Shown piece after piece: positions 1 through 41,965 of a DNA stretch of 41,965 nucleotides. A program made the position numbers and the translations under genes. Numbering within the stretch: position 1 is the stretch's first letter; the number at the start of each line of letters is the position of its first letter. The stretch comes from a bacterium (GTDB lineage Bacteria; Myxococcota_A; Bradymonadia; UBA7976; UBA1532): NCBI GenBank assembly GCA_030426085.1, contig JAUHYW010000084.1, positions 1 through 41,965 on the forward strand, in the 5' to 3' direction. The notes below the pieces were generated by a model. That model made no database searches. It had not been told where the DNA came from and saw only the letters and a list, made by a program, of their open reading frames with translations.

Positions 1-246
1 AACGGCGGGGCCCGGCATCAGCTCAGCGGTCAGGGCGGCCGCGGCGGTCAGGGCGGCAACGGCGGCCGCGGGGGCCACGGCGGGGGCGGCGGCGGCGGGC
101 CGTCGATCGGCGTCTTCCTCGTCGGCGGGGCCAACCCCCAGGTCGCGGTGCAGTCCTACGTCATCGGCGATGGCGGCGCGGGCGGCGCGAGCCCCGGGCA
201 GGCGGGCAACGCCGGCCAGACCGCCGAGGTCCACCCCCCGCGCTGA
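1..246 (+). CDS. C-terminal fragment of a glycine-rich protein (5' end outside window)
   Basis: An open frame runs from base 1 to a TGA at 244-246 and encodes 81 residues, with no start in the window. The first 37 residues are almost all Gly with Arg, Gln, Asn and His. A short hydrophobic strand (IGVFLVGG) and a second Gly/Ala-rich stretch follow. Runs of GG-x-GG ending in a beta-strand-like block resemble the ends of large secreted Gly-rich proteins of Myxococcota, but this is a pattern impression and no specific family is recognised. The function is unknown. The frame has no stop codon and is followed by a 166-bp spacer before the next gene on the same strand. Confidence 0.6.
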   Translation, partial: NGGARHQLSGQGGRGGQGGNGGRGGHGGGGGGGPSIGVFLVGGANPQVAVQSYVIGDGGAGGASPGQAGNAGQTAEVHPPR

Positions 247-365
247 GCCGATCGAGGGCGGCCGGCGGCGCCTGATCCGCCTCCCGAACACGGGAAAGTG
301 CCGGCCCTCGAATCCTTCTCCGAGTTTCTACATCGGATAGGTCGGAATTACTCGCCACGGCAGCC

Positions 366-381
366 GAGGATCCGTATCCTC
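366..381. promoter_or_regulatory. Inverted repeat upstream of the MetX-type gene
   Basis: GAGGAT-CCGT-ATCCTC is a perfect 6-bp inverted repeat with a 4-nt centre, 31 bp before the ATG at 413. It could be an operator or a short leader hairpin. No known riboswitch core was recognised in the 246-412 spacer. A repeat this short could be chance in GC-rich DNA. Confidence 0.2.
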
Positions 382-412
382 CATTCCGTCCACTGCCCTG
401 TGGAGCGACCCG

Positions 413-1531
413 ATGTCCCGTACCGCCGCCCTCCTCCGGGAGCCCGAGCCGCTCGGCCCGCCCATCGCGCACATCCCGGGTCCGTTCGCGATGCGCCGGG
501 GGGGCAGCCTGCCGGAGCTGGAGATGGCCTTCGAAACGTGGGGCACCCTCTCAGCCGAAGCCGACAACGCAATCCTGATCCTCACCGGGCTGTCGCCGAG
601 CGCCCACGCCGCGTCGTCGGCGTGGGATCCGACCCCCGGCTGGTGGGAGGACATGATCGGCCCCGGACGGCCGCTCGACACCGACCGCTTCTTCGTCGTC
701 TGCGTCAACCACCTCGGCTCGTGCTTCGGCTCGACCGGGCCGGCGTCCATCGATCCCCGCGACGGACGGCGCTACAACCTGCGCTTCCCCGAGCTGACGA
801 TGGAGGACATGGCTCGCGCCGCCCGGGAGACCATGCGCAGCCTGGGCGTGCAGCGGCTGGCGGCGCTGGTCGGCCCGTCGATGGGCGGCATGGTCGCCCT
901 GGCGTACGCGGTGCAGTTCCCCGGTGAGGTCGACGCGATCGCGCTCATCTCGACCGCGGCCCGGCTCGACGCCCGCACCATCGCGATCCACTCGCTCCAG
1001 CGGGAGGCGATCCGGGTCGATCCGGCCTGGGACGACGGCGACTACGAGCGCCCGCCCACCGCCGGTATGAAGCTCGCCCGCAAGATCGGGATGAGCAGCT
1101 ACCGCACCGCCGAGGAGTGGGCCGAGCGCTTCGGCCGTCAGCGCACCGATCGCTGGGGCAAGGCGCTCTTCGGCATCGAGTTCGAGATCGAGTCCTACCT
1201 CGAGGCGGTGGCCCGCAAGTTCGTCGATCAGTTCGACGCGAACTGCTACCTCTACCTCTCGCGGGCGATGGATCTCTTCGACGTCTCCGAGCACGGCGAC
1301 TGCGTCTACTCGGCCCTCGCGCGGGTCGAGGCGCCCCGCATCCTCGTCGTGGGCGTCGAGAGCGACACCCTCTTCCCCCTCGCCCAGCAGCAGTCGCTGG
1401 CCGACGCCTTCGCCCGGGCCGACAAGAACGTCGAGATGGTGGCGCTGCCTTCGAAGCAGGGCCACGACGCCTTCCTGGTCGACATGCCGCGCTTCCAGCC
1501 CCTCATCGGCGGCTGGCTGAGCCGGGGCTGA
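413..1531 (+). CDS. metX: Homoserine O-acyltransferase (MetX family)
   Basis: This 372-residue alpha/beta-hydrolase-fold protein probably transfers an acetyl (possibly succinyl) group from acyl-CoA to the hydroxyl of homoserine, the committed step to methionine, in the cytoplasm. Visible features are the family block NHLGSCFGSTGP (residues 99-110), the nucleophile elbow GPSMGGM with Ser156, Asp318 in ESDTLFP and His351 in GHDAFLVD, which together give the Ser-Asp-His triad. The length is normal for the family. The ATG at 413 leaves about 20 residues before the conserved PGPFAMRRGG segment, as usual. It stands alone, with the glycine-rich gene upstream and a convergent gene downstream. Related MetX-fold enzymes can acylate serine or use succinyl-CoA, so the exact donor and acceptor are not settled. 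Confidence 0.88.
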   Translation: MSRTAALLREPEPLGPPIAHIPGPFAMRRGGSLPELEMAFETWGTLSAEADNAILILTGLSPSAHAASSAWDPTPGWWEDMIGPGRPLDTDRFFVVCVNHLGSCFGSTGPASIDPRDGRRYNLRFPELTMEDMARAARETMRSLGVQRLAALVGPSMGGMVALAYAVQFPGEVDAIALISTAARLDARTIAIHSLQREAIRVDPAWDDGDYERPPTAGMKLARKIGMSSYRTAEEWAERFGRQRTDRWGKALFGIEFEIESYLEAVARKFVDQFDANCYLYLSRAMDLFDVSEHGDCVYSALARVEAPRILVVGVESDTLFPLAQQQSLADAFARADKNVEMVALPSKQGHDAFLVDMPRFQPLIGGWLSRG

Positions 1532-1537
1532 GCCCGA

Positions 1538-1605
1538 CCGACCCCGTGAATGGGTCCACCGACCCCGTGAATCCGTGCCCCTGGACCCGCTCCGACCCCG
1601 TGAAT
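1538..1605. repeat. Three direct copies of a 14-bp repeat in a convergent intergenic gap
   Basis: CCGACCCCGTGAAT occurs identically at 1538-1551, 1559-1572 and 1592-1605, with irregular spacers of 7 and 19 bp. Two copies sit in possible hairpins: GACCC-CGTGAAT-GGGTC at copy 1 and CCCCG-TGAAT-CGGGG at copy 3. The cluster lies between the convergent stop codons at 1531 and 1619. It could be a dispersed intergenic (REP-like) element or a bidirectional transcription end. Confidence 0.7.
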
Positions 1606-1618
1606 CGGGGGCATCGGC

Positions 1619-2674
1619 TCAGGGGAAGTGCACGCTCTCGTCTTCGTGCACCGGGGTGACGCCATCGTCGTCCGCGGCGTCGGCCCGGGGGCCCATGTAG
1701 CGGATCGTGGCGTGCTGCCGAGGGCAGACCAGATCCACCGACGCGACCCGCCGCAGCTCGACGGTGAAGCGGGCCTCGGGTCGGGCGAAGCGGATGTCGG
1801 CGCCGCCGGGCAGGGTCGCACCCAGCCGGCGGGCGGGCCCGTCGTCCCGGCGCATGTGGCGCACGATGAGCAGATCGTGGCCTCGGTTGACGAGCTGCAC
1901 GTCGTGCTCGCCCACCTGCACCACGACGTCGGCCGGCACGCCCTCGCCGGGGGCGTCGAGGTCGACGGTGACCTCGAACGGCTCCCCGGCCTCGTGCTCG
2001 ACGTTGAAGATGGCCACGAAGTGCTCGGTGTACTCGGCGAGGTAGCCGCCGATCTCGATGCGGTCGCTGCCGCCGCCGGGCGGGGTCAGCTCGACGACCA
2101 CCGGGTGCCCGATGTGGGCCTCGAGCATGGGCTCGAAGGCGTCGCCGGCGGCCTGGAGCAGCTCCTTGCCCACCCCCTCGACGTCCTTCTGCCCCGCGCT
2201 GAGCACCTTCGACTGCGTGGTCTCGACCACCCGCCCGATCACCTTGCCCAGCGCCCGGTTGAAGGCGTCGCGCAGGGTATTGTAGGTGTTACGCCAGCCG
2301 CGCTTGAGCCGCCCCCACACCCCCGGGTTGAAGGTCTCCTCGATCTGCGTCCGGCGCTCGCGGGCCTCCTCCGGTGAGAGCTGGCCGGTGAACCGGCAGA
2401 TCGCGAGCACCTCGCCCATCTCCTTCTGATAGAGCAGGTAGCCCTTCTTGACGAGGCCCCGGCGGGTGCGGTGGGGCGACAGGTAGCGCAGTTGCAGGCC
2501 GCGGCCGAACACCCGCAGGTCGCCCCACACGGTGCTGCCGTTCTTCATCACCAGCGTCACGAAGTGATCGTCGATCAGCCGCAGGCACTCGTCCCGCTGG
2601 CGGGCGCGGATGAAGGCGCTGATGATCGCCGACAGGAAGATGAAGCCGATCGTGGCCCAGAAGAAGTCGTCCAT
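1619..2674 (-). CDS. Membrane-anchored protein of unknown function
   Basis: A 351-residue protein with one N-terminal hydrophobic helix (about residues 3-21, FFWATIGFIFLSAIISAF) followed by basic residues, so the rest is probably cytoplasmic. Residues 40-70 (FVTLVMKNGSTVWGDLRVF) look like a small beta domain. A charged helical centre (about 105-190) and a beta-rich C-terminal half with acidic patches follow. No enzyme motif is recognised. The ATG at 2674 is preceded by a GGGGAGGGG purine run that can serve as ribosome binding site. The stop faces the metX stop across the 14-bp repeats. It is 31 bp downstream of korB on the same strand and could be co-transcribed with it. Confidence 0.7.
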   Translation of the reverse strand: MDDFFWATIGFIFLSAIISAFIRARQRDECLRLIDDHFVTLVMKNGSTVWGDLRVFGRGLQLRYLSPHRTRRGLVKKGYLLYQKEMGEVLAICRFTGQLSPEEARERRTQIEETFNPGVWGRLKRGWRNTYNTLRDAFNRALGKVIGRVVETTQSKVLSAGQKDVEGVGKELLQAAGDAFEPMLEAHIGHPVVVELTPPGGGSDRIEIGGYLAEYTEHFVAIFNVEHEAGEPFEVTVDLDAPGEGVPADVVVQVGEHDVQLVNRGHDLLIVRHMRRDDGPARRLGATLPGGADIRFARPEARFTVELRRVASVDLVCPRQHATIRYMGPRADAADDDGVTPVHEDESVHFP

Positions 2675-2705
2675 CGCCCCCCTCCCCTGCCGGGCGCGGT
2701 GTGCG

Positions 2706-3733
<1,028 letters not shown>

Positions 3734-3737
<4 letters not shown>

Positions 3738-5575
3738 CGGGCGTGCTCCAACTCGGCGCTCAGGGCGCGGATCAGCTCGGCTTCCTTGAACGGCTTGCCC
3801 TGCACCTTGCAGACCGACTCCACGGGGATGAGGTAGCGGGCCCGCAGCACCATCGCGAGCTGACCCATGTTCAGCTCGGGCACCATCACCCGCTCGAAGC
3901 GGCCCAGGATGTCGCCCAGATCGGCGGGCAGCGGGTTGAGGTGGCGCAGGTGCACATGGGCCACCGAGCGCCCCTTGCCCTGGAGGTGCTCGACCGCCGA
4001 GCGCACGGCGCCGAAGGTGCCGCCCCAGGCGACGACGAGCACGTCGCCCGACTCGGGGCCGAAGACCTCGGTCGGCGGGATGTGCTGCGCCACCCGGGCC
4101 ACCTTGGCCGCCCGCAGCTCGGTCATGAACTGGTGGTTGGCCGGGTCGTAGCTCACGTTCCCGGTCAGGTGCTCCTTCTCGAGCCCGCCCAGCCGATGCT
4201 CGAGCCCGGGGGTGCCGGGCACCGCCCACGGGCGGCCCAGATCCTCATCGCGGGCGTAGGGCTGGAAGCCCTCGGCCTCGGTGTGGAAGTCCTTCTCGAT
4301 GCGCGGGATCTGCGACATGTCGGGGATCTTCCACGGCTCGGCGCCATTGGCCAGATAGCCGTCGCTGAGGATGACCACCGGCAGCATGTGGCGCAGCGCG
4401 ATGCGGGCGGCCTCGATGGCCACGAAGAAGCAGTCCCCGGGGGTCGCGGCGGCCACCACCGGCACCGGGCACTCGCCGTTGCGGCCGTAGAGCACCTGCA
4501 ACAGATCGGCCTGCTCGGTCTTGGTCGGCAGCCCGGTGCTGGGCCCGCCCCGCTGGATGTCGCACACGATGAGCGGGAGCTCGGTCATCACCGCCAGCCC
4601 GATGGCCTCGGCTTTGAGCGCCACCCCCGGCCCGCTGGTCGAGGTCACCGCGAGCCCGCCGGCGTAGGCCGCGCCGATGGCCGCGCAGACCGCCGCGATC
4701 TCGTCCTCGGCCTGGAAGGTCTTGGCCCCGAGGTGCTTCTGGGCCGCCAGGAAGTGCAGCAGGTCGCTGGCCGGGGTGATCGGGTACGAACCGAGGAACA
4801 ACTCCAGCCCGCTCAGCTCGGCGGCGGCGAGCAGCCCCAGCCCCAGCGCCTCGTTGCCGTTGATGCCCCGGTAGCGCCCCGGCTCGAGCCGGGCCTTGGG
4901 CACCACATAGCTGTGGGTGAAGATCTCCGCCGTCTCGCCATAGTGGTAGCCGGCCTTGAGCGCGGCGAGGTTGGCGTCGGCGACGTCGGGGGCCTTGGCC
5001 CGGAACTTCTTCTCGATCCACGCGATGGTGTGCTCGAGCGGCCGGTTGTACATCCAGTACACCAGCCCCAGCGCGAGGAAGTTCTTGCAGCGCACCGCCG
5101 CCCGCTGGTTGAGCCCCGACCCGCTGATCGCCTCGAGCGTCATCGAGGTGATGTCGAGCGGGAACACCCGGAACATCTGCAGCGAGCCGTCCTCGAGCGG
5201 GTTGCTCTCGAAGCCGGCCCGCTCGAGGTTCTTGTCGGTGAAGGCGTGGGTGTTGGCGATGAGGATGCCATCCGGCTTGAGGTCGCCGATGTTGACCCGC
5301 AGCGCGGCCGGGTTCATCGCCACCAGCACGTCGGGCGCGTCGCCGTGGGTGTAGATCTGCTGGCTCGAGAAGTTGAGCTGGAACCCGCTGACCCCCGCCA
5401 GCGAGCCGGCCGGGGCCCGGATCTCGGCCGGGAAGTCGGGGAACGTGGCGACGTCGTTGCCCAGCAGGGCCGACGTCTGGGTGAACTGGGTGCCGGTCAG
5501 CTGCATCCCGTCGCCCGAGTCACCGGCGAACCGGATCGCGACGGTCTCCAACTCGACGGTCTGCGCCGTGCTCAT
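3734..5575 (-). CDS. korA: 2-oxoacid (2-oxoglutarate):ferredoxin oxidoreductase, fused gamma-alpha subunit
   Basis: A 613-residue subunit with the gamma domain first (GDSGDGMQ near residue 18, then FPDFPAEIRAP), followed by the alpha (pyrimidine-binding) domain starting about residue 230 (GNEALGLGLLAAAEL, GSYPITPASDLLHFL, FQAEDEIAAVCAAIGAAYAG, TSTSGPGVALKAEA) and a C-terminal transketolase-like region. This order and length are those of KorA. The start at 5575 follows a GGAG site 10 bases upstream; the frame stays open upstream to about 5785, but that extension has no family similarity. It is the first gene of korA-korB. No separate delta (ferredoxin) or KorC/KorD-type gene is next to it, which fits the two-subunit enzyme. 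Confidence 0.9.
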
Positions 5576-5786
5576 CGAAGCATACTCCACCGGGCGGCGT
5601 GCCCGTGTCCTCGGCCCCGGGAGGGTCGGTATTCGGGCGAACATAGGGAATCGGGCCGACTTTGACAACCGATCGGGCCCCCGCCGACGGACCCCGGTCG
5701 GGTCACTGGTCGACACGACCCCGGAGGCCTGAGATGCTCGCCGCGCGCAAAACGATTCCGAGCGTATCGCCTCGATACACCACACC

Positions 5787-5791
5787 AGGAG
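5787..5791 (+). promoter_or_regulatory. Ribosome binding site fixing a GTG start
   Basis: AGGAG at 5787-5791 lies 8 bases before the GTG at 5800. This decides the start of the uracil-DNA glycosylase gene against the longer open frame beginning at 5662. Confidence 0.7.
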
Positions 5792-5799
5792 TTCCCCCC

Positions 5800-6570
5800 G
5801 TGCCGACCCCGGTCGAGATCGCCCTCAGCCTGCGCGAATGGCTCGCGCCCCTGCGCTTCGGGCCGCCGGTGACCCACGTCTATCAACCGCTGGACTATGC
5901 CTGGGCCGGCCACCGGGCCTGGCTCGAGCGCTACGGCACCGGCCCCCGGGAGGCGCTGCTGCTGGGCATGAACCCCGGGCCGTGGGGCATGGCCCAGACC
6001 GGCGTACCTTTCGGGCAGCCCCAGCTCGTGCGCGCGGCCCTCGGTATCGAGGCGCCGATCGGTCCCCCGGCCGACGCCCACCCCAAGCGCCCGGTCCTCG
6101 GCTTCGGCTGCACCCGGCGGGACATCGGCGGCGAGCGGGTCTGGGGCTGGGTCCGGGATGTCTTCGGCGGCGCGGAGGCGTTCTTCGCCCGCTTCGCGAT
6201 CATCAACTACTGCCCGCTGAGCTTCATGGAGGCCTCGGGCCGCAACCGCACCCCGGACAAGCTGCCCATCGCCGAGCGGCGGCCGCTGTTCGAGGCGTGC
6301 GACCGGGCGCTCATCGAGCGGGTGCGGCACCACGCGCCGGCGTGGGTCATCGGCATCGGGGCCTTCGCCGAGAAGCGGGCCCGGCGGGTGCTGGCCCCGC
6401 TGGCCGAGACCGGCGAGCTGCCCCGCATCGGCCGCATCCTGCATCCGAGCCCGGCGAGCCCGCTGGCCAATCGGGGGTGGGCGCCGCAGGCCACGGCGCA
6501 GTTGGCGGCGCTGGGGCTGGCCTCGGCCGATCAGGTCGCGGCGGCCGGCGGATCGGAGGCCCGGAGCTGA
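5800..6570 (+). CDS. Uracil-DNA glycosylase, SMUG1 family
   Basis: A 256-residue enzyme that removes uracil (and in the family also 5-hydroxymethyluracil and related bases) from DNA, starting base-excision repair. The signature GMNPGPWGMAQTGVPFG (about 56-72) is close to the animal SMUG1 active-site motif and includes the water-positioning Asn58. HPSPASP (215-221) is the second catalytic motif, with His215. NYCPLSFMEASGRN (136-149) matches the DNA-intercalating wedge region. The GTG start at 5800 has a good AGGAG site and gives the usual family length. The gene is divergent from korA and its last 40 bases overlap the end of the convergent histidine kinase gene. SMUG1 is less common in bacteria than Ung-type enzymes, but the motif match is strong. 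Confidence 0.92.
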   Translation: MPTPVEIALSLREWLAPLRFGPPVTHVYQPLDYAWAGHRAWLERYGTGPREALLLGMNPGPWGMAQTGVPFGQPQLVRAALGIEAPIGPPADAHPKRPVLGFGCTRRDIGGERVWGWVRDVFGGAEAFFARFAIINYCPLSFMEASGRNRTPDKLPIAERRPLFEACDRALIERVRHHAPAWVIGIGAFAEKRARRVLAPLAETGELPRIGRILHPSPASPLANRGWAPQATAQLAALGLASADQVAAAGGSEARS

Positions 6571-7652
6571 TCGGGCACGGTGAAGGTGACCGCGGTCCCC
6601 TCCCCCGGCGCCGATTGCAGCGTGATCTCCCCGCCCCACAGCTCGACCGAGCGTCGGCAGATCGCCAGCCCGAGGCCGACGCCGCCGCCCCGGTCGTCGG
6701 GGGGGTGCAGCCGGCGGAACATCTCGAACACCTCGATCTGCATCTCGGGGGCGATGCCGATGCCGTTGTCCCGCACGGTGACGGCCCACGCCCGCTCCCG
6801 GCGTCGGGCGTGCACCCCCACCCGCAGGGCGCGGTCGGCGCGGTACTTCACCGCGTTCTCGATGAGGTTGAGCAGCAGCCGGTGCAGCGCGACCCGGGGC
6901 ACGGTGACGACGGGCAGGGCGCCGATTTCGAAGGTCGCCCCGGCCTCCCGCAGCGGCTGGCGCAGCGCCTGACGCACCTCGGCGAGCACCGACCCGATGG
7001 CCACCGGCTCTCCGGCGGCGGAGCGGCCGGCGCGGGCGTAGCTCAGCAGGCCCTTGAGGTGGCCCTGCATCTGGGACACGCCCGAGCGGATGTGGTGTAC
7101 GAAGCGTCGGGGGCGCGCGGCGAGCTGGTCGCCGAGGGCCCCGACGAGCAGATCGACGAAGCCGGCGATGTTGCGCAGCGGCGCCTGCAAGTCATGGGAG
7201 GCGACGTCGGCGAACTGCTCCAGCTCGCGGCGGGCGGCGATCTGGCGGGTCACGTTCTCGTAGACCGAGGCCACCCGGCGCTCGCCGAGCGGCACGAAGT
7301 GGATGCGGAACCAGCGCAGGGGGTGGGTCTCGTCGCCGTAGGGCACCGCCTCCATGGTCTCGCCCTGCTCCCGGTCTGCGACCCGGAGCCACGCGTGGGG
7401 GATGTTGTGCGCCTCGGGGGCGTCGAGGCCCGAGGGGAACAGCTCGCCGACGGTCTGCCCGACGCGGTCGCCCATCGGCAGGCCGCTCTCGGCGGTGGCC
7501 TGGGGGTTGGCGTAGATCAGACGTACGTCGGCCGGCGCGTCGGTCTCGGCGTGCCATACGGTCACCCCGAAGGGCGCCCGGTCGACGAGGGCGCGCCACG
7601 CGGGCGCGCTCAGCGGGTCGAGTTCGACGGAGGGGTCGGGCTTCGGCGCCAT
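6531..7652 (-). CDS. PAS-domain histidine kinase (cytoplasmic)
   Basis: A 373-residue sensor kinase with a PAS-like sensor (about 15-135, with VRLIYANPQA and WFRIHFVPL), a HisKA dimerisation domain with phospho-acceptor His153 in ASHDLQAPLRN, and a HATPase domain with N box (LIENAVKYR), G1 (DNGIGIAPE), F box (FEMFRRL) and G2 (GGVGLGLAI). No transmembrane helix or signal peptide is seen, so it probably senses an intracellular cue. The FADVASHDLQAPLR form is shared with phytochrome-type kinases, but no chromophore GAF domain is present. No response regulator adjoins it, so it is an orphan kinase here. It is transcribed divergently from the GNAT gene and overlaps the glycosylase gene tail to tail. 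Confidence 0.88.
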   Translation of the reverse strand: MAPKPDPSVELDPLSAPAWRALVDRAPFGVTVWHAETDAPADVRLIYANPQATAESGLPMGDRVGQTVGELFPSGLDAPEAHNIPHAWLRVADREQGETMEAVPYGDETHPLRWFRIHFVPLGERRVASVYENVTRQIAARRELEQFADVASHDLQAPLRNIAGFVDLLVGALGDQLAARPRRFVHHIRSGVSQMQGHLKGLLSYARAGRSAAGEPVAIGSVLAEVRQALRQPLREAGATFEIGALPVVTVPRVALHRLLLNLIENAVKYRADRALRVGVHARRRERAWAVTVRDNGIGIAPEMQIEVFEMFRRLHPPDDRGGGVGLGLAICRRSVELWGGEITLQSAPGEGTAVTFTVPDQLRASDPPAAAT

Positions 7653-7758
7653 CGTCTCGTCAGTTACAGGAACGCGCGGTCATTGTCACGCACGGCGCAC
7701 CCCCGCTTGATCCGGTCGCGATGGACGGGTTATCACCCCGGCGAGCCACGGAGACGCG

Positions 7759-8361
7759 ATGGATCCGGCCGACCACCCCCCCCTACGCCTTCAACCGCTC
7801 GATGACACCGACCGCTCGCAGGTCGAGCGGCTGCTCCAGACCCCGCGCCTGCGCCGCCGGGTGCTGTTCTCGGGCCTGCACCAGCTCCACCCCATCGACT
7901 GGTCGCCCCAGCGGCGCACCTTCGTCATCCGCGAGGGCGACGAGATCGTGGGGACCGTCGAGCTGCGCCAGGAGGAGGACGAGCCCGAGACCTGGGAGCT
8001 GTCGGTGGTCATCGAGCAGCGCGAGCGCGTGCTCGACGGCGCCCGGTGCGCCCTCGCCGGGCTGTTCTTCGCCTTCGAGGTGATGGACGCCGAGGCGGTG
8101 TGGTTCTGGGCCCCCCGCGAGAACCGCCCGGTGCGCCGGGTGGCCGAGAAGCTCGGCTTCGTGAAGCTGCACCCGCTGCTCGTGCCCGGGGGCAAGCCGG
8201 CCGACGTCTTCGAACTCGAGCGCCGGACCTGGCAGACCCACACCATCCCCCACCTCGCGGCCTATCTCGGCGCGCCGGTCGAGATCACCGACAACACCAC
8301 CCTCTGGCGGGGCGAGTCCCAGGGCTTCTTCGCGGTGGAGCCCGGCGACCGCTCCCGCTGA
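7759..8361 (+). CDS. GNAT-family N-acetyltransferase
   Basis: A 200-residue protein with GNAT fold features: a strand with FVIREGDEIVGTVELRQ (about 55-71), a central strand-helix (WELSVVIEQRERVLDGARCALAGLFFAFE) where acetyl-CoA would bind, and the motif-B block ENRPVRRVAEKLGFVK (about 121-136) typical of RimJ/RimL-like members. The substrate (small amine, aminoglycoside-like compound or protein N-terminus) cannot be told. Start ATG 7759 follows GGAG. A C-terminal extension after residue 155 has no recognised motif. The stop lies 9 bp from the convergent MutS-like gene. Confidence 0.75.
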   Translation: MDPADHPPLRLQPLDDTDRSQVERLLQTPRLRRRVLFSGLHQLHPIDWSPQRRTFVIREGDEIVGTVELRQEEDEPETWELSVVIEQRERVLDGARCALAGLFFAFEVMDAEAVWFWAPRENRPVRRVAEKLGFVKLHPLLVPGGKPADVFELERRTWQTHTIPHLAAYLGAPVEITDNTTLWRGESQGFFAVEPGDRSR

Positions 8362-8370
8362 ACCGACCGG

Positions 8371-10269
8371 CTACTCGCTCGCGGGGGATCCGTCGGCGGG
8401 CACGTCGATGCCCTCCATCGCCAGGACGTGCAGCGCGTTGGTGGTCGTCGCCACACCCGGCTTGAGGGTGTAGTCGAAGTGCAGCCGCTCGCCGTCGAAC
8501 CGGTCGCTGAAGTGCCCGCAGACCACCTGCTCGGGCAGATCGCCGGCGACGCTCACCAGCGACAGATCATGGGTCGTCACCAGCCCGAAGCTGCGGTCGG
8601 CGCCCACCAGCCGGCGGACGATGGTGCGGCAGGCCAGGTGGCGCTCACGACTGTTGGTGCCGCTGAGCATCTCGTCGACCAGATACAGCCGGGGCGTCGA
8701 GCCCGGGCGCTCGGCGGCGTCGACCTCGTCCAGCACCCGCCGGATGCGCTTGACCTCGGCGTAGAACCGGCTGAGCCCCTGGTCGGGCGCGTCGGTGATC
8801 TGGATGCTCGTCGACGGCGCGCAGCGGATCAGGTCGAGCGCCCGGGCGCAGGCCGGGGCCCCGGCGAAGGCCAGGCGGGCGTTGATGCCCAGCGTGCGCA
8901 GGAACGAGCTCTTGCCGCTCATGTTGCTGCCGGTGATCAATACGAGCTGGCCCCGCTCGGCGAGGGTGAAGTCGTTGCTGACCCGGGCCTCGGCGGCGAA
9001 GAGCGGGTGCCCGACGCCCTCGGCGACGATCGGGGGGCCGTCGGCGTCGGTCGGGCGCACGACGGGCCACGCGAAGCCCGGGTGATCGGCCGCGAAGCCG
9101 CCGATGGAGGCCAGCGCCTCGATGTCGGCCAGCCCGGTGACGTCGTCCCGCAGGTGGCGCCCGTGGGCCAAGCGCCACTGTTCGAGGCGCCAGCACTGCT
9201 GGATCTCCCAGCACAGGGCGATGCTGACCACCGCGTAGAGCAGGCCGCTGTGGCGGACCTCGAGCGCGGCGACGATGTCCTCGAAGCGGGCCATCCGCCG
9301 GCTGGGCAGCGCGTCCCGACCGGTGGCGCCGTGGCTCAGGGCGTCCCGGGCGGCCTTCAGCACCGGCGCGGCGAAGCGCCGCCGCTCCACCAGGGCCAGC
9401 ATGCGGCGCAGGGCCCCGAACGGCTGGTGGTGGGCCTCGCCGAGCAGGTGCCCGTAGTGCGGGCTCAGGTAGCGGGTCGTCACCACCCACGCCACCACCT
9501 GGAGCAGCAGCGTGATCTGCCACGCCGTGGGCATGTCGAGGCTGAGGGTCAGCGCGAGTTGCACGAACGTCGCCGGCACCAGCAGACGGGTCAGCCAGAC
9601 CCACGGCTTCAGCCGGCGGGCGACGTCGAGATCGGCCTCGCCCCACTCGATGACCCGGGCCATCGCCGCCTCGTCGAACTCCACCAGCCGGGCCTCGATG
9701 GCCAGCCGATGTCGCAGGATCCGCAGGTGGGCCAGCTCGGCCGCCGCCGCTTGCCGGTCGGGCACCTCCGCCGGATCGAGCCCATCCCGCAGCAGCCGGG
9801 CCAGACGCCGCCGCCCCTCGGGCAGCCCCGCCCGATCGAGCAGCGCGAAGAGCGAGGTGCGCCCGAAGACTTGCAGCTCACCCAGCGCCGGCTCGTCGGG
9901 ATCGAGGAAGCGGGCGCCGTCGTCGGGCAGCGCGTCCCAGTCCCCTTCGAGCCGGGCGGCGGCCTCGAGGCACAGCCGCTGCCCCATCTTCAGCCGGGGG
10001 GCGAGCGCGTAGGGCCGCCGGTGCAGCCACGCGGCGACCGCGAATACGGCCAGCCCCAGCCCGACCAGCGGCCCGTACAGCGGCAGCCAGCTCCGCTCGT
10101 AGAGCCCGGCGATCGCACACAGAAAGGCGACGGCGAAGGCGACGAAGCGCACCACCGCGATGCGGGAGATGACGCCGTCGACCCGGTCGTACAGGCGGCC
10201 GTAGCGCGCGGCGAGGCGGCGATAGCGGGCGACGCGGCGACTGCGATCCGCCGGGCTCGGGCTCACCAT
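8371..10269 (-). CDS. Membrane-associated MutS-like ATPase
   Basis: A 632-residue protein whose C-terminal third is a MutS-type ABC ATPase: Walker A GSNMSGKSS (447-455), Walker B LYLVDEMLSGTNSRER (528-543) and the TTHD switch (565-568). The first 400 residues carry about four hydrophobic helices (around 36-56, 62-82, 225-245, 247-265) and a helical lever-like region, but no mismatch-recognition domain with its Phe-x-Glu motif. This is a divergent MutS group with membrane segments, not canonical MutS or MutS2; its role is not established and need not be mismatch repair. Its ATG at 10269 overlaps the end of nadK by 7 bases, so the two genes are coupled. Confidence 0.8.
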   Translation of the reverse strand: MVSPSPADRSRRVARYRRLAARYGRLYDRVDGVISRIAVVRFVAFAVAFLCAIAGLYERSWLPLYGPLVGLGLAVFAVAAWLHRRPYALAPRLKMGQRLCLEAAARLEGDWDALPDDGARFLDPDEPALGELQVFGRTSLFALLDRAGLPEGRRRLARLLRDGLDPAEVPDRQAAAAELAHLRILRHRLAIEARLVEFDEAAMARVIEWGEADLDVARRLKPWVWLTRLLVPATFVQLALTLSLDMPTAWQITLLLQVVAWVVTTRYLSPHYGHLLGEAHHQPFGALRRMLALVERRRFAAPVLKAARDALSHGATGRDALPSRRMARFEDIVAALEVRHSGLLYAVVSIALCWEIQQCWRLEQWRLAHGRHLRDDVTGLADIEALASIGGFAADHPGFAWPVVRPTDADGPPIVAEGVGHPLFAAEARVSNDFTLAERGQLVLITGSNMSGKSSFLRTLGINARLAFAGAPACARALDLIRCAPSTSIQITDAPDQGLSRFYAEVKRIRRVLDEVDAAERPGSTPRLYLVDEMLSGTNSRERHLACRTIVRRLVGADRSFGLVTTHDLSLVSVAGDLPEQVVCGHFSDRFDGERLHFDYTLKPGVATTTNALHVLAMEGIDVPADGSPASE

Positions 10270-11045
10270 CGCAGCCGATCCCGCAGGTTGCGGAAGAAGT
10301 AGTCCCCCTCGAAGCAGACCAGCCGGGCCGGCTCGGTGCTGGCGCTGATCTCGATGGCCTGCCCGTTGGCGATCGGCAGCCGGACCCGGCCGTCGATCGC
10401 CGCGGCGACGTCCTTGTCGCGGCCGGTGTCCACCTCGAGCCGGATGCGGGCCTGCCCCGGCAGGATGATCGAGCGGCTGCTGAAGCTGTATTCGTTGAGC
10501 GGCTTGAGCACGATGCAGTCGACGTCGGGCACGACCAGCGGCGCGCCGGTGCTCATCAGGTAGGCCGTCGAGCCGGTGGGCGTGCCGACGATGATGCCGT
10601 CGCCCCGGGGGCTGAGCACCCGCCGGCCGTTGATGTGCACCCCGACCTCGATCATGTGCAGGCTGCCCTTGACCACCACCTCGTTGATGCAGCGGATGGT
10701 CTGGTCGCCGACCCGGACCTGGAGCGTCAGGCGCTCCTCGATGAAGTATTCGTCCGACAGGAGCTGCACCAGCACCTTGTCGAGGTGCTGCCGATCGCTC
10801 TGGGTGAGGAAGCCGACCTGCCCGAAGTTGACCGCGAGGATCGGCGTGCGGGGGTGGGCCGCGAGCGCCCGCAGCACGGTGCCATCGCCCCCGAGCGCGA
10901 TGACGACGTCGAACCCGTCGGGCTCGCTCGACGCGTCCCGCACCAGCTCGATGCCCGCCCGCCGAAACAACCGCTCCATGCTCGAGAGCCGGTAGTCCTG
11001 CTCGTCGTCGCGGGTGTAGAGCCCGATGCGGCGCAACTCCAACAT
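10263..11045 (-). CDS. nadK: NAD kinase
   Basis: A 260-residue enzyme phosphorylating NAD+ to NADP+ with ATP (or polyphosphate) in the cytoplasm. Seen: GGDGTVLRA (52-60) with catalytic Asp54, the NE pair at 121-122, and GTPTGSTAY (154-162), the standard NAD kinase motifs in order, with normal length. The ATG at 11045 starts just before the first strand (RRIGLYTR). A GTG 39 bases upstream is also in frame but adds residues not typical of the family. It is upstream of and overlaps the MutS-like gene; the divergent neighbour is the PHP-like gene. Confidence 0.92.
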   Translation of the reverse strand: MLELRRIGLYTRDDEQDYRLSSMERLFRRAGIELVRDASSEPDGFDVVIALGGDGTVLRALAAHPRTPILAVNFGQVGFLTQSDRQHLDKVLVQLLSDEYFIEERLTLQVRVGDQTIRCINEVVVKGSLHMIEVGVHINGRRVLSPRGDGIIVGTPTGSTAYLMSTGAPLVVPDVDCIVLKPLNEYSFSSRSIILPGQARIRLEVDTGRDKDVAAAIDGRVRLPIANGQAIEISASTEPARLVCFEGDYFFRNLRDRLRW

Positions 11046-11162
11046 GGCGCAGACGATACCGCCCTCACCGACCGGACGCACCACCTTTTGCCAGCGGTGG
11101 CTTTCTGCTAATACGCCGAGTCACGCGCGACCGCGCGCCCGCCACCGACTGGAGACGCCCCC

Positions 11163-11945
11163 GTGCTGATCGATCCCCACGCCAACCCCGGCGACCTCGA
11201 GCCCGACGCCTTCGCCAACGCCTGCCGCGACGCGGGGCTGGGGGCGGTGGTGGTCGCCTCCCGCCTGTCGACCCACCGGCTGGACGACCACCTCGCCGCG
11301 CTGAAGGCCGTGGGCCTCGTCGGCTTCGCCGGGGTCGAGGTGCCGCTGGACCGCGGCGCGCTCGTCGCCATCCCCACCGAGGACGGGCCGGCCTTCCGCG
11401 GGATGAAGTGGGGCAGCCTCACCTGGAGCGCCGAGATGGTGGCCGAGCGGCTCGGCGACTTCGACGGGCTGCTGATCTCGACCCACCCCTACCTGCGCGA
11501 AGGCGGGGCCGGGGCGATGGGCGACCGGATCTACATCCTCAAGGGCCTCGGCGGGGTGCAGACCCGCGTGGGCCGGGGCGAGCTGAGCTGGGACGCGATG
11601 GCCGATCGGGCCGCCGACCGCAAGAAGCTGGCCCGGCTGGGCAGCTCCGGCGGGGTGATCCAGCACCTCGGCGCGGCGGCCACCGTCATCGACGGCGACA
11701 TCGAGACCCAGGCCGATCTGGTCGAGGCGCTGCGGGACGGCTCGACGCTGGTCGTGGAGTTCGACGACCCCCGCGCCCCCCGTGATCGCCGCCCGCCCCG
11801 GCGAGAGCCGCGGCCCGAGCGGGGCGCGCGCGATCGGGACGACCGCCGGGGTCGGGGCCGTGATCGGGATCGGGGCGGCCGGGATCGAGGCGGCCGGGAT
11901 CGGGGCGGCCGCGGCCGCGGGTCCCGCCGACGGGACGACTCGTGA
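11163..11945 (+). CDS. PHP-like (metal-dependent phosphoesterase fold) protein with Arg/Asp/Gly-rich tail
   Basis: A 260-residue protein starting at GTG 11163, 8 bases after GGAG. The N-terminal half follows the layout of PHP-superfamily proteins (MLIDPHAN at the start, then AGLGAVVVASRLSTH, VGFAGVEVPL and LLISTHPYLREG), but only one His is present in the first motif where active members have HxH, so metal binding may be reduced. From about residue 202 the protein becomes a low-complexity tail of Arg, Asp and Gly ending RRRDDS, with RDRGG repeats encoded by three 15-bp DNA repeats. Such tails often bind RNA or are disordered; here that is inference. The stop overlaps the next GTG (GTGA). Confidence 0.6.
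   Translation: MLIDPHANPGDLEPDAFANACRDAGLGAVVVASRLSTHRLDDHLAALKAVGLVGFAGVEVPLDRGALVAIPTEDGPAFRGMKWGSLTWSAEMVAERLGDFDGLLISTHPYLREGGAGAMGDRIYILKGLGGVQTRVGRGELSWDAMADRAADRKKLARLGSSGGVIQHLGAAATVIDGDIETQADLVEALRDGSTLVVEFDDPRAPRDRRPPRREPRPERGARDRDDRRGRGRDRDRGGRDRGGRDRGGRGRGSRRRDDS
11866..11910 (+). repeat. Tandem 15-bp repeat coding RDRGG
   Basis: Three tandem copies of GGGATCGGGGCGGCC lie at 11866-11880, 11881-11895 (one mismatch) and 11896-11910. They are in frame and lengthen the Arg/Asp/Gly tail of the PHP-like protein. Slippage could change the copy number between strains without breaking the frame. Confidence 0.8.
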
Positions 11946-12601
11946 AGGCCCGCGCCGCGCTCGTAGCCGGGGCCGGCGCCCTCGGCCTGATCCTGCTGGC
12001 CGCGCCGGCCGAGGCGAACCGGTCGGGCATCATCGCCCGGGCCCAGGTCGGCTGCGGCGGCGGTGGATGTCACAGCGGCGGGGCGATGCCGGCCGTCGAG
12101 CTGCTCGGCCCGTCGAGCGTCGCTCCGGGCGGGGTGGCCGACTTCGTCGTGCGGGTCAGCGGCGGCCAGATGGCGGCCGGGGTCAACATCGAGGCCAGCG
12201 CGGGGCTGCTGGTGCCCGCCGACGGGCTCGCGGCGCGGGCGGGCCAGCTCGTGCACGCCGGCGACGCCCGGCCCTACACCGACGGCGCCGCCGAGTTCGC
12301 CTTCCAGTGGGAGGCGCCCGACGCGCCCGGTCAGGTCGACCTCTTCGTGGCGGCCAACAGCGTCGACAACAACTTCCAGCCCACCGGCGATCTGTGGGGG
12401 CTGGTCGCGTCGACGATCGCCGTCGGCGACGGCGTGGCCCCCGACGCGGGGCCTCCGCCCGACGGGGGCGCGGGCGGTGCGGGCGGTGGTGATGGCGGAG
12501 GCGGCGGCGACTCGGGCTGCGCCCAGCGACCCGGCGTGCCTCCGGGCGGCGGGGCCCTGGCGCTCCTGCTCTTCGGCGGGCTGGCGCTGCGCCGCCGCTG
12601 A
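11942..12601 (+). CDS. Secreted choice-of-anchor (Reeler-like) protein with MYXO-CTERM-like tail
   Basis: A 219-residue exported protein. It has a signal peptide (about 1-25, ending AEA), then GCGGGGCHSGG (38-48), a Cys/His motif that precedes the beta-sandwich in choice-of-anchor V/Reeler-like proteins, then beta-rich sequence to about 165, a Gly/Asp linker, and a C-terminal Gly-Cys followed by Pro/Gly, a hydrophobic helix and RRR. That last arrangement is the MYXO-CTERM sorting pattern, in which the Cys is thought to be processed for surface anchoring. Start GTG 11942 overlaps the upstream TGA by three bases, so translation is probably coupled to the PHP-like gene. Binding partner and role are unknown. 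Confidence 0.72.
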   Translation: MKARAALVAGAGALGLILLAAPAEANRSGIIARAQVGCGGGGCHSGGAMPAVELLGPSSVAPGGVADFVVRVSGGQMAAGVNIEASAGLLVPADGLAARAGQLVHAGDARPYTDGAAEFAFQWEAPDAPGQVDLFVAANSVDNNFQPTGDLWGLVASTIAVGDGVAPDAGPPPDGGAGGAGGGDGGGGGDSGCAQRPGVPPGGGALALLLFGGLALRRR

Positions 12602-12640
12602 CGGCGACTGCGCTGACGTCGACTGCGCTGACGGCGACTG
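12596..12640. repeat. Three tandem copies of a 15-bp unit at a convergent junction
   Basis: CGCTGACGGCGACTG is repeated at 12596-12610, 12611-12625 (one mismatch) and 12626-12640. The first copy contains the TGA stop of the preceding gene. The array fills most of the gap to the convergent stop at 12653. It may be a slippage product; no function is evident. Confidence 0.85.
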
Positions 12641-12652
12641 CGCCGGGGCCGC

Positions 12653-14365
12653 TTATCGGCCGCCCGGCGGAACCGGCGGGGTCTCGGGCGGCGCCGGCCG
12701 CTCGTAGACCGACATGAGCTGCACCCCATCCAGGAAGAAGCCGGCCACCGGCCAGTCGGTCCCGTAGGCCCGCCACACGTCCAGCTCCTCGGGCAGCTTC
12801 TCCCGCTGATCGTGATACACCGCCCAGTTCGAGTAGGGCGCCGTCCAGTCCCCGGTGTAGCGCACGTCGCCCCGCAGCAGGCCATCGCGCTTGTAGGCGT
12901 CGATGGCCCACTTCGTCGCCTTGTGCCAGAAGACCATCGCCCGCTTCTCGACCAGCCGGTCGATGTCATCGACCACCGTCACCGTGCTGTAGCCCCAGAA
13001 GTTACGGGGCATGCCCAGCTCGGCCGCGCCCGGCGGGCCGCCGGCCAGCGCGTTGTAATACGCCGGACCGTGCGCGCCGTAGGTCACCGTCGCCCACGCC
13101 GCCGGCAGCAGCATCAGCGCCGACAGCGCGCCCATGCGCAGCGCGAGCGCCCGTCCTTCGAACGCCGGCCAGATCCCCCGAGCGATGCGCTCGAGGCCGA
13201 CGCCGCCCAGCACCGCGAAGAACGGCATCGCCGTCATCCAATGCTTGGTGCCGCCGAAGATCGGGGTGTCGGGCAGCGCGATGACCAGGAACGGCACCGC
13301 CAGACTGAACAGCAGGAAGACCTCGGCGCTGCGCCGGTCGGGCGCCTCGGCGCCATCCTCCGGGGCGTCGCGCCAACCACGCCACGCGGCCCGCGCCGTC
13401 ACGGCCACGCCGATCCCGCCCGCGATCAGGATGCCCACCGGAATGGTCAGCGCGCTGAAAACGAACGGGAAGTGCACCGGGAACGGCGGCTTGAAATACA
13501 GGAAGCCGAGGTAGTCCACCGGGTAGTGCACATGGCGGGCGTGGAACCGGATGTAGAAGCCGAGCCGATCGACGGTGTCGTACCAGAGCCAGGGCCAGTG
13601 GGCGAAGAAGACCACCGCCCCCAGCACGACCATGCTGCCCGCGATCCAGCCGTAATAGGTCAGCGGCCCCCGCTGCCCCTCCGGCGCTCGCAGCGCACCG
13701 TGGCGCCGCTTCCAGACCCAGCCGTCGACGATCGCCACCGCCAGCAGGGTGAACGGCACGAAGAACGTATTGAGCTTGGTCGCCAGCCCCAGCCCCAGCG
13801 CGATGCCGCTGGCGATGGCCCACCGCCGGCTGCGCGCGCCGCGGAAGAAGCAGTACGCGATCAGCAAGGTCATGAAGGTCACCGGCGCGTCGAAGCACGC
13901 CAGGTGCCCGTGGAAGAAGACCCGGGGCATGAACGCCAGACACAGCGCGGCCCCGACCCCGGCGGCGCGGCTGCGGATCATCACCCCGAGCAGATGGGCC
14001 AGCCACAGCGCCAGCGCCGCCATCAGCATGGTCGGGAAGCGCCACGCCGTCATGTGGTGCTCGAACAGCCCCAGCCGGTCGTGCAGGATCCGGTGGCTGA
14101 GCCCGAAGAGGCTCTTCATCAGCACCGGGTGCTCGTGGTTGTACTCGAAGCCTCGATCGATCTCGGCCCGGGAGAACGACTCGACCTCGGGATCGAGCAG
14201 CCCGAGCCACCAGTCGGCGGCCTTGTCGGCGGCGAAGAAGTAGAAGCTCTCGTCCCGGGGCACGCCGACGTCGAGGCTCGTGCCCACCAGGAACGCCAGA
14301 TAAGCCGCGGTCAGGATCAGCCCGATGAGGTGATCCACCCGGCCCGGCCGGTTCAGCGGCGGCAT
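12653..14365 (-). CDS. GT39-type (ArnT/PMT-like) membrane glycosyltransferase
   Basis: A 570-residue polytopic membrane protein of the GT-C class. After the first helix (about 12-30) it has the acidic DE pair in VPRDESFYFF (Asp38, Glu39), the catalytic-site mark of family 39 transferases that use polyprenyl-phosphate sugars on the periplasmic side. HEHPVLMKSLFGLSHR and many hydrophobic helices to about residue 450 follow, then a soluble C-terminal region. It would add a sugar to a protein or lipid in the envelope; the acceptor is unknown. The ATG overlaps the upstream gene's TGA (ATGA), so it is made together with the anchored protein at 14365-15375. Confidence 0.8.
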   Translation of the reverse strand: MPPLNRPGRVDHLIGLILTAAYLAFLVGTSLDVGVPRDESFYFFAADKAADWWLGLLDPEVESFSRAEIDRGFEYNHEHPVLMKSLFGLSHRILHDRLGLFEHHMTAWRFPTMLMAALALWLAHLLGVMIRSRAAGVGAALCLAFMPRVFFHGHLACFDAPVTFMTLLIAYCFFRGARSRRWAIASGIALGLGLATKLNTFFVPFTLLAVAIVDGWVWKRRHGALRAPEGQRGPLTYYGWIAGSMVVLGAVVFFAHWPWLWYDTVDRLGFYIRFHARHVHYPVDYLGFLYFKPPFPVHFPFVFSALTIPVGILIAGGIGVAVTARAAWRGWRDAPEDGAEAPDRRSAEVFLLFSLAVPFLVIALPDTPIFGGTKHWMTAMPFFAVLGGVGLERIARGIWPAFEGRALALRMGALSALMLLPAAWATVTYGAHGPAYYNALAGGPPGAAELGMPRNFWGYSTVTVVDDIDRLVEKRAMVFWHKATKWAIDAYKRDGLLRGDVRYTGDWTAPYSNWAVYHDQREKLPEELDVWRAYGTDWPVAGFFLDGVQLMSVYERPAPPETPPVPPGGR

Positions 14366-15375
14366 CAGGCCCCCTCCGGCGCCGGGCCGCGCACCGTCGC
14401 GTCGATGCACAGGTGCCCGTCGGTGGTCGCCTCGGTGTCGACCTCGATGGTCAGCCCGTCGCCCGCCGGGCCGTCGAGCGGCAGCCGCCAGCGGCGCCAA
14501 CCCTTCTCCGGGGGCACCGGCTGGGCCCCGATCACCGGCCCCTCGACGCCGCCCCGCCGCACGCGCAGCGTCGCCGGCCGGGTCCGGGTCTCCTTCCGGG
14601 TGTGATCGGTGATGACCTTGTCGGTGAACCCGTGATCGATCACCAGCGAGGCCCCGGCGGGCGCCGTCGGCCAGTGCAGGCGCAGCGTCTTGCCCGCCAT
14701 CGGATGGAACCAGATGCACCGCCGGGGGAAGTCACCGATGACCCGCACGTCGCGGCTGACGTTGAGCCACGGATCGAGCCCGCAGTGGGGATCGCGCCGC
14801 CGCTGGCGATGCCGCCGCGAGATGGGCTGCGCCAGGCAGCGGCGGGTCTTCTCGGGCCCCTTGCTCACCTTGCAGTGCCAGCCGCGGCCGTCCCAGAAGT
14901 CGCACCGCTCGACCCGCCGACCGCTGCGGCTCACCCGGGCCTGCTCCAGATCGGCCCGCAGATCACCGACGACCCGCTCACCGCCGACCTCGACCAGATC
15001 CAGCGTCACCTCGCCGAAGGCGCGCCGCTCGAGGCGGGTGTGCCCCGAGGGCAGATCGTCGGCGTCCCGGCCGAAGGCGCCCATCAGCCACACCCGGCGG
15101 AAGCGGCTCAGATCGGCCGCCTCCACATCGGTCAGGTGGAAGCCGGGCAGGCCGTGCATGAACAGGCGCCCCTCCCCCGCCCAGTACGGGGCCCAGGCCA
15201 CGCCATCGCCCGGCTCGAGCCCGGCCCGGATCGCCTCGGTCGCCGCCTGCCAGTCGCCCGGCTCGGGCACCGCCGCCCGCTGACGCAGCACCACGACCGC
15301 CGCCAGCACGACCGCCAGCGGCGCCAGCCACCAGGGATTCAACCGCCACCGGCGCGCTTCGGCAGTGTCGCTCAT
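14365..15375 (-). CDS. Membrane-anchored partner of the glycosyltransferase, unknown family
   Basis: A 336-residue protein with one N-terminal hydrophobic helix (about 14-31) and a large domain, probably periplasmic. It has a mixed alpha/beta first half (VWLMGAFGRDADDLP, RRAFGEVTLDLVEV) and a beta-rich C-terminal region (about 200-330) that looks like a carbohydrate-binding or jelly-roll fold. Several Cys and a basic stretch (SRRHRQRRRD) lie in the middle. No motif identifies an enzyme. The chosen ATG at 15375 has GAGG just upstream; a start at 15390 is also possible. The 4-base overlap with the glycosyltransferase gene suggests a shared job, such as presenting or binding its substrate. Confidence 0.65.
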   Translation of the reverse strand: MSDTAEARRWRLNPWWLAPLAVVLAAVVVLRQRAAVPEPGDWQAATEAIRAGLEPGDGVAWAPYWAGEGRLFMHGLPGFHLTDVEAADLSRFRRVWLMGAFGRDADDLPSGHTRLERRAFGEVTLDLVEVGGERVVGDLRADLEQARVSRSGRRVERCDFWDGRGWHCKVSKGPEKTRRCLAQPISRRHRQRRRDPHCGLDPWLNVSRDVRVIGDFPRRCIWFHPMAGKTLRLHWPTAPAGASLVIDHGFTDKVITDHTRKETRTRPATLRVRRGGVEGPVIGAQPVPPEKGWRRWRLPLDGPAGDGLTIEVDTEATTDGHLCIDATVRGPAPEGA

Positions 15376-15460
15376 CGGCCTCGGGACCATCGGATCATCG
15401 GGGGCCTTCTACCACGAATGCCGCACCCCGCGAACCCGTGCGCGCGCCGCCCGGCCCCTG

Positions 15461-15481
15461 GCCATAGAGTCGGTCTATGGC
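15461..15481. promoter_or_regulatory. Perfect inverted repeat in a divergent promoter region
   Basis: GCCATAG-AGTCGGT-CTATGGC is a perfect 7-bp inverted repeat with a 7-nt centre. It lies between the divergent starts at 15375 and 15598, an arrangement typical of an operator bound by a dimeric regulator. The regulator is unknown. Confidence 0.35.
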
Positions 15482-15597
15482 GAACATCGGCGCCGCCGTG
15501 GGGCAAACGCCCCGACGGGGGTGGATCCCCGATGCGGGCCGCATTAGTCTGCTGGAGCGGCGCCCCGGGGGAGGCCCGCGAAGCCTGGAGACTGGAC

Positions 15598-16350
15598 ATG
15601 TTGCGTTGGATGATGGCCTCGGTGGCCCTGCTGGCCCTGAGCGGCTGCCCCGGATTCGGTGACAAGACGCTCGCCGAGCTCGAGGGCATCGGCGGCGATG
15701 TCACCTATCACGCCGACATCCGCCCGATCATCGAAGCCCGCTGCTTCCCATGCCACACCGACCCGGCGAAGTTCGGGGCGCCCAACCCGCTGGCGAACTA
15801 CGAGCAGGCCGCGGCCTTCGCCAATCGGATGGACATCCGGGTGGTACAGGAGGGCACGATGCCCCCCGGCGGTGGGGTCCTGGACGAAGAGAAGGCCCTG
15901 ATCAGCGCCTGGGTCCAGGCCGGCGCGCCCGAGGGCACCGCGCTCGACATGGGCCCGCCCGACCTCGGGCCCGACATGGCGCCCGATCCGGAGCCGGACA
16001 TGGGCCCCGAGGTCGACATGGACCCCGAAGCCCCCGACATGGCGCCCCCGCCCCCGCCGACCTGGGACGACGACGTGCAGCCGGTCATGGACGCGAGCTG
16101 CGCGTTCCCCGGGTGCCACGGCGGCGCGATGCCCCAGTCGAACCTCGACCTCACCACCTACGCCGGCTTCCTCGCCGGCGGCTTCGGCGGCGACCTGACC
16201 GGCGACGGCGACCCGGCCCGCAGCGGGCTCGTCGATCGCCTGCGCGCCCGGGACGGCCTGCCGCTGATGCCCCAGGGCGGCCCCCCGCTCGACGAGCCCG
16301 TCATCGAGATGATCGAAGCCTGGATCGCCGCCGGTGCCCCGGAGAACTGA
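15598..16350 (+). CDS. Lipoprotein with two c-type cytochrome domains
   Basis: A 250-residue lipoprotein (signal with LLALSGC, lipid Cys17). Domain 1 (about 38-112) has CFPCH (Cys49, Cys52, His53) and a candidate distal Met in GTMPPGG. An acidic Asp/Met/Pro linker with repeated DMGP/DMAP (117-155) leads to domain 2 (about 158-250), where the heme site is CAFPGCH (168-174), a CX4CH spacing, with a candidate distal Met in LMPQGG. Both domains look like small class-I cytochromes that pass electrons at the cell surface or in the periplasm. The stop is 4 bases before the start of the heme-porin gene, so the two are almost certainly one operon and probably exchange electrons. Confidence 0.78.
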   Translation: MLRWMMASVALLALSGCPGFGDKTLAELEGIGGDVTYHADIRPIIEARCFPCHTDPAKFGAPNPLANYEQAAAFANRMDIRVVQEGTMPPGGGVLDEEKALISAWVQAGAPEGTALDMGPPDLGPDMAPDPEPDMGPEVDMDPEAPDMAPPPPPTWDDDVQPVMDASCAFPGCHGGAMPQSNLDLTTYAGFLAGGFGGDLTGDGDPARSGLVDRLRARDGLPLMPQGGPPLDEPVIEMIEAWIAAGAPEN

Positions 16351-16354
16351 CGCC

Positions 16355-17995
16355 GTGAAGATCTCATCCGCGCTGCTGCCCGCCGCCTTCGCCCTCGCCG
16401 TGCTCTGCGCCGCCCAGGCGGCCTACGCGCTGCCCCAGTTCGCCGTGCGCTCGGCCCGGGCCTGCGACACCTGCCACGTCGATCCCACCGGGTGGGTCGA
16501 CCCCGAGGTCGCGCTGCGCAAGTGCAGCCTCAACTGCAACACCTGCCACGTCAGCCCCAGCGGGGCCGGCCTGCGCAACGAGTCGGGGCTGTACTACGGG
16601 CGGCAGACGCTGCCCATGTTCGGCGACCGCCCGGCGGACAACGCCTACCGGCCGGTGACCCTCTCGGCCCCGGCCGGCGGCGCCTCCCAGCCCGCCGGCT
16701 CCCAGCCCGCCGGCTCCCAGCCCGCGGCCCCGACGTCCCAGCCGGCCGCCGCCTCCCAGCCGGCCGCCGCCTCTCAGCCCGCCGCCGCCGCGTCCCAGCC
16801 GATGGCCGCCGGATCCCAGCCGATGGCCGCCGGATCCCAGCCGGTCGGCGCCGCGCCGGCCAGCCAGCCCGCCGGCCCGCCCCGGGGCCCGGACAAGTCC
16901 ATCAACTACCCCCAGTACGTGCCCGGACCGGGCACCGCCGGGCGCTACGGCGGCATCGAGCCCCACCCCGACTTCCAGCTCGGCGCCGATCTGCGGATGA
17001 TGCTCTACGTGCCCACCGACACCGACAGCCCCCGGGCCCCGGCCCAGGAGGTGTCCGTCTTCCCGATGCAGGCCGATCTCTACCTGGCCTACCGCCCGTA
17101 CAACCCCGGCGAACTCAACGAAGGCCGCCTCACCCTGCTGCTGAACACCGGCTTCCTCGGATCGCGGGGCGAGCAGTTCGATGGCATCGGCGACCGCTTC
17201 TTCGTGCGGGAGTACTACGCGATGTACCACGACCTGCCGTACCAGATGTACGTGCGGGCCGGCCGCTTCCTGCCCGCCTGGGGCTGGCGCACCGACGACC
17301 ACACCCCCTACGTCCGCCAGGGTCAGCTCGTGCTGGGGCAGCCCTTCGACCACGAGCGGCAGATCACCGGGGTCGAGGTCGGCATCAACCCCAACTACTT
17401 CTACGCTCACTTCTCCCTGTTCAACGCGCCCGACTTCCCGATGACCGTGGCCAACTTCGACGAGCACGGCGCCGAGCCGTTCTTCACCGCCGACGGGGCC
17501 TACGGCGCAGCGCTGGCGGCCGGCTGGCGCGATCTGGCGTGGCAGCTCGGCGGCGGCCTGATCTACGGCAACCGGGGGGCCATCGGCGACCCCGACGAGG
17601 CTCAGAAGTACAACCAGGTCGCGGTCAGCGCCGAGTGGGCCCTCAACTTCGACGTGCTCGTCGGCGAGACCGATCTGCCTCTGATCTACCTCGGCCAGTA
17701 CACGCTCAACCATCAGGCCCCCGAGGTCGGCCGCAACAGCACCGGCCTCGCCGCGATGCACGAGCTGGACTACCTGATCACGCAAGGCATCAACGCCGTG
17801 GTGCGCTACGACTGGGCCGACAGCGACGTCGAGCTGGCCTTCGACAGCCGCCACCGGCTGCAGGTCGGCTTCGACGTGCACCCCTACACCTATCTCGAGC
17901 TGAACGTGCGCTACCGCCACAACTGGACCAACACCGAGGAGCGCAGCGACTTCGGCGGCGACGAGGTGGTCCTCATCGTGCACGGCTGGTACTGA
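16355..17995 (+). CDS. Outer-membrane porin fused to an N-terminal di-heme cytochrome domain
   Basis: A 546-residue exported protein starting at GTG 16355 (GGAG upstream). Order: signal peptide (about 1-26), two c-type heme sites CDTCH (37-41) and CNTCH (61-65) within the pattern ALPQFAVRSARACDTCH and HVSPSGAGLRN, a Ser-Gln-Pro-Ala repeat linker (about 108-178), then a beta-barrel-like region with alternating aromatic and polar strands (YLAYRPYN, RFFVREYYAMYHDLP) ending in an aromatic residue (GWY), as outer-membrane proteins do. The plan recalls Cyc2-like cytochrome-porins, which move electrons through the outer membrane, although Cyc2 has one heme and no long linker. The partner is the upstream heme lipoprotein. 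Electron-conduit function is inference; a simple porin with an N-terminal heme domain is the alternative. Confidence 0.72.
   Translation: MKISSALLPAAFALAVLCAAQAAYALPQFAVRSARACDTCHVDPTGWVDPEVALRKCSLNCNTCHVSPSGAGLRNESGLYYGRQTLPMFGDRPADNAYRPVTLSAPAGGASQPAGSQPAGSQPAAPTSQPAAASQPAAASQPAAAASQPMAAGSQPMAAGSQPVGAAPASQPAGPPRGPDKSINYPQYVPGPGTAGRYGGIEPHPDFQLGADLRMMLYVPTDTDSPRAPAQEVSVFPMQADLYLAYRPYNPGELNEGRLTLLLNTGFLGSRGEQFDGIGDRFFVREYYAMYHDLPYQMYVRAGRFLPAWGWRTDDHTPYVRQGQLVLGQPFDHERQITGVEVGINPNYFYAHFSLFNAPDFPMTVANFDEHGAEPFFTADGAYGAALAAGWRDLAWQLGGGLIYGNRGAIGDPDEAQKYNQVAVSAEWALNFDVLVGETDLPLIYLGQYTLNHQAPEVGRNSTGLAAMHELDYLITQGINAVVRYDWADSDVELAFDSRHRLQVGFDVHPYTYLELNVRYRHNWTNTEERSDFGGDEVVLIVHGWY
16681..16875 (+). 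repeat. In-frame SQPA-type repeats in the heme-porin linker
   Basis: About ten imperfect repeats coding Ser-Gln-Pro plus Ala/Gly, including near-identical neighbours such as CCGATGGCCGCCGGATCCCA twice in a row. The repeats separate the heme domain from the barrel. Copy-number change would keep the frame because the units are multiples of three. Confidence 0.8.
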
Positions 17996-18028
17996 AGGGG
18001 ATCCCGAGCGGCCCGAGCGGGCCCGCCC

Positions 18029-18382
18029 TCACGCCGGGAGCAGCAGCTCCTGGCGCAGCGCCGACAGGGTGAACGGCTTCTGAAGCACCGCTGACGCGCC
18101 CGCCTGCAACGCCCGCCGGACCGGCGGCGCGTCCGACGACAGCCCGGTCATCACCACCACCCGCACATCGGCCCCGGCCAGCTTCGCGATCAGCGGCTCG
18201 CCGGTCTGCCCATCCTCGAGCAACAGATCAACGAGCGCCACGTCGCAGGCCACCGGATCGGGCACCTCGGTCGGCGTCGCGCAGGTCGAGACCCGGCAGT
18301 CCGGGCCGTCGAGGGCGAGCTCGAGGTACTCGCGGATCTCGGTGTCGTCATCGACGATCAGGATGCGGGTGACGTGGCTCAC
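18029..18382 (-). CDS. Single-domain response regulator (receiver only)
   Basis: A 117-residue CheY-like receiver with acidic pocket VDDD (Asp11-13), phospho-acceptor Asp52 in VALVDLLLEDG, the conserved Thr in VVMTGLSS and Lys102 in LQKPF. There is no output domain, so it probably acts by protein-protein contact with a kinase or flagellar/motility target. The start is uncertain: GTG 18382 is chosen because it sits 5 residues before the first strand, but GTG 18421 in the same frame is possible and would add 13 residues. It is divergent from the acyl carrier protein gene and convergent with the heme-porin gene. No kinase adjoins it. Confidence 0.8.
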   Translation of the reverse strand: MSHVTRILIVDDDTEIREYLELALDGPDCRVSTCATPTEVPDPVACDVALVDLLLEDGQTGEPLIAKLAGADVRVVVMTGLSSDAPPVRRALQAGASAVLQKPFTLSALRQELLLPA

Positions 18383-18518
18383 GAGGACCGGAGCATAGGC
18401 CCTCACCGGGGGATATTCCACTTGATCTCGCCCCTTTGCGGGTCACATCATGCGGGCGCCGCGGGCGGGATGGCCCGGCTGGCGGCACCAGCACGCAACC
18501 GCGGATGAGGAACCGTTC

Positions 18519-18929
18519 ATGACCAGTGAAGACGTCTTCGAGAAGGTGCGCGACGCGTTCGTCGAGGCCCTCGGGGTCGAGGACGACGAGGTGACCCCCG
18601 GATCGAAGGTGTTCGACGATCTCGGCGCCGAGTCGCTCGACCTGCTGGAGATCGTCTACCTGCTCGAGCACGCCTTCCAGATCAAGATCCCCCGGGATGG
18701 CATCAAAGAAGCGAGCAAGGAAGGCATCGATCCCAGCGAGTACGAGGTCGACGGGGTCCTGACCGAGAAGGCCCTCGCCAAGCTGCGGGAGGTGATGCCC
18801 GAGGTCGACGCCAAGGAGATCACCCCCGGCCTCACCGCCAACGACATCCCCCGCCTGTTCCGGGTGCAGACCTTCGTCTACCTCGTCGAGCGCCTCCTCG
18901 CCGAGAAGGGCACGCCCGTCGAGGGCTGA
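18519..18929 (+). CDS. Acyl carrier protein, long variant
   Basis: A 136-residue acidic protein. The phosphopantetheine site is DLGAESLDLLEIVYLLEHAF with Ser39, the residue that would receive the 4'-phosphopantetheine arm carrying acyl groups. The N-terminal 60 residues match ACP helices I-III. About 45 extra residues (GIKEASKEGIDPSEYEV and following) come before the last helix (VQTFVYLVERLL), so it is longer than the usual 75-85 residue fatty-acid ACP. Start ATG 18519 has GAGGA upstream. Its stop overlaps the next gene by one base (TGATG), so it is probably the dedicated carrier for the reductase-like protein that follows. Confidence 0.85.
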   Translation: MTSEDVFEKVRDAFVEALGVEDDEVTPGSKVFDDLGAESLDLLEIVYLLEHAFQIKIPRDGIKEASKEGIDPSEYEVDGVLTEKALAKLREVMPEVDAKEITPGLTANDIPRLFRVQTFVYLVERLLAEKGTPVEG

Positions 18930-19981
18930 TGCGATTCGGATTCGTCGTCCACCCCCTCACGCCTCTGCAGCAGCGGCTGCTCGGGGTGCGCTCGGCCGAC
19001 CCCCGCCTGATCCTGACCGGTGGATCCCGCCGGACGCCGGCCCGCAAGCTGGCGAAGCTCGGGCTGCGCGATCCCTTCGGGGGGCGGGTCACGGGTCACC
19101 TCGTCGCGATCCCCGGCCTGCCCGACGCGCTGCTCACCGACCAGGAGGCCGGGGTCGCCGCCGTCGGCGAGGCGGTCGCGCTGTGCCATCGGCTCGGGGC
19201 GGACGTCGTCGGCCTCGGGGCGGTCGCGGCGATGATCGGGGGTCAGGGCAAGGCCGTCGCCCGACAAGCCCCCTGCCCCGTCTCCACCGGCAACGGCTTC
19301 ACCGCCCTCGCCGCCGTCGAGACCATCGCCCAGATCCGCCGGCTCGATCGCCGACGGGCGCCCATCGGCCTCATGGGCCCGCCGGGGCCGGTGGCCAACG
19401 CCATCCTCGAGGGCTTGTCGGCCCGGGGCGAGCCGGTCGAGATCGTCGCGCCGAGCCCGCCCCGCCCGCTGGTGCGGTTCGTCGACCGGCTCACCGCCCG
19501 CCACCACGGTCACATCCGCTTCGTCGACGAGCCCACGCTCGGCCCCGGACGCATCCTCGTCGCCGCGTCGAGCACCGGCGGCCGGCTGCCTCTCTCGGGC
19601 CTGCCCCCGGGCAGCGTGATCGTCGACGTGGCCGCGCCCCAGGACGTCGAGCACGACGTGCCCCGTCGGCGGGACGTCCTGATCCTCGATGGGGAGTACG
19701 TGCGGCTGCCCCGCCCGCTGATCGGGGGGTCGTGGCGCCGGGCCTACGGCTGGATCACCGGGCAATCGCGCCACATCTTCGCCTGCTTCGCCGAGCCGAT
19801 GCTGATGGCGCTCGCCCGGGACACAACCGTGTGCAGCGTCGGGCGCACGGTGCCCGGCGCCCGGCTCGACGCGCTCGCCGATCTGGCCAGCGCGCACGGC
19901 TTCGCGGTCGATCGGCTGCATGAGTACGGCCGCCGGGTGGCGACCGACCGGCTCATGCGCTTCTTGCAGCCTTCCGATTGA
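18929..19981 (+). CDS. Acyl-ACP reductase-like protein (resembles cyanobacterial AAR)
   Basis: A 350-residue protein with a pattern recalling the aldehyde-forming long-chain acyl-[ACP] reductase of cyanobacteria: FGFVVHPLT at the N-terminus, VVGLGAVAAMIGGQG, VSTGNGFTA (119-126), a nucleotide-binding GLMGPPGPVANAI (147-159), IVDVAAPQDVE, and near the end RHIFACFAEPMLMALAR (281-297) with SVGRTVPGARLDALADLASAHGF. Cys286 in FACFAE corresponds to the position of the AAR catalytic Cys as recalled by the annotator. The likely reaction is acyl-ACP plus NADPH to fatty aldehyde and free ACP. It directly follows the ACP gene. Substrate chain and the fate of the aldehyde are unknown. A shikimate-dehydrogenase-like dehydrogenase is the fallback reading. 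It overlaps the convergent ybeY end by 29 bases. Confidence 0.68.
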   Translation: MRFGFVVHPLTPLQQRLLGVRSADPRLILTGGSRRTPARKLAKLGLRDPFGGRVTGHLVAIPGLPDALLTDQEAGVAAVGEAVALCHRLGADVVGLGAVAAMIGGQGKAVARQAPCPVSTGNGFTALAAVETIAQIRRLDRRRAPIGLMGPPGPVANAILEGLSARGEPVEIVAPSPPRPLVRFVDRLTARHHGHIRFVDEPTLGPGRILVAASSTGGRLPLSGLPPGSVIVDVAAPQDVEHDVPRRRDVLILDGEYVRLPRPLIGGSWRRAYGWITGQSRHIFACFAEPMLMALARDTTVCSVGRTVPGARLDALADLASAHGFAVDRLHEYGRRVATDRLMRFLQPSD

Positions 19982-20455
19982 GCAGCCCCGGCAGCCGCCG
20001 GGCCTCCTCGGCCTGCATGCGGGCGGCGTCGTCCGGCTCGATGTGGTCGTGCCCCAGCAGGTGCAGCACCCCGTGCAGCATCAGAAACGTCACCTCGTCG
20101 AGCGGGGCCCACTCGGCCGCGCCCCCGGCCAGCGCCGCGCCGATGCGGGGCAGCGCGCCCTCCGCGGCCTGACGCTCGGCGGTCTCGACGCTGATCACCA
20201 CGTCGCCCAGCGGCGGGGCCATGCCCGGCGGCAGGGGCATCGCCTCCCCCGTCTCCTGGGGGAAGCTCAGCACGTCGGTCGGCGTATCCTTGCCCCGGTA
20301 GTCCCGGTTCAGCGCCTGGATCTCGGCGTCGTCGGTCAGCACGATGACCAGATCGGCCTCGACCCGCCCCAGCCCGCGCAGCAGGCGGTGAGCCCGGCGG
20401 CGCAGGGTGCGGGCCGCGACCCGATCGCGCACCGTCGCCCGCTGAAGCAGCGAGA

Positions 20456-20459
<4 letters not shown>
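19953..20459 (-). CDS. ybeY: YbeY endoribonuclease (rRNA maturation)
   Basis: A 168-residue single-strand endoribonuclease needed for 16S rRNA 3'-end processing and ribosome quality control. The zinc site HGVLHLLGHDH (His129, His133, His139) is intact. NRDYRGKDTPTDVLSFP (51-67) is the second family block. The ATG overlaps the PhoH stop (ATGA), the usual phoH-ybeY coupling. The C-terminus is slightly longer than average. The end overlaps the convergent AAR-like gene by 29 bases. Confidence 0.94.
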
Positions 20460-21442
<983 letters not shown>

Positions 21443-21520
21443 TCCCCTACCCCGTTGCGAATCGCCCCTGGCCCGGGGCGGCGGACGCGCGCGGCCCGGC
21501 TCATCGGCAGCATCGACCGC

Positions 21521-22714
21521 TCATCGCAGATCGTAGTCGGCGCCGATGCTGAGATAGCTGATCGGCGCGCCGCCCGACAGCTCGAGCGTGGCGGGCTCGA
21601 TCAACCGGGCGTCGACCAGCGCCGACAGCGCATCCGGATAGCGCCCCTGCTCGACCCGGTACACCTCGAGCGCGGTGGCGATCACCACCAGCCGGTTGGC
21701 CCGCAAGCGGGTCCGGGCCTCTTCGGCGACCTGCTCGGCGTTGCGGTGCAGCTCGATGCGCGAGCGGGGCATGAACAGCAGCCCGACCACGATGGCCACG
21801 AGCAACGCGACGTTGACCACCACCCGCAGCGCGAGCCGGCGGGCGTCGATCGAGCGATGCCGGGCCGGCGCCTCGAGGGCCCGCTTGACCTTCGTCGGCT
21901 CGATGTAGTCGTCGTTGAGCAGCGTCAGCAGGGCTTTGCAGGTCTCGAACTCGCCCATGCGGCTGCGATCGATGAGCTGATAGACATCCCGCTGCCCGTC
22001 GACGAGCGCGAGCACCGCCCGCTCCTCCTCGCCGAGCCCGCCCCCGCCGGCGAGCGAGTCGTCGAAGTCGAACGCGTCGACGCTGTTGCTCTCGCCGCCG
22101 CCGCCGAACTCGCTGAAGGCGTCGTCGAGCACCCGCTCGAGCGCCGCGCCCTGATCGTCGATCTCCCGGGCCTTGTCGAGCTGCCGGTAGACCACCGAGT
22201 AGTTGTTGATGCGGGCCCGGATCAGCGGCCACTCGTCCAGCATGCGGAAGCCTTCCATGAGGAGGCTCTCGGACGAGATGGGCCGCCCCGAGGGGCGGGT
22301 GAAGTTGGGCGGCTTGCTCTCGAAGCGATACTGACCCGACTTCCATTCGAACAGGCGATACAGCGTCTCGCGGGTCTGCAAGTCGGCCAGCTCGTTGACC
22401 GTCTCCCGCCCCACCGCCTGCATCTCGACGAGCACATCGCCGATGCGCTTGAGCGACTTCTTCTGGCTCTTGAGGGCGGCGGCGAGCTGATCCTTCGAGA
22501 TCGCGCCCGCGGCCACCAGCATGTGCCCCAGCAGATCGCGCTTGTGCCGCCCGTTGACGTCGGTGCGGATGATGCGCCCCGACGAGAACGAGATCATGAC
22601 CTCTTCGCCGCCCGAGCCGCCGGTGACGTGCAGGATGCCCGTCTTCTGCTGGCTGCCGATGAGCTGGAGGATCTCAGCGATGCCGAAGTCGGCCAGCGAC
22701 CCCTGGAGCGCCAT
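21521..22714 (-). CDS. DUF4388 (PATAN-like) domain protein with a C-terminal membrane helix
   Basis: A 397-residue protein. Residues 1-55 (MALQGSLADFGIAEILQLIG, QKTGILHVTG) are the DUF4388 signature. Residues 60-150 resemble the region following it in many deltaproteobacterial signalling proteins (LLGHMLVAAGAISKDQLAAAL). A Gly/Asp-rich segment lies near 205-230. A transmembrane helix follows near 300-325 (VVVNVALLVAIVVGLLFM), then a short C-terminal domain. DUF4388 proteins are linked with gliding motility and signalling in myxobacteria, but the role here is not known. The ATG overlaps the TPR membrane gene's stop by four bases, so the two are co-translated. Confidence 0.8.
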   Translation of the reverse strand: MALQGSLADFGIAEILQLIGSQQKTGILHVTGGSGGEEVMISFSSGRIIRTDVNGRHKRDLLGHMLVAAGAISKDQLAAALKSQKKSLKRIGDVLVEMQAVGRETVNELADLQTRETLYRLFEWKSGQYRFESKPPNFTRPSGRPISSESLLMEGFRMLDEWPLIRARINNYSVVYRQLDKAREIDDQGAALERVLDDAFSEFGGGGESNSVDAFDFDDSLAGGGGLGEEERAVLALVDGQRDVYQLIDRSRMGEFETCKALLTLLNDDYIEPTKVKRALEAPARHRSIDARRLALRVVVNVALLVAIVVGLLFMPRSRIELHRNAEQVAEEARTRLRANRLVVIATALEVYRVEQGRYPDALSALVDARLIEPATLELSGGAPISYLSIGADYDLR

Positions 22715-24678
22715 CAGACGGGCTCCTTCCAGCGCACCGCGCGCAGCAGGCTCGTCACCCACAGCGCGGCCAGCCCGGCGATGAGCACCACCCGGCCGAC
22801 CGGCGTCGCGTCGGGATCGACCCCCAGGGTCACCGGCTCGAGCAGCAGCCCGTCGGGCCAGACGAGCCACACCGCCAGCACCGTCGTCGCCGCGACCATC
22901 GCCGCGCCGCGCAGCGGGTTGCCCCGCACCAGATCGACCGTGCCCGGCACCAGCAGCCCCAGCGCCCGGGTGCCCCACCGGCGGAAGGCGGCGTAGCGGG
23001 CGACCGTCTGCTCTTTCTGGAAGCGCACCCGCCGATCGACGGGGATGTTGCGCACGAACAGGTTGACGCACTGCTCGCATTGAGGGTGAACCGGCGGGGC
23101 CTCGATCAGCGGCGTCGGCGCCGGGCGGGCGCAGCGCATACAGGGCCAGGTCAGCTTCATGCGCCGTCGGCGGGCCCCCAGCAGCCCGAAGACCGCCAGC
23201 GTGGCGACCGCGGCGAGGGGCGCGGTCATCTCGGGCACCGGGCCGGCCAGCATCACCCAGCCCCGACGGGCCAGCGGCGTATCGGCGAAGAGGTGGGCCA
23301 TCGCCCGCCCGGTGAGCGTGCCCCCGGGCAGCGCCATGTCGATGACATAGCGGTTGACCGTCGGATCATCGTCCTGGCTCCAGACCGCCACCGCCTGGGC
23401 GTCGATCGCCGACGCCTTCTCCAGCGCCTGATCGGCCTCGTCGTCGCGATCGGACCGGGTGTACAGCCGGTGCAGGTTGAACGGCGGCTCGGGGGCCTCG
23501 GGCGCCCGGCGGCGCGCCTTCTGGTAGACCTCCTCGGCCTGCGCGCCCCGACCCAGCCCGAACAGGGTGTTGCCCAGGTTGTTCAGGATGGCCGCCGCGG
23601 CCTCCTCGTGCGCGTCCTGATCGACCGCCTCGACCGCCGCCCGCAGGGCCGTCTCGGCCTCGTCCAGCCGGCCCAGCCGCTTGTAGGCCAGCCCCAGCAC
23701 CGCCTGCGCCTGCCAGTCGGTCGCGTCGGCCCGGACCGCCGCCTGCACCGTCTCCATCGCCCGGCCGTCGGCCGCGTTCAGCTCGAGCGCGTGCAGCGCC
23801 TGGCTGGTGCCGGTGCCGGCCTCGGTCAGCCGATCGCCCATGCGCACCAGCCACGGGCTGGTGCCGAGCAGCACGATGAAGATGGCGGTGAGCACCCGCT
23901 CGCTGCCGCTCTGATAGCTCCACAGCACGCCGGCCAGCGGGAAGACGAGCAGCAGCGGGCCGAAGCCGTAGATCAGCGGCAGGGCCAGCACCAGCACGAT
24001 CGCCGCCAGCAGCACGAAGCGCATCGTCGAGGGGAACGCCTGCCCCAGATCGTGGAAGACGTGCAGCGCGTAGCGGGCGACCTGGGCCAGGATGAACAGG
24101 ATGCCGGCCAGCCCCGCGATCAGCAGCCCCACCAGCACCACGTCACCCAGCAGCAGCAGCCGCCGCTGGAAGTCGTCGAGCCGGGCGAGCAGGCCCTTGA
24201 TCGAGTGGGTGGTCCAGCTGTGCAGGGCCCACGGGGCCTCGTCGAGCGCCAGCGACGCCCGGCTGTCGTGGATCTCGGGCAGGCCCGGGGCGAGGGCCTC
24301 GGCCTCGTCGACCAGCCGGGCCGCCTCGGGGTAGCGCTCGGCCGCCGCCGCGGCGCGGGCCTCGCGCAGCAGGGCCACCGCGAAGGCGTCGAGGCGCTGG
24401 ATGCCGGCCGCCACCGCCGCGCGGGCGATGCGATCGAGTTGCTCGGCCGCCGCCTCGGGATCATCGGGCAGCGCGGAGGCCCGGTTGCGCCACAGGTTGA
24501 CCAGCTCGAGGTAGCCCCGGGGGTCGGCGCCGAGCGCGATGGACGGGTCGACCGCCGCCGGCGCCGCGACCGGTGGCACCTCGGCGGGCGCCGGCTGGGC
24601 CGACACCCCCGTGACGCGGCCGGAGACGGCGGCGAGGGCCAGGACGAACAGCAGCGGGAGGGAGAGTCGGCGACGCAT
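22714..24678 (-). CDS. Multipass membrane protein with TPR repeats and a zinc-ribbon-like CxxC pair
   Basis: A 654-residue protein: signal or first helix (10-27), a helical periplasmic stretch, hydrophobic helices around 175-275, TPR units at about 320-425 (QAVLGLAYKRLGRLDEAE, ILNNLGNTLFGLGRGAQAEE), a helix near 485-501, CMRC (513-516) and CEQC (534-537) that could hold one zinc ion, and two more helices near the C-terminus. The function is not recognised. It is the first gene of a minus-strand run with DUF4388, PhoH and YbeY; overlap with DUF4388 suggests those two act together, for example in envelope signalling. Confidence 0.7.
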   Translation of the reverse strand: MRRRLSLPLLFVLALAAVSGRVTGVSAQPAPAEVPPVAAPAAVDPSIALGADPRGYLELVNLWRNRASALPDDPEAAAEQLDRIARAAVAAGIQRLDAFAVALLREARAAAAAERYPEAARLVDEAEALAPGLPEIHDSRASLALDEAPWALHSWTTHSIKGLLARLDDFQRRLLLLGDVVLVGLLIAGLAGILFILAQVARYALHVFHDLGQAFPSTMRFVLLAAIVLVLALPLIYGFGPLLLVFPLAGVLWSYQSGSERVLTAIFIVLLGTSPWLVRMGDRLTEAGTGTSQALHALELNAADGRAMETVQAAVRADATDWQAQAVLGLAYKRLGRLDEAETALRAAVEAVDQDAHEEAAAAILNNLGNTLFGLGRGAQAEEVYQKARRRAPEAPEPPFNLHRLYTRSDRDDEADQALEKASAIDAQAVAVWSQDDDPTVNRYVIDMALPGGTLTGRAMAHLFADTPLARRGWVMLAGPVPEMTAPLAAVATLAVFGLLGARRRRMKLTWPCMRCARPAPTPLIEAPPVHPQCEQCVNLFVRNIPVDRRVRFQKEQTVARYAAFRRWGTRALGLLVPGTVDLVRGNPLRGAAMVAATTVLAVWLVWPDGLLLEPVTLGVDPDATPVGRVVLIAGLAALWVTSLLRAVRWKEPV

Positions 24679-24736
24679 CCGCGAAATCGAGGTCGAACCC
24701 CTGGGGGGCGGTCTCTTGCAGGTATCACGAATACAC

Positions 24737-24755
24737 GCCGAGGGCCAGCCTCGGC
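24737..24755. promoter_or_regulatory. Inverted repeat between divergent genes
   Basis: GCCGAGG-GCCAG-CCTCGGC is a perfect 7-bp inverted repeat with a 5-nt centre, 77 bp before sspB and 59 bp before the divergent TPR gene. It may be an operator or hairpin. The role is unknown. Confidence 0.25.
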
Positions 24756-24831
24756 GCCGGGACTTTCGCCGACGCGACCGGCTGTGCTAACCCAGCCTCG
24801 GATCGCCGACGGCGGCGGTCGGAGGTCGACG

Positions 24832-25293
24832 ATGAGCGAGATGCGGTTCCCCGATACCAGCGAGCGCGAGAAGCGGGCGCGCCTGCTCGAGATGCTCGAC
24901 GCGGGCAAGGTCATGGTCTACGTCGACCCCCGCCGCCCGGGGGTCGATCTGCCCGCGCAGTTCAAGGGTCAGGTGGCGGTGCCCCTCAACCTGAGCCACC
25001 GCTTCGCCCTCGAGACCTTCGACATCGGCCCGCTCGCGGTCCGGGCCAGCCTGTCGTTCGGCGGAGAGCGCCACCTGTGCGTGCTGCCCTACCGCGCGAT
25101 CTTCGGCTTCTACGGCCACGCCGACGAAGAGCGGGTGGTGTTCACCGACGACCTGCCGTCCGAGGTGATCATCGCCGAGCCGGCGGCGCCCTCCGAGGCG
25201 GCCTCGGGCGCCGGGACCGCGCGAACCGAACAGGCGCCCGAGCCCTCGACGCCGCCCGCCGCCGGGCGCCCCGGCCTGCGGCTCGTCGAGTGA
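24832..25293 (+). CDS. sspB: SspB, ClpXP protease adaptor
   Basis: A 153-residue adaptor that delivers ssrA-tagged peptides to the ClpXP protease. VDPRRPGVDLPAQFKGQ (31-47), LNLSHRF and LSFGGERHLCVLPYRAIFGF (74-93) match the substrate-binding fold. An acidic Ala/Pro/Glu linker (105-145) ends in GRPGLRLVE, which resembles the ClpX-binding tail of SspB (LRVVK in Escherichia coli), so the adaptor layout is complete. GGAGG precedes ATG 24832 by 6 bases. Its stop overlaps the next GTG (GTGA). Confidence 0.88.
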   Translation: MSEMRFPDTSEREKRARLLEMLDAGKVMVYVDPRRPGVDLPAQFKGQVAVPLNLSHRFALETFDIGPLAVRASLSFGGERHLCVLPYRAIFGFYGHADEERVVFTDDLPSEVIIAEPAAPSEAASGAGTARTEQAPEPSTPPAAGRPGLRLVE

Positions 25294-25754
25294 GCGCGCC
25301 CGGATCGTCGGCCCCCGAGGTCCGGATCTTCCGCCGCATCTTCCAGGGCATCTACGCGATCCTGCTCGTCGGCTTCTTCGGCACCATCGCCGTCTCGGCG
25401 ACCTACGGCGCGTTCCGGGATCCCGAGCCGGTCGCCGCCACGCTGCCCGCCGGCGGAGACTGCGACACCCACCTCACCCGGCTCTTCGCCGAGTTGGAAG
25501 ACGCCGGGGTGCGCACCATCCGGCAGGTGCACCTGCCCGACTCGGCCCAGGCGTGGAAGACGTTCTCCGATGGCTTCCGGGCCCGGCTGACCACGCTCGA
25601 GCAGACCTGCCCCGACCGGGCCGTCCTCGCGGCCGAGCTGGAGCGCCAGCGGCTGGGCTACGAGACCGCCCGCCGGGCGCTGGCCCAGGTCGCGGGCGCC
25701 GCCCGGGGGCACCTCGTCGAGACGCTGCGGCCCGACGCCGTGCCCGCCCCCTGA
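25290..25754 (+). CDS. Small single-pass membrane protein of unknown function
   Basis: A 154-residue protein translated from GTG 25290, overlapping the sspB stop. It has a basic start (EVRIFRRIFQG), one transmembrane helix (about 19-36, YAILLVGFFGTIAVSATY) and a helical soluble domain with two Cys (in GGDCDTH and EQTCPDR) that could form a disulfide if periplasmic. No family is recognised. Coupling to sspB suggests co-expression only. Confidence 0.6.
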   Translation: MSAPGSSAPEVRIFRRIFQGIYAILLVGFFGTIAVSATYGAFRDPEPVAATLPAGGDCDTHLTRLFAELEDAGVRTIRQVHLPDSAQAWKTFSDGFRARLTTLEQTCPDRAVLAAELERQRLGYETARRALAQVAGAARGHLVETLRPDAVPAP

Positions 25755-25776
25755 AGCCGACGGCGACCCGCGCCGC

Positions 25777-26637
25777 TCACCCGCCCTTGAGCTGCTTCCA
25801 GCGCCGCTTGGCCCGCGGGGCCCAGACGTGCCCCTCGTGGCGGTTGAAGAACCGGTAGTACAGATCGCGCGCCGTGCGCTTCTCACCCATGCGGTCGAAG
25901 GCATAGGCCAGGTGGTAGCGGGCGTCGGCCAGCACCCGCCGGGGGTGCTTGAACTCCAGGGCCCGCTGAAGCAGCTCCGAGGCCCGGGGGAAGTCCTTCA
26001 TGCGCAGGGCGGCCATGCCCTGGTGGTACAGCATGTCGCCGAGGTACTCCGGCTCCTCGTTGTACTCCAGCGACTTGAGGAAGGCCTCGTCCGCCTTGTC
26101 GAAGTTGCCCTGGTCGTAATGCTCGACGCCCGCGTCGTACTTGTCCCGGGCGACCTCGGCCTTGAAGCGCACGATGAGATCTTCGAGCAGCCCGGCGAAG
26201 CGCACCCGGCGCAGCGAGCTGAACTTGGCGACCGCCTGCTCCTTGTTGCCGTCGCGCACCAGCCGCTCGAACTCGAGCAGCTCCCGCTCGATCTGCTTCC
26301 AGCGCCCCAGCTCGGCGTTCAGCTCGGCGATCTCGCGCTTGTAGCCGGCCTCCTTCTTCTCGAAGAGGGCCTGATCGGCGGTGTGCTTCTCGAGGCGGGC
26401 GTCGAAGGTCAGATACAGCCCGCTGCCGATGAGCGCGACGAACAGCAGGTAGGCCCCCACCGAGTTGATCAGCGACTTGCGATCCTGCCGCTGCTGCTTG
26501 TCGGTGATCGCCTTGACCTCGGAGCTGAGGTTCTTGATGAGGTTGTCGGTCTTGATGCTGACATTGCGGGTGTTGACCACCTCTTCCCGCAGGCGGGCCA
26601 GCTCTTCGAGGATGATGTCGGTGTGATCGGGCTGCAT
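25777..26637 (-). CDS. Coiled-coil/TPR protein with one membrane helix
   Basis: A 286-residue protein. The N-terminal heptad-like helices (4-55) are followed by one transmembrane helix (58-77, GAYLLFVALIGSGLYL), a charged coiled coil (85-135), and TPR-like repeats in the C-terminal half (KYDAGVEHYDQGNFDKADEA, YHQGMAALRMKDFPRASELL, YHLAYAFDRMGEKRTARDLY). This resembles YbgF/outer-membrane-assembly-type scaffolds, but no specific family is claimed. Start ATG 26637. It lies 106 bp downstream of the VWA lipoprotein on the same strand. Confidence 0.7.
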   Translation of the reverse strand: MQPDHTDIILEELARLREEVVNTRNVSIKTDNLIKNLSSEVKAITDKQQRQDRKSLINSVGAYLLFVALIGSGLYLTFDARLEKHTADQALFEKKEAGYKREIAELNAELGRWKQIERELLEFERLVRDGNKEQAVAKFSSLRRVRFAGLLEDLIVRFKAEVARDKYDAGVEHYDQGNFDKADEAFLKSLEYNEEPEYLGDMLYHQGMAALRMKDFPRASELLQRALEFKHPRRVLADARYHLAYAFDRMGEKRTARDLYYRFFNRHEGHVWAPRAKRRWKQLKGG

Positions 26638-26743
26638 GGCTCGCCGGGCACCCGTGGCATGACGGGCGATCCGCTGTCGGAGTGGTGGGGGACGCGGCGG
26701 CGGAGGCCGGTGAGGCGGCCCCCGATACACCCGCGGGATCGTC

Positions 26744-28822
26744 TCAGGGCGCGGCGTCGGGCTGGGCCACGCCGCCGTCGGCGGCGGGGGCCCGCTGGTC
26801 GCCGCCGACCTCGACGAGGAACTCGACGAAGACCTCGGCCCCGGCGGGCGGGGGCTCGGCCAGCTTCACCAGCGCGCCGCCGTCACAGCCGGCCTGATTC
26901 AGCTCGAGCGTCCACTGGCCGCGGGGCAGCACCGTCGGCGGGCGCAGCTCCTGACACAGCCCGCCCTGCTCCTCGGTCAGCAGGCACTGCTGCCGCACCC
27001 GGATCGGGTAGTTGGCGGCGTCGTCGAACTCCTCGGGGCTCGCGCAGGCCCGGCTGCCCTCCTCGGTGCTCACCTGGCAGGCGGGCGGCTTGTCGAGGCA
27101 GTAGGTCGCCACGATCTCGGCCACCTTCTCCTTGATGGCCTCGAGCGGCTCGGCGAAGTTGTCCTCGCAGATGGTGACGCACTCGGTGCAGACCAGGGTG
27201 CCCTCGCCCTCGACCGGGCGGCACTGCCCCTGGACCATCGCGTCGGCGTCGGCGACGAACTCGCAGTCGGCGTCCCGGGCCCGGCCCTGGCAGGCGACGA
27301 CCCGCTGAGCGTCGGCCGGCAGCCCCGCGGGGGGCGGCGGGCAGCCGATGCCGTTGTCGTCGAAGGTCTCGGCGAGCTGCAGGTAGCGCCGCCCGGCGAA
27401 GGCCTCACCGTTGGCCGACTCGCACGACGTCGCGATCTCCCCCACGCAGCGCCCGTCGGGGCAGCACATATCGGTGGTGAAGACGTTGGTCACGGTGGGG
27501 ATCTCGCACATGTCGTCCTGGCGGCACGCCTCGTGGCAGTCGGGCTGCCCGTCGGGGCACGGCGCCTCGACCACCTCGAAGCACGGATCCGAGGTCTGGC
27601 CCCGGTTGTAGGTGATCTCGAAGGCGCTGCCGTCGGTGTAGTCCCGCTGACCCACGATCGTCGCCACCACGAGCTGCTCGAGCGGCCGGGCCTTGAGGCT
27701 GGTCAGGAACCGGTAGTAGTCCTGCACCGGGGTCAGGTCGGAGCGGAACCACTCGCAGGCGTTGTTCTCGGTGCGGGGGATCTTGCACCGCTGCTCGCGG
27801 CACTGCTCGGGGGCCAGCCCGCCGCACTCCGCCGCGTAGCACGCCTCGGGCGTGCGGCTGCCGCACAGATCGGGATCGTTGAAGCCGTCGGGGATGCCGT
27901 TGCCGTCGTCGTCGGTGGTGGCGTACTTGCAGATCGCCCGCCGGCTGGCGGCGGGGTTGGTGTCGGGATCGCTGCAGTCGTCCTCGTCGCTGACGATGAT
28001 GACCACGAGCACCGCGTCGGGCCGAAGGAAGTCGGGCTCGACGTCGTTCTCGCCGATCTCGCAGGCCGGGTTGTAGCGCAGCACCCGGCGGCCGCGCTCC
28101 TCGACCGGCACGCAGCAGGTGCCGAAGCGGCCGGGATCGACGAGCTGGCCCTCGGCGGTGTAGGTCGGCCCGTTGGGCCCGTCGCACGACAGCGAGACCC
28201 GCAGCGCCTCGAGGCCCTTCTCGAAGCCGTCGCCCTGGGTGCCCAGGGTCGCCAGGCAGCGGAACTTGCGCTCGAGGTCGGCCCGGGCGCAGGCCTCCTG
28301 GTTGTCTGGATCCTGCGCGTTGCAGTTGGTGCCGATGTTGCCGTCGACCCCGGACTTGATGATCGCCTCGAGCTCACCGTTGTCGACCAGCTCCTGGCAG
28401 TCGTCGGTGTTGGGGATGTTGGGCTCGCCGGCCTCGTTGGTGCAGTTGAGCGAGGGCACCGGCAGGGCCGGATCGGCGAGGAAGATGCCCCGCTCGCCGT
28501 TGTCCGGGTTCATGTCGGTGCTGGTGACCGCGATGCGGTAGTCGGCCGAGTCGCCCAGCTCGTCGAAGAGGAAGTCGGAGAACGCCTGGAAGTTGGCGGT
28601 GAGGTTCTCCTGCTCCTCGCACATCGACCCCGAGTTGTCGATCACGAAGAGGAAGTCGATCTTGGTCTTGGCCGGCAGGCGGTTCTCCTGCCGGTTGACG
28701 GCCGTCACGGTCTCCTCGAGCGCCTCGAGCGGGTGCTGATTGCAGCCGCCCAGCGCGATCAGCGCGACCAGGGCGCTCCAGGACAGCCCGCCCGCCGAGA
28801 AAAGATGCCTGCGGTTCGTCAT
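26744..28822 (-). CDS. VWA-domain lipoprotein, Cys-rich, surface-type
   Basis: A 692-residue lipoprotein (lipobox LIALGGC, Cys27). A von Willebrand A domain starts at residue 54 (TKIDFLFVIDNSGSM) with the metal site Asp62-x-Ser64-x-Ser66 intact, and continues through VLVVIIVSDEDDC. Many Cys occur in pairs and short loops, including a motif CCPDGRC, suggesting disulfide-stabilised inserts. The C-terminus is an acidic Pro/Ala tail ending PDAAP. VWA proteins mediate metal-dependent binding; the ligand is unknown. A GGAGAGG ribosome site precedes ATG 28822. It lies downstream of the LPG-synthase-like gene. Confidence 0.82.
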   Translation of the reverse strand: MTNRRHLFSAGGLSWSALVALIALGGCNQHPLEALEETVTAVNRQENRLPAKTKIDFLFVIDNSGSMCEEQENLTANFQAFSDFLFDELGDSADYRIAVTSTDMNPDNGERGIFLADPALPVPSLNCTNEAGEPNIPNTDDCQELVDNGELEAIIKSGVDGNIGTNCNAQDPDNQEACARADLERKFRCLATLGTQGDGFEKGLEALRVSLSCDGPNGPTYTAEGQLVDPGRFGTCCVPVEERGRRVLRYNPACEIGENDVEPDFLRPDAVLVVIIVSDEDDCSDPDTNPAASRRAICKYATTDDDGNGIPDGFNDPDLCGSRTPEACYAAECGGLAPEQCREQRCKIPRTENNACEWFRSDLTPVQDYYRFLTSLKARPLEQLVVATIVGQRDYTDGSAFEITYNRGQTSDPCFEVVEAPCPDGQPDCHEACRQDDMCEIPTVTNVFTTDMCCPDGRCVGEIATSCESANGEAFAGRRYLQLAETFDDNGIGCPPPPAGLPADAQRVVACQGRARDADCEFVADADAMVQGQCRPVEGEGTLVCTECVTICEDNFAEPLEAIKEKVAEIVATYCLDKPPACQVSTEEGSRACASPEEFDDAANYPIRVRQQCLLTEEQGGLCQELRPPTVLPRGQWTLELNQAGCDGGALVKLAEPPPAGAEVFVEFLVEVGGDQRAPAADGGVAQPDAAP

Positions 28823-28962
28823 CGCGTATCAACCTCTCCGGTTCGAGATGGGCGGGGCCGGGTCGCTCATCGAGCCCGGACGCCCGGCCGCGCAGCGCGT
28901 CGCGGGCAGCGTCGCAGAGGCGGCGGCACGGGGCCCAACCTACCCCCGGCCGACCCGCGGAG

Positions 28963-30000
28963 TCAATCGTCGCCCCCCTCCACGAGAGGGTCGGCGTCGC
29001 CCGCCTCGAGCAGCCGCCCGAGGGTCACCTGCCCGGTCACCAGCCACAGGGCCCCGAAGCCCACCTGCACCACGAGCTGGGCGACGTGCAGCATCACCGT
29101 GTACAGCGCCACGTTCTCCATGCTCTCCGGGCGCAGGACCAGCAGCGCGAAGCCGCCCTTGAGCGCCAGTTCGAACGTGCCGGTGAAGCCGGGCCCGGCG
29201 GGGATCATGATGCCGACGGTCAGCACGGTCAGCAGCGCGAAGCCGCCGACCCAGGTCAGATCGGGGATGTGGGTGCCCAGGGCCATGAGGCGCATGCCGA
29301 CCCCCAGCGCGGCCCAGTAGACGACGGTGAAGGCCATGAAGCCCAGCAGGCGCCGCCGATCGGGCATCGCGGCCAGCCCGTCGAGGAAGGCGTCGAGCAG
29401 CCCGAGGGCCTTGGCGGTCAGCCCCCGGTGGATCCGGTCGCCGATGGCCGCGAGCACCGCCACCGTGCGCCGGCGGGCGTAGTGGGCGGCGACGAGCACC
29501 ACCAGCACCCCCAGGAAGACCGCGCCCGCCAGCCACGCGCTGATCTTGACCGCGTCCACCGCCGGGTGCCCCGAGGGCGGCAGCAGCGAGATGAAGGTGA
29601 AGAAGAGGGCCACGAACAGCAGCCCGTCGATGACCCGCTCGACGACCACCGTGGCCAGGGCCCCCGAGGCGGTGATGCCCGCCTTGCCCCGCACCAGATA
29701 CGGCCGGACGAACTCCCCCAGCCGCAGGGGGAAGACGATGATGCACATGTAGCCCACCGCGCCGGCCCCGAAGACGTCCCGCCAGCGCAGGGGCCCCAGG
29801 GCTCGGACCAGCACGCCCCAGCGCACGATACGCAGCGCGTGGGCCACGGCGAACAGGGCCACGTAGCCCAGGACCGGCCCCACGTCGACCGTCGCGAGGC
29901 GGGCGCCGAAGTCGCTCCAGTCCTCGTTGCGGAACGCGAACCAGACGAGCACCGCGCCCAGCGCGATCGAGATGAGGTACTTGAACGCGAGCCCCCGCAC
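28963..30000 (-). CDS. Lysylphosphatidylglycerol synthase-like (UPF0104) membrane protein
   Basis: A 345-residue polytopic membrane protein with about eight helices. LRLGEFVRPYLVRGKAG (about 96-112), VVVERVIDGLLF (120-131) and MIPAGPGFTGTFELAL (near 265-280) are typical of the LPG synthase transmembrane (flippase-like) family. The soluble transferase half that charges lysine onto lipid is absent, so it is probably a lipid flippase or related transporter. The GTG at 30000 is preceded by AAAGGAG six bases away. It is the first gene of a minus-strand set with the VWA lipoprotein. Confidence 0.85.
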   Translation of the reverse strand: MRGLAFKYLISIALGAVLVWFAFRNEDWSDFGARLATVDVGPVLGYVALFAVAHALRIVRWGVLVRALGPLRWRDVFGAGAVGYMCIIVFPLRLGEFVRPYLVRGKAGITASGALATVVVERVIDGLLFVALFFTFISLLPPSGHPAVDAVKISAWLAGAVFLGVLVVLVAAHYARRRTVAVLAAIGDRIHRGLTAKALGLLDAFLDGLAAMPDRRRLLGFMAFTVVYWAALGVGMRLMALGTHIPDLTWVGGFALLTVLTVGIMIPAGPGFTGTFELALKGGFALLVLRPESMENVALYTVMLHVAQLVVQVGFGALWLVTGQVTLGRLLEAGDADPLVEGGDD

Positions 30001-30020
30001 CGGTGCTCCTTTCGTCGCGC

Positions 30021-30045
30021 GCCCCGACGATCCGGGGGTCGGGGC
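30021..30045. promoter_or_regulatory. 8-bp inverted repeat between divergent genes
   Basis: GCCCCGAC-GATCCGGGG-GTCGGGGC is a perfect 8-bp inverted repeat with a 9-nt centre in the 114-bp divergent gap between the LPG-synthase-like gene and the receiver gene. Operator or leader hairpin are both possible. Confidence 0.3.
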
Positions 30046-30079
30046 GGATACGCCATTCCCCCGGATCGCGGGCGTAACG

Positions 30080-30107
30080 TTGACTTGTGGCGGCCGGGCA
30101 CAATAAT
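30080..30107 (+). promoter_or_regulatory. Sigma-70-type promoter at the start of the receiver gene
   Basis: TTGACT at 30080-30085 and AATAAT at 30102-30107 (16-bp spacer) are close to the TTGACA/TATAAT boxes. The expected transcription start falls at about 30113-30116, on the ATG at 30115, so the mRNA may be leaderless. Confidence 0.55.
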
Positions 30108-30114
30108 CGGCTTT

Positions 30115-30486
30115 ATGCCCGGCGAAAAGCGCAAGGTCATGGTGCTCGATGACAACATCATCAGCCTCATGATCGCCGAAGAACTCCTGGTCGCGCACGG
30201 CTACGAGGTCGTCAAGATGTCGGCGCCCCACGGGTGTATCGCCAAGCTCGACTACGAGATGCCGGACGTGCTGCTCATCGACATCGGCATGCCCCGGCTC
30301 GCCGCCGACGATCTGCTCGACCAGATCCGCAACTCCCGGGACCACGACGACCTCGTGATCGTGCTCTACTCCGACATGGCCGCCGAAGAGCTCGAGAAGC
30401 TGTGCCACGCCAAGGACGTCAACGGCTATTTCTGCAAGTCGATGGACGTCACCCGGCTGCCCGACTTCGTCGACCGGTTTTTCTGA
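30115..30486 (+). CDS. Single-domain response regulator (receiver only)
   Basis: A 123-residue receiver: acidic LDDN (11-14), phospho-Asp56 in LLIDIGMP, YSDM (85-88) in place of the usual Thr/Ser region, and Lys108 in CKSMD. No output domain. There is no ribosome binding site before ATG 30115, and a good promoter ends right in front of it, so a leaderless transcript is likely. No kinase is next to it. It is followed by the tRNA-Cys gene, 61 bp downstream on the same strand, which has its own promoter. Confidence 0.82.
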   Translation: MPGEKRKVMVLDDNIISLMIAEELLVAHGYEVVKMSAPHGCIAKLDYEMPDVLLIDIGMPRLAADDLLDQIRNSRDHDDLVIVLYSDMAAEELEKLCHAKDVNGYFCKSMDVTRLPDFVDRFF

Positions 30487-30504
30487 GCCGGGCGAACATG
30501 GTTG

Positions 30505-30533
30505 TTGACAGCCCGCCTCGGGTGCCCTAGATA
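30505..30533 (+). promoter_or_regulatory. Promoter of tRNA-Cys
   Basis: TTGACA at 30505-30510, a 17-bp spacer, and TAGATA at 30528-30533. The expected start is near 30540, 8 bp before the mature tRNA end. Confidence 0.6.
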
Positions 30534-30547
30534 TGTCGACCGCGTCA

Positions 30548-30619
<72 letters not shown>

Positions 30620-30623
30620 CCCC

Positions 30624-30656
30624 AGCCCCGACGGGCCTGCCCGTCGGGGCTTTTTT
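30624..30656 (+). terminator. Rho-independent terminator after tRNA-Cys
   Basis: A perfect 12-bp stem AGCCCCGACGGG / CCCGTCGGGGCT (30624-30635 and 30640-30651) with loop CCTG, followed by TTTTT. It lies 5 bases after the tRNA end. Confidence 0.93.
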
Positions 30657-30867
30657 CGTTTCGGGACCCGGGCTGATCACCCGACGCCGAGCCCCGGGAG
30701 ACGCCCCGCCCGAAAAAGAACCCCGACCCGCGCGCCAAGAGGGGGATGACGCCGGCCGATGGCACGCCGGCACTTCACCCGAACGAGCGACCCTCACGTC
30801 TGTCATGTGATCCCGTGCCATGGTGGCATGGCATCCGATGGCGCCCGTGCGGGTCACGAGGTCCACC

Positions 30868-32427
30868 ATGTATCCGAAGACCGTCTGGCGCCGGCTGCGC
30901 GCGGCCGGCGTGGCCGCCGCGCTGATCTCTCCCACCCTGCTCACCGCCCCGGCCGTCGCCGGGCCCGAGCGGCAGTGCGACTGCAAGGACAACGACCGCG
31001 ACGGCGCGATCGACGAGCGGGCCGACTGCCTGTACGACTTCGAGGTCGAGGCCACCGCCGACGACACCTACGATCTGGCGATGGACGGCGTCATCTTCGG
31101 CCAGGACAACGACTGGCAGCTCGCCCACGTCTGGCCCTACCCGGTGCAGGCCGGGCGCCACGTCCTGTCGATGGTCGCCGAGGACGAGCACCTCATCGCC
31201 CAGGGCTTCCTGGCCGAAGCCCGCTCGCCGTTCATGAGCACCGAGGTGACCGGGGGCAGCTTCTGGCACCTGCAATCGACGCTGCCGCTCGACCCGAACT
31301 GGCGGATCACCGGCAACGGGGTCTTCACCGCCGACGGGGGTCACATCTGCCCCGGCCAGGCCGCGACCTGGAGCGGCATCCCCGCCTCGCTGGCCGGGTC
31401 GGACTGGGTGTGGGCCGGCGGCTGCGATCCCGATACCGATCCCACGGTCAACTATGGCGTCGCCGAGTTCGAGATCTGCCCCGAGGCCTCGGTGTGCTGC
31501 GCGCTCGAAGACGGCACCGTCACCACCCTGCTCGCCCGGGAGTGCGACGACATCGGCGGCACCCAGACCTGGGCCGACCTGTGCGAAGAGGTGTGCTGCC
31601 AGCTCCGCGACGGCACCGTGCTGACCACCACCGTGGCCCACTGCGACGCCCGGGGCGGGGCCATCGTGCCCGACGACGTGTGCCTCGGCGAAGAGTGCAA
31701 CTGCGAGGACGACGACGGCGACGGCCTGATCGACGAGGGGATCGACTGCGCATACGCCGGCGACATCACCTTGACCGCCGACGACGCCTACGACATGTGG
31801 ATCGACGGCGCCCCCGGCCCGAGCAACGCCACCTGGAGCCAGGCGACGACGGTGCCCTTCGCCGTCGGCCCCGGCACCCACAGCATCGCGGTCGAGGCGT
31901 GGGACGTGCAGCTCTCGTGGCAGGGCTTCCTGGCCCGGGTCCAGCCGCCGTTCGCCGCGTCGTACGACACCGGCGCCGGCCTGTGGCAGCTCTCGAGCAC
32001 CGTGCCCGCCGGCGCCGCCTGGCGCACGACCGGGGCCGGGCTGCCGGTCAACGACAGCGCCGCGATCTGCGCCAACCAGGCCGCCTGGGGCGGGCAGCCG
32101 GCGGCGCTCGCCGGGGCCGACTGGGTGTGGGACGGCGGCTGCGACCCCGACCCCGACCCCCGGCAGAACGCGGCCTACACCGAGTTCGAGGTGTGCATGG
32201 AGGCCTGGGTCTGCTGCGTGCTCGACGACGGCACCGTCGCCACCACCAACGCCATCGAGTGCGAGTTCAACGGCCAGATCGTGTCGTGGGCCGAGTGCGC
32301 GCCCGACCCCTGCGAGCCCATCGAGTGCCCGCCCGACATGACCCCGGTCGACACCGACGGCGACGGCTGCGACGACGCCTGCAAGTCGACCGGCGGGGGC
32401 AAGGGCGACCCCACCCTCACCCGCTGA
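30868..32427 (+). CDS. Secreted protein with two copies of a Cys/Asp-rich module
   Basis: A 519-residue exported protein (signal about 1-32). Each of two modules of about 240 residues begins with a calcium/metal-like motif, CDCKDNDRDGAIDE (37-50) and CNCEDDDGDGLIDE (277-290), followed by a beta-rich domain. The copies match in order: DDTYDLAMDG/DDAYDMWIDG, LIAQGFLAEARSPF/LSWQGFLARVQPPF, FWHLQSTLP/LWQLSSTVP, SLAGSDWVWAGGCDPD/ALAGADWVWDGGCDPD, then VCC-x-L-x-DGTV segments. The C-terminus has another DTDGDGCDDAC motif. The function is unknown; an extracellular binding or structural role is likely. ATG 30868 is preceded by GAGG at about 8 bases. The end overlaps the convergent LysR gene by 11 bases. 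Confidence 0.78.
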   Translation: MYPKTVWRRLRAAGVAAALISPTLLTAPAVAGPERQCDCKDNDRDGAIDERADCLYDFEVEATADDTYDLAMDGVIFGQDNDWQLAHVWPYPVQAGRHVLSMVAEDEHLIAQGFLAEARSPFMSTEVTGGSFWHLQSTLPLDPNWRITGNGVFTADGGHICPGQAATWSGIPASLAGSDWVWAGGCDPDTDPTVNYGVAEFEICPEASVCCALEDGTVTTLLARECDDIGGTQTWADLCEEVCCQLRDGTVLTTTVAHCDARGGAIVPDDVCLGEECNCEDDDGDGLIDEGIDCAYAGDITLTADDAYDMWIDGAPGPSNATWSQATTVPFAVGPGTHSIAVEAWDVQLSWQGFLARVQPPFAASYDTGAGLWQLSSTVPAGAAWRTTGAGLPVNDSAAICANQAAWGGQPAALAGADWVWDGGCDPDPDPRQNAAYTEFEVCMEAWVCCVLDDGTVATTNAIECEFNGQIVSWAECAPDPCEPIECPPDMTPVDTDGDGCDDACKSTGGGKGDPTLTR

Positions 32428-33307
32428 GCGTCGGCAACGTCAGCCCCTCGGCGACGTGCGCCACGAAGGCCACCGTGCGGGGGTGGGGCGGCCCCCCGGG
32501 CGGGGTCAGCGCCTGAATGGGCGCCTCGGGCAGCGCGAACCCCGCCAGCACCTCGACCAGCCGCCCGGCGGCGAGATCGTCGGCCACCAGCCAGGTGGCC
32601 AGCATCGCCAGGCCATGCCCCGCCACCGCCAACGCCCGCAGCGCCTCGCTCGAGTTGGCGGTGAAGCGGGCCCGCACCGCCGCCGGATGCCGCCGCCCGC
32701 CCAGCTCGAACCGCCACTCGGCCACCCCCGAATGCAGCAGCGCGTCGTGCGCGGCCAGATCACCCGGCGCGGCGGGCGTGCTCCGCCGGGCGAGATAGGC
32801 CGGCGCGGCGACGACGTGCCGGGCGGTGCGCCCCAGGGTGCGGCAGCGCAGGCTGCTGTCGACCGGCGTGCCCACCCGGATGGCCACGTCGAAGCCATCC
32901 TCCAGCAGCCGCACGTAGCGATCATCGAGGGCCAGATCCAGCTCGACGCCCGGGTGGGCCTCGAGGAACCCGGGCACCAGCGGCACGATGTGACGTTGAC
33001 CGAAGACGACCGGCGCGCTGACCCGCAGCCGCCCGGTGAGCGTCGGGGCCCGCGCCAGCAGCTCGGCCTCGGTCGCGTCGTACGCCGCCAGGATCGACCG
33101 GGCCCGGGCGTAGAACAGCCGCCCGCTCTCGGTGATACGCCGGGTGCGGCTGGTGCGCTCGACCAGCCGGGCGCCCAGGCGATCTTCGAGGCGCCCGATC
33201 CACTTGCTCACCGTCGACTGCTTCACCCGCATCTCGGCGGCGACCCGGGTGAAGCTGCCCAGCTCGACCAGCCGCACGAAGGCCCGCATCGCGTCCAGAC
33301 GATCCAT
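32417..33307 (-). CDS. LysR-family transcription regulator
   Basis: A 296-residue regulator with the N-terminal winged helix-turn-helix (MDRLDAMRAFVRLVELGSFT, AAEMRVKQSTVSKWIGRLED) and a substrate-binding co-inducer domain (VSAPVVFGQRHIVPLV, then the two-lobe fold to about 290). A strong GGAGGGG site precedes ATG 33307. It is divergent, with a 116-bp gap, from the dehydrogenase-like gene at 33424, the classic arrangement of a LysR regulator and its target; that it controls this gene is inference. No specific operator was identified. Confidence 0.9.
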   Translation of the reverse strand: MDRLDAMRAFVRLVELGSFTRVAAEMRVKQSTVSKWIGRLEDRLGARLVERTSRTRRITESGRLFYARARSILAAYDATEAELLARAPTLTGRLRVSAPVVFGQRHIVPLVPGFLEAHPGVELDLALDDRYVRLLEDGFDVAIRVGTPVDSSLRCRTLGRTARHVVAAPAYLARRSTPAAPGDLAAHDALLHSGVAEWRFELGGRRHPAAVRARFTANSSEALRALAVAGHGLAMLATWLVADDLAAGRLVEVLAGFALPEAPIQALTPPGGPPHPRTVAFVAHVAEGLTLPTLSG

Positions 33308-33423
33308 CGCGCCCCTCCCCTCTCGGAATGGATGGTAGTCCGAATGGGGCCTCGTCCGCCTCATCGGGCATCGATAACCTCGCCCTCGACACCCGGACGG
33401 GTGAACGACCGAGGAGGCATCCC

Positions 33424-34311
33424 ATGAACCGCACCCCCGACACCACGCCGCTCGCCGTCATCGGGCTCGGCGCGATGGGCGCCCGCATGGCCCGGCGGCT
33501 GATCGACGCCGGCCAGCGGGTGACCGTCTACGACCGCACGCCCGAGCGGGCCGCGCCGCTGGTCGAGGCCGGCGCCGCCGCCGCGCCGACCCCCCGAGAC
33601 GCGGCGGCCGGGGCCGACGTGGTCATCTCGATGGTCACCGACGACGCCGCCTCCCGGGCGGTGTGGGACGACCCCGCCCGGGGGGCCCTCGGCGGCCTGC
33701 GCCCGGGGGCCATCGCCATCGAGTCGAGCACCGTCACCCCGGCCCGGATCGCCGCGCTCGCCTCGGCGGTGGGCGAGCGGCGGGCCACCCTGCTCGACGC
33801 CCCCGTCGCCGGATCGCGGCCCCAGGCCGAAGCCGGCGCGCTGATCCACCTCGTGGGCGGCCCGGCCGCCGCGTTCGAGGCCGCCCGGCCCATCCTCGGG
33901 CTGATGGGCCAGCGCGCGCTGCACGTCGGACCCAGCGGCAGCGGCGCCGCCTACAAGCTGGCCGTCAACGCGCTGTTCGCGATCCAGGTGGCGGCCTTCG
34001 CCGAGGTGATCGGGCTGCTCGAAGGGGCCGGCCTCGACCGCGCGCAGGGCATCGAGCGGCTGGCCGGGCTGCCGATCACGAGCCCGGCCGTCGCCGGGGT
34101 GGCGCAGCTCATCGCCGCCGAGCGCTTCGAGCCACAGTTCCCCATCGCCCTGGTCGCCAAAGACCTGCGCTACGCCCGCGACACCCTCGAAGCCGACGGG
34201 CGCGACGCGCCGCTGAGCGAGGCCGCCGCGGCGATCTATCGCCGGGCGTGCCACCGGGGCCTCGGCGGCCTGAACATCGCCGGTGTCGCCCGCCTCTTCG
34301 CGCCCGGCTGA
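33424..34311 (+). CDS. NAD(P)-dependent 3-hydroxyisobutyrate dehydrogenase-like oxidoreductase
   Basis: A 295-residue beta-hydroxyacid dehydrogenase family enzyme. It has GLGAMGARMARRLIDAG (14-30) with VYDR after it as the nucleotide site, DAPVAGSRPQAEAGAL (125-140) as the substrate signature, and catalytic Lys178 in SGSGAAYKLAVNAL. Members oxidise or reduce 3-hydroxyisobutyrate, tartronate semialdehyde or related compounds, or reduce imines, so the substrate is not determined. GAGGAGG precedes ATG 33424. The likely regulator is the divergent LysR gene. Confidence 0.86.
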   Translation: MNRTPDTTPLAVIGLGAMGARMARRLIDAGQRVTVYDRTPERAAPLVEAGAAAAPTPRDAAAGADVVISMVTDDAASRAVWDDPARGALGGLRPGAIAIESSTVTPARIAALASAVGERRATLLDAPVAGSRPQAEAGALIHLVGGPAAAFEAARPILGLMGQRALHVGPSGSGAAYKLAVNALFAIQVAAFAEVIGLLEGAGLDRAQGIERLAGLPITSPAVAGVAQLIAAERFEPQFPIALVAKDLRYARDTLEADGRDAPLSEAAAAIYRRACHRGLGGLNIAGVARLFAPG

Positions 34312-34317
34312 GCCCGA

Positions 34318-35313
34318 TCAGTGCCCCTGGGCCCGCAGCCAGCCCACCAGATCGCGGTAGAACGCCCGATGACGGAACGGGTTGGCCAGCCCCGGCAGAT
34401 CGCCGAGGAGCTGCCCCATCTCGTCGAGGTGATCGGCCGGGATGCAGCCCAGGAACCGCCCGAAGCGGGCGCTGGGCACCGGCACGAGCCCGTCGTTGGC
34501 CGTGCGATCCAGCAGATCGCCGGCCAGGATCGGCTCGAGCAGCGCGAACAGCGGGTCGGTCGGATCGCGGTCGTCGGCCCAGCGGGTGATGAAGGCCGGC
34601 GGATCGTCGGCCCGGCAGTCGACCCCGCCCCGGTGGAAGGCGGTCCGCCCGGCGATGGAGTACCACGCGATGACCGGATCGGGCGGATACTGCTCATCGA
34701 ACGCGCGGGCCCCGGGGGTCGAGAGCTGACGGGCGGCGCGGGCGATGCTCGTCTCCTGCCCCAGCGCGTCGTAGAACGGGCCGCCGAAGATCCGGGTCAC
34801 CGCGTCGAGCACGTCGGGCAGCGCGCCGTGATCGGCGAGGCCCAGGGCGATGTCGGCCACCGCCGTGCCCCGGTGCGGGGTCGCGATCGTGGTGATCGAC
34901 TCGATCAGCTCGGGCCGCATCGCCGCCGCGAACCGGGCGTCGAGCCCGCCCTGGCTGTGGGCGATGATGTTCACCCGGGCGGCGCCGGTCTCCTCGATCA
35001 CCCGCTCGATGTGGGCCAGCAGCTCGGCCCCCCGCACCTCGGAGTCGTTGAACGGGTCGACCGCCGGGGTGTAGACGAGCTCCCCCACCTCGGCCAGATC
35101 GTCGCGCACGCCGAAGAAGTAGGTCACCGCGTCGACGCCGGCCAGCGTCTCGAAGCCGAAGAAGCCATGCGCCATCACGATGGGATACGGCGCCACGTCA
35201 CCGCCCCCGGGGGTGCCATCGAACGGGTCGTCCTGCCCGCAGCCGGACAGACCGGGCGCGGCGAACAGGCTGGCGAGGGCGAGGGCGAAGAGCGGGGCGG
35301 GTGATCGGCGCAT
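34318..35313 (-). CDS. Secreted lipase (bacterial family I-like), lipoprotein
   Basis: A 331-residue alpha/beta-hydrolase exported with a lipobox LSGC (Cys25). YPIVMAHGFFGFETLAGVDA (43-62), the nucleophile AHSQGG (118-123, Ser120), Asp274 in TANDGLVPVPSARFG and His295 in IPADHLDEMG match the Pseudomonas/Burkholderia triacylglycerol lipase pattern. No separate foldase gene is adjacent, unlike many family I lipases. CAGGAG precedes ATG 35313. The stop lies 6 bp from the convergent dehydrogenase stop. Confidence 0.87.
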   Translation of the reverse strand: MRRSPAPLFALALASLFAAPGLSGCGQDDPFDGTPGGGDVAPYPIVMAHGFFGFETLAGVDAVTYFFGVRDDLAEVGELVYTPAVDPFNDSEVRGAELLAHIERVIEETGAARVNIIAHSQGGLDARFAAAMRPELIESITTIATPHRGTAVADIALGLADHGALPDVLDAVTRIFGGPFYDALGQETSIARAARQLSTPGARAFDEQYPPDPVIAWYSIAGRTAFHRGGVDCRADDPPAFITRWADDRDPTDPLFALLEPILAGDLLDRTANDGLVPVPSARFGRFLGCIPADHLDEMGQLLGDLPGLANPFRHRAFYRDLVGWLRAQGH

Positions 35314-35394
35314 GGGGGCTCCTGGGCGGTCGGGTGGCTCGATTGTGGAGCAGAACCGCCGGCCGACACCAGGGCCCCCCGGGCCCGCGCTCGA

Positions 35395-35952
35395 TCAGCC
35401 CCGGCTGGGGTAGATGCCCTGGAGGCAGATGATATAGCGCAGCCCGAGCCACGGCTGGCGGTTCTCGTGCGGCTGGTTGCCGCCGGTGTTGCCCACCGTC
35501 ACCGAGCCGGTCACGGGGCCCGGCTTGAAGGCGGTGTTCGCCGCGCTGTGGCTGTAGGCCGGGGTCGAGGTGTTGCCCGGCAGCGTGGCCGGGCCGGGCT
35601 GGGTGCTGGTCGACGAGCCGTCGACCGCCGGCTGGGCGAAGTTCAGCGAGAGCTGGGTCGAGTGGTTGTGGGACGGGATCTGAGTCGTCGCCAGGGTGAC
35701 CGTCTCCTGCCCGCCCTTGGCCCCCTGCCGCACGTCGCTCAGCCCCGGCCCGTGCCCCGCGCCCATCGCCACCCGGCCGCGCAGATCGGGCAGCGCGAAC
35801 GTGGTGCGACCGTCGCCGCCGTAGATCGTGCCGATGATCGAGAACAGCGCCTGATTCTGCGCGATGGGCAGAAGCTGCCCCTCGCAGAACGCCCAGGTCC
35901 GCGGCGCGAAGTTGCCGGCGAACATCCGGATCTCTGCGATATAGCCTTCCAT
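35395..35952 (-). CDS. Phage-tail-collar-domain protein (microcystin-dependent protein type)
   Basis: A 185-residue protein that opens directly with the tail-collar fold: IRMFAGNFAPRTWAFCEGQLLPI, ALFSIIGTIYGGDGRTTFALPDLRGRV, then IPSHNHS, a Gly/Ser/Thr-rich segment and QPWLGLRYIICLQGIYP at the end. This is the MdpB-type free-standing collar protein found in many bacteria without a phage. No other phage gene is nearby. The role is unknown. Confidence 0.88.
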   Translation of the reverse strand: MEGYIAEIRMFAGNFAPRTWAFCEGQLLPIAQNQALFSIIGTIYGGDGRTTFALPDLRGRVAMGAGHGPGLSDVRQGAKGGQETVTLATTQIPSHNHSTQLSLNFAQPAVDGSSTSTQPGPATLPGNTSTPAYSHSAANTAFKPGPVTGSVTVGNTGGNQPHENRQPWLGLRYIICLQGIYPSRG

Positions 35953-36041
35953 GGAACCCCCCTTGGTCCGCCGACGCGACGCGCGCCGGCCAGGGGGAGA
36001 CTAACAAACACCAACCGCCGCGTCGCCCGAGAACGCCCGCC

Positions 36042-36737
36042 TCACAGCTCGACCCCGATGGCGTCGCAGATGAACGCCCCGTACGGCCGGACCGCGCGCA
36101 GGTGCCCCAGCAGGGCGTCGCACAGATCGGGCGACTCGACCTGCTCGGGCGGCAGATCACGCACCGCGATGTAGCTCTTGCGCTTCAGCTCGGCGACCAG
36201 CGGATGGTCCTTGTCGAAGCCCCGCGGCGCCCGCTTGAGGCTGTCCCCGCCCTGGCGCCACCCACCCTCGGCGAAGGCCGGGCCCTCGATGATCGCCCGC
36301 CAGTCGTCGGGCCGCTCGGCGATGCGGGATCGGATGGCGTGCAGCGGCGCGCGCTCGGGCCGATAGACCCCGAAGCCGACGAACACCTCGTCCAGATCGA
36401 CGTGCAGATACAGCCCCGGGGCGTGCACGTCCTTGCCCGCGCGGTGGCGGAACTGGATGCCGACGTTGGTCTTGTAGGGCGACTTGTCCTTGGAGAACCG
36501 CACGTCGCGGTACACCCGCATCAGCGAGCCGCCGACCTTCTTGTCGATGGCCTCGAGCGCGGGCGTGACCTCGGCCAGCCGGGGCCCCATCGCCCGGATG
36601 ATCGCCAGCGCCGGGCCGCGGACGTGATCCTCGTAGCGCTGCTTGTTGGCCGCGAACCAGTCGCGGTCGTTGTTCTGCGACAGCTCGATCAAGAAGCGCC
36701 ACAGCTCATCGGTGAAGTGGGGGTTTTCGAGCGGCAC
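36042..36737 (-). CDS. DUF2461 family protein
   Basis: A 231-residue soluble protein with DUF2461 hallmarks: FLIELSQNNDRDWFAANKQRYE, SLMRVYRDVRFSKDKSPYKTN, then GLYLHVDLDEVFVGFGVYRPE. The start GTG 36737 has GGAGG just upstream; an ATG 33 bases further back is less likely. The function of the family is not established. Confidence 0.85.
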   Translation of the reverse strand: MPLENPHFTDELWRFLIELSQNNDRDWFAANKQRYEDHVRGPALAIIRAMGPRLAEVTPALEAIDKKVGGSLMRVYRDVRFSKDKSPYKTNVGIQFRHRAGKDVHAPGLYLHVDLDEVFVGFGVYRPERAPLHAIRSRIAERPDDWRAIIEGPAFAEGGWRQGGDSLKRAPRGFDKDHPLVAELKRKSYIAVRDLPPEQVESPDLCDALLGHLRAVRPYGAFICDAIGVEL

Positions 36738-36849
36738 GGGACCTCCGCGGCGTGGGTGGGGCCGGAGCATCTCACGCCGCGGCCGCCGCGGAGCGCCGAA
36801 ATCGGGCCTCGCCGCCCGCCCCTCGCGACCCCCGGCCTTCGAAAGACGA

Positions 36850-36878
36850 ACGGCCCGACCAGAAGAGGCCGGGCCGTC
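36850..36878 (-). terminator. Hairpin downstream of the protease gene
   Basis: ACGGCCCGACC - AGAAGA - GGCCGGGCCGT pairs over 11 bp with one mismatch and is followed on the minus strand by TTCGTCTTTC. It lies 20 bp after the protease stop and could end its transcript. Confidence 0.55.
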
Positions 36879-36898
36879 GCGCGGGGCGCGTCAGGCGC

Positions 36899-38086
<1,188 letters not shown>

Positions 38087-38391
38087 CGAAACCTCCTGAA
38101 GTCGCCTTGCGGCGCGCTGTGTCTTGCGTTGGCCTGCGGCCTCTGCCGCGTTCTCACCCCCCTTCTATACAACCGCCGTGCCAGCCCCCGCCCGCCGACC
38201 CCGCACGCCGCAGACCCCGCGCTGCGCCGGGCTCCGCGGGCACCCGGCGACCTCGACGACCGGGTGTGACCGGCCGGTGTGCTGTCGATGTCTCGGGACG
38301 TGTGCGGCGCAGGTCCCAGATCGGCCGGGTAAGGCGACGCCCCCTGCCCGTCCCGTGCCCCCGACCCGTCACCCCAGCCCCCGGAGGCCCC
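38087..38391. other. Divergent intergenic region, 305 bp
   Basis: No coding potential was accepted here. It holds the AGGAGG site of the protease gene on the minus strand and GGAGG of the lipoprotein gene on the plus strand. A TATAGA on the minus strand (complement of 38164-38169) is a weak -10 candidate. No clear -35 or operator was seen. Confidence 0.5.
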
Positions 38392-39771
38392 ATGCGAAGC
38401 CCGAAGCCCACGCCCCTCCTCGCCCTGGCCCTCGCCGCCCTCGCCGGCTGCGACGGCGACCCCGCCGACCCCGAACCCGAACCCACCGCCCTCTGCGGCG
38501 AGGGCGTCGCCCTCGCCCTCGACGGCGCCGACTGGTGCGCCCACCACGACGTCGCCCGCTTCACCTGCCCCGAGGCCCTGCCCCACCGCGGCGTCTACCA
38601 GGGCGTCGCCTTCTGCGGCGCCGCGCCGGCCGACGCCGACGCCGCCTTCCGCGTCGCCCGGGCCGCCCTGCGCACCGGCGAGGTGCTCGAGCAGCGTCAC
38701 ATCCTCGCCTTCGACGTGCCCGACCACTGGCAGACCGCGCCCGGCGCCCCCAGCGACAGCCCGCTCGACCTCAGCGCCCTCACCTGGGTCGCCTCGAATA
38801 CGAGCTGGGCCACCAACGACGGCGACCCCTTCCTGTGCACCCGCCAGTTCGAGCGCTTCGAGATCGAGCCCGCCAGCGACGGCCGCCTGCGCATCACCGC
38901 CTGGGACCGCCTGACCTGCGGCCCGGAGCAGATCGGCGTCGGCGTCGAAGAAGAGCGGCCCTACCCGCTGACCCTGCCGATGCTCGAGCCCGGCCGCTAC
39001 ACGCTCGCCGGGCCCGATCACGACGCGGACCACACCGCCCCGCTCGTCGTGGACTACGGCGCCCTGTGCGGCGACCCCCGCCCGCTCGGCGAGTGCTTCC
39101 GGGGCGGCCTCTTCGCCGACTGCGCCGACGGCGCAGCGCCCCCCGCGCTGTGGTGCAACCCCGAGGTCGGCGACCGCTGCCTGTGGATGGACTGCCCGCC
39201 CGCCGACTGGCGCGCCCGCGACTGCGGAGACGCCGCCTACTGCCCCAGCCCCCACGTCAGCATCGGCCCCGATCCGTGGACCCGCGACCGGGCGATGGCG
39301 CTCGCGGTCGAGGTGGATCCGGCGCTGGCGATCGAGGAGCCGACGGTGGCCTGCATGGCCGACAGCGGCGACGTGCAGGCGGTGTGCGGCCCGGGCGACG
39401 CCGAGTGGTCCATCGAGAGCAGCCCCACCGCCGACGACGGTGACTGGGGCTGGCCCTCGATGCTGAACTTCACGGCCTGGGCCGTGAGCAACGAGCTGGG
39501 CGAGGTGTGGTCCCTCGCGGTCGAGGTGGATCTGTTCGGCGACGCGCCCCGGGCGCGGGCGTGCCTGATCCAGACCAGCGACGGCGGCGCCGACGCCCCG
39601 CCGGCCTGCGCCGCCCGGGGCACGGTCACGCTGGATCGCGTGCCCGAGTCCGCCGAAGAGGCCGCCGCGGTGCGGGCGACGGTGCGCGCCGAGTTCGCCG
39701 ACGTCGATCTGGCCTCGGCGTGCAGCGTCCCGTGCGCGGTGCAGGGGCTGGTGATCGACGCCCGGCTGTGA
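38392..39771 (+). CDS. Cys-rich lipoprotein of unknown function
   Basis: A 459-residue lipoprotein (LAALAGC, Cys20) followed by an acidic Pro linker. The N-terminal region has WCAHHDVARFTCPEALPHRGVYQGVAFCG and other Cys pairs, likely disulfide-bonded. The centre and C-terminus are beta-rich. No enzyme or binding family is recognised. Start ATG 38392 has GGAGG six to seven bases upstream. It is divergent from the protease gene, so shared regulation is possible. Confidence 0.72.
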   Translation: MRSPKPTPLLALALAALAGCDGDPADPEPEPTALCGEGVALALDGADWCAHHDVARFTCPEALPHRGVYQGVAFCGAAPADADAAFRVARAALRTGEVLEQRHILAFDVPDHWQTAPGAPSDSPLDLSALTWVASNTSWATNDGDPFLCTRQFERFEIEPASDGRLRITAWDRLTCGPEQIGVGVEEERPYPLTLPMLEPGRYTLAGPDHDADHTAPLVVDYGALCGDPRPLGECFRGGLFADCADGAAPPALWCNPEVGDRCLWMDCPPADWRARDCGDAAYCPSPHVSIGPDPWTRDRAMALAVEVDPALAIEEPTVACMADSGDVQAVCGPGDAEWSIESSPTADDGDWGWPSMLNFTAWAVSNELGEVWSLAVEVDLFGDAPRARACLIQTSDGGADAPPACAARGTVTLDRVPESAEEAAAVRATVRAEFADVDLASACSVPCAVQGLVIDARL

Positions 39772-39792
39772 GGGCGGCGGTGAGCGGGCGGC

Positions 39793-39945
39793 TCAGCCCC
39801 GGCGGCGGCGCAGGGCGAAGGCCCCCAGGGCGACGGCGCCGGCGAGGGCGAGCAGCAGGAGGGGCAGGTGCGCCGGCTCGACGAGCCAGTGCAAGAGGCT
39901 GTGGCCGTCGGTGAGGCCGTGGCCCGAGTGGCCGAGGGTGGTCAT
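39793..39945 (-). CDS. 50-residue His-containing single-pass membrane protein
   Basis: A short frame of 50 codons. The N-terminal 28 residues have five His (MTTLGHSGHGLTDGHSLLHW, EPAH), followed by one hydrophobic helix (about 27-45) and a basic end RRRRG. GGAGGA precedes ATG 39945 by 7 bases. The His pattern could bind a metal, but no family is claimed. It lies 13 bp from the lipoprotein stop on the other strand. Confidence 0.6.
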   Translation of the reverse strand: MTTLGHSGHGLTDGHSLLHWLVEPAHLPLLLLALAGAVALGAFALRRRRG

Positions 39946-40016
39946 GGCGTCCTCCGTGGTCGAGAGCGCGGCACCCTACCCGCTCTGCCGGCGGCAGGGA
40001 ACCCGAAAAGCCCCGA

Positions 40017-40886
40017 TCACCCCCCGCCGGGGAACGGCGCCGGCCCCTTGCGCTTGCGCGGCTTCAGCGCGCCCACCAACGCCGCCGACGCGGCCTCGCC
40101 GTCGCCCAGATGCGGCCGCAGATCGATCGCCTTGCGCGGCCCGAGCAGCCGGGGCGGCGGCGTATCGTCCATCAGCACCGGCACGAGCTGCGCCCGGTGC
40201 CCCGCCGGATCCCCATCGAACGCCGCCGTCCACAGCGCCGCGATCTCATCGTCGCCGGGCATGTGCTTCGAGACCAGCAGCAGCACCCGATCGGCCTGGA
40301 GCTGACCGCTGGCGTACAGCCACCGGTTCTGCCCCGCGGTGAGATCGGCCTCGGCGTACCGCGGCGAGAAGCCGCCCGCCTCGAGCTGATCGGCCATCCA
40401 CATCGCCCAGTCGAGATCCGGCGCCGCGTACAGCAGGAACACCGTCGACGCGGCTGGCGCCGGCTTCGGCTTGGGCGCCTCGGCCATCGCCTCGGCCACC
40501 TCGCGCAGCGCCCGCACGACCTCGGCCGGCCCCGCCCCGGGGGCCCAGAACAGCGGCGTGAGCCGCTGCAAGCCATAAGGCACGTCATCCGGCGCCTCGG
40601 CGCTGAGGTAGACCGGCACCACCTTGTGCCGCGCCTCCTCGGCCAGCGCGATGCCCCGCACGATGTCCTCGTTCTGGTACCAGTCGCGGGCGTCGTCCGG
40701 CGCCACCAGCGCCGCGGTCACCCGGCTGGCCCGCTGGTCGTAATGCACCTCGTCCCACGGATCACCGGGCAGCAGCGTCACCGCGCCCTTGACCTTCAGG
40801 CCGTCGGCCTTCAGCGCGTCGGCGAGCCGCTTCGCCTGGGGGGCGAGCGGCTTCGGGTTCGAGAGGAAGATACGGGCGGCGGTCAT
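40017..40886 (-). CDS. Double TIR-domain protein, coupled to an upstream TPR protein
   Basis: A 289-residue protein with two TIR-like domains. The first (about 4-118) has ARIFLSNPKPLAPQAKRLADAL, RVTAALVAPDDARDWYQNEDIV and KVVPVYL; Glu73 is a candidate NADase residue. The second (about 146-275) has STVFLLYAAPDLDWAMWMADQL, DRVLLLVSKHMPG and QLVPVLMDDTPPPRLLGPRKAIDLR, the order of TIR domains in bacterial TIR-TPR proteins. In the second domain the usual Glu-Trp pair is replaced by Leu-Trp (ALWTAAF), which may inactivate it. Bacterial TIR proteins cleave NAD+ or signal in antiphage defence; here that is inference. ATGA overlap with the upstream TPR gene. Confidence 0.75.
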   Translation of the reverse strand: MTAARIFLSNPKPLAPQAKRLADALKADGLKVKGAVTLLPGDPWDEVHYDQRASRVTAALVAPDDARDWYQNEDIVRGIALAEEARHKVVPVYLSAEAPDDVPYGLQRLTPLFWAPGAGPAEVVRALREVAEAMAEAPKPKPAPAASTVFLLYAAPDLDWAMWMADQLEAGGFSPRYAEADLTAGQNRWLYASGQLQADRVLLLVSKHMPGDDEIAALWTAAFDGDPAGHRAQLVPVLMDDTPPPRLLGPRKAIDLRPHLGDGEAASAALVGALKPRKRKGPAPFPGGG

Positions 40887-41965
40887 GGGCGGTCCTCCAG
40901 GGTGTCGGCGGCGGCTCGATAGCGGCGGCGCTCGGCGGGGTCGGTGGCGTGTTGGATGGCGGCGGCGTAGGCCGCCCGGGCGGCGTCGGCTTTGCCCCGG
41001 GCGCGCAGGACAGCTTGCCGCGGCGGTAGAGCACCCAGCCCAGCGAGTCGACGTAGGCCCCTTCGTCCGGCGCCTCGGCCAGCGCCCGCCGGATGAGCGC
41101 CTCGGCCTCGGGCAGGTCGCGGCCGGCGTCGGCCAGGGTGTAGCCGAGGCTGTTCAGCGCCATGTGATGCCGGGGATCGGCGGCGATGACCGCGCGCAGG
41201 GCCACGATTCGGGCTTCGCCCTCGGCGAGCTGCGCCCGCAGCCAGAGCAGATCAACCGCCGCGGGCCACCGGGCCAGCGCCGCGTCGACCGCCACCCCGG
41301 CCAGCCCAGGGAACCCGGCGGTCGCCAGCAGCGCGGCCCGGCCGGCGGTCTCATCGACGCTCTCCGGGGCGTCCTCGGTCAGCGCCTCATCCACCGCCCT
41401 CATGAACCGCAGCAGCCCTTGCGCCCGGCGGTCGCCCGCGATCAGCCCCTGCGCGTCCAGCCTCTCCAACACCGCCGCCGCCGCACCGGCCGCCGCGCGC
41501 GCGGCGGCCGGTGCTCGCGCCCGGTCCTCCAACCGCAACAGGTGGAGGTGGAAGCGCGCGGCGTCGACCTGCCAGCCGACGTTGCCCGGATCAGCCGCGG
41601 CCAGCGCTTCGGCGATGGCCAGACCCTCGCCGTACACCGCCCGAGCAGCCTCCAGGTCACCGTCGGCCAGGGCCAACGCGGCGAGGTGGGCGTAGCTCAC
41701 CGAGAGTTCGCGCCGGAGCTGGGCGTCGGCCGGGTCGCCCTCCACCAGCGCCCTGAAGATGTCGAGGCTCTCCTGGTATGCCTTCCGCGCCCCGTCCAGG
41801 TCGCCTGCCCGCTGCACCACGTCGCCCAGCAGGTACAGGCTCACCGACAGGTCGCGCCGGAGCTGCGCGTCGGCCGGGTCGGCCTCCACCAGCGCCCTGA
41901 AGATGTCCAGGCTCTCCTGGTATGCCTTCCGCGCCCCGTCCAGGTCGCCTGCCCGCTGCACCACG
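40883..41965 (-). pseudogene. TPR-repeat protein, frameshifted near its end (5' end outside window)
   Basis: The reading frame enters from beyond 41965 and codes TPR repeats of a 48-residue type (AQLRRDLSVSLYLLGDV, VQRAGDLDGARKAYQESLDIF), then a helical region with further TPR-like segments. At about 41012 the frame shifts: one frame runs into unlikely Pro-rich sequence to 40762, while the neighbouring frame reads VLRARGKADAARAAYAAAI and ends at TGA 40883-40885, overlapping the TIR start as ATGA. A missing base in the Leu codon before GTC-CTG is the simplest cause. Either a real mutation or a sequencing error; if an error, the gene is intact. TPR and TIR parts of this style occur in immune/signalling proteins. 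Confidence 0.72.
41708..41965 (-). repeat. 144-bp tandem repeat encoding 48-residue TPR units
   Basis: The block starting TCGCGCCGGAGCTG at 41708 recurs at 41852, 144 bp away, with very few differences across the shared length. It continues past the window edge. The near identity indicates recent duplication of the TPR unit. Confidence 0.85.

Follow-up and report, generated by a model that had tools for sequence, protein, structure and literature searches.

The window, the whole 41,965-nucleotide stretch analysed here, carries two forward-strand open reading frames, P0001 and P0002, at the places where the earlier note had put them and separated by 4 bp. An independent gene call also returned the P0002 start at 16355. 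The pair and its parts read as follows.

15598–16350, forward strand: P0001, heme lipoprotein of 250 aa, with the lipobox LSGC and Cys17
16355–17995, forward strand: P0002, two-heme cytochrome-porin fusion of 546 aa, with a GTG start
16463–16549, forward strand: heme domain of P0002, with CDTCH (residues 37–41), Cys57 and CNTCH (61–65); CX3CX2CH; invariant in 45 of 45 aligned proteins
16628–16921, forward strand: Ser-Gln-Pro rich linker of P0002, with ten SQP units
16922–17995, forward strand: predicted outer-membrane beta-barrel of P0002, with an aromatic Tyr end and conserved FPM(Q) and DHT-x3-R motifs

P0001 opens with a lipobox read directly from its sequence (MLRWMMASVALLALSGC). The first heme site, CFPCH at residue 49 (C49, C52 and H53), is a canonical CxxCH, and Met88 in the motif MPPGG is a candidate axial ligand for it. 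The second, CAFPGCH at residue 168 (C168, C173 and H174), has CX4CH spacing, which occurs in other c-type cytochromes. Of the two hemes first attributed to this lipoprotein, then, one has a canonical site and the other an extended one, and two hemes are likely. The Pfam model PSCyt1 overlaps the CX4CH site (E 1.8e-8). In the first region, PccH matched at 3.1e-6, above the family cut-off with only 22 residues covered, and Cytochrome_CBB3 at 1.7e-5, below its cut-off. The second domain weakly resembles FoxE, a bihemic cytochrome of Rhodobacter, at a level that is not significant (E 0.023); FoxE itself is not known to be a lipoprotein or to have a porin as its partner.

The pair recurs in other genomes, where the earlier note had proposed to look for it. 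A scan of genome contigs recovered L009 (79% identity over the best segment), L010 (51%) and a fragment, L011; both L009 and L010 carry a lipoprotein-porin pair as in the window. Within the phylum, 63 of 377 genomes gave matches at E ≤ 0.001, and no relative turned up in viral contigs or plasmids. The source genome (10.1 Mb, 178 contigs) encodes three full cytochrome-porins: that of the window, a second two-heme protein, which is accompanied on contig 20 by a separate CxxCH lipoprotein, and a one-heme protein, which on contig 44 has a Rieske protein beside it. From 83 context stretches we assembled 47 proteins with two CxxCH sites and 35 with one, the window's own included (to judge by their lengths, L052 and L053 duplicate the contigs of L009 and L010). 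Alignment A3 holds 45 of the 47 two-heme proteins, after L088 and L094 were dropped as cut by contig ends, A4 holds the 35 one-heme proteins, and A8 holds 14 Cyc2-like proteins; L057 and L128, which have no CxxCH in frame, and about a dozen weaker matches were left out. The lipobox Cys and first CxxCH of P0001 and both CxxCH sites of P0002 are kept in relatives, which excludes a chance origin of these motifs. A3 and A4 are clearly homologous (hhalign 100%, E 4.7e-62; barrel only, E 3.3e-51), with the single heme of A4 aligned to heme 2.

P0002 begins, by reading, with a signal peptide, and the two CxxCH sites, SQP linker and aromatic C-terminus first described for it are all legible, the C-terminal ~350 residues finishing in HGWY. 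Across A3, positions C37, C40, H41, C57, C61, C64 and H65 are invariant, and the two CxxCH sites are 24, 25 or 29 residues apart. From the heme domain onward, all 45 aligned two-heme proteins have exactly five Cys, and 27 of the 35 one-heme proteins have just the two heme Cys. The fifth, C57, is thus an invariant unpaired Cys ahead of heme site 2 (CX3CX2CH). With five Cys in every aligned protein, an intrachain disulfide through C57 is ruled out; a P0002–P0001 disulfide in the window was likewise dropped, because the lipid and the two heme sites use all Cys of P0001. C57 might ligate a heme, provide a third anchor or form an intermolecular link.

The linker, by comparison, is poorly kept. The stretch from R92 to P205 measures 113 aa in the window and anything from 32 to 141 aa in relatives, and this variation argues that the SQP repeat is decoration and not essential. 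It is nearly absent in L010 and reduced to near nothing in L055, for which reason we dropped it as a functional element. The SQP linker is evidently lineage-specific and dispensable.

Pfam and NCBIfam held no model that matched P0002 at cut-off. A search of solved structures with P0002 gave nothing convincing (best E 0.079), and no porin appeared among the solved-structure matches of P0002 or alignments A1, A3, A4 and A8. Over ~60 residues, the N-terminal diheme stretch bears a weak likeness (E 8.5e-5) to 6qvm, whose label reads multiheme cytochrome cf; this match carries little weight, as it covers the signal peptide and heme motifs.

The case for a barrel is built on homology and amphipathicity, since AlphaFold models of full P0002 and of the barrel alone, computed with three sequences each, reached pLDDT values of only 28.0 and 27.7. 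Over residues 196–546, beta-type amphipathicity exceeds that of shuffled sequences (z 3.7). There are 21 amphipathic segments against 14.8 ± 2.4 in 200 shuffles, whose maximum was 21 as well; these segments are not a count of strands and are not to be set against the 16-stranded barrel of the Cyc2 definition. In Pfam, OMP_b-brl was hit by four of the 35 one-heme proteins (best 8e-7), BBP2 by one of them (0.005), and OMP_b-brl again, at a weak level, by two of the 45 two-heme proteins (best 0.017). The last residue of complete members is mostly aromatic or Leu, and the homology to Cyc2-like proteins set out below is a further argument. The earlier note had named a failed barrel prediction, or a known family with a role unrelated to electrons, as grounds for abandoning its proposal. 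The sequence evidence favours the barrel, and no family of the second kind matched P0002 or its relatives above cut-off. We therefore infer a beta-barrel fold and a membrane location for P0002.

Cyc2, a porin fused to one heme, is among the simplest known routes by which electrons from iron enter a cell. P0002 shares with it a signal peptide and a short N-terminal heme domain of c type, which starts with AxPxFA and leads into a porin. The definition given in part of PMC8406198 comprises the motif AXPXFAR[Q/K][T/Y] before CXXCH, PXL 4 aa past CXXCH, a single heme, a predicted 16-strand porin and a length of at least 365 aa with the porin domain. Passages of PMC8406198 and PMC10734462 likewise describe Cyc2 as a fused monoheme cytochrome-porin, and its phylogeny, including Deltaproteobacteria, is treated in PMC12442345, consulted in part. 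P0002 reads ALPQFAVRSARACDTCH, in which AxPxFA is present and R[Q/K][T/Y] is absent; none of the heme-bearing family ORFs checked carries the strict motif. In place of PXL, P0002 has CHVDPTGW and CHVSPSGAGLR. Two CxxCH sites, instead of the one of Cyc2, are present in P0002 and in 45 of 45 A3 rows, as the earlier note had said for P0002. At 546 aa, P0002 exceeds the minimum length, and its barrel is homologous to that of the one-heme family and, through that family, to Cyc2-like barrels. P0002 as Cyc2 proper was rejected on the defining motif.

Cyc2-like proteins for comparison came from a search of the 377 genomes with one TTC-codon DNA form of the Cyc2 motif. It matched in 22 genomes, with 0 matches in the source genome, and we chose 14 proteins with FAR[Q/K] and PXL. 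At full length, the one-heme family aligned with them at E 2.6e-17 over 332 columns and the two-heme family at E 3.6e-11 over 356 columns, so that both belong to the broad class of fused cytochrome-porins, a c-type heme domain and a porin homologous end to end. With the barrel only, the one-heme family gave E 3e-10, against E 0.6–0.71 for reversed controls and E 0.39–0.93 for ten column shuffles. The corresponding two-heme match was weak (60.6%, E 8.3e-5; reversed controls E 0.15–0.18) and barely beats the reversed control of another pair, A3 against reversed A4 (52%, E 1.4e-4). The link of the two-heme proteins to Cyc2 therefore rests on the one-heme bridge and the heme domain. The resemblance to Cyc2-type fusions proposed earlier is in this way borne out as homology, by profile alignment through the one-heme branch. 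The two-heme proteins differ from Cyc2 in having two hemes, 24–29 residues apart, an extra invariant Cys and an adjacent heme lipoprotein, and P0002 is without the R[Q/K][T/Y] and PxL motifs of Cyc2. Hence, P0002 is a new two-heme form of the fused cytochrome-porin, a distant relative of Cyc2 that probably works similarly, and not Cyc2 by definition.

A tree of the barrel only was built from 94 rows and 323 columns by a quick search with no bootstraps, the Cyc2-like rows serving as its root. It placed all 45 two-heme proteins on one branch inside the one-heme proteins, with an SH-aLRT of 93 against a tool mark of 95. In the one-heme pair nearest to this branch, L093 and L108, the partner is a CxxCH protein that shares the MPPGGG motif. 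The second heme would thus have been gained once, on a one-heme cytochrome-porin ancestor, and perhaps lengthens the relay.

Other outer-membrane conduits resemble the pair in general plan. MtrAB, MtoAB, PioAB and PCC3 also combine a porin with c-type cytochromes at the outer membrane (strand and heme numbers for MtrAB and MtoAB from part of PMC8406198; PCC3 from part of PMC5566968). Unlike these, P0002 has only two hemes, fused to the porin, with no decaheme insert. The MtrAB type, as described in that part of PMC8406198, is a separate decaheme cytochrome in a 26-strand porin, which does not describe P0002. No separate multiheme gene adjoins P0002, and Pfam scans of P0001, P0002 and family members gave no match to MtrB_PioB. 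Among the open PMC full-text articles searched, no title or abstract opening described a fused cytochrome-porin with two hemes, or one paired with a Rieske protein or a lipoprotein.

The dedicated heme lipoprotein seen in the window proved to be a conserved partner. Gene calls came from a script, which left two loci uncalled and returned no neighbour on either flank for three. A heme motif occurs in the −1 gene at 33 of 45 two-heme loci, or 33 of 36 when that gene lies on the same strand. The frequency falls off at other upstream positions (6/40 at −2, 2/32 at −3 and 4/25 at −4) and is lower downstream (10/40 at +1, 6/36 at +2, 1/29 at +3 and 0/19 at +4). A partner-profile CxxCH match lies within 1.5 kb at 40 of 47 loci, on the opposite strand in five (L072, L073, L074, L081 and L083). 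Among the seven profile misses, a CxxCH gene is still adjacent in L051 (upstream) and in L064 and L085 (downstream), and L065 has only 390 bp of upstream sequence. L068, L069 and L079 have room on the contig and no adjacent heme partner. In 34 partner lipoproteins, C49, C52 and H53 are invariant and the lipid Cys17 and M88/MPP nearly so, which suggests a His/Met heme. Separately, L078:1894-4998 encodes a 1034-aa protein with a lipobox, at least six CxxCH sites and a CX4CH site, which follows a two-heme cytochrome-porin, and a similar protein occurs in L075.

In the one-heme relatives, the partner is exchanged. We compared 30 same-strand genes directly upstream; the Pfam results are tallies without member names, and the class at each locus comes from motif patterns and a reading of the sequences. 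Pfam returned Rieske in 6 (best 3.4e-28), PSCyt1 in 7, Copper-bind in 4 (1.2e-8), Cytochrome_CBB3 in 4, Cytochrom_C in 2 and PEGA in 2. By motif and reading, 26 of the 30 carry a redox site: 6 Rieske (two of them also with CxxCH), 4 cupredoxin, 6 CX4CH, 6 CX3CH (putative heme) and 4 CxxCH. The remaining four are those of L109, truncated by the start of its contig, of L101 and L124, which show no redox motif, and of L102, where the longer frame has CX4CH. In many cases the partner and porin genes share 4 bp. Across the tree, partner type tracks clade, with cupredoxins near L120, L107, L115 and L123, Rieske proteins in the clade of L021, CX3CH around L114, CX4CH around L098 and CxxCH with the two-heme clade. 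Downstream, Cytochrome_CBB3 matches 13 of 27 genes and YceI 6 of 27; the YceI-like genes, like a HupE/UreJ gene, do not obviously fit respiration. The swapping of partners among three electron-carrier chemistries is the best evidence here for a role in electron transfer and would be difficult to account for otherwise.

Several loci in this set have features of their own. L021:3526-5935 (contig 44 of the source genome) encodes a Tat-type Rieske [2Fe-2S] protein that overlaps a one-heme cytochrome-porin by 4 bp, followed by a YceI gene, and the order Rieske, one-heme porin, YceI repeats in L125 and L118. L124 and L101 have ORFs of more than 1100 aa with repeated CxxCH domains ~1.2 kb upstream of the one-heme porins. 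At L022:7197-9728 (contig 9 of the source genome), the same heme domain (YARRTGQECGHCHRNPQGGGPRN) heads a long ORF with a second CxxCH and no porin part; it may therefore be a module that moves between proteins.

We consider it probable that the gene pair is a device for moving electrons across the outer membrane, with uptake the favoured direction. P0002 would be an outer-membrane porin whose N-terminal di-heme domain lies where the barrel opens to the periplasm, an arrangement also proposed for Cyc2, and P0001 its cytochrome c partner anchored in the same membrane. Electrons would pass between a redox compound from outside, at or inside the barrel, the two hemes of P0002 and the heme or hemes of the lipoprotein, which would connect to soluble periplasmic electron carriers. 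Cupredoxins, Rieske proteins and His/Met cytochromes generally have high potentials. Because the partner types are of this kind, the pair more probably takes up electrons from an external donor, Fe(II) for example, than reduces metals. Cyc2 with rusticyanin is a precedent for electron uptake (PMC10654088, in part). Near the pair in the window, no inner-membrane or oxidase gene was recognised and nothing suggests a respiratory operon.

The anatomy of such a conduit would suit either direction, and the weak 6qvm resemblance (a short match) could be taken to favour export to an external acceptor, be it a metal oxide, a quinone or a partner cell. The high-potential partner types (cupredoxin, Rieske and the MPP that suggests a His/Met heme) and homology to an iron oxidase, Cyc2, make export quite unlikely. 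The barrel might instead import a metal or organic ligand that the hemes and lipoprotein reduce, oxidise or gate for assimilation. Pairs of a lipoprotein and a barrel are typical of uptake systems such as SusCD, PSCyt1 domains are not necessarily respiratory, one one-heme member weakly matches the LbtU siderophore porin model (E 0.033), and single HupE/UreJ and NEAT matches occur among the downstream neighbours. However, the partners are interchangeable electron carriers (heme, 2Fe-2S and Cu) with no transport domain in common, cytochromes lie downstream of many one-heme members, and Pfam found no TonB-type plug domain or transporter match. We judge such a redox-assisted importer unlikely. That the hemes are structural, sensory or detoxifying (of peroxide or NO, for example) in an otherwise ordinary porin is highly improbable: the invariant unpaired Cys near heme 2 could ligate a catalytic or sensory heme, but partner exchange among three redox chemistries would be left unexplained.

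For an electron conduit, the family allows a wider and more tentative proposal, which may well not hold in full. It might be a phylum-wide superfamily in which one scaffold is coupled to a cytochrome, a Rieske protein or a cupredoxin, and the two-heme clade, with its single gain and an unpaired Cys serving as an unusual heme-2 ligand or third anchor (CX3CX2CH), might be a minimal two-heme outer-membrane wire. The two-heme clade, its conserved lipoprotein partner and the partner swaps would then throw light on the evolution of such conduits and on their connection to the periplasm. They would also yield new markers of electron exchange for a large group on which the searched literature has little, and a small, expressible system in which to measure electron transfer across the outer membrane.

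The surroundings of the pair are partly kept. Upstream, on the minus strand and divergent to the pair, a mannosyltransferase-like gene and a companion of unknown family occupy 12653–15390, a position that both keep in L009 and L010. A response regulator and an acyl-carrier-type protein lie downstream. Further upstream in the window, 11942–12601 encodes a protein with a signal-like start, a CGGGGCH (CX4CH) motif and a GG-hydrophobic-RRR tail that resembles a C-terminal sorting signal; it has no Pfam match, and L009 has a close copy of it in the vicinity of the pair.

Follow-up and report, generated by a model that had tools for sequence, protein, structure and literature searches.

The analysis of the window, i.e., the whole stretch of 41,965 nucleotides, revealed an acyl carrier protein (ACP) gene immediately followed by a gene for a reductase with the predicted fold of the cyanobacterial acyl-ACP reductase (AAR). 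We consider it likely that the two gene products are the carrier and the release enzyme of a dedicated and dispersed reducing type II synthase, with the reductase probably freeing the fatty chain from the ACP in the form of an aldehyde. We also lean, if only slightly, toward a pathway extending over the whole phylum Myxococcota, in which a reducing type II synthase and its ketosynthase-beta partners would work with an insert-bearing ACP of their own and a stand-alone AAR-type enzyme releasing the chain as an aldehyde, the ACP-reductase pair often being encoded at some other site than the synthase. The first-pass annotation of this DNA had spoken of a "fatty-aldehyde pathway"; the release of an aldehyde is retained here as a probable step, but a dedicated type II synthase ending in a reductive release is the better interpretation, because the pair occurs throughout the phylum and is tied to a ketosynthase/acyltransferase set.

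The ACP and Reductase Genes

The two overlapping open reading frames proposed in the first-pass annotation, 18519-18929 for the ACP and 18929-19981 for the reductase, are both open, and their one-base overlap is visible as TGATG at the junction; GAGGAA precedes the ATG of the ACP gene by a few bases. The features of the region are the following:

18507..18512, + strand: likely ribosome-binding site of the ACP gene, GAGGAA (sequence)
18519..18929, + strand: acyl carrier protein, 136 aa, single-domain (PF00550, model, conservation)
18633..18635, + strand: codon of Ser39, predicted phosphopantetheine site, GAESLDL (invariant in 14 sequences)
18702..18839, + strand: predicted ACP insert, about residues 62-107 (Foldseek alignments, invariant residues)
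18929..19981, + strand: putative AAR-fold acyl-thioester reductase, 350 aa (profiles, fold)
19376..19396, + strand: predicted dinucleotide loop G150-PPGPV-A156 (aligned with GATGDIG, 162-168, of AAR)
19784..19786, + strand: codon of Cys286, predicted acyl-accepting nucleophile (equivalent to AAR Cys294 and PigE Cys296 in the alignment)

Both open reading frames are real genes, because their third-position GC is 0.93 and because the changes relative to the nearest homologues (locus L045) are concentrated in the third codon position (5/5/45 at positions 1/2/3 for the ACP and 63/53/159 for the reductase). Their neighbours in the window are unrelated to them: a response regulator gene lies upstream on the - strand, and ybeY, also on the - strand, converges from downstream. 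The response-regulator-like gene (18029-18382, -), which is divergent from the ACP gene and is a possible regulator, is kept in this position in four genomes of the family (the other copies being L045:10697-11080, L046:13129-13470, and L119:7159-7515). It stays beside the ACP even in genome G073, where the pair is split and the reductase is found next to ybeY-like and phoH-like genes (identities assigned by position or similarity). Gene calls outside the window derive from a simple codon model applied to draft genomes. A viral origin was rejected, since no relative was found among viral contigs; the only relatives in a plasmid collection were aminotransferase fusions.

The Acyl Carrier Protein

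The ACP matches PF00550 (36.3 bits, E 6.6e-9), its model has a pLDDT of 90.5, and it is conserved over its full length in 14 sequences, in all of which Ser39 (part of GAESLDL in the window's protein), correctly placed by the first-pass annotation, is invariant. When the model was compared with other ACPs using Foldseek, the alignments spanned 126-136 columns against proteins of 78-101 residues; the protein is thus not just extended at its end but has an insert, some 45 residues long, ahead of its final helix. This helix, IPRLFRVQTFVYLVERLL, corresponds to helix IV of ordinary ACPs. Residues G79, L81, T82, M93-P94-E95, and G104 of the insert are invariant in the 14 sequences. The genome also encodes a fatty acid synthase (FAS) ACP, from which the present one differs clearly (40% over 60 residues). 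The top Foldseek match of the model was RPA2022 (2kw2/3lmo), an AcpXL-like specialised ACP (E 9e-4); the score against the nearest long-ACP NCBIfam model, NF005079, which we take to be the AcpXL model, was 45.5 bits, below its cut-off of 83. A related ACP (about 43% identity) is also encoded in large genomes of family f14 (L113:7924-8343 and L118:8364-8768), and no ketosynthase set or reductase was recognised within the stretches read at these two loci.

Affiliation and Predicted Fold of the Reductase

The four AAR-like blocks reported in the first-pass annotation are all present in the 350-residue protein, Cys286 being located within FACFAE. No Pfam family matched the reductase, even at E 1. 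Against the NCBIfam model of PigE (NF053554), it scored 157.1 bits over residues 46-345; this match covers profile positions 53-353 only, that is, the N-terminal half, and is below the cut-off of 850, so that neither the full-length score nor the aminotransferase domain that define PigE was found. The score against the cyanobacterial AAR model TIGR04058 was much lower still, with 33.6 bits versus a curated cut-off of 449.7. When solved sequences were searched with a profile constructed from 20 homologues, PigE was recovered with an E of 2e-56 and AAR with an E of 1e-25; together with the 33.6 bits, this puts the resemblance to AAR beyond chance.

The AlphaFold model (pLDDT 91.7) superposed on AAR (6jzu) with a Z of 32.7 and an rmsd of 3.0 over 320 residues at 20% identity, the three-domain AAR fold being present, and on the carmabin TAD with a Z of 31.9. 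The next unrelated fold was that of glutamyl-tRNA reductase, with a Z of about 12. Shikimate dehydrogenase, which had been named beforehand as the assignment that would overturn the AAR one, was rejected together with other Rossmann families, since AroE-type chains reached a Z of about 10 (32.7 for AAR) and no Pfam match was found. According to the model, the reductase is thus an AAR-fold protein, and this part of the original proposal holds; its cyanobacterial type does not. Indeed, the protein is below the TIGR04058 cut-off, is nearer to PigE, and has no aldehyde deformylating partner of the ADO family above cut-off. As judged by sequence, its nearest characterised relative is the thioester-reductase domain of PigE and not cyanobacterial AAR. 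In the gene tree, the ACP-paired reductases lie on one side of a branch with support 98/97, apart from PigE, the fusions, and AAR.

Concerning ADO itself (PF11266), no match above cut-off was found in 20 carrier genomes, the S. elongatus control being positive; three sub-threshold partial matches were observed in these genomes, none of them in the window's genome. On this result for the 20 carrier genomes, alkane synthesis with ADO was rejected, in keeping with the idea of a route separate from cyanobacterial alkane synthesis.

Predicted Catalytic and Nucleotide-Binding Residues

Cys286 aligns with the catalytic Cys294 of AAR and with Cys296 of PigE, its predicted position being based on the alignment and on the fold match. 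Like the GR motif and the foremost glycine of the nucleotide loop, it is invariant in 20 homologues, the second loop glycine being nearly so. In the dinucleotide loop, GX(1-3)GX(1-2)G, glycines G150 and G153 are kept, while the third is Ala156 in family f1, to which the window belongs, and Gly in several distant members. R314 of AAR is kept as R306 in the GR motif, whereas the NADPH arginines R189 and R193 correspond to Ser and Phe, in a gapped stretch where the alignment is uncertain. In cyanobacterial AAR acting on acyl-ACP, an acyl-Cys294 thioester is formed and then reduced by NADPH to the aldehyde (PMC7089970), and the reductase domain of TamH converts C12-ACP to the C12 aldehyde and refuses free acyl-CoA (PMC9594044). 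In the light of these precedents, of the fold, and of the alignment of Cys286, there is good support for assigning to the reductase the putative conversion of an acyl thioester to an aldehyde.

Conservation of the Pair in Myxococcota

The conservation was analysed in 379 draft genomes drawn from Myxococcota. A match to the reductase was found in 59 of them, the ACP in 63, and a ketosynthase-beta-like protein in 54; reductase and ACP are both present in 50 genomes, and all three proteins in 46. In 47 of the 50, the insert-bearing ACP lies directly upstream of the reductase on the same strand, with gaps of 2-225 bases. The ACP-reductase pair is therefore conserved across Myxococcota, and the check proposed in the first-pass annotation, co-occurrence of the pair in other genomes, came out in favour of a dedicated carrier beside the reductase. 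Each pairwise association among the three proteins has a Fisher p of about 1e-41, uncorrected for shared descent, which partly accounts for the co-occurrence. Several genomes have a reductase match without such an ACP, the match being within a long open frame; one of these is an 843-aa aminotransferase-AAR fusion with the TamH-like order (L064:9520-12051, -). In several distant genomes, a methyltransferase-like gene, whose product is a possible tailoring enzyme, is found directly 3' of the reductase (L061:3594-4484, L062:8123-8998, and L123:12393-13280; identity from Pfam for L061 and L123 and from similarity for L062).

The Ketosynthase Set

In distant families, the neighbours of the pair are a ketosynthase that has the active-site Cys motif, in most cases along with AHGT, and a truncated ketosynthase-like protein that lacks this motif (loci L054, L056-L059, and L061), in some cases together with an acyltransferase. 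In the window's genome, a set of this kind is located on another contig, C93 (L079:7647-14616), which encodes a FabZ-like dehydratase, a ketosynthase, a 746-aa ketosynthase-like/ketosynthase fusion, an acyltransferase, a chain-length-factor-like ketosynthase without the Cys motif, and a ketoreductase; no ACP and no recognised release gene were found in this cluster. One of its proteins, KS3, resembles the ketosynthase-like gene product encoded beside the distant pairs (E 8e-38), and relatives of the set add an FMN enoyl-reductase-like gene. Genome G010 yielded no reductase match; there, an ACP of this type is encoded within the operon of the synthase, together with a dehydratase, four KS genes, and an FMN enoyl-reductase-like gene.

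In 28 genomes, no more than 15 kb separate the ACP from a ketosynthase-beta-like gene; in 21 (the window's genome and 20 others), the two are unlinked, and pair and set are then connected by their co-occurrence and by their linkage in other genomes. The separation is real, since in G104 pair and set are on one contig, 541 kb apart. Within family f1, all seven reductase carriers have the C93-type set, and two genomes possess this set without the reductase: in G242 the ACP is at the contig edge, and a downstream reductase would thus be cut off, while G161 (92% complete) has neither reductase nor ACP. It follows from G161, from several other genomes with the ketosynthase-beta-like protein but no reductase, and from the 13 genomes with the ACP but no reductase that release can also happen otherwise.

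On this basis, the holo-ACP would carry a chain made by the ketosynthase set, which in the window's genome would be that of contig C93 loading this very ACP; the reductase would take the acyl group from the ACP onto Cys286, and NAD(P)H would give a hydride to the bound acyl group, upon which the aldehyde would leave. What the data show are the genes, the fold, the alignment of the Cys, the conserved pairing, and the co-occurrence with the ketosynthase set; the loading of this ACP by the C93 set, the activity, the cofactor, the nature of the chain, and what becomes of the aldehyde are inferred.

Alternative Explanations

Other readings of the pair can be proposed. The fact that in the window and in its family the pair stands alone among unrelated genes, together with the ability of cyanobacterial AAR to accept general acyl-ACP or acyl-CoA (PMC7089970), would suit a pair independent of the C93 set, in which the ACP would receive ordinary fatty acyl groups and the reductase would provide fatty aldehydes as precursors of alcohols, wax, or ether lipids. 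This is close to the reading of the first-pass annotation, whose ether-lipid and alcohol products found no support in the analysis. We regard it as unlikely, given that the ACP differs clearly from the FAS ACP of the genome and bears a conserved insert, that the pair co-occurs with a ketosynthase-beta-like gene often close to the ACP, and that no ADO-family match above cut-off was found in the 20 carrier genomes. It is less probable still that the reductase cooperates with an unlinked aminotransferase to yield a fatty or polyketide amine, as do PigE, TamH, and KecF, but with two proteins: the nearest characterised relatives are indeed fused to a class III aminotransferase (PMC8341465, PMC6498172), and so is the distant phylum relative at L064, yet among the loci read, with part of the neighbours checked against profiles, none of the ACP-paired reductases had a recognisable aminotransferase next to it, and the window's genome already has a separate protein combining activating, aminotransferase, and AAR parts. 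Finally, the changed third loop glycine and the two changed NADPH arginines might indicate an AAR-fold protein devoid of acyl-thioester reductase activity, with another semialdehyde or a regulatory role; the invariance of Cys286, of the GR motif, and of the first loop glycine, the near-invariance of the second, and the constant pairing with an ACP make this very improbable.

If the reading as carrier and release enzyme of a dispersed type II synthase is correct, it explains how the chains made by a widespread and unstudied group of Myxococcota ketosynthase genes are ended, and it adds a carrier-specific enzyme that forms aldehydes on its own, not as part of an aminotransferase fusion, while the dedicated ACP offers a direct handle on the pathway product. 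With pair and synthase frequently encoded at separate sites, the release step would escape cluster-based mining. A recent antiSMASH-based survey described type II PKS as rare in Myxococcota (PMC13213394); a system divided between genomic sites, and belonging to families that are poorly cultured, may have been counted too low in that survey.

Comparison with Known Systems

AAR-type release outside cyanobacteria, which the first-pass annotation had raised as a possibility, is already documented for PigE (PMC8341465) and TamH (PMC9594044) and proposed for KecF (PMC6498172). A literature search found no described ketosynthase-ACP-AAR system of Myxococcota.

With cyanobacterial AAR (TIGR04058; 6jzu), the reductase shares the whole fold, the equivalent of Cys294, and the GR motif (R314), and differs in model score, identity, ADO partner, and R189/R193. 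The ACP resembles the AcpXL-like ACPs in being longer than an ordinary ACP, but it has a larger insert and a reductase partner and is below the NF005079 cut-off. By far the best sequence relative of the reductase is the N-terminal thioester-reductase domain of PigE from the prodigiosin pathway of Serratia (PDB 4ppm, NF053554); however, this domain of PigE is joined to a class III aminotransferase, whereas the reductase of the window stands alone behind its own ACP. The tambjamine YP1 proteins TamA and TamH likewise perform a carrier-dependent, AAR-type reduction of acyl-ACP, but the TamA carrier is fused to an adenylation domain and TamH to a transaminase, while the ACP of the window is free, bears an insert, and has no adjoining ligase. 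On contig C20 of genome G000, a 1369-aa protein (L082:7942-12051, -) combines an AMP-binding domain and a class III aminotransferase with a C-terminus resembling AAR (FACAAEGLLLAL), so that the functions of TamA and TamH seem to be joined in one chain, in which Pfam detects no carrier domain; its gene directly adjoins a fatty-acid desaturase gene. Lastly, the koreenceine genes kecABCDEF-H include a type II set in which two KS and two partial KS-like genes accompany the ACP, and the AAR domain of KecF has been proposed to set an aldehyde free (PMC6498172). In KecF, which is encoded in the one cluster, aminotransferase and reductase are fused, whereas in the window's genome and its relatives the reductase is a protein of its own and the ketosynthase set often unlinked; koreenceine, with its proposed mechanism (PMC6498172), is nonetheless the nearest precedent for a type II synthase with its own ACP and reductive release.
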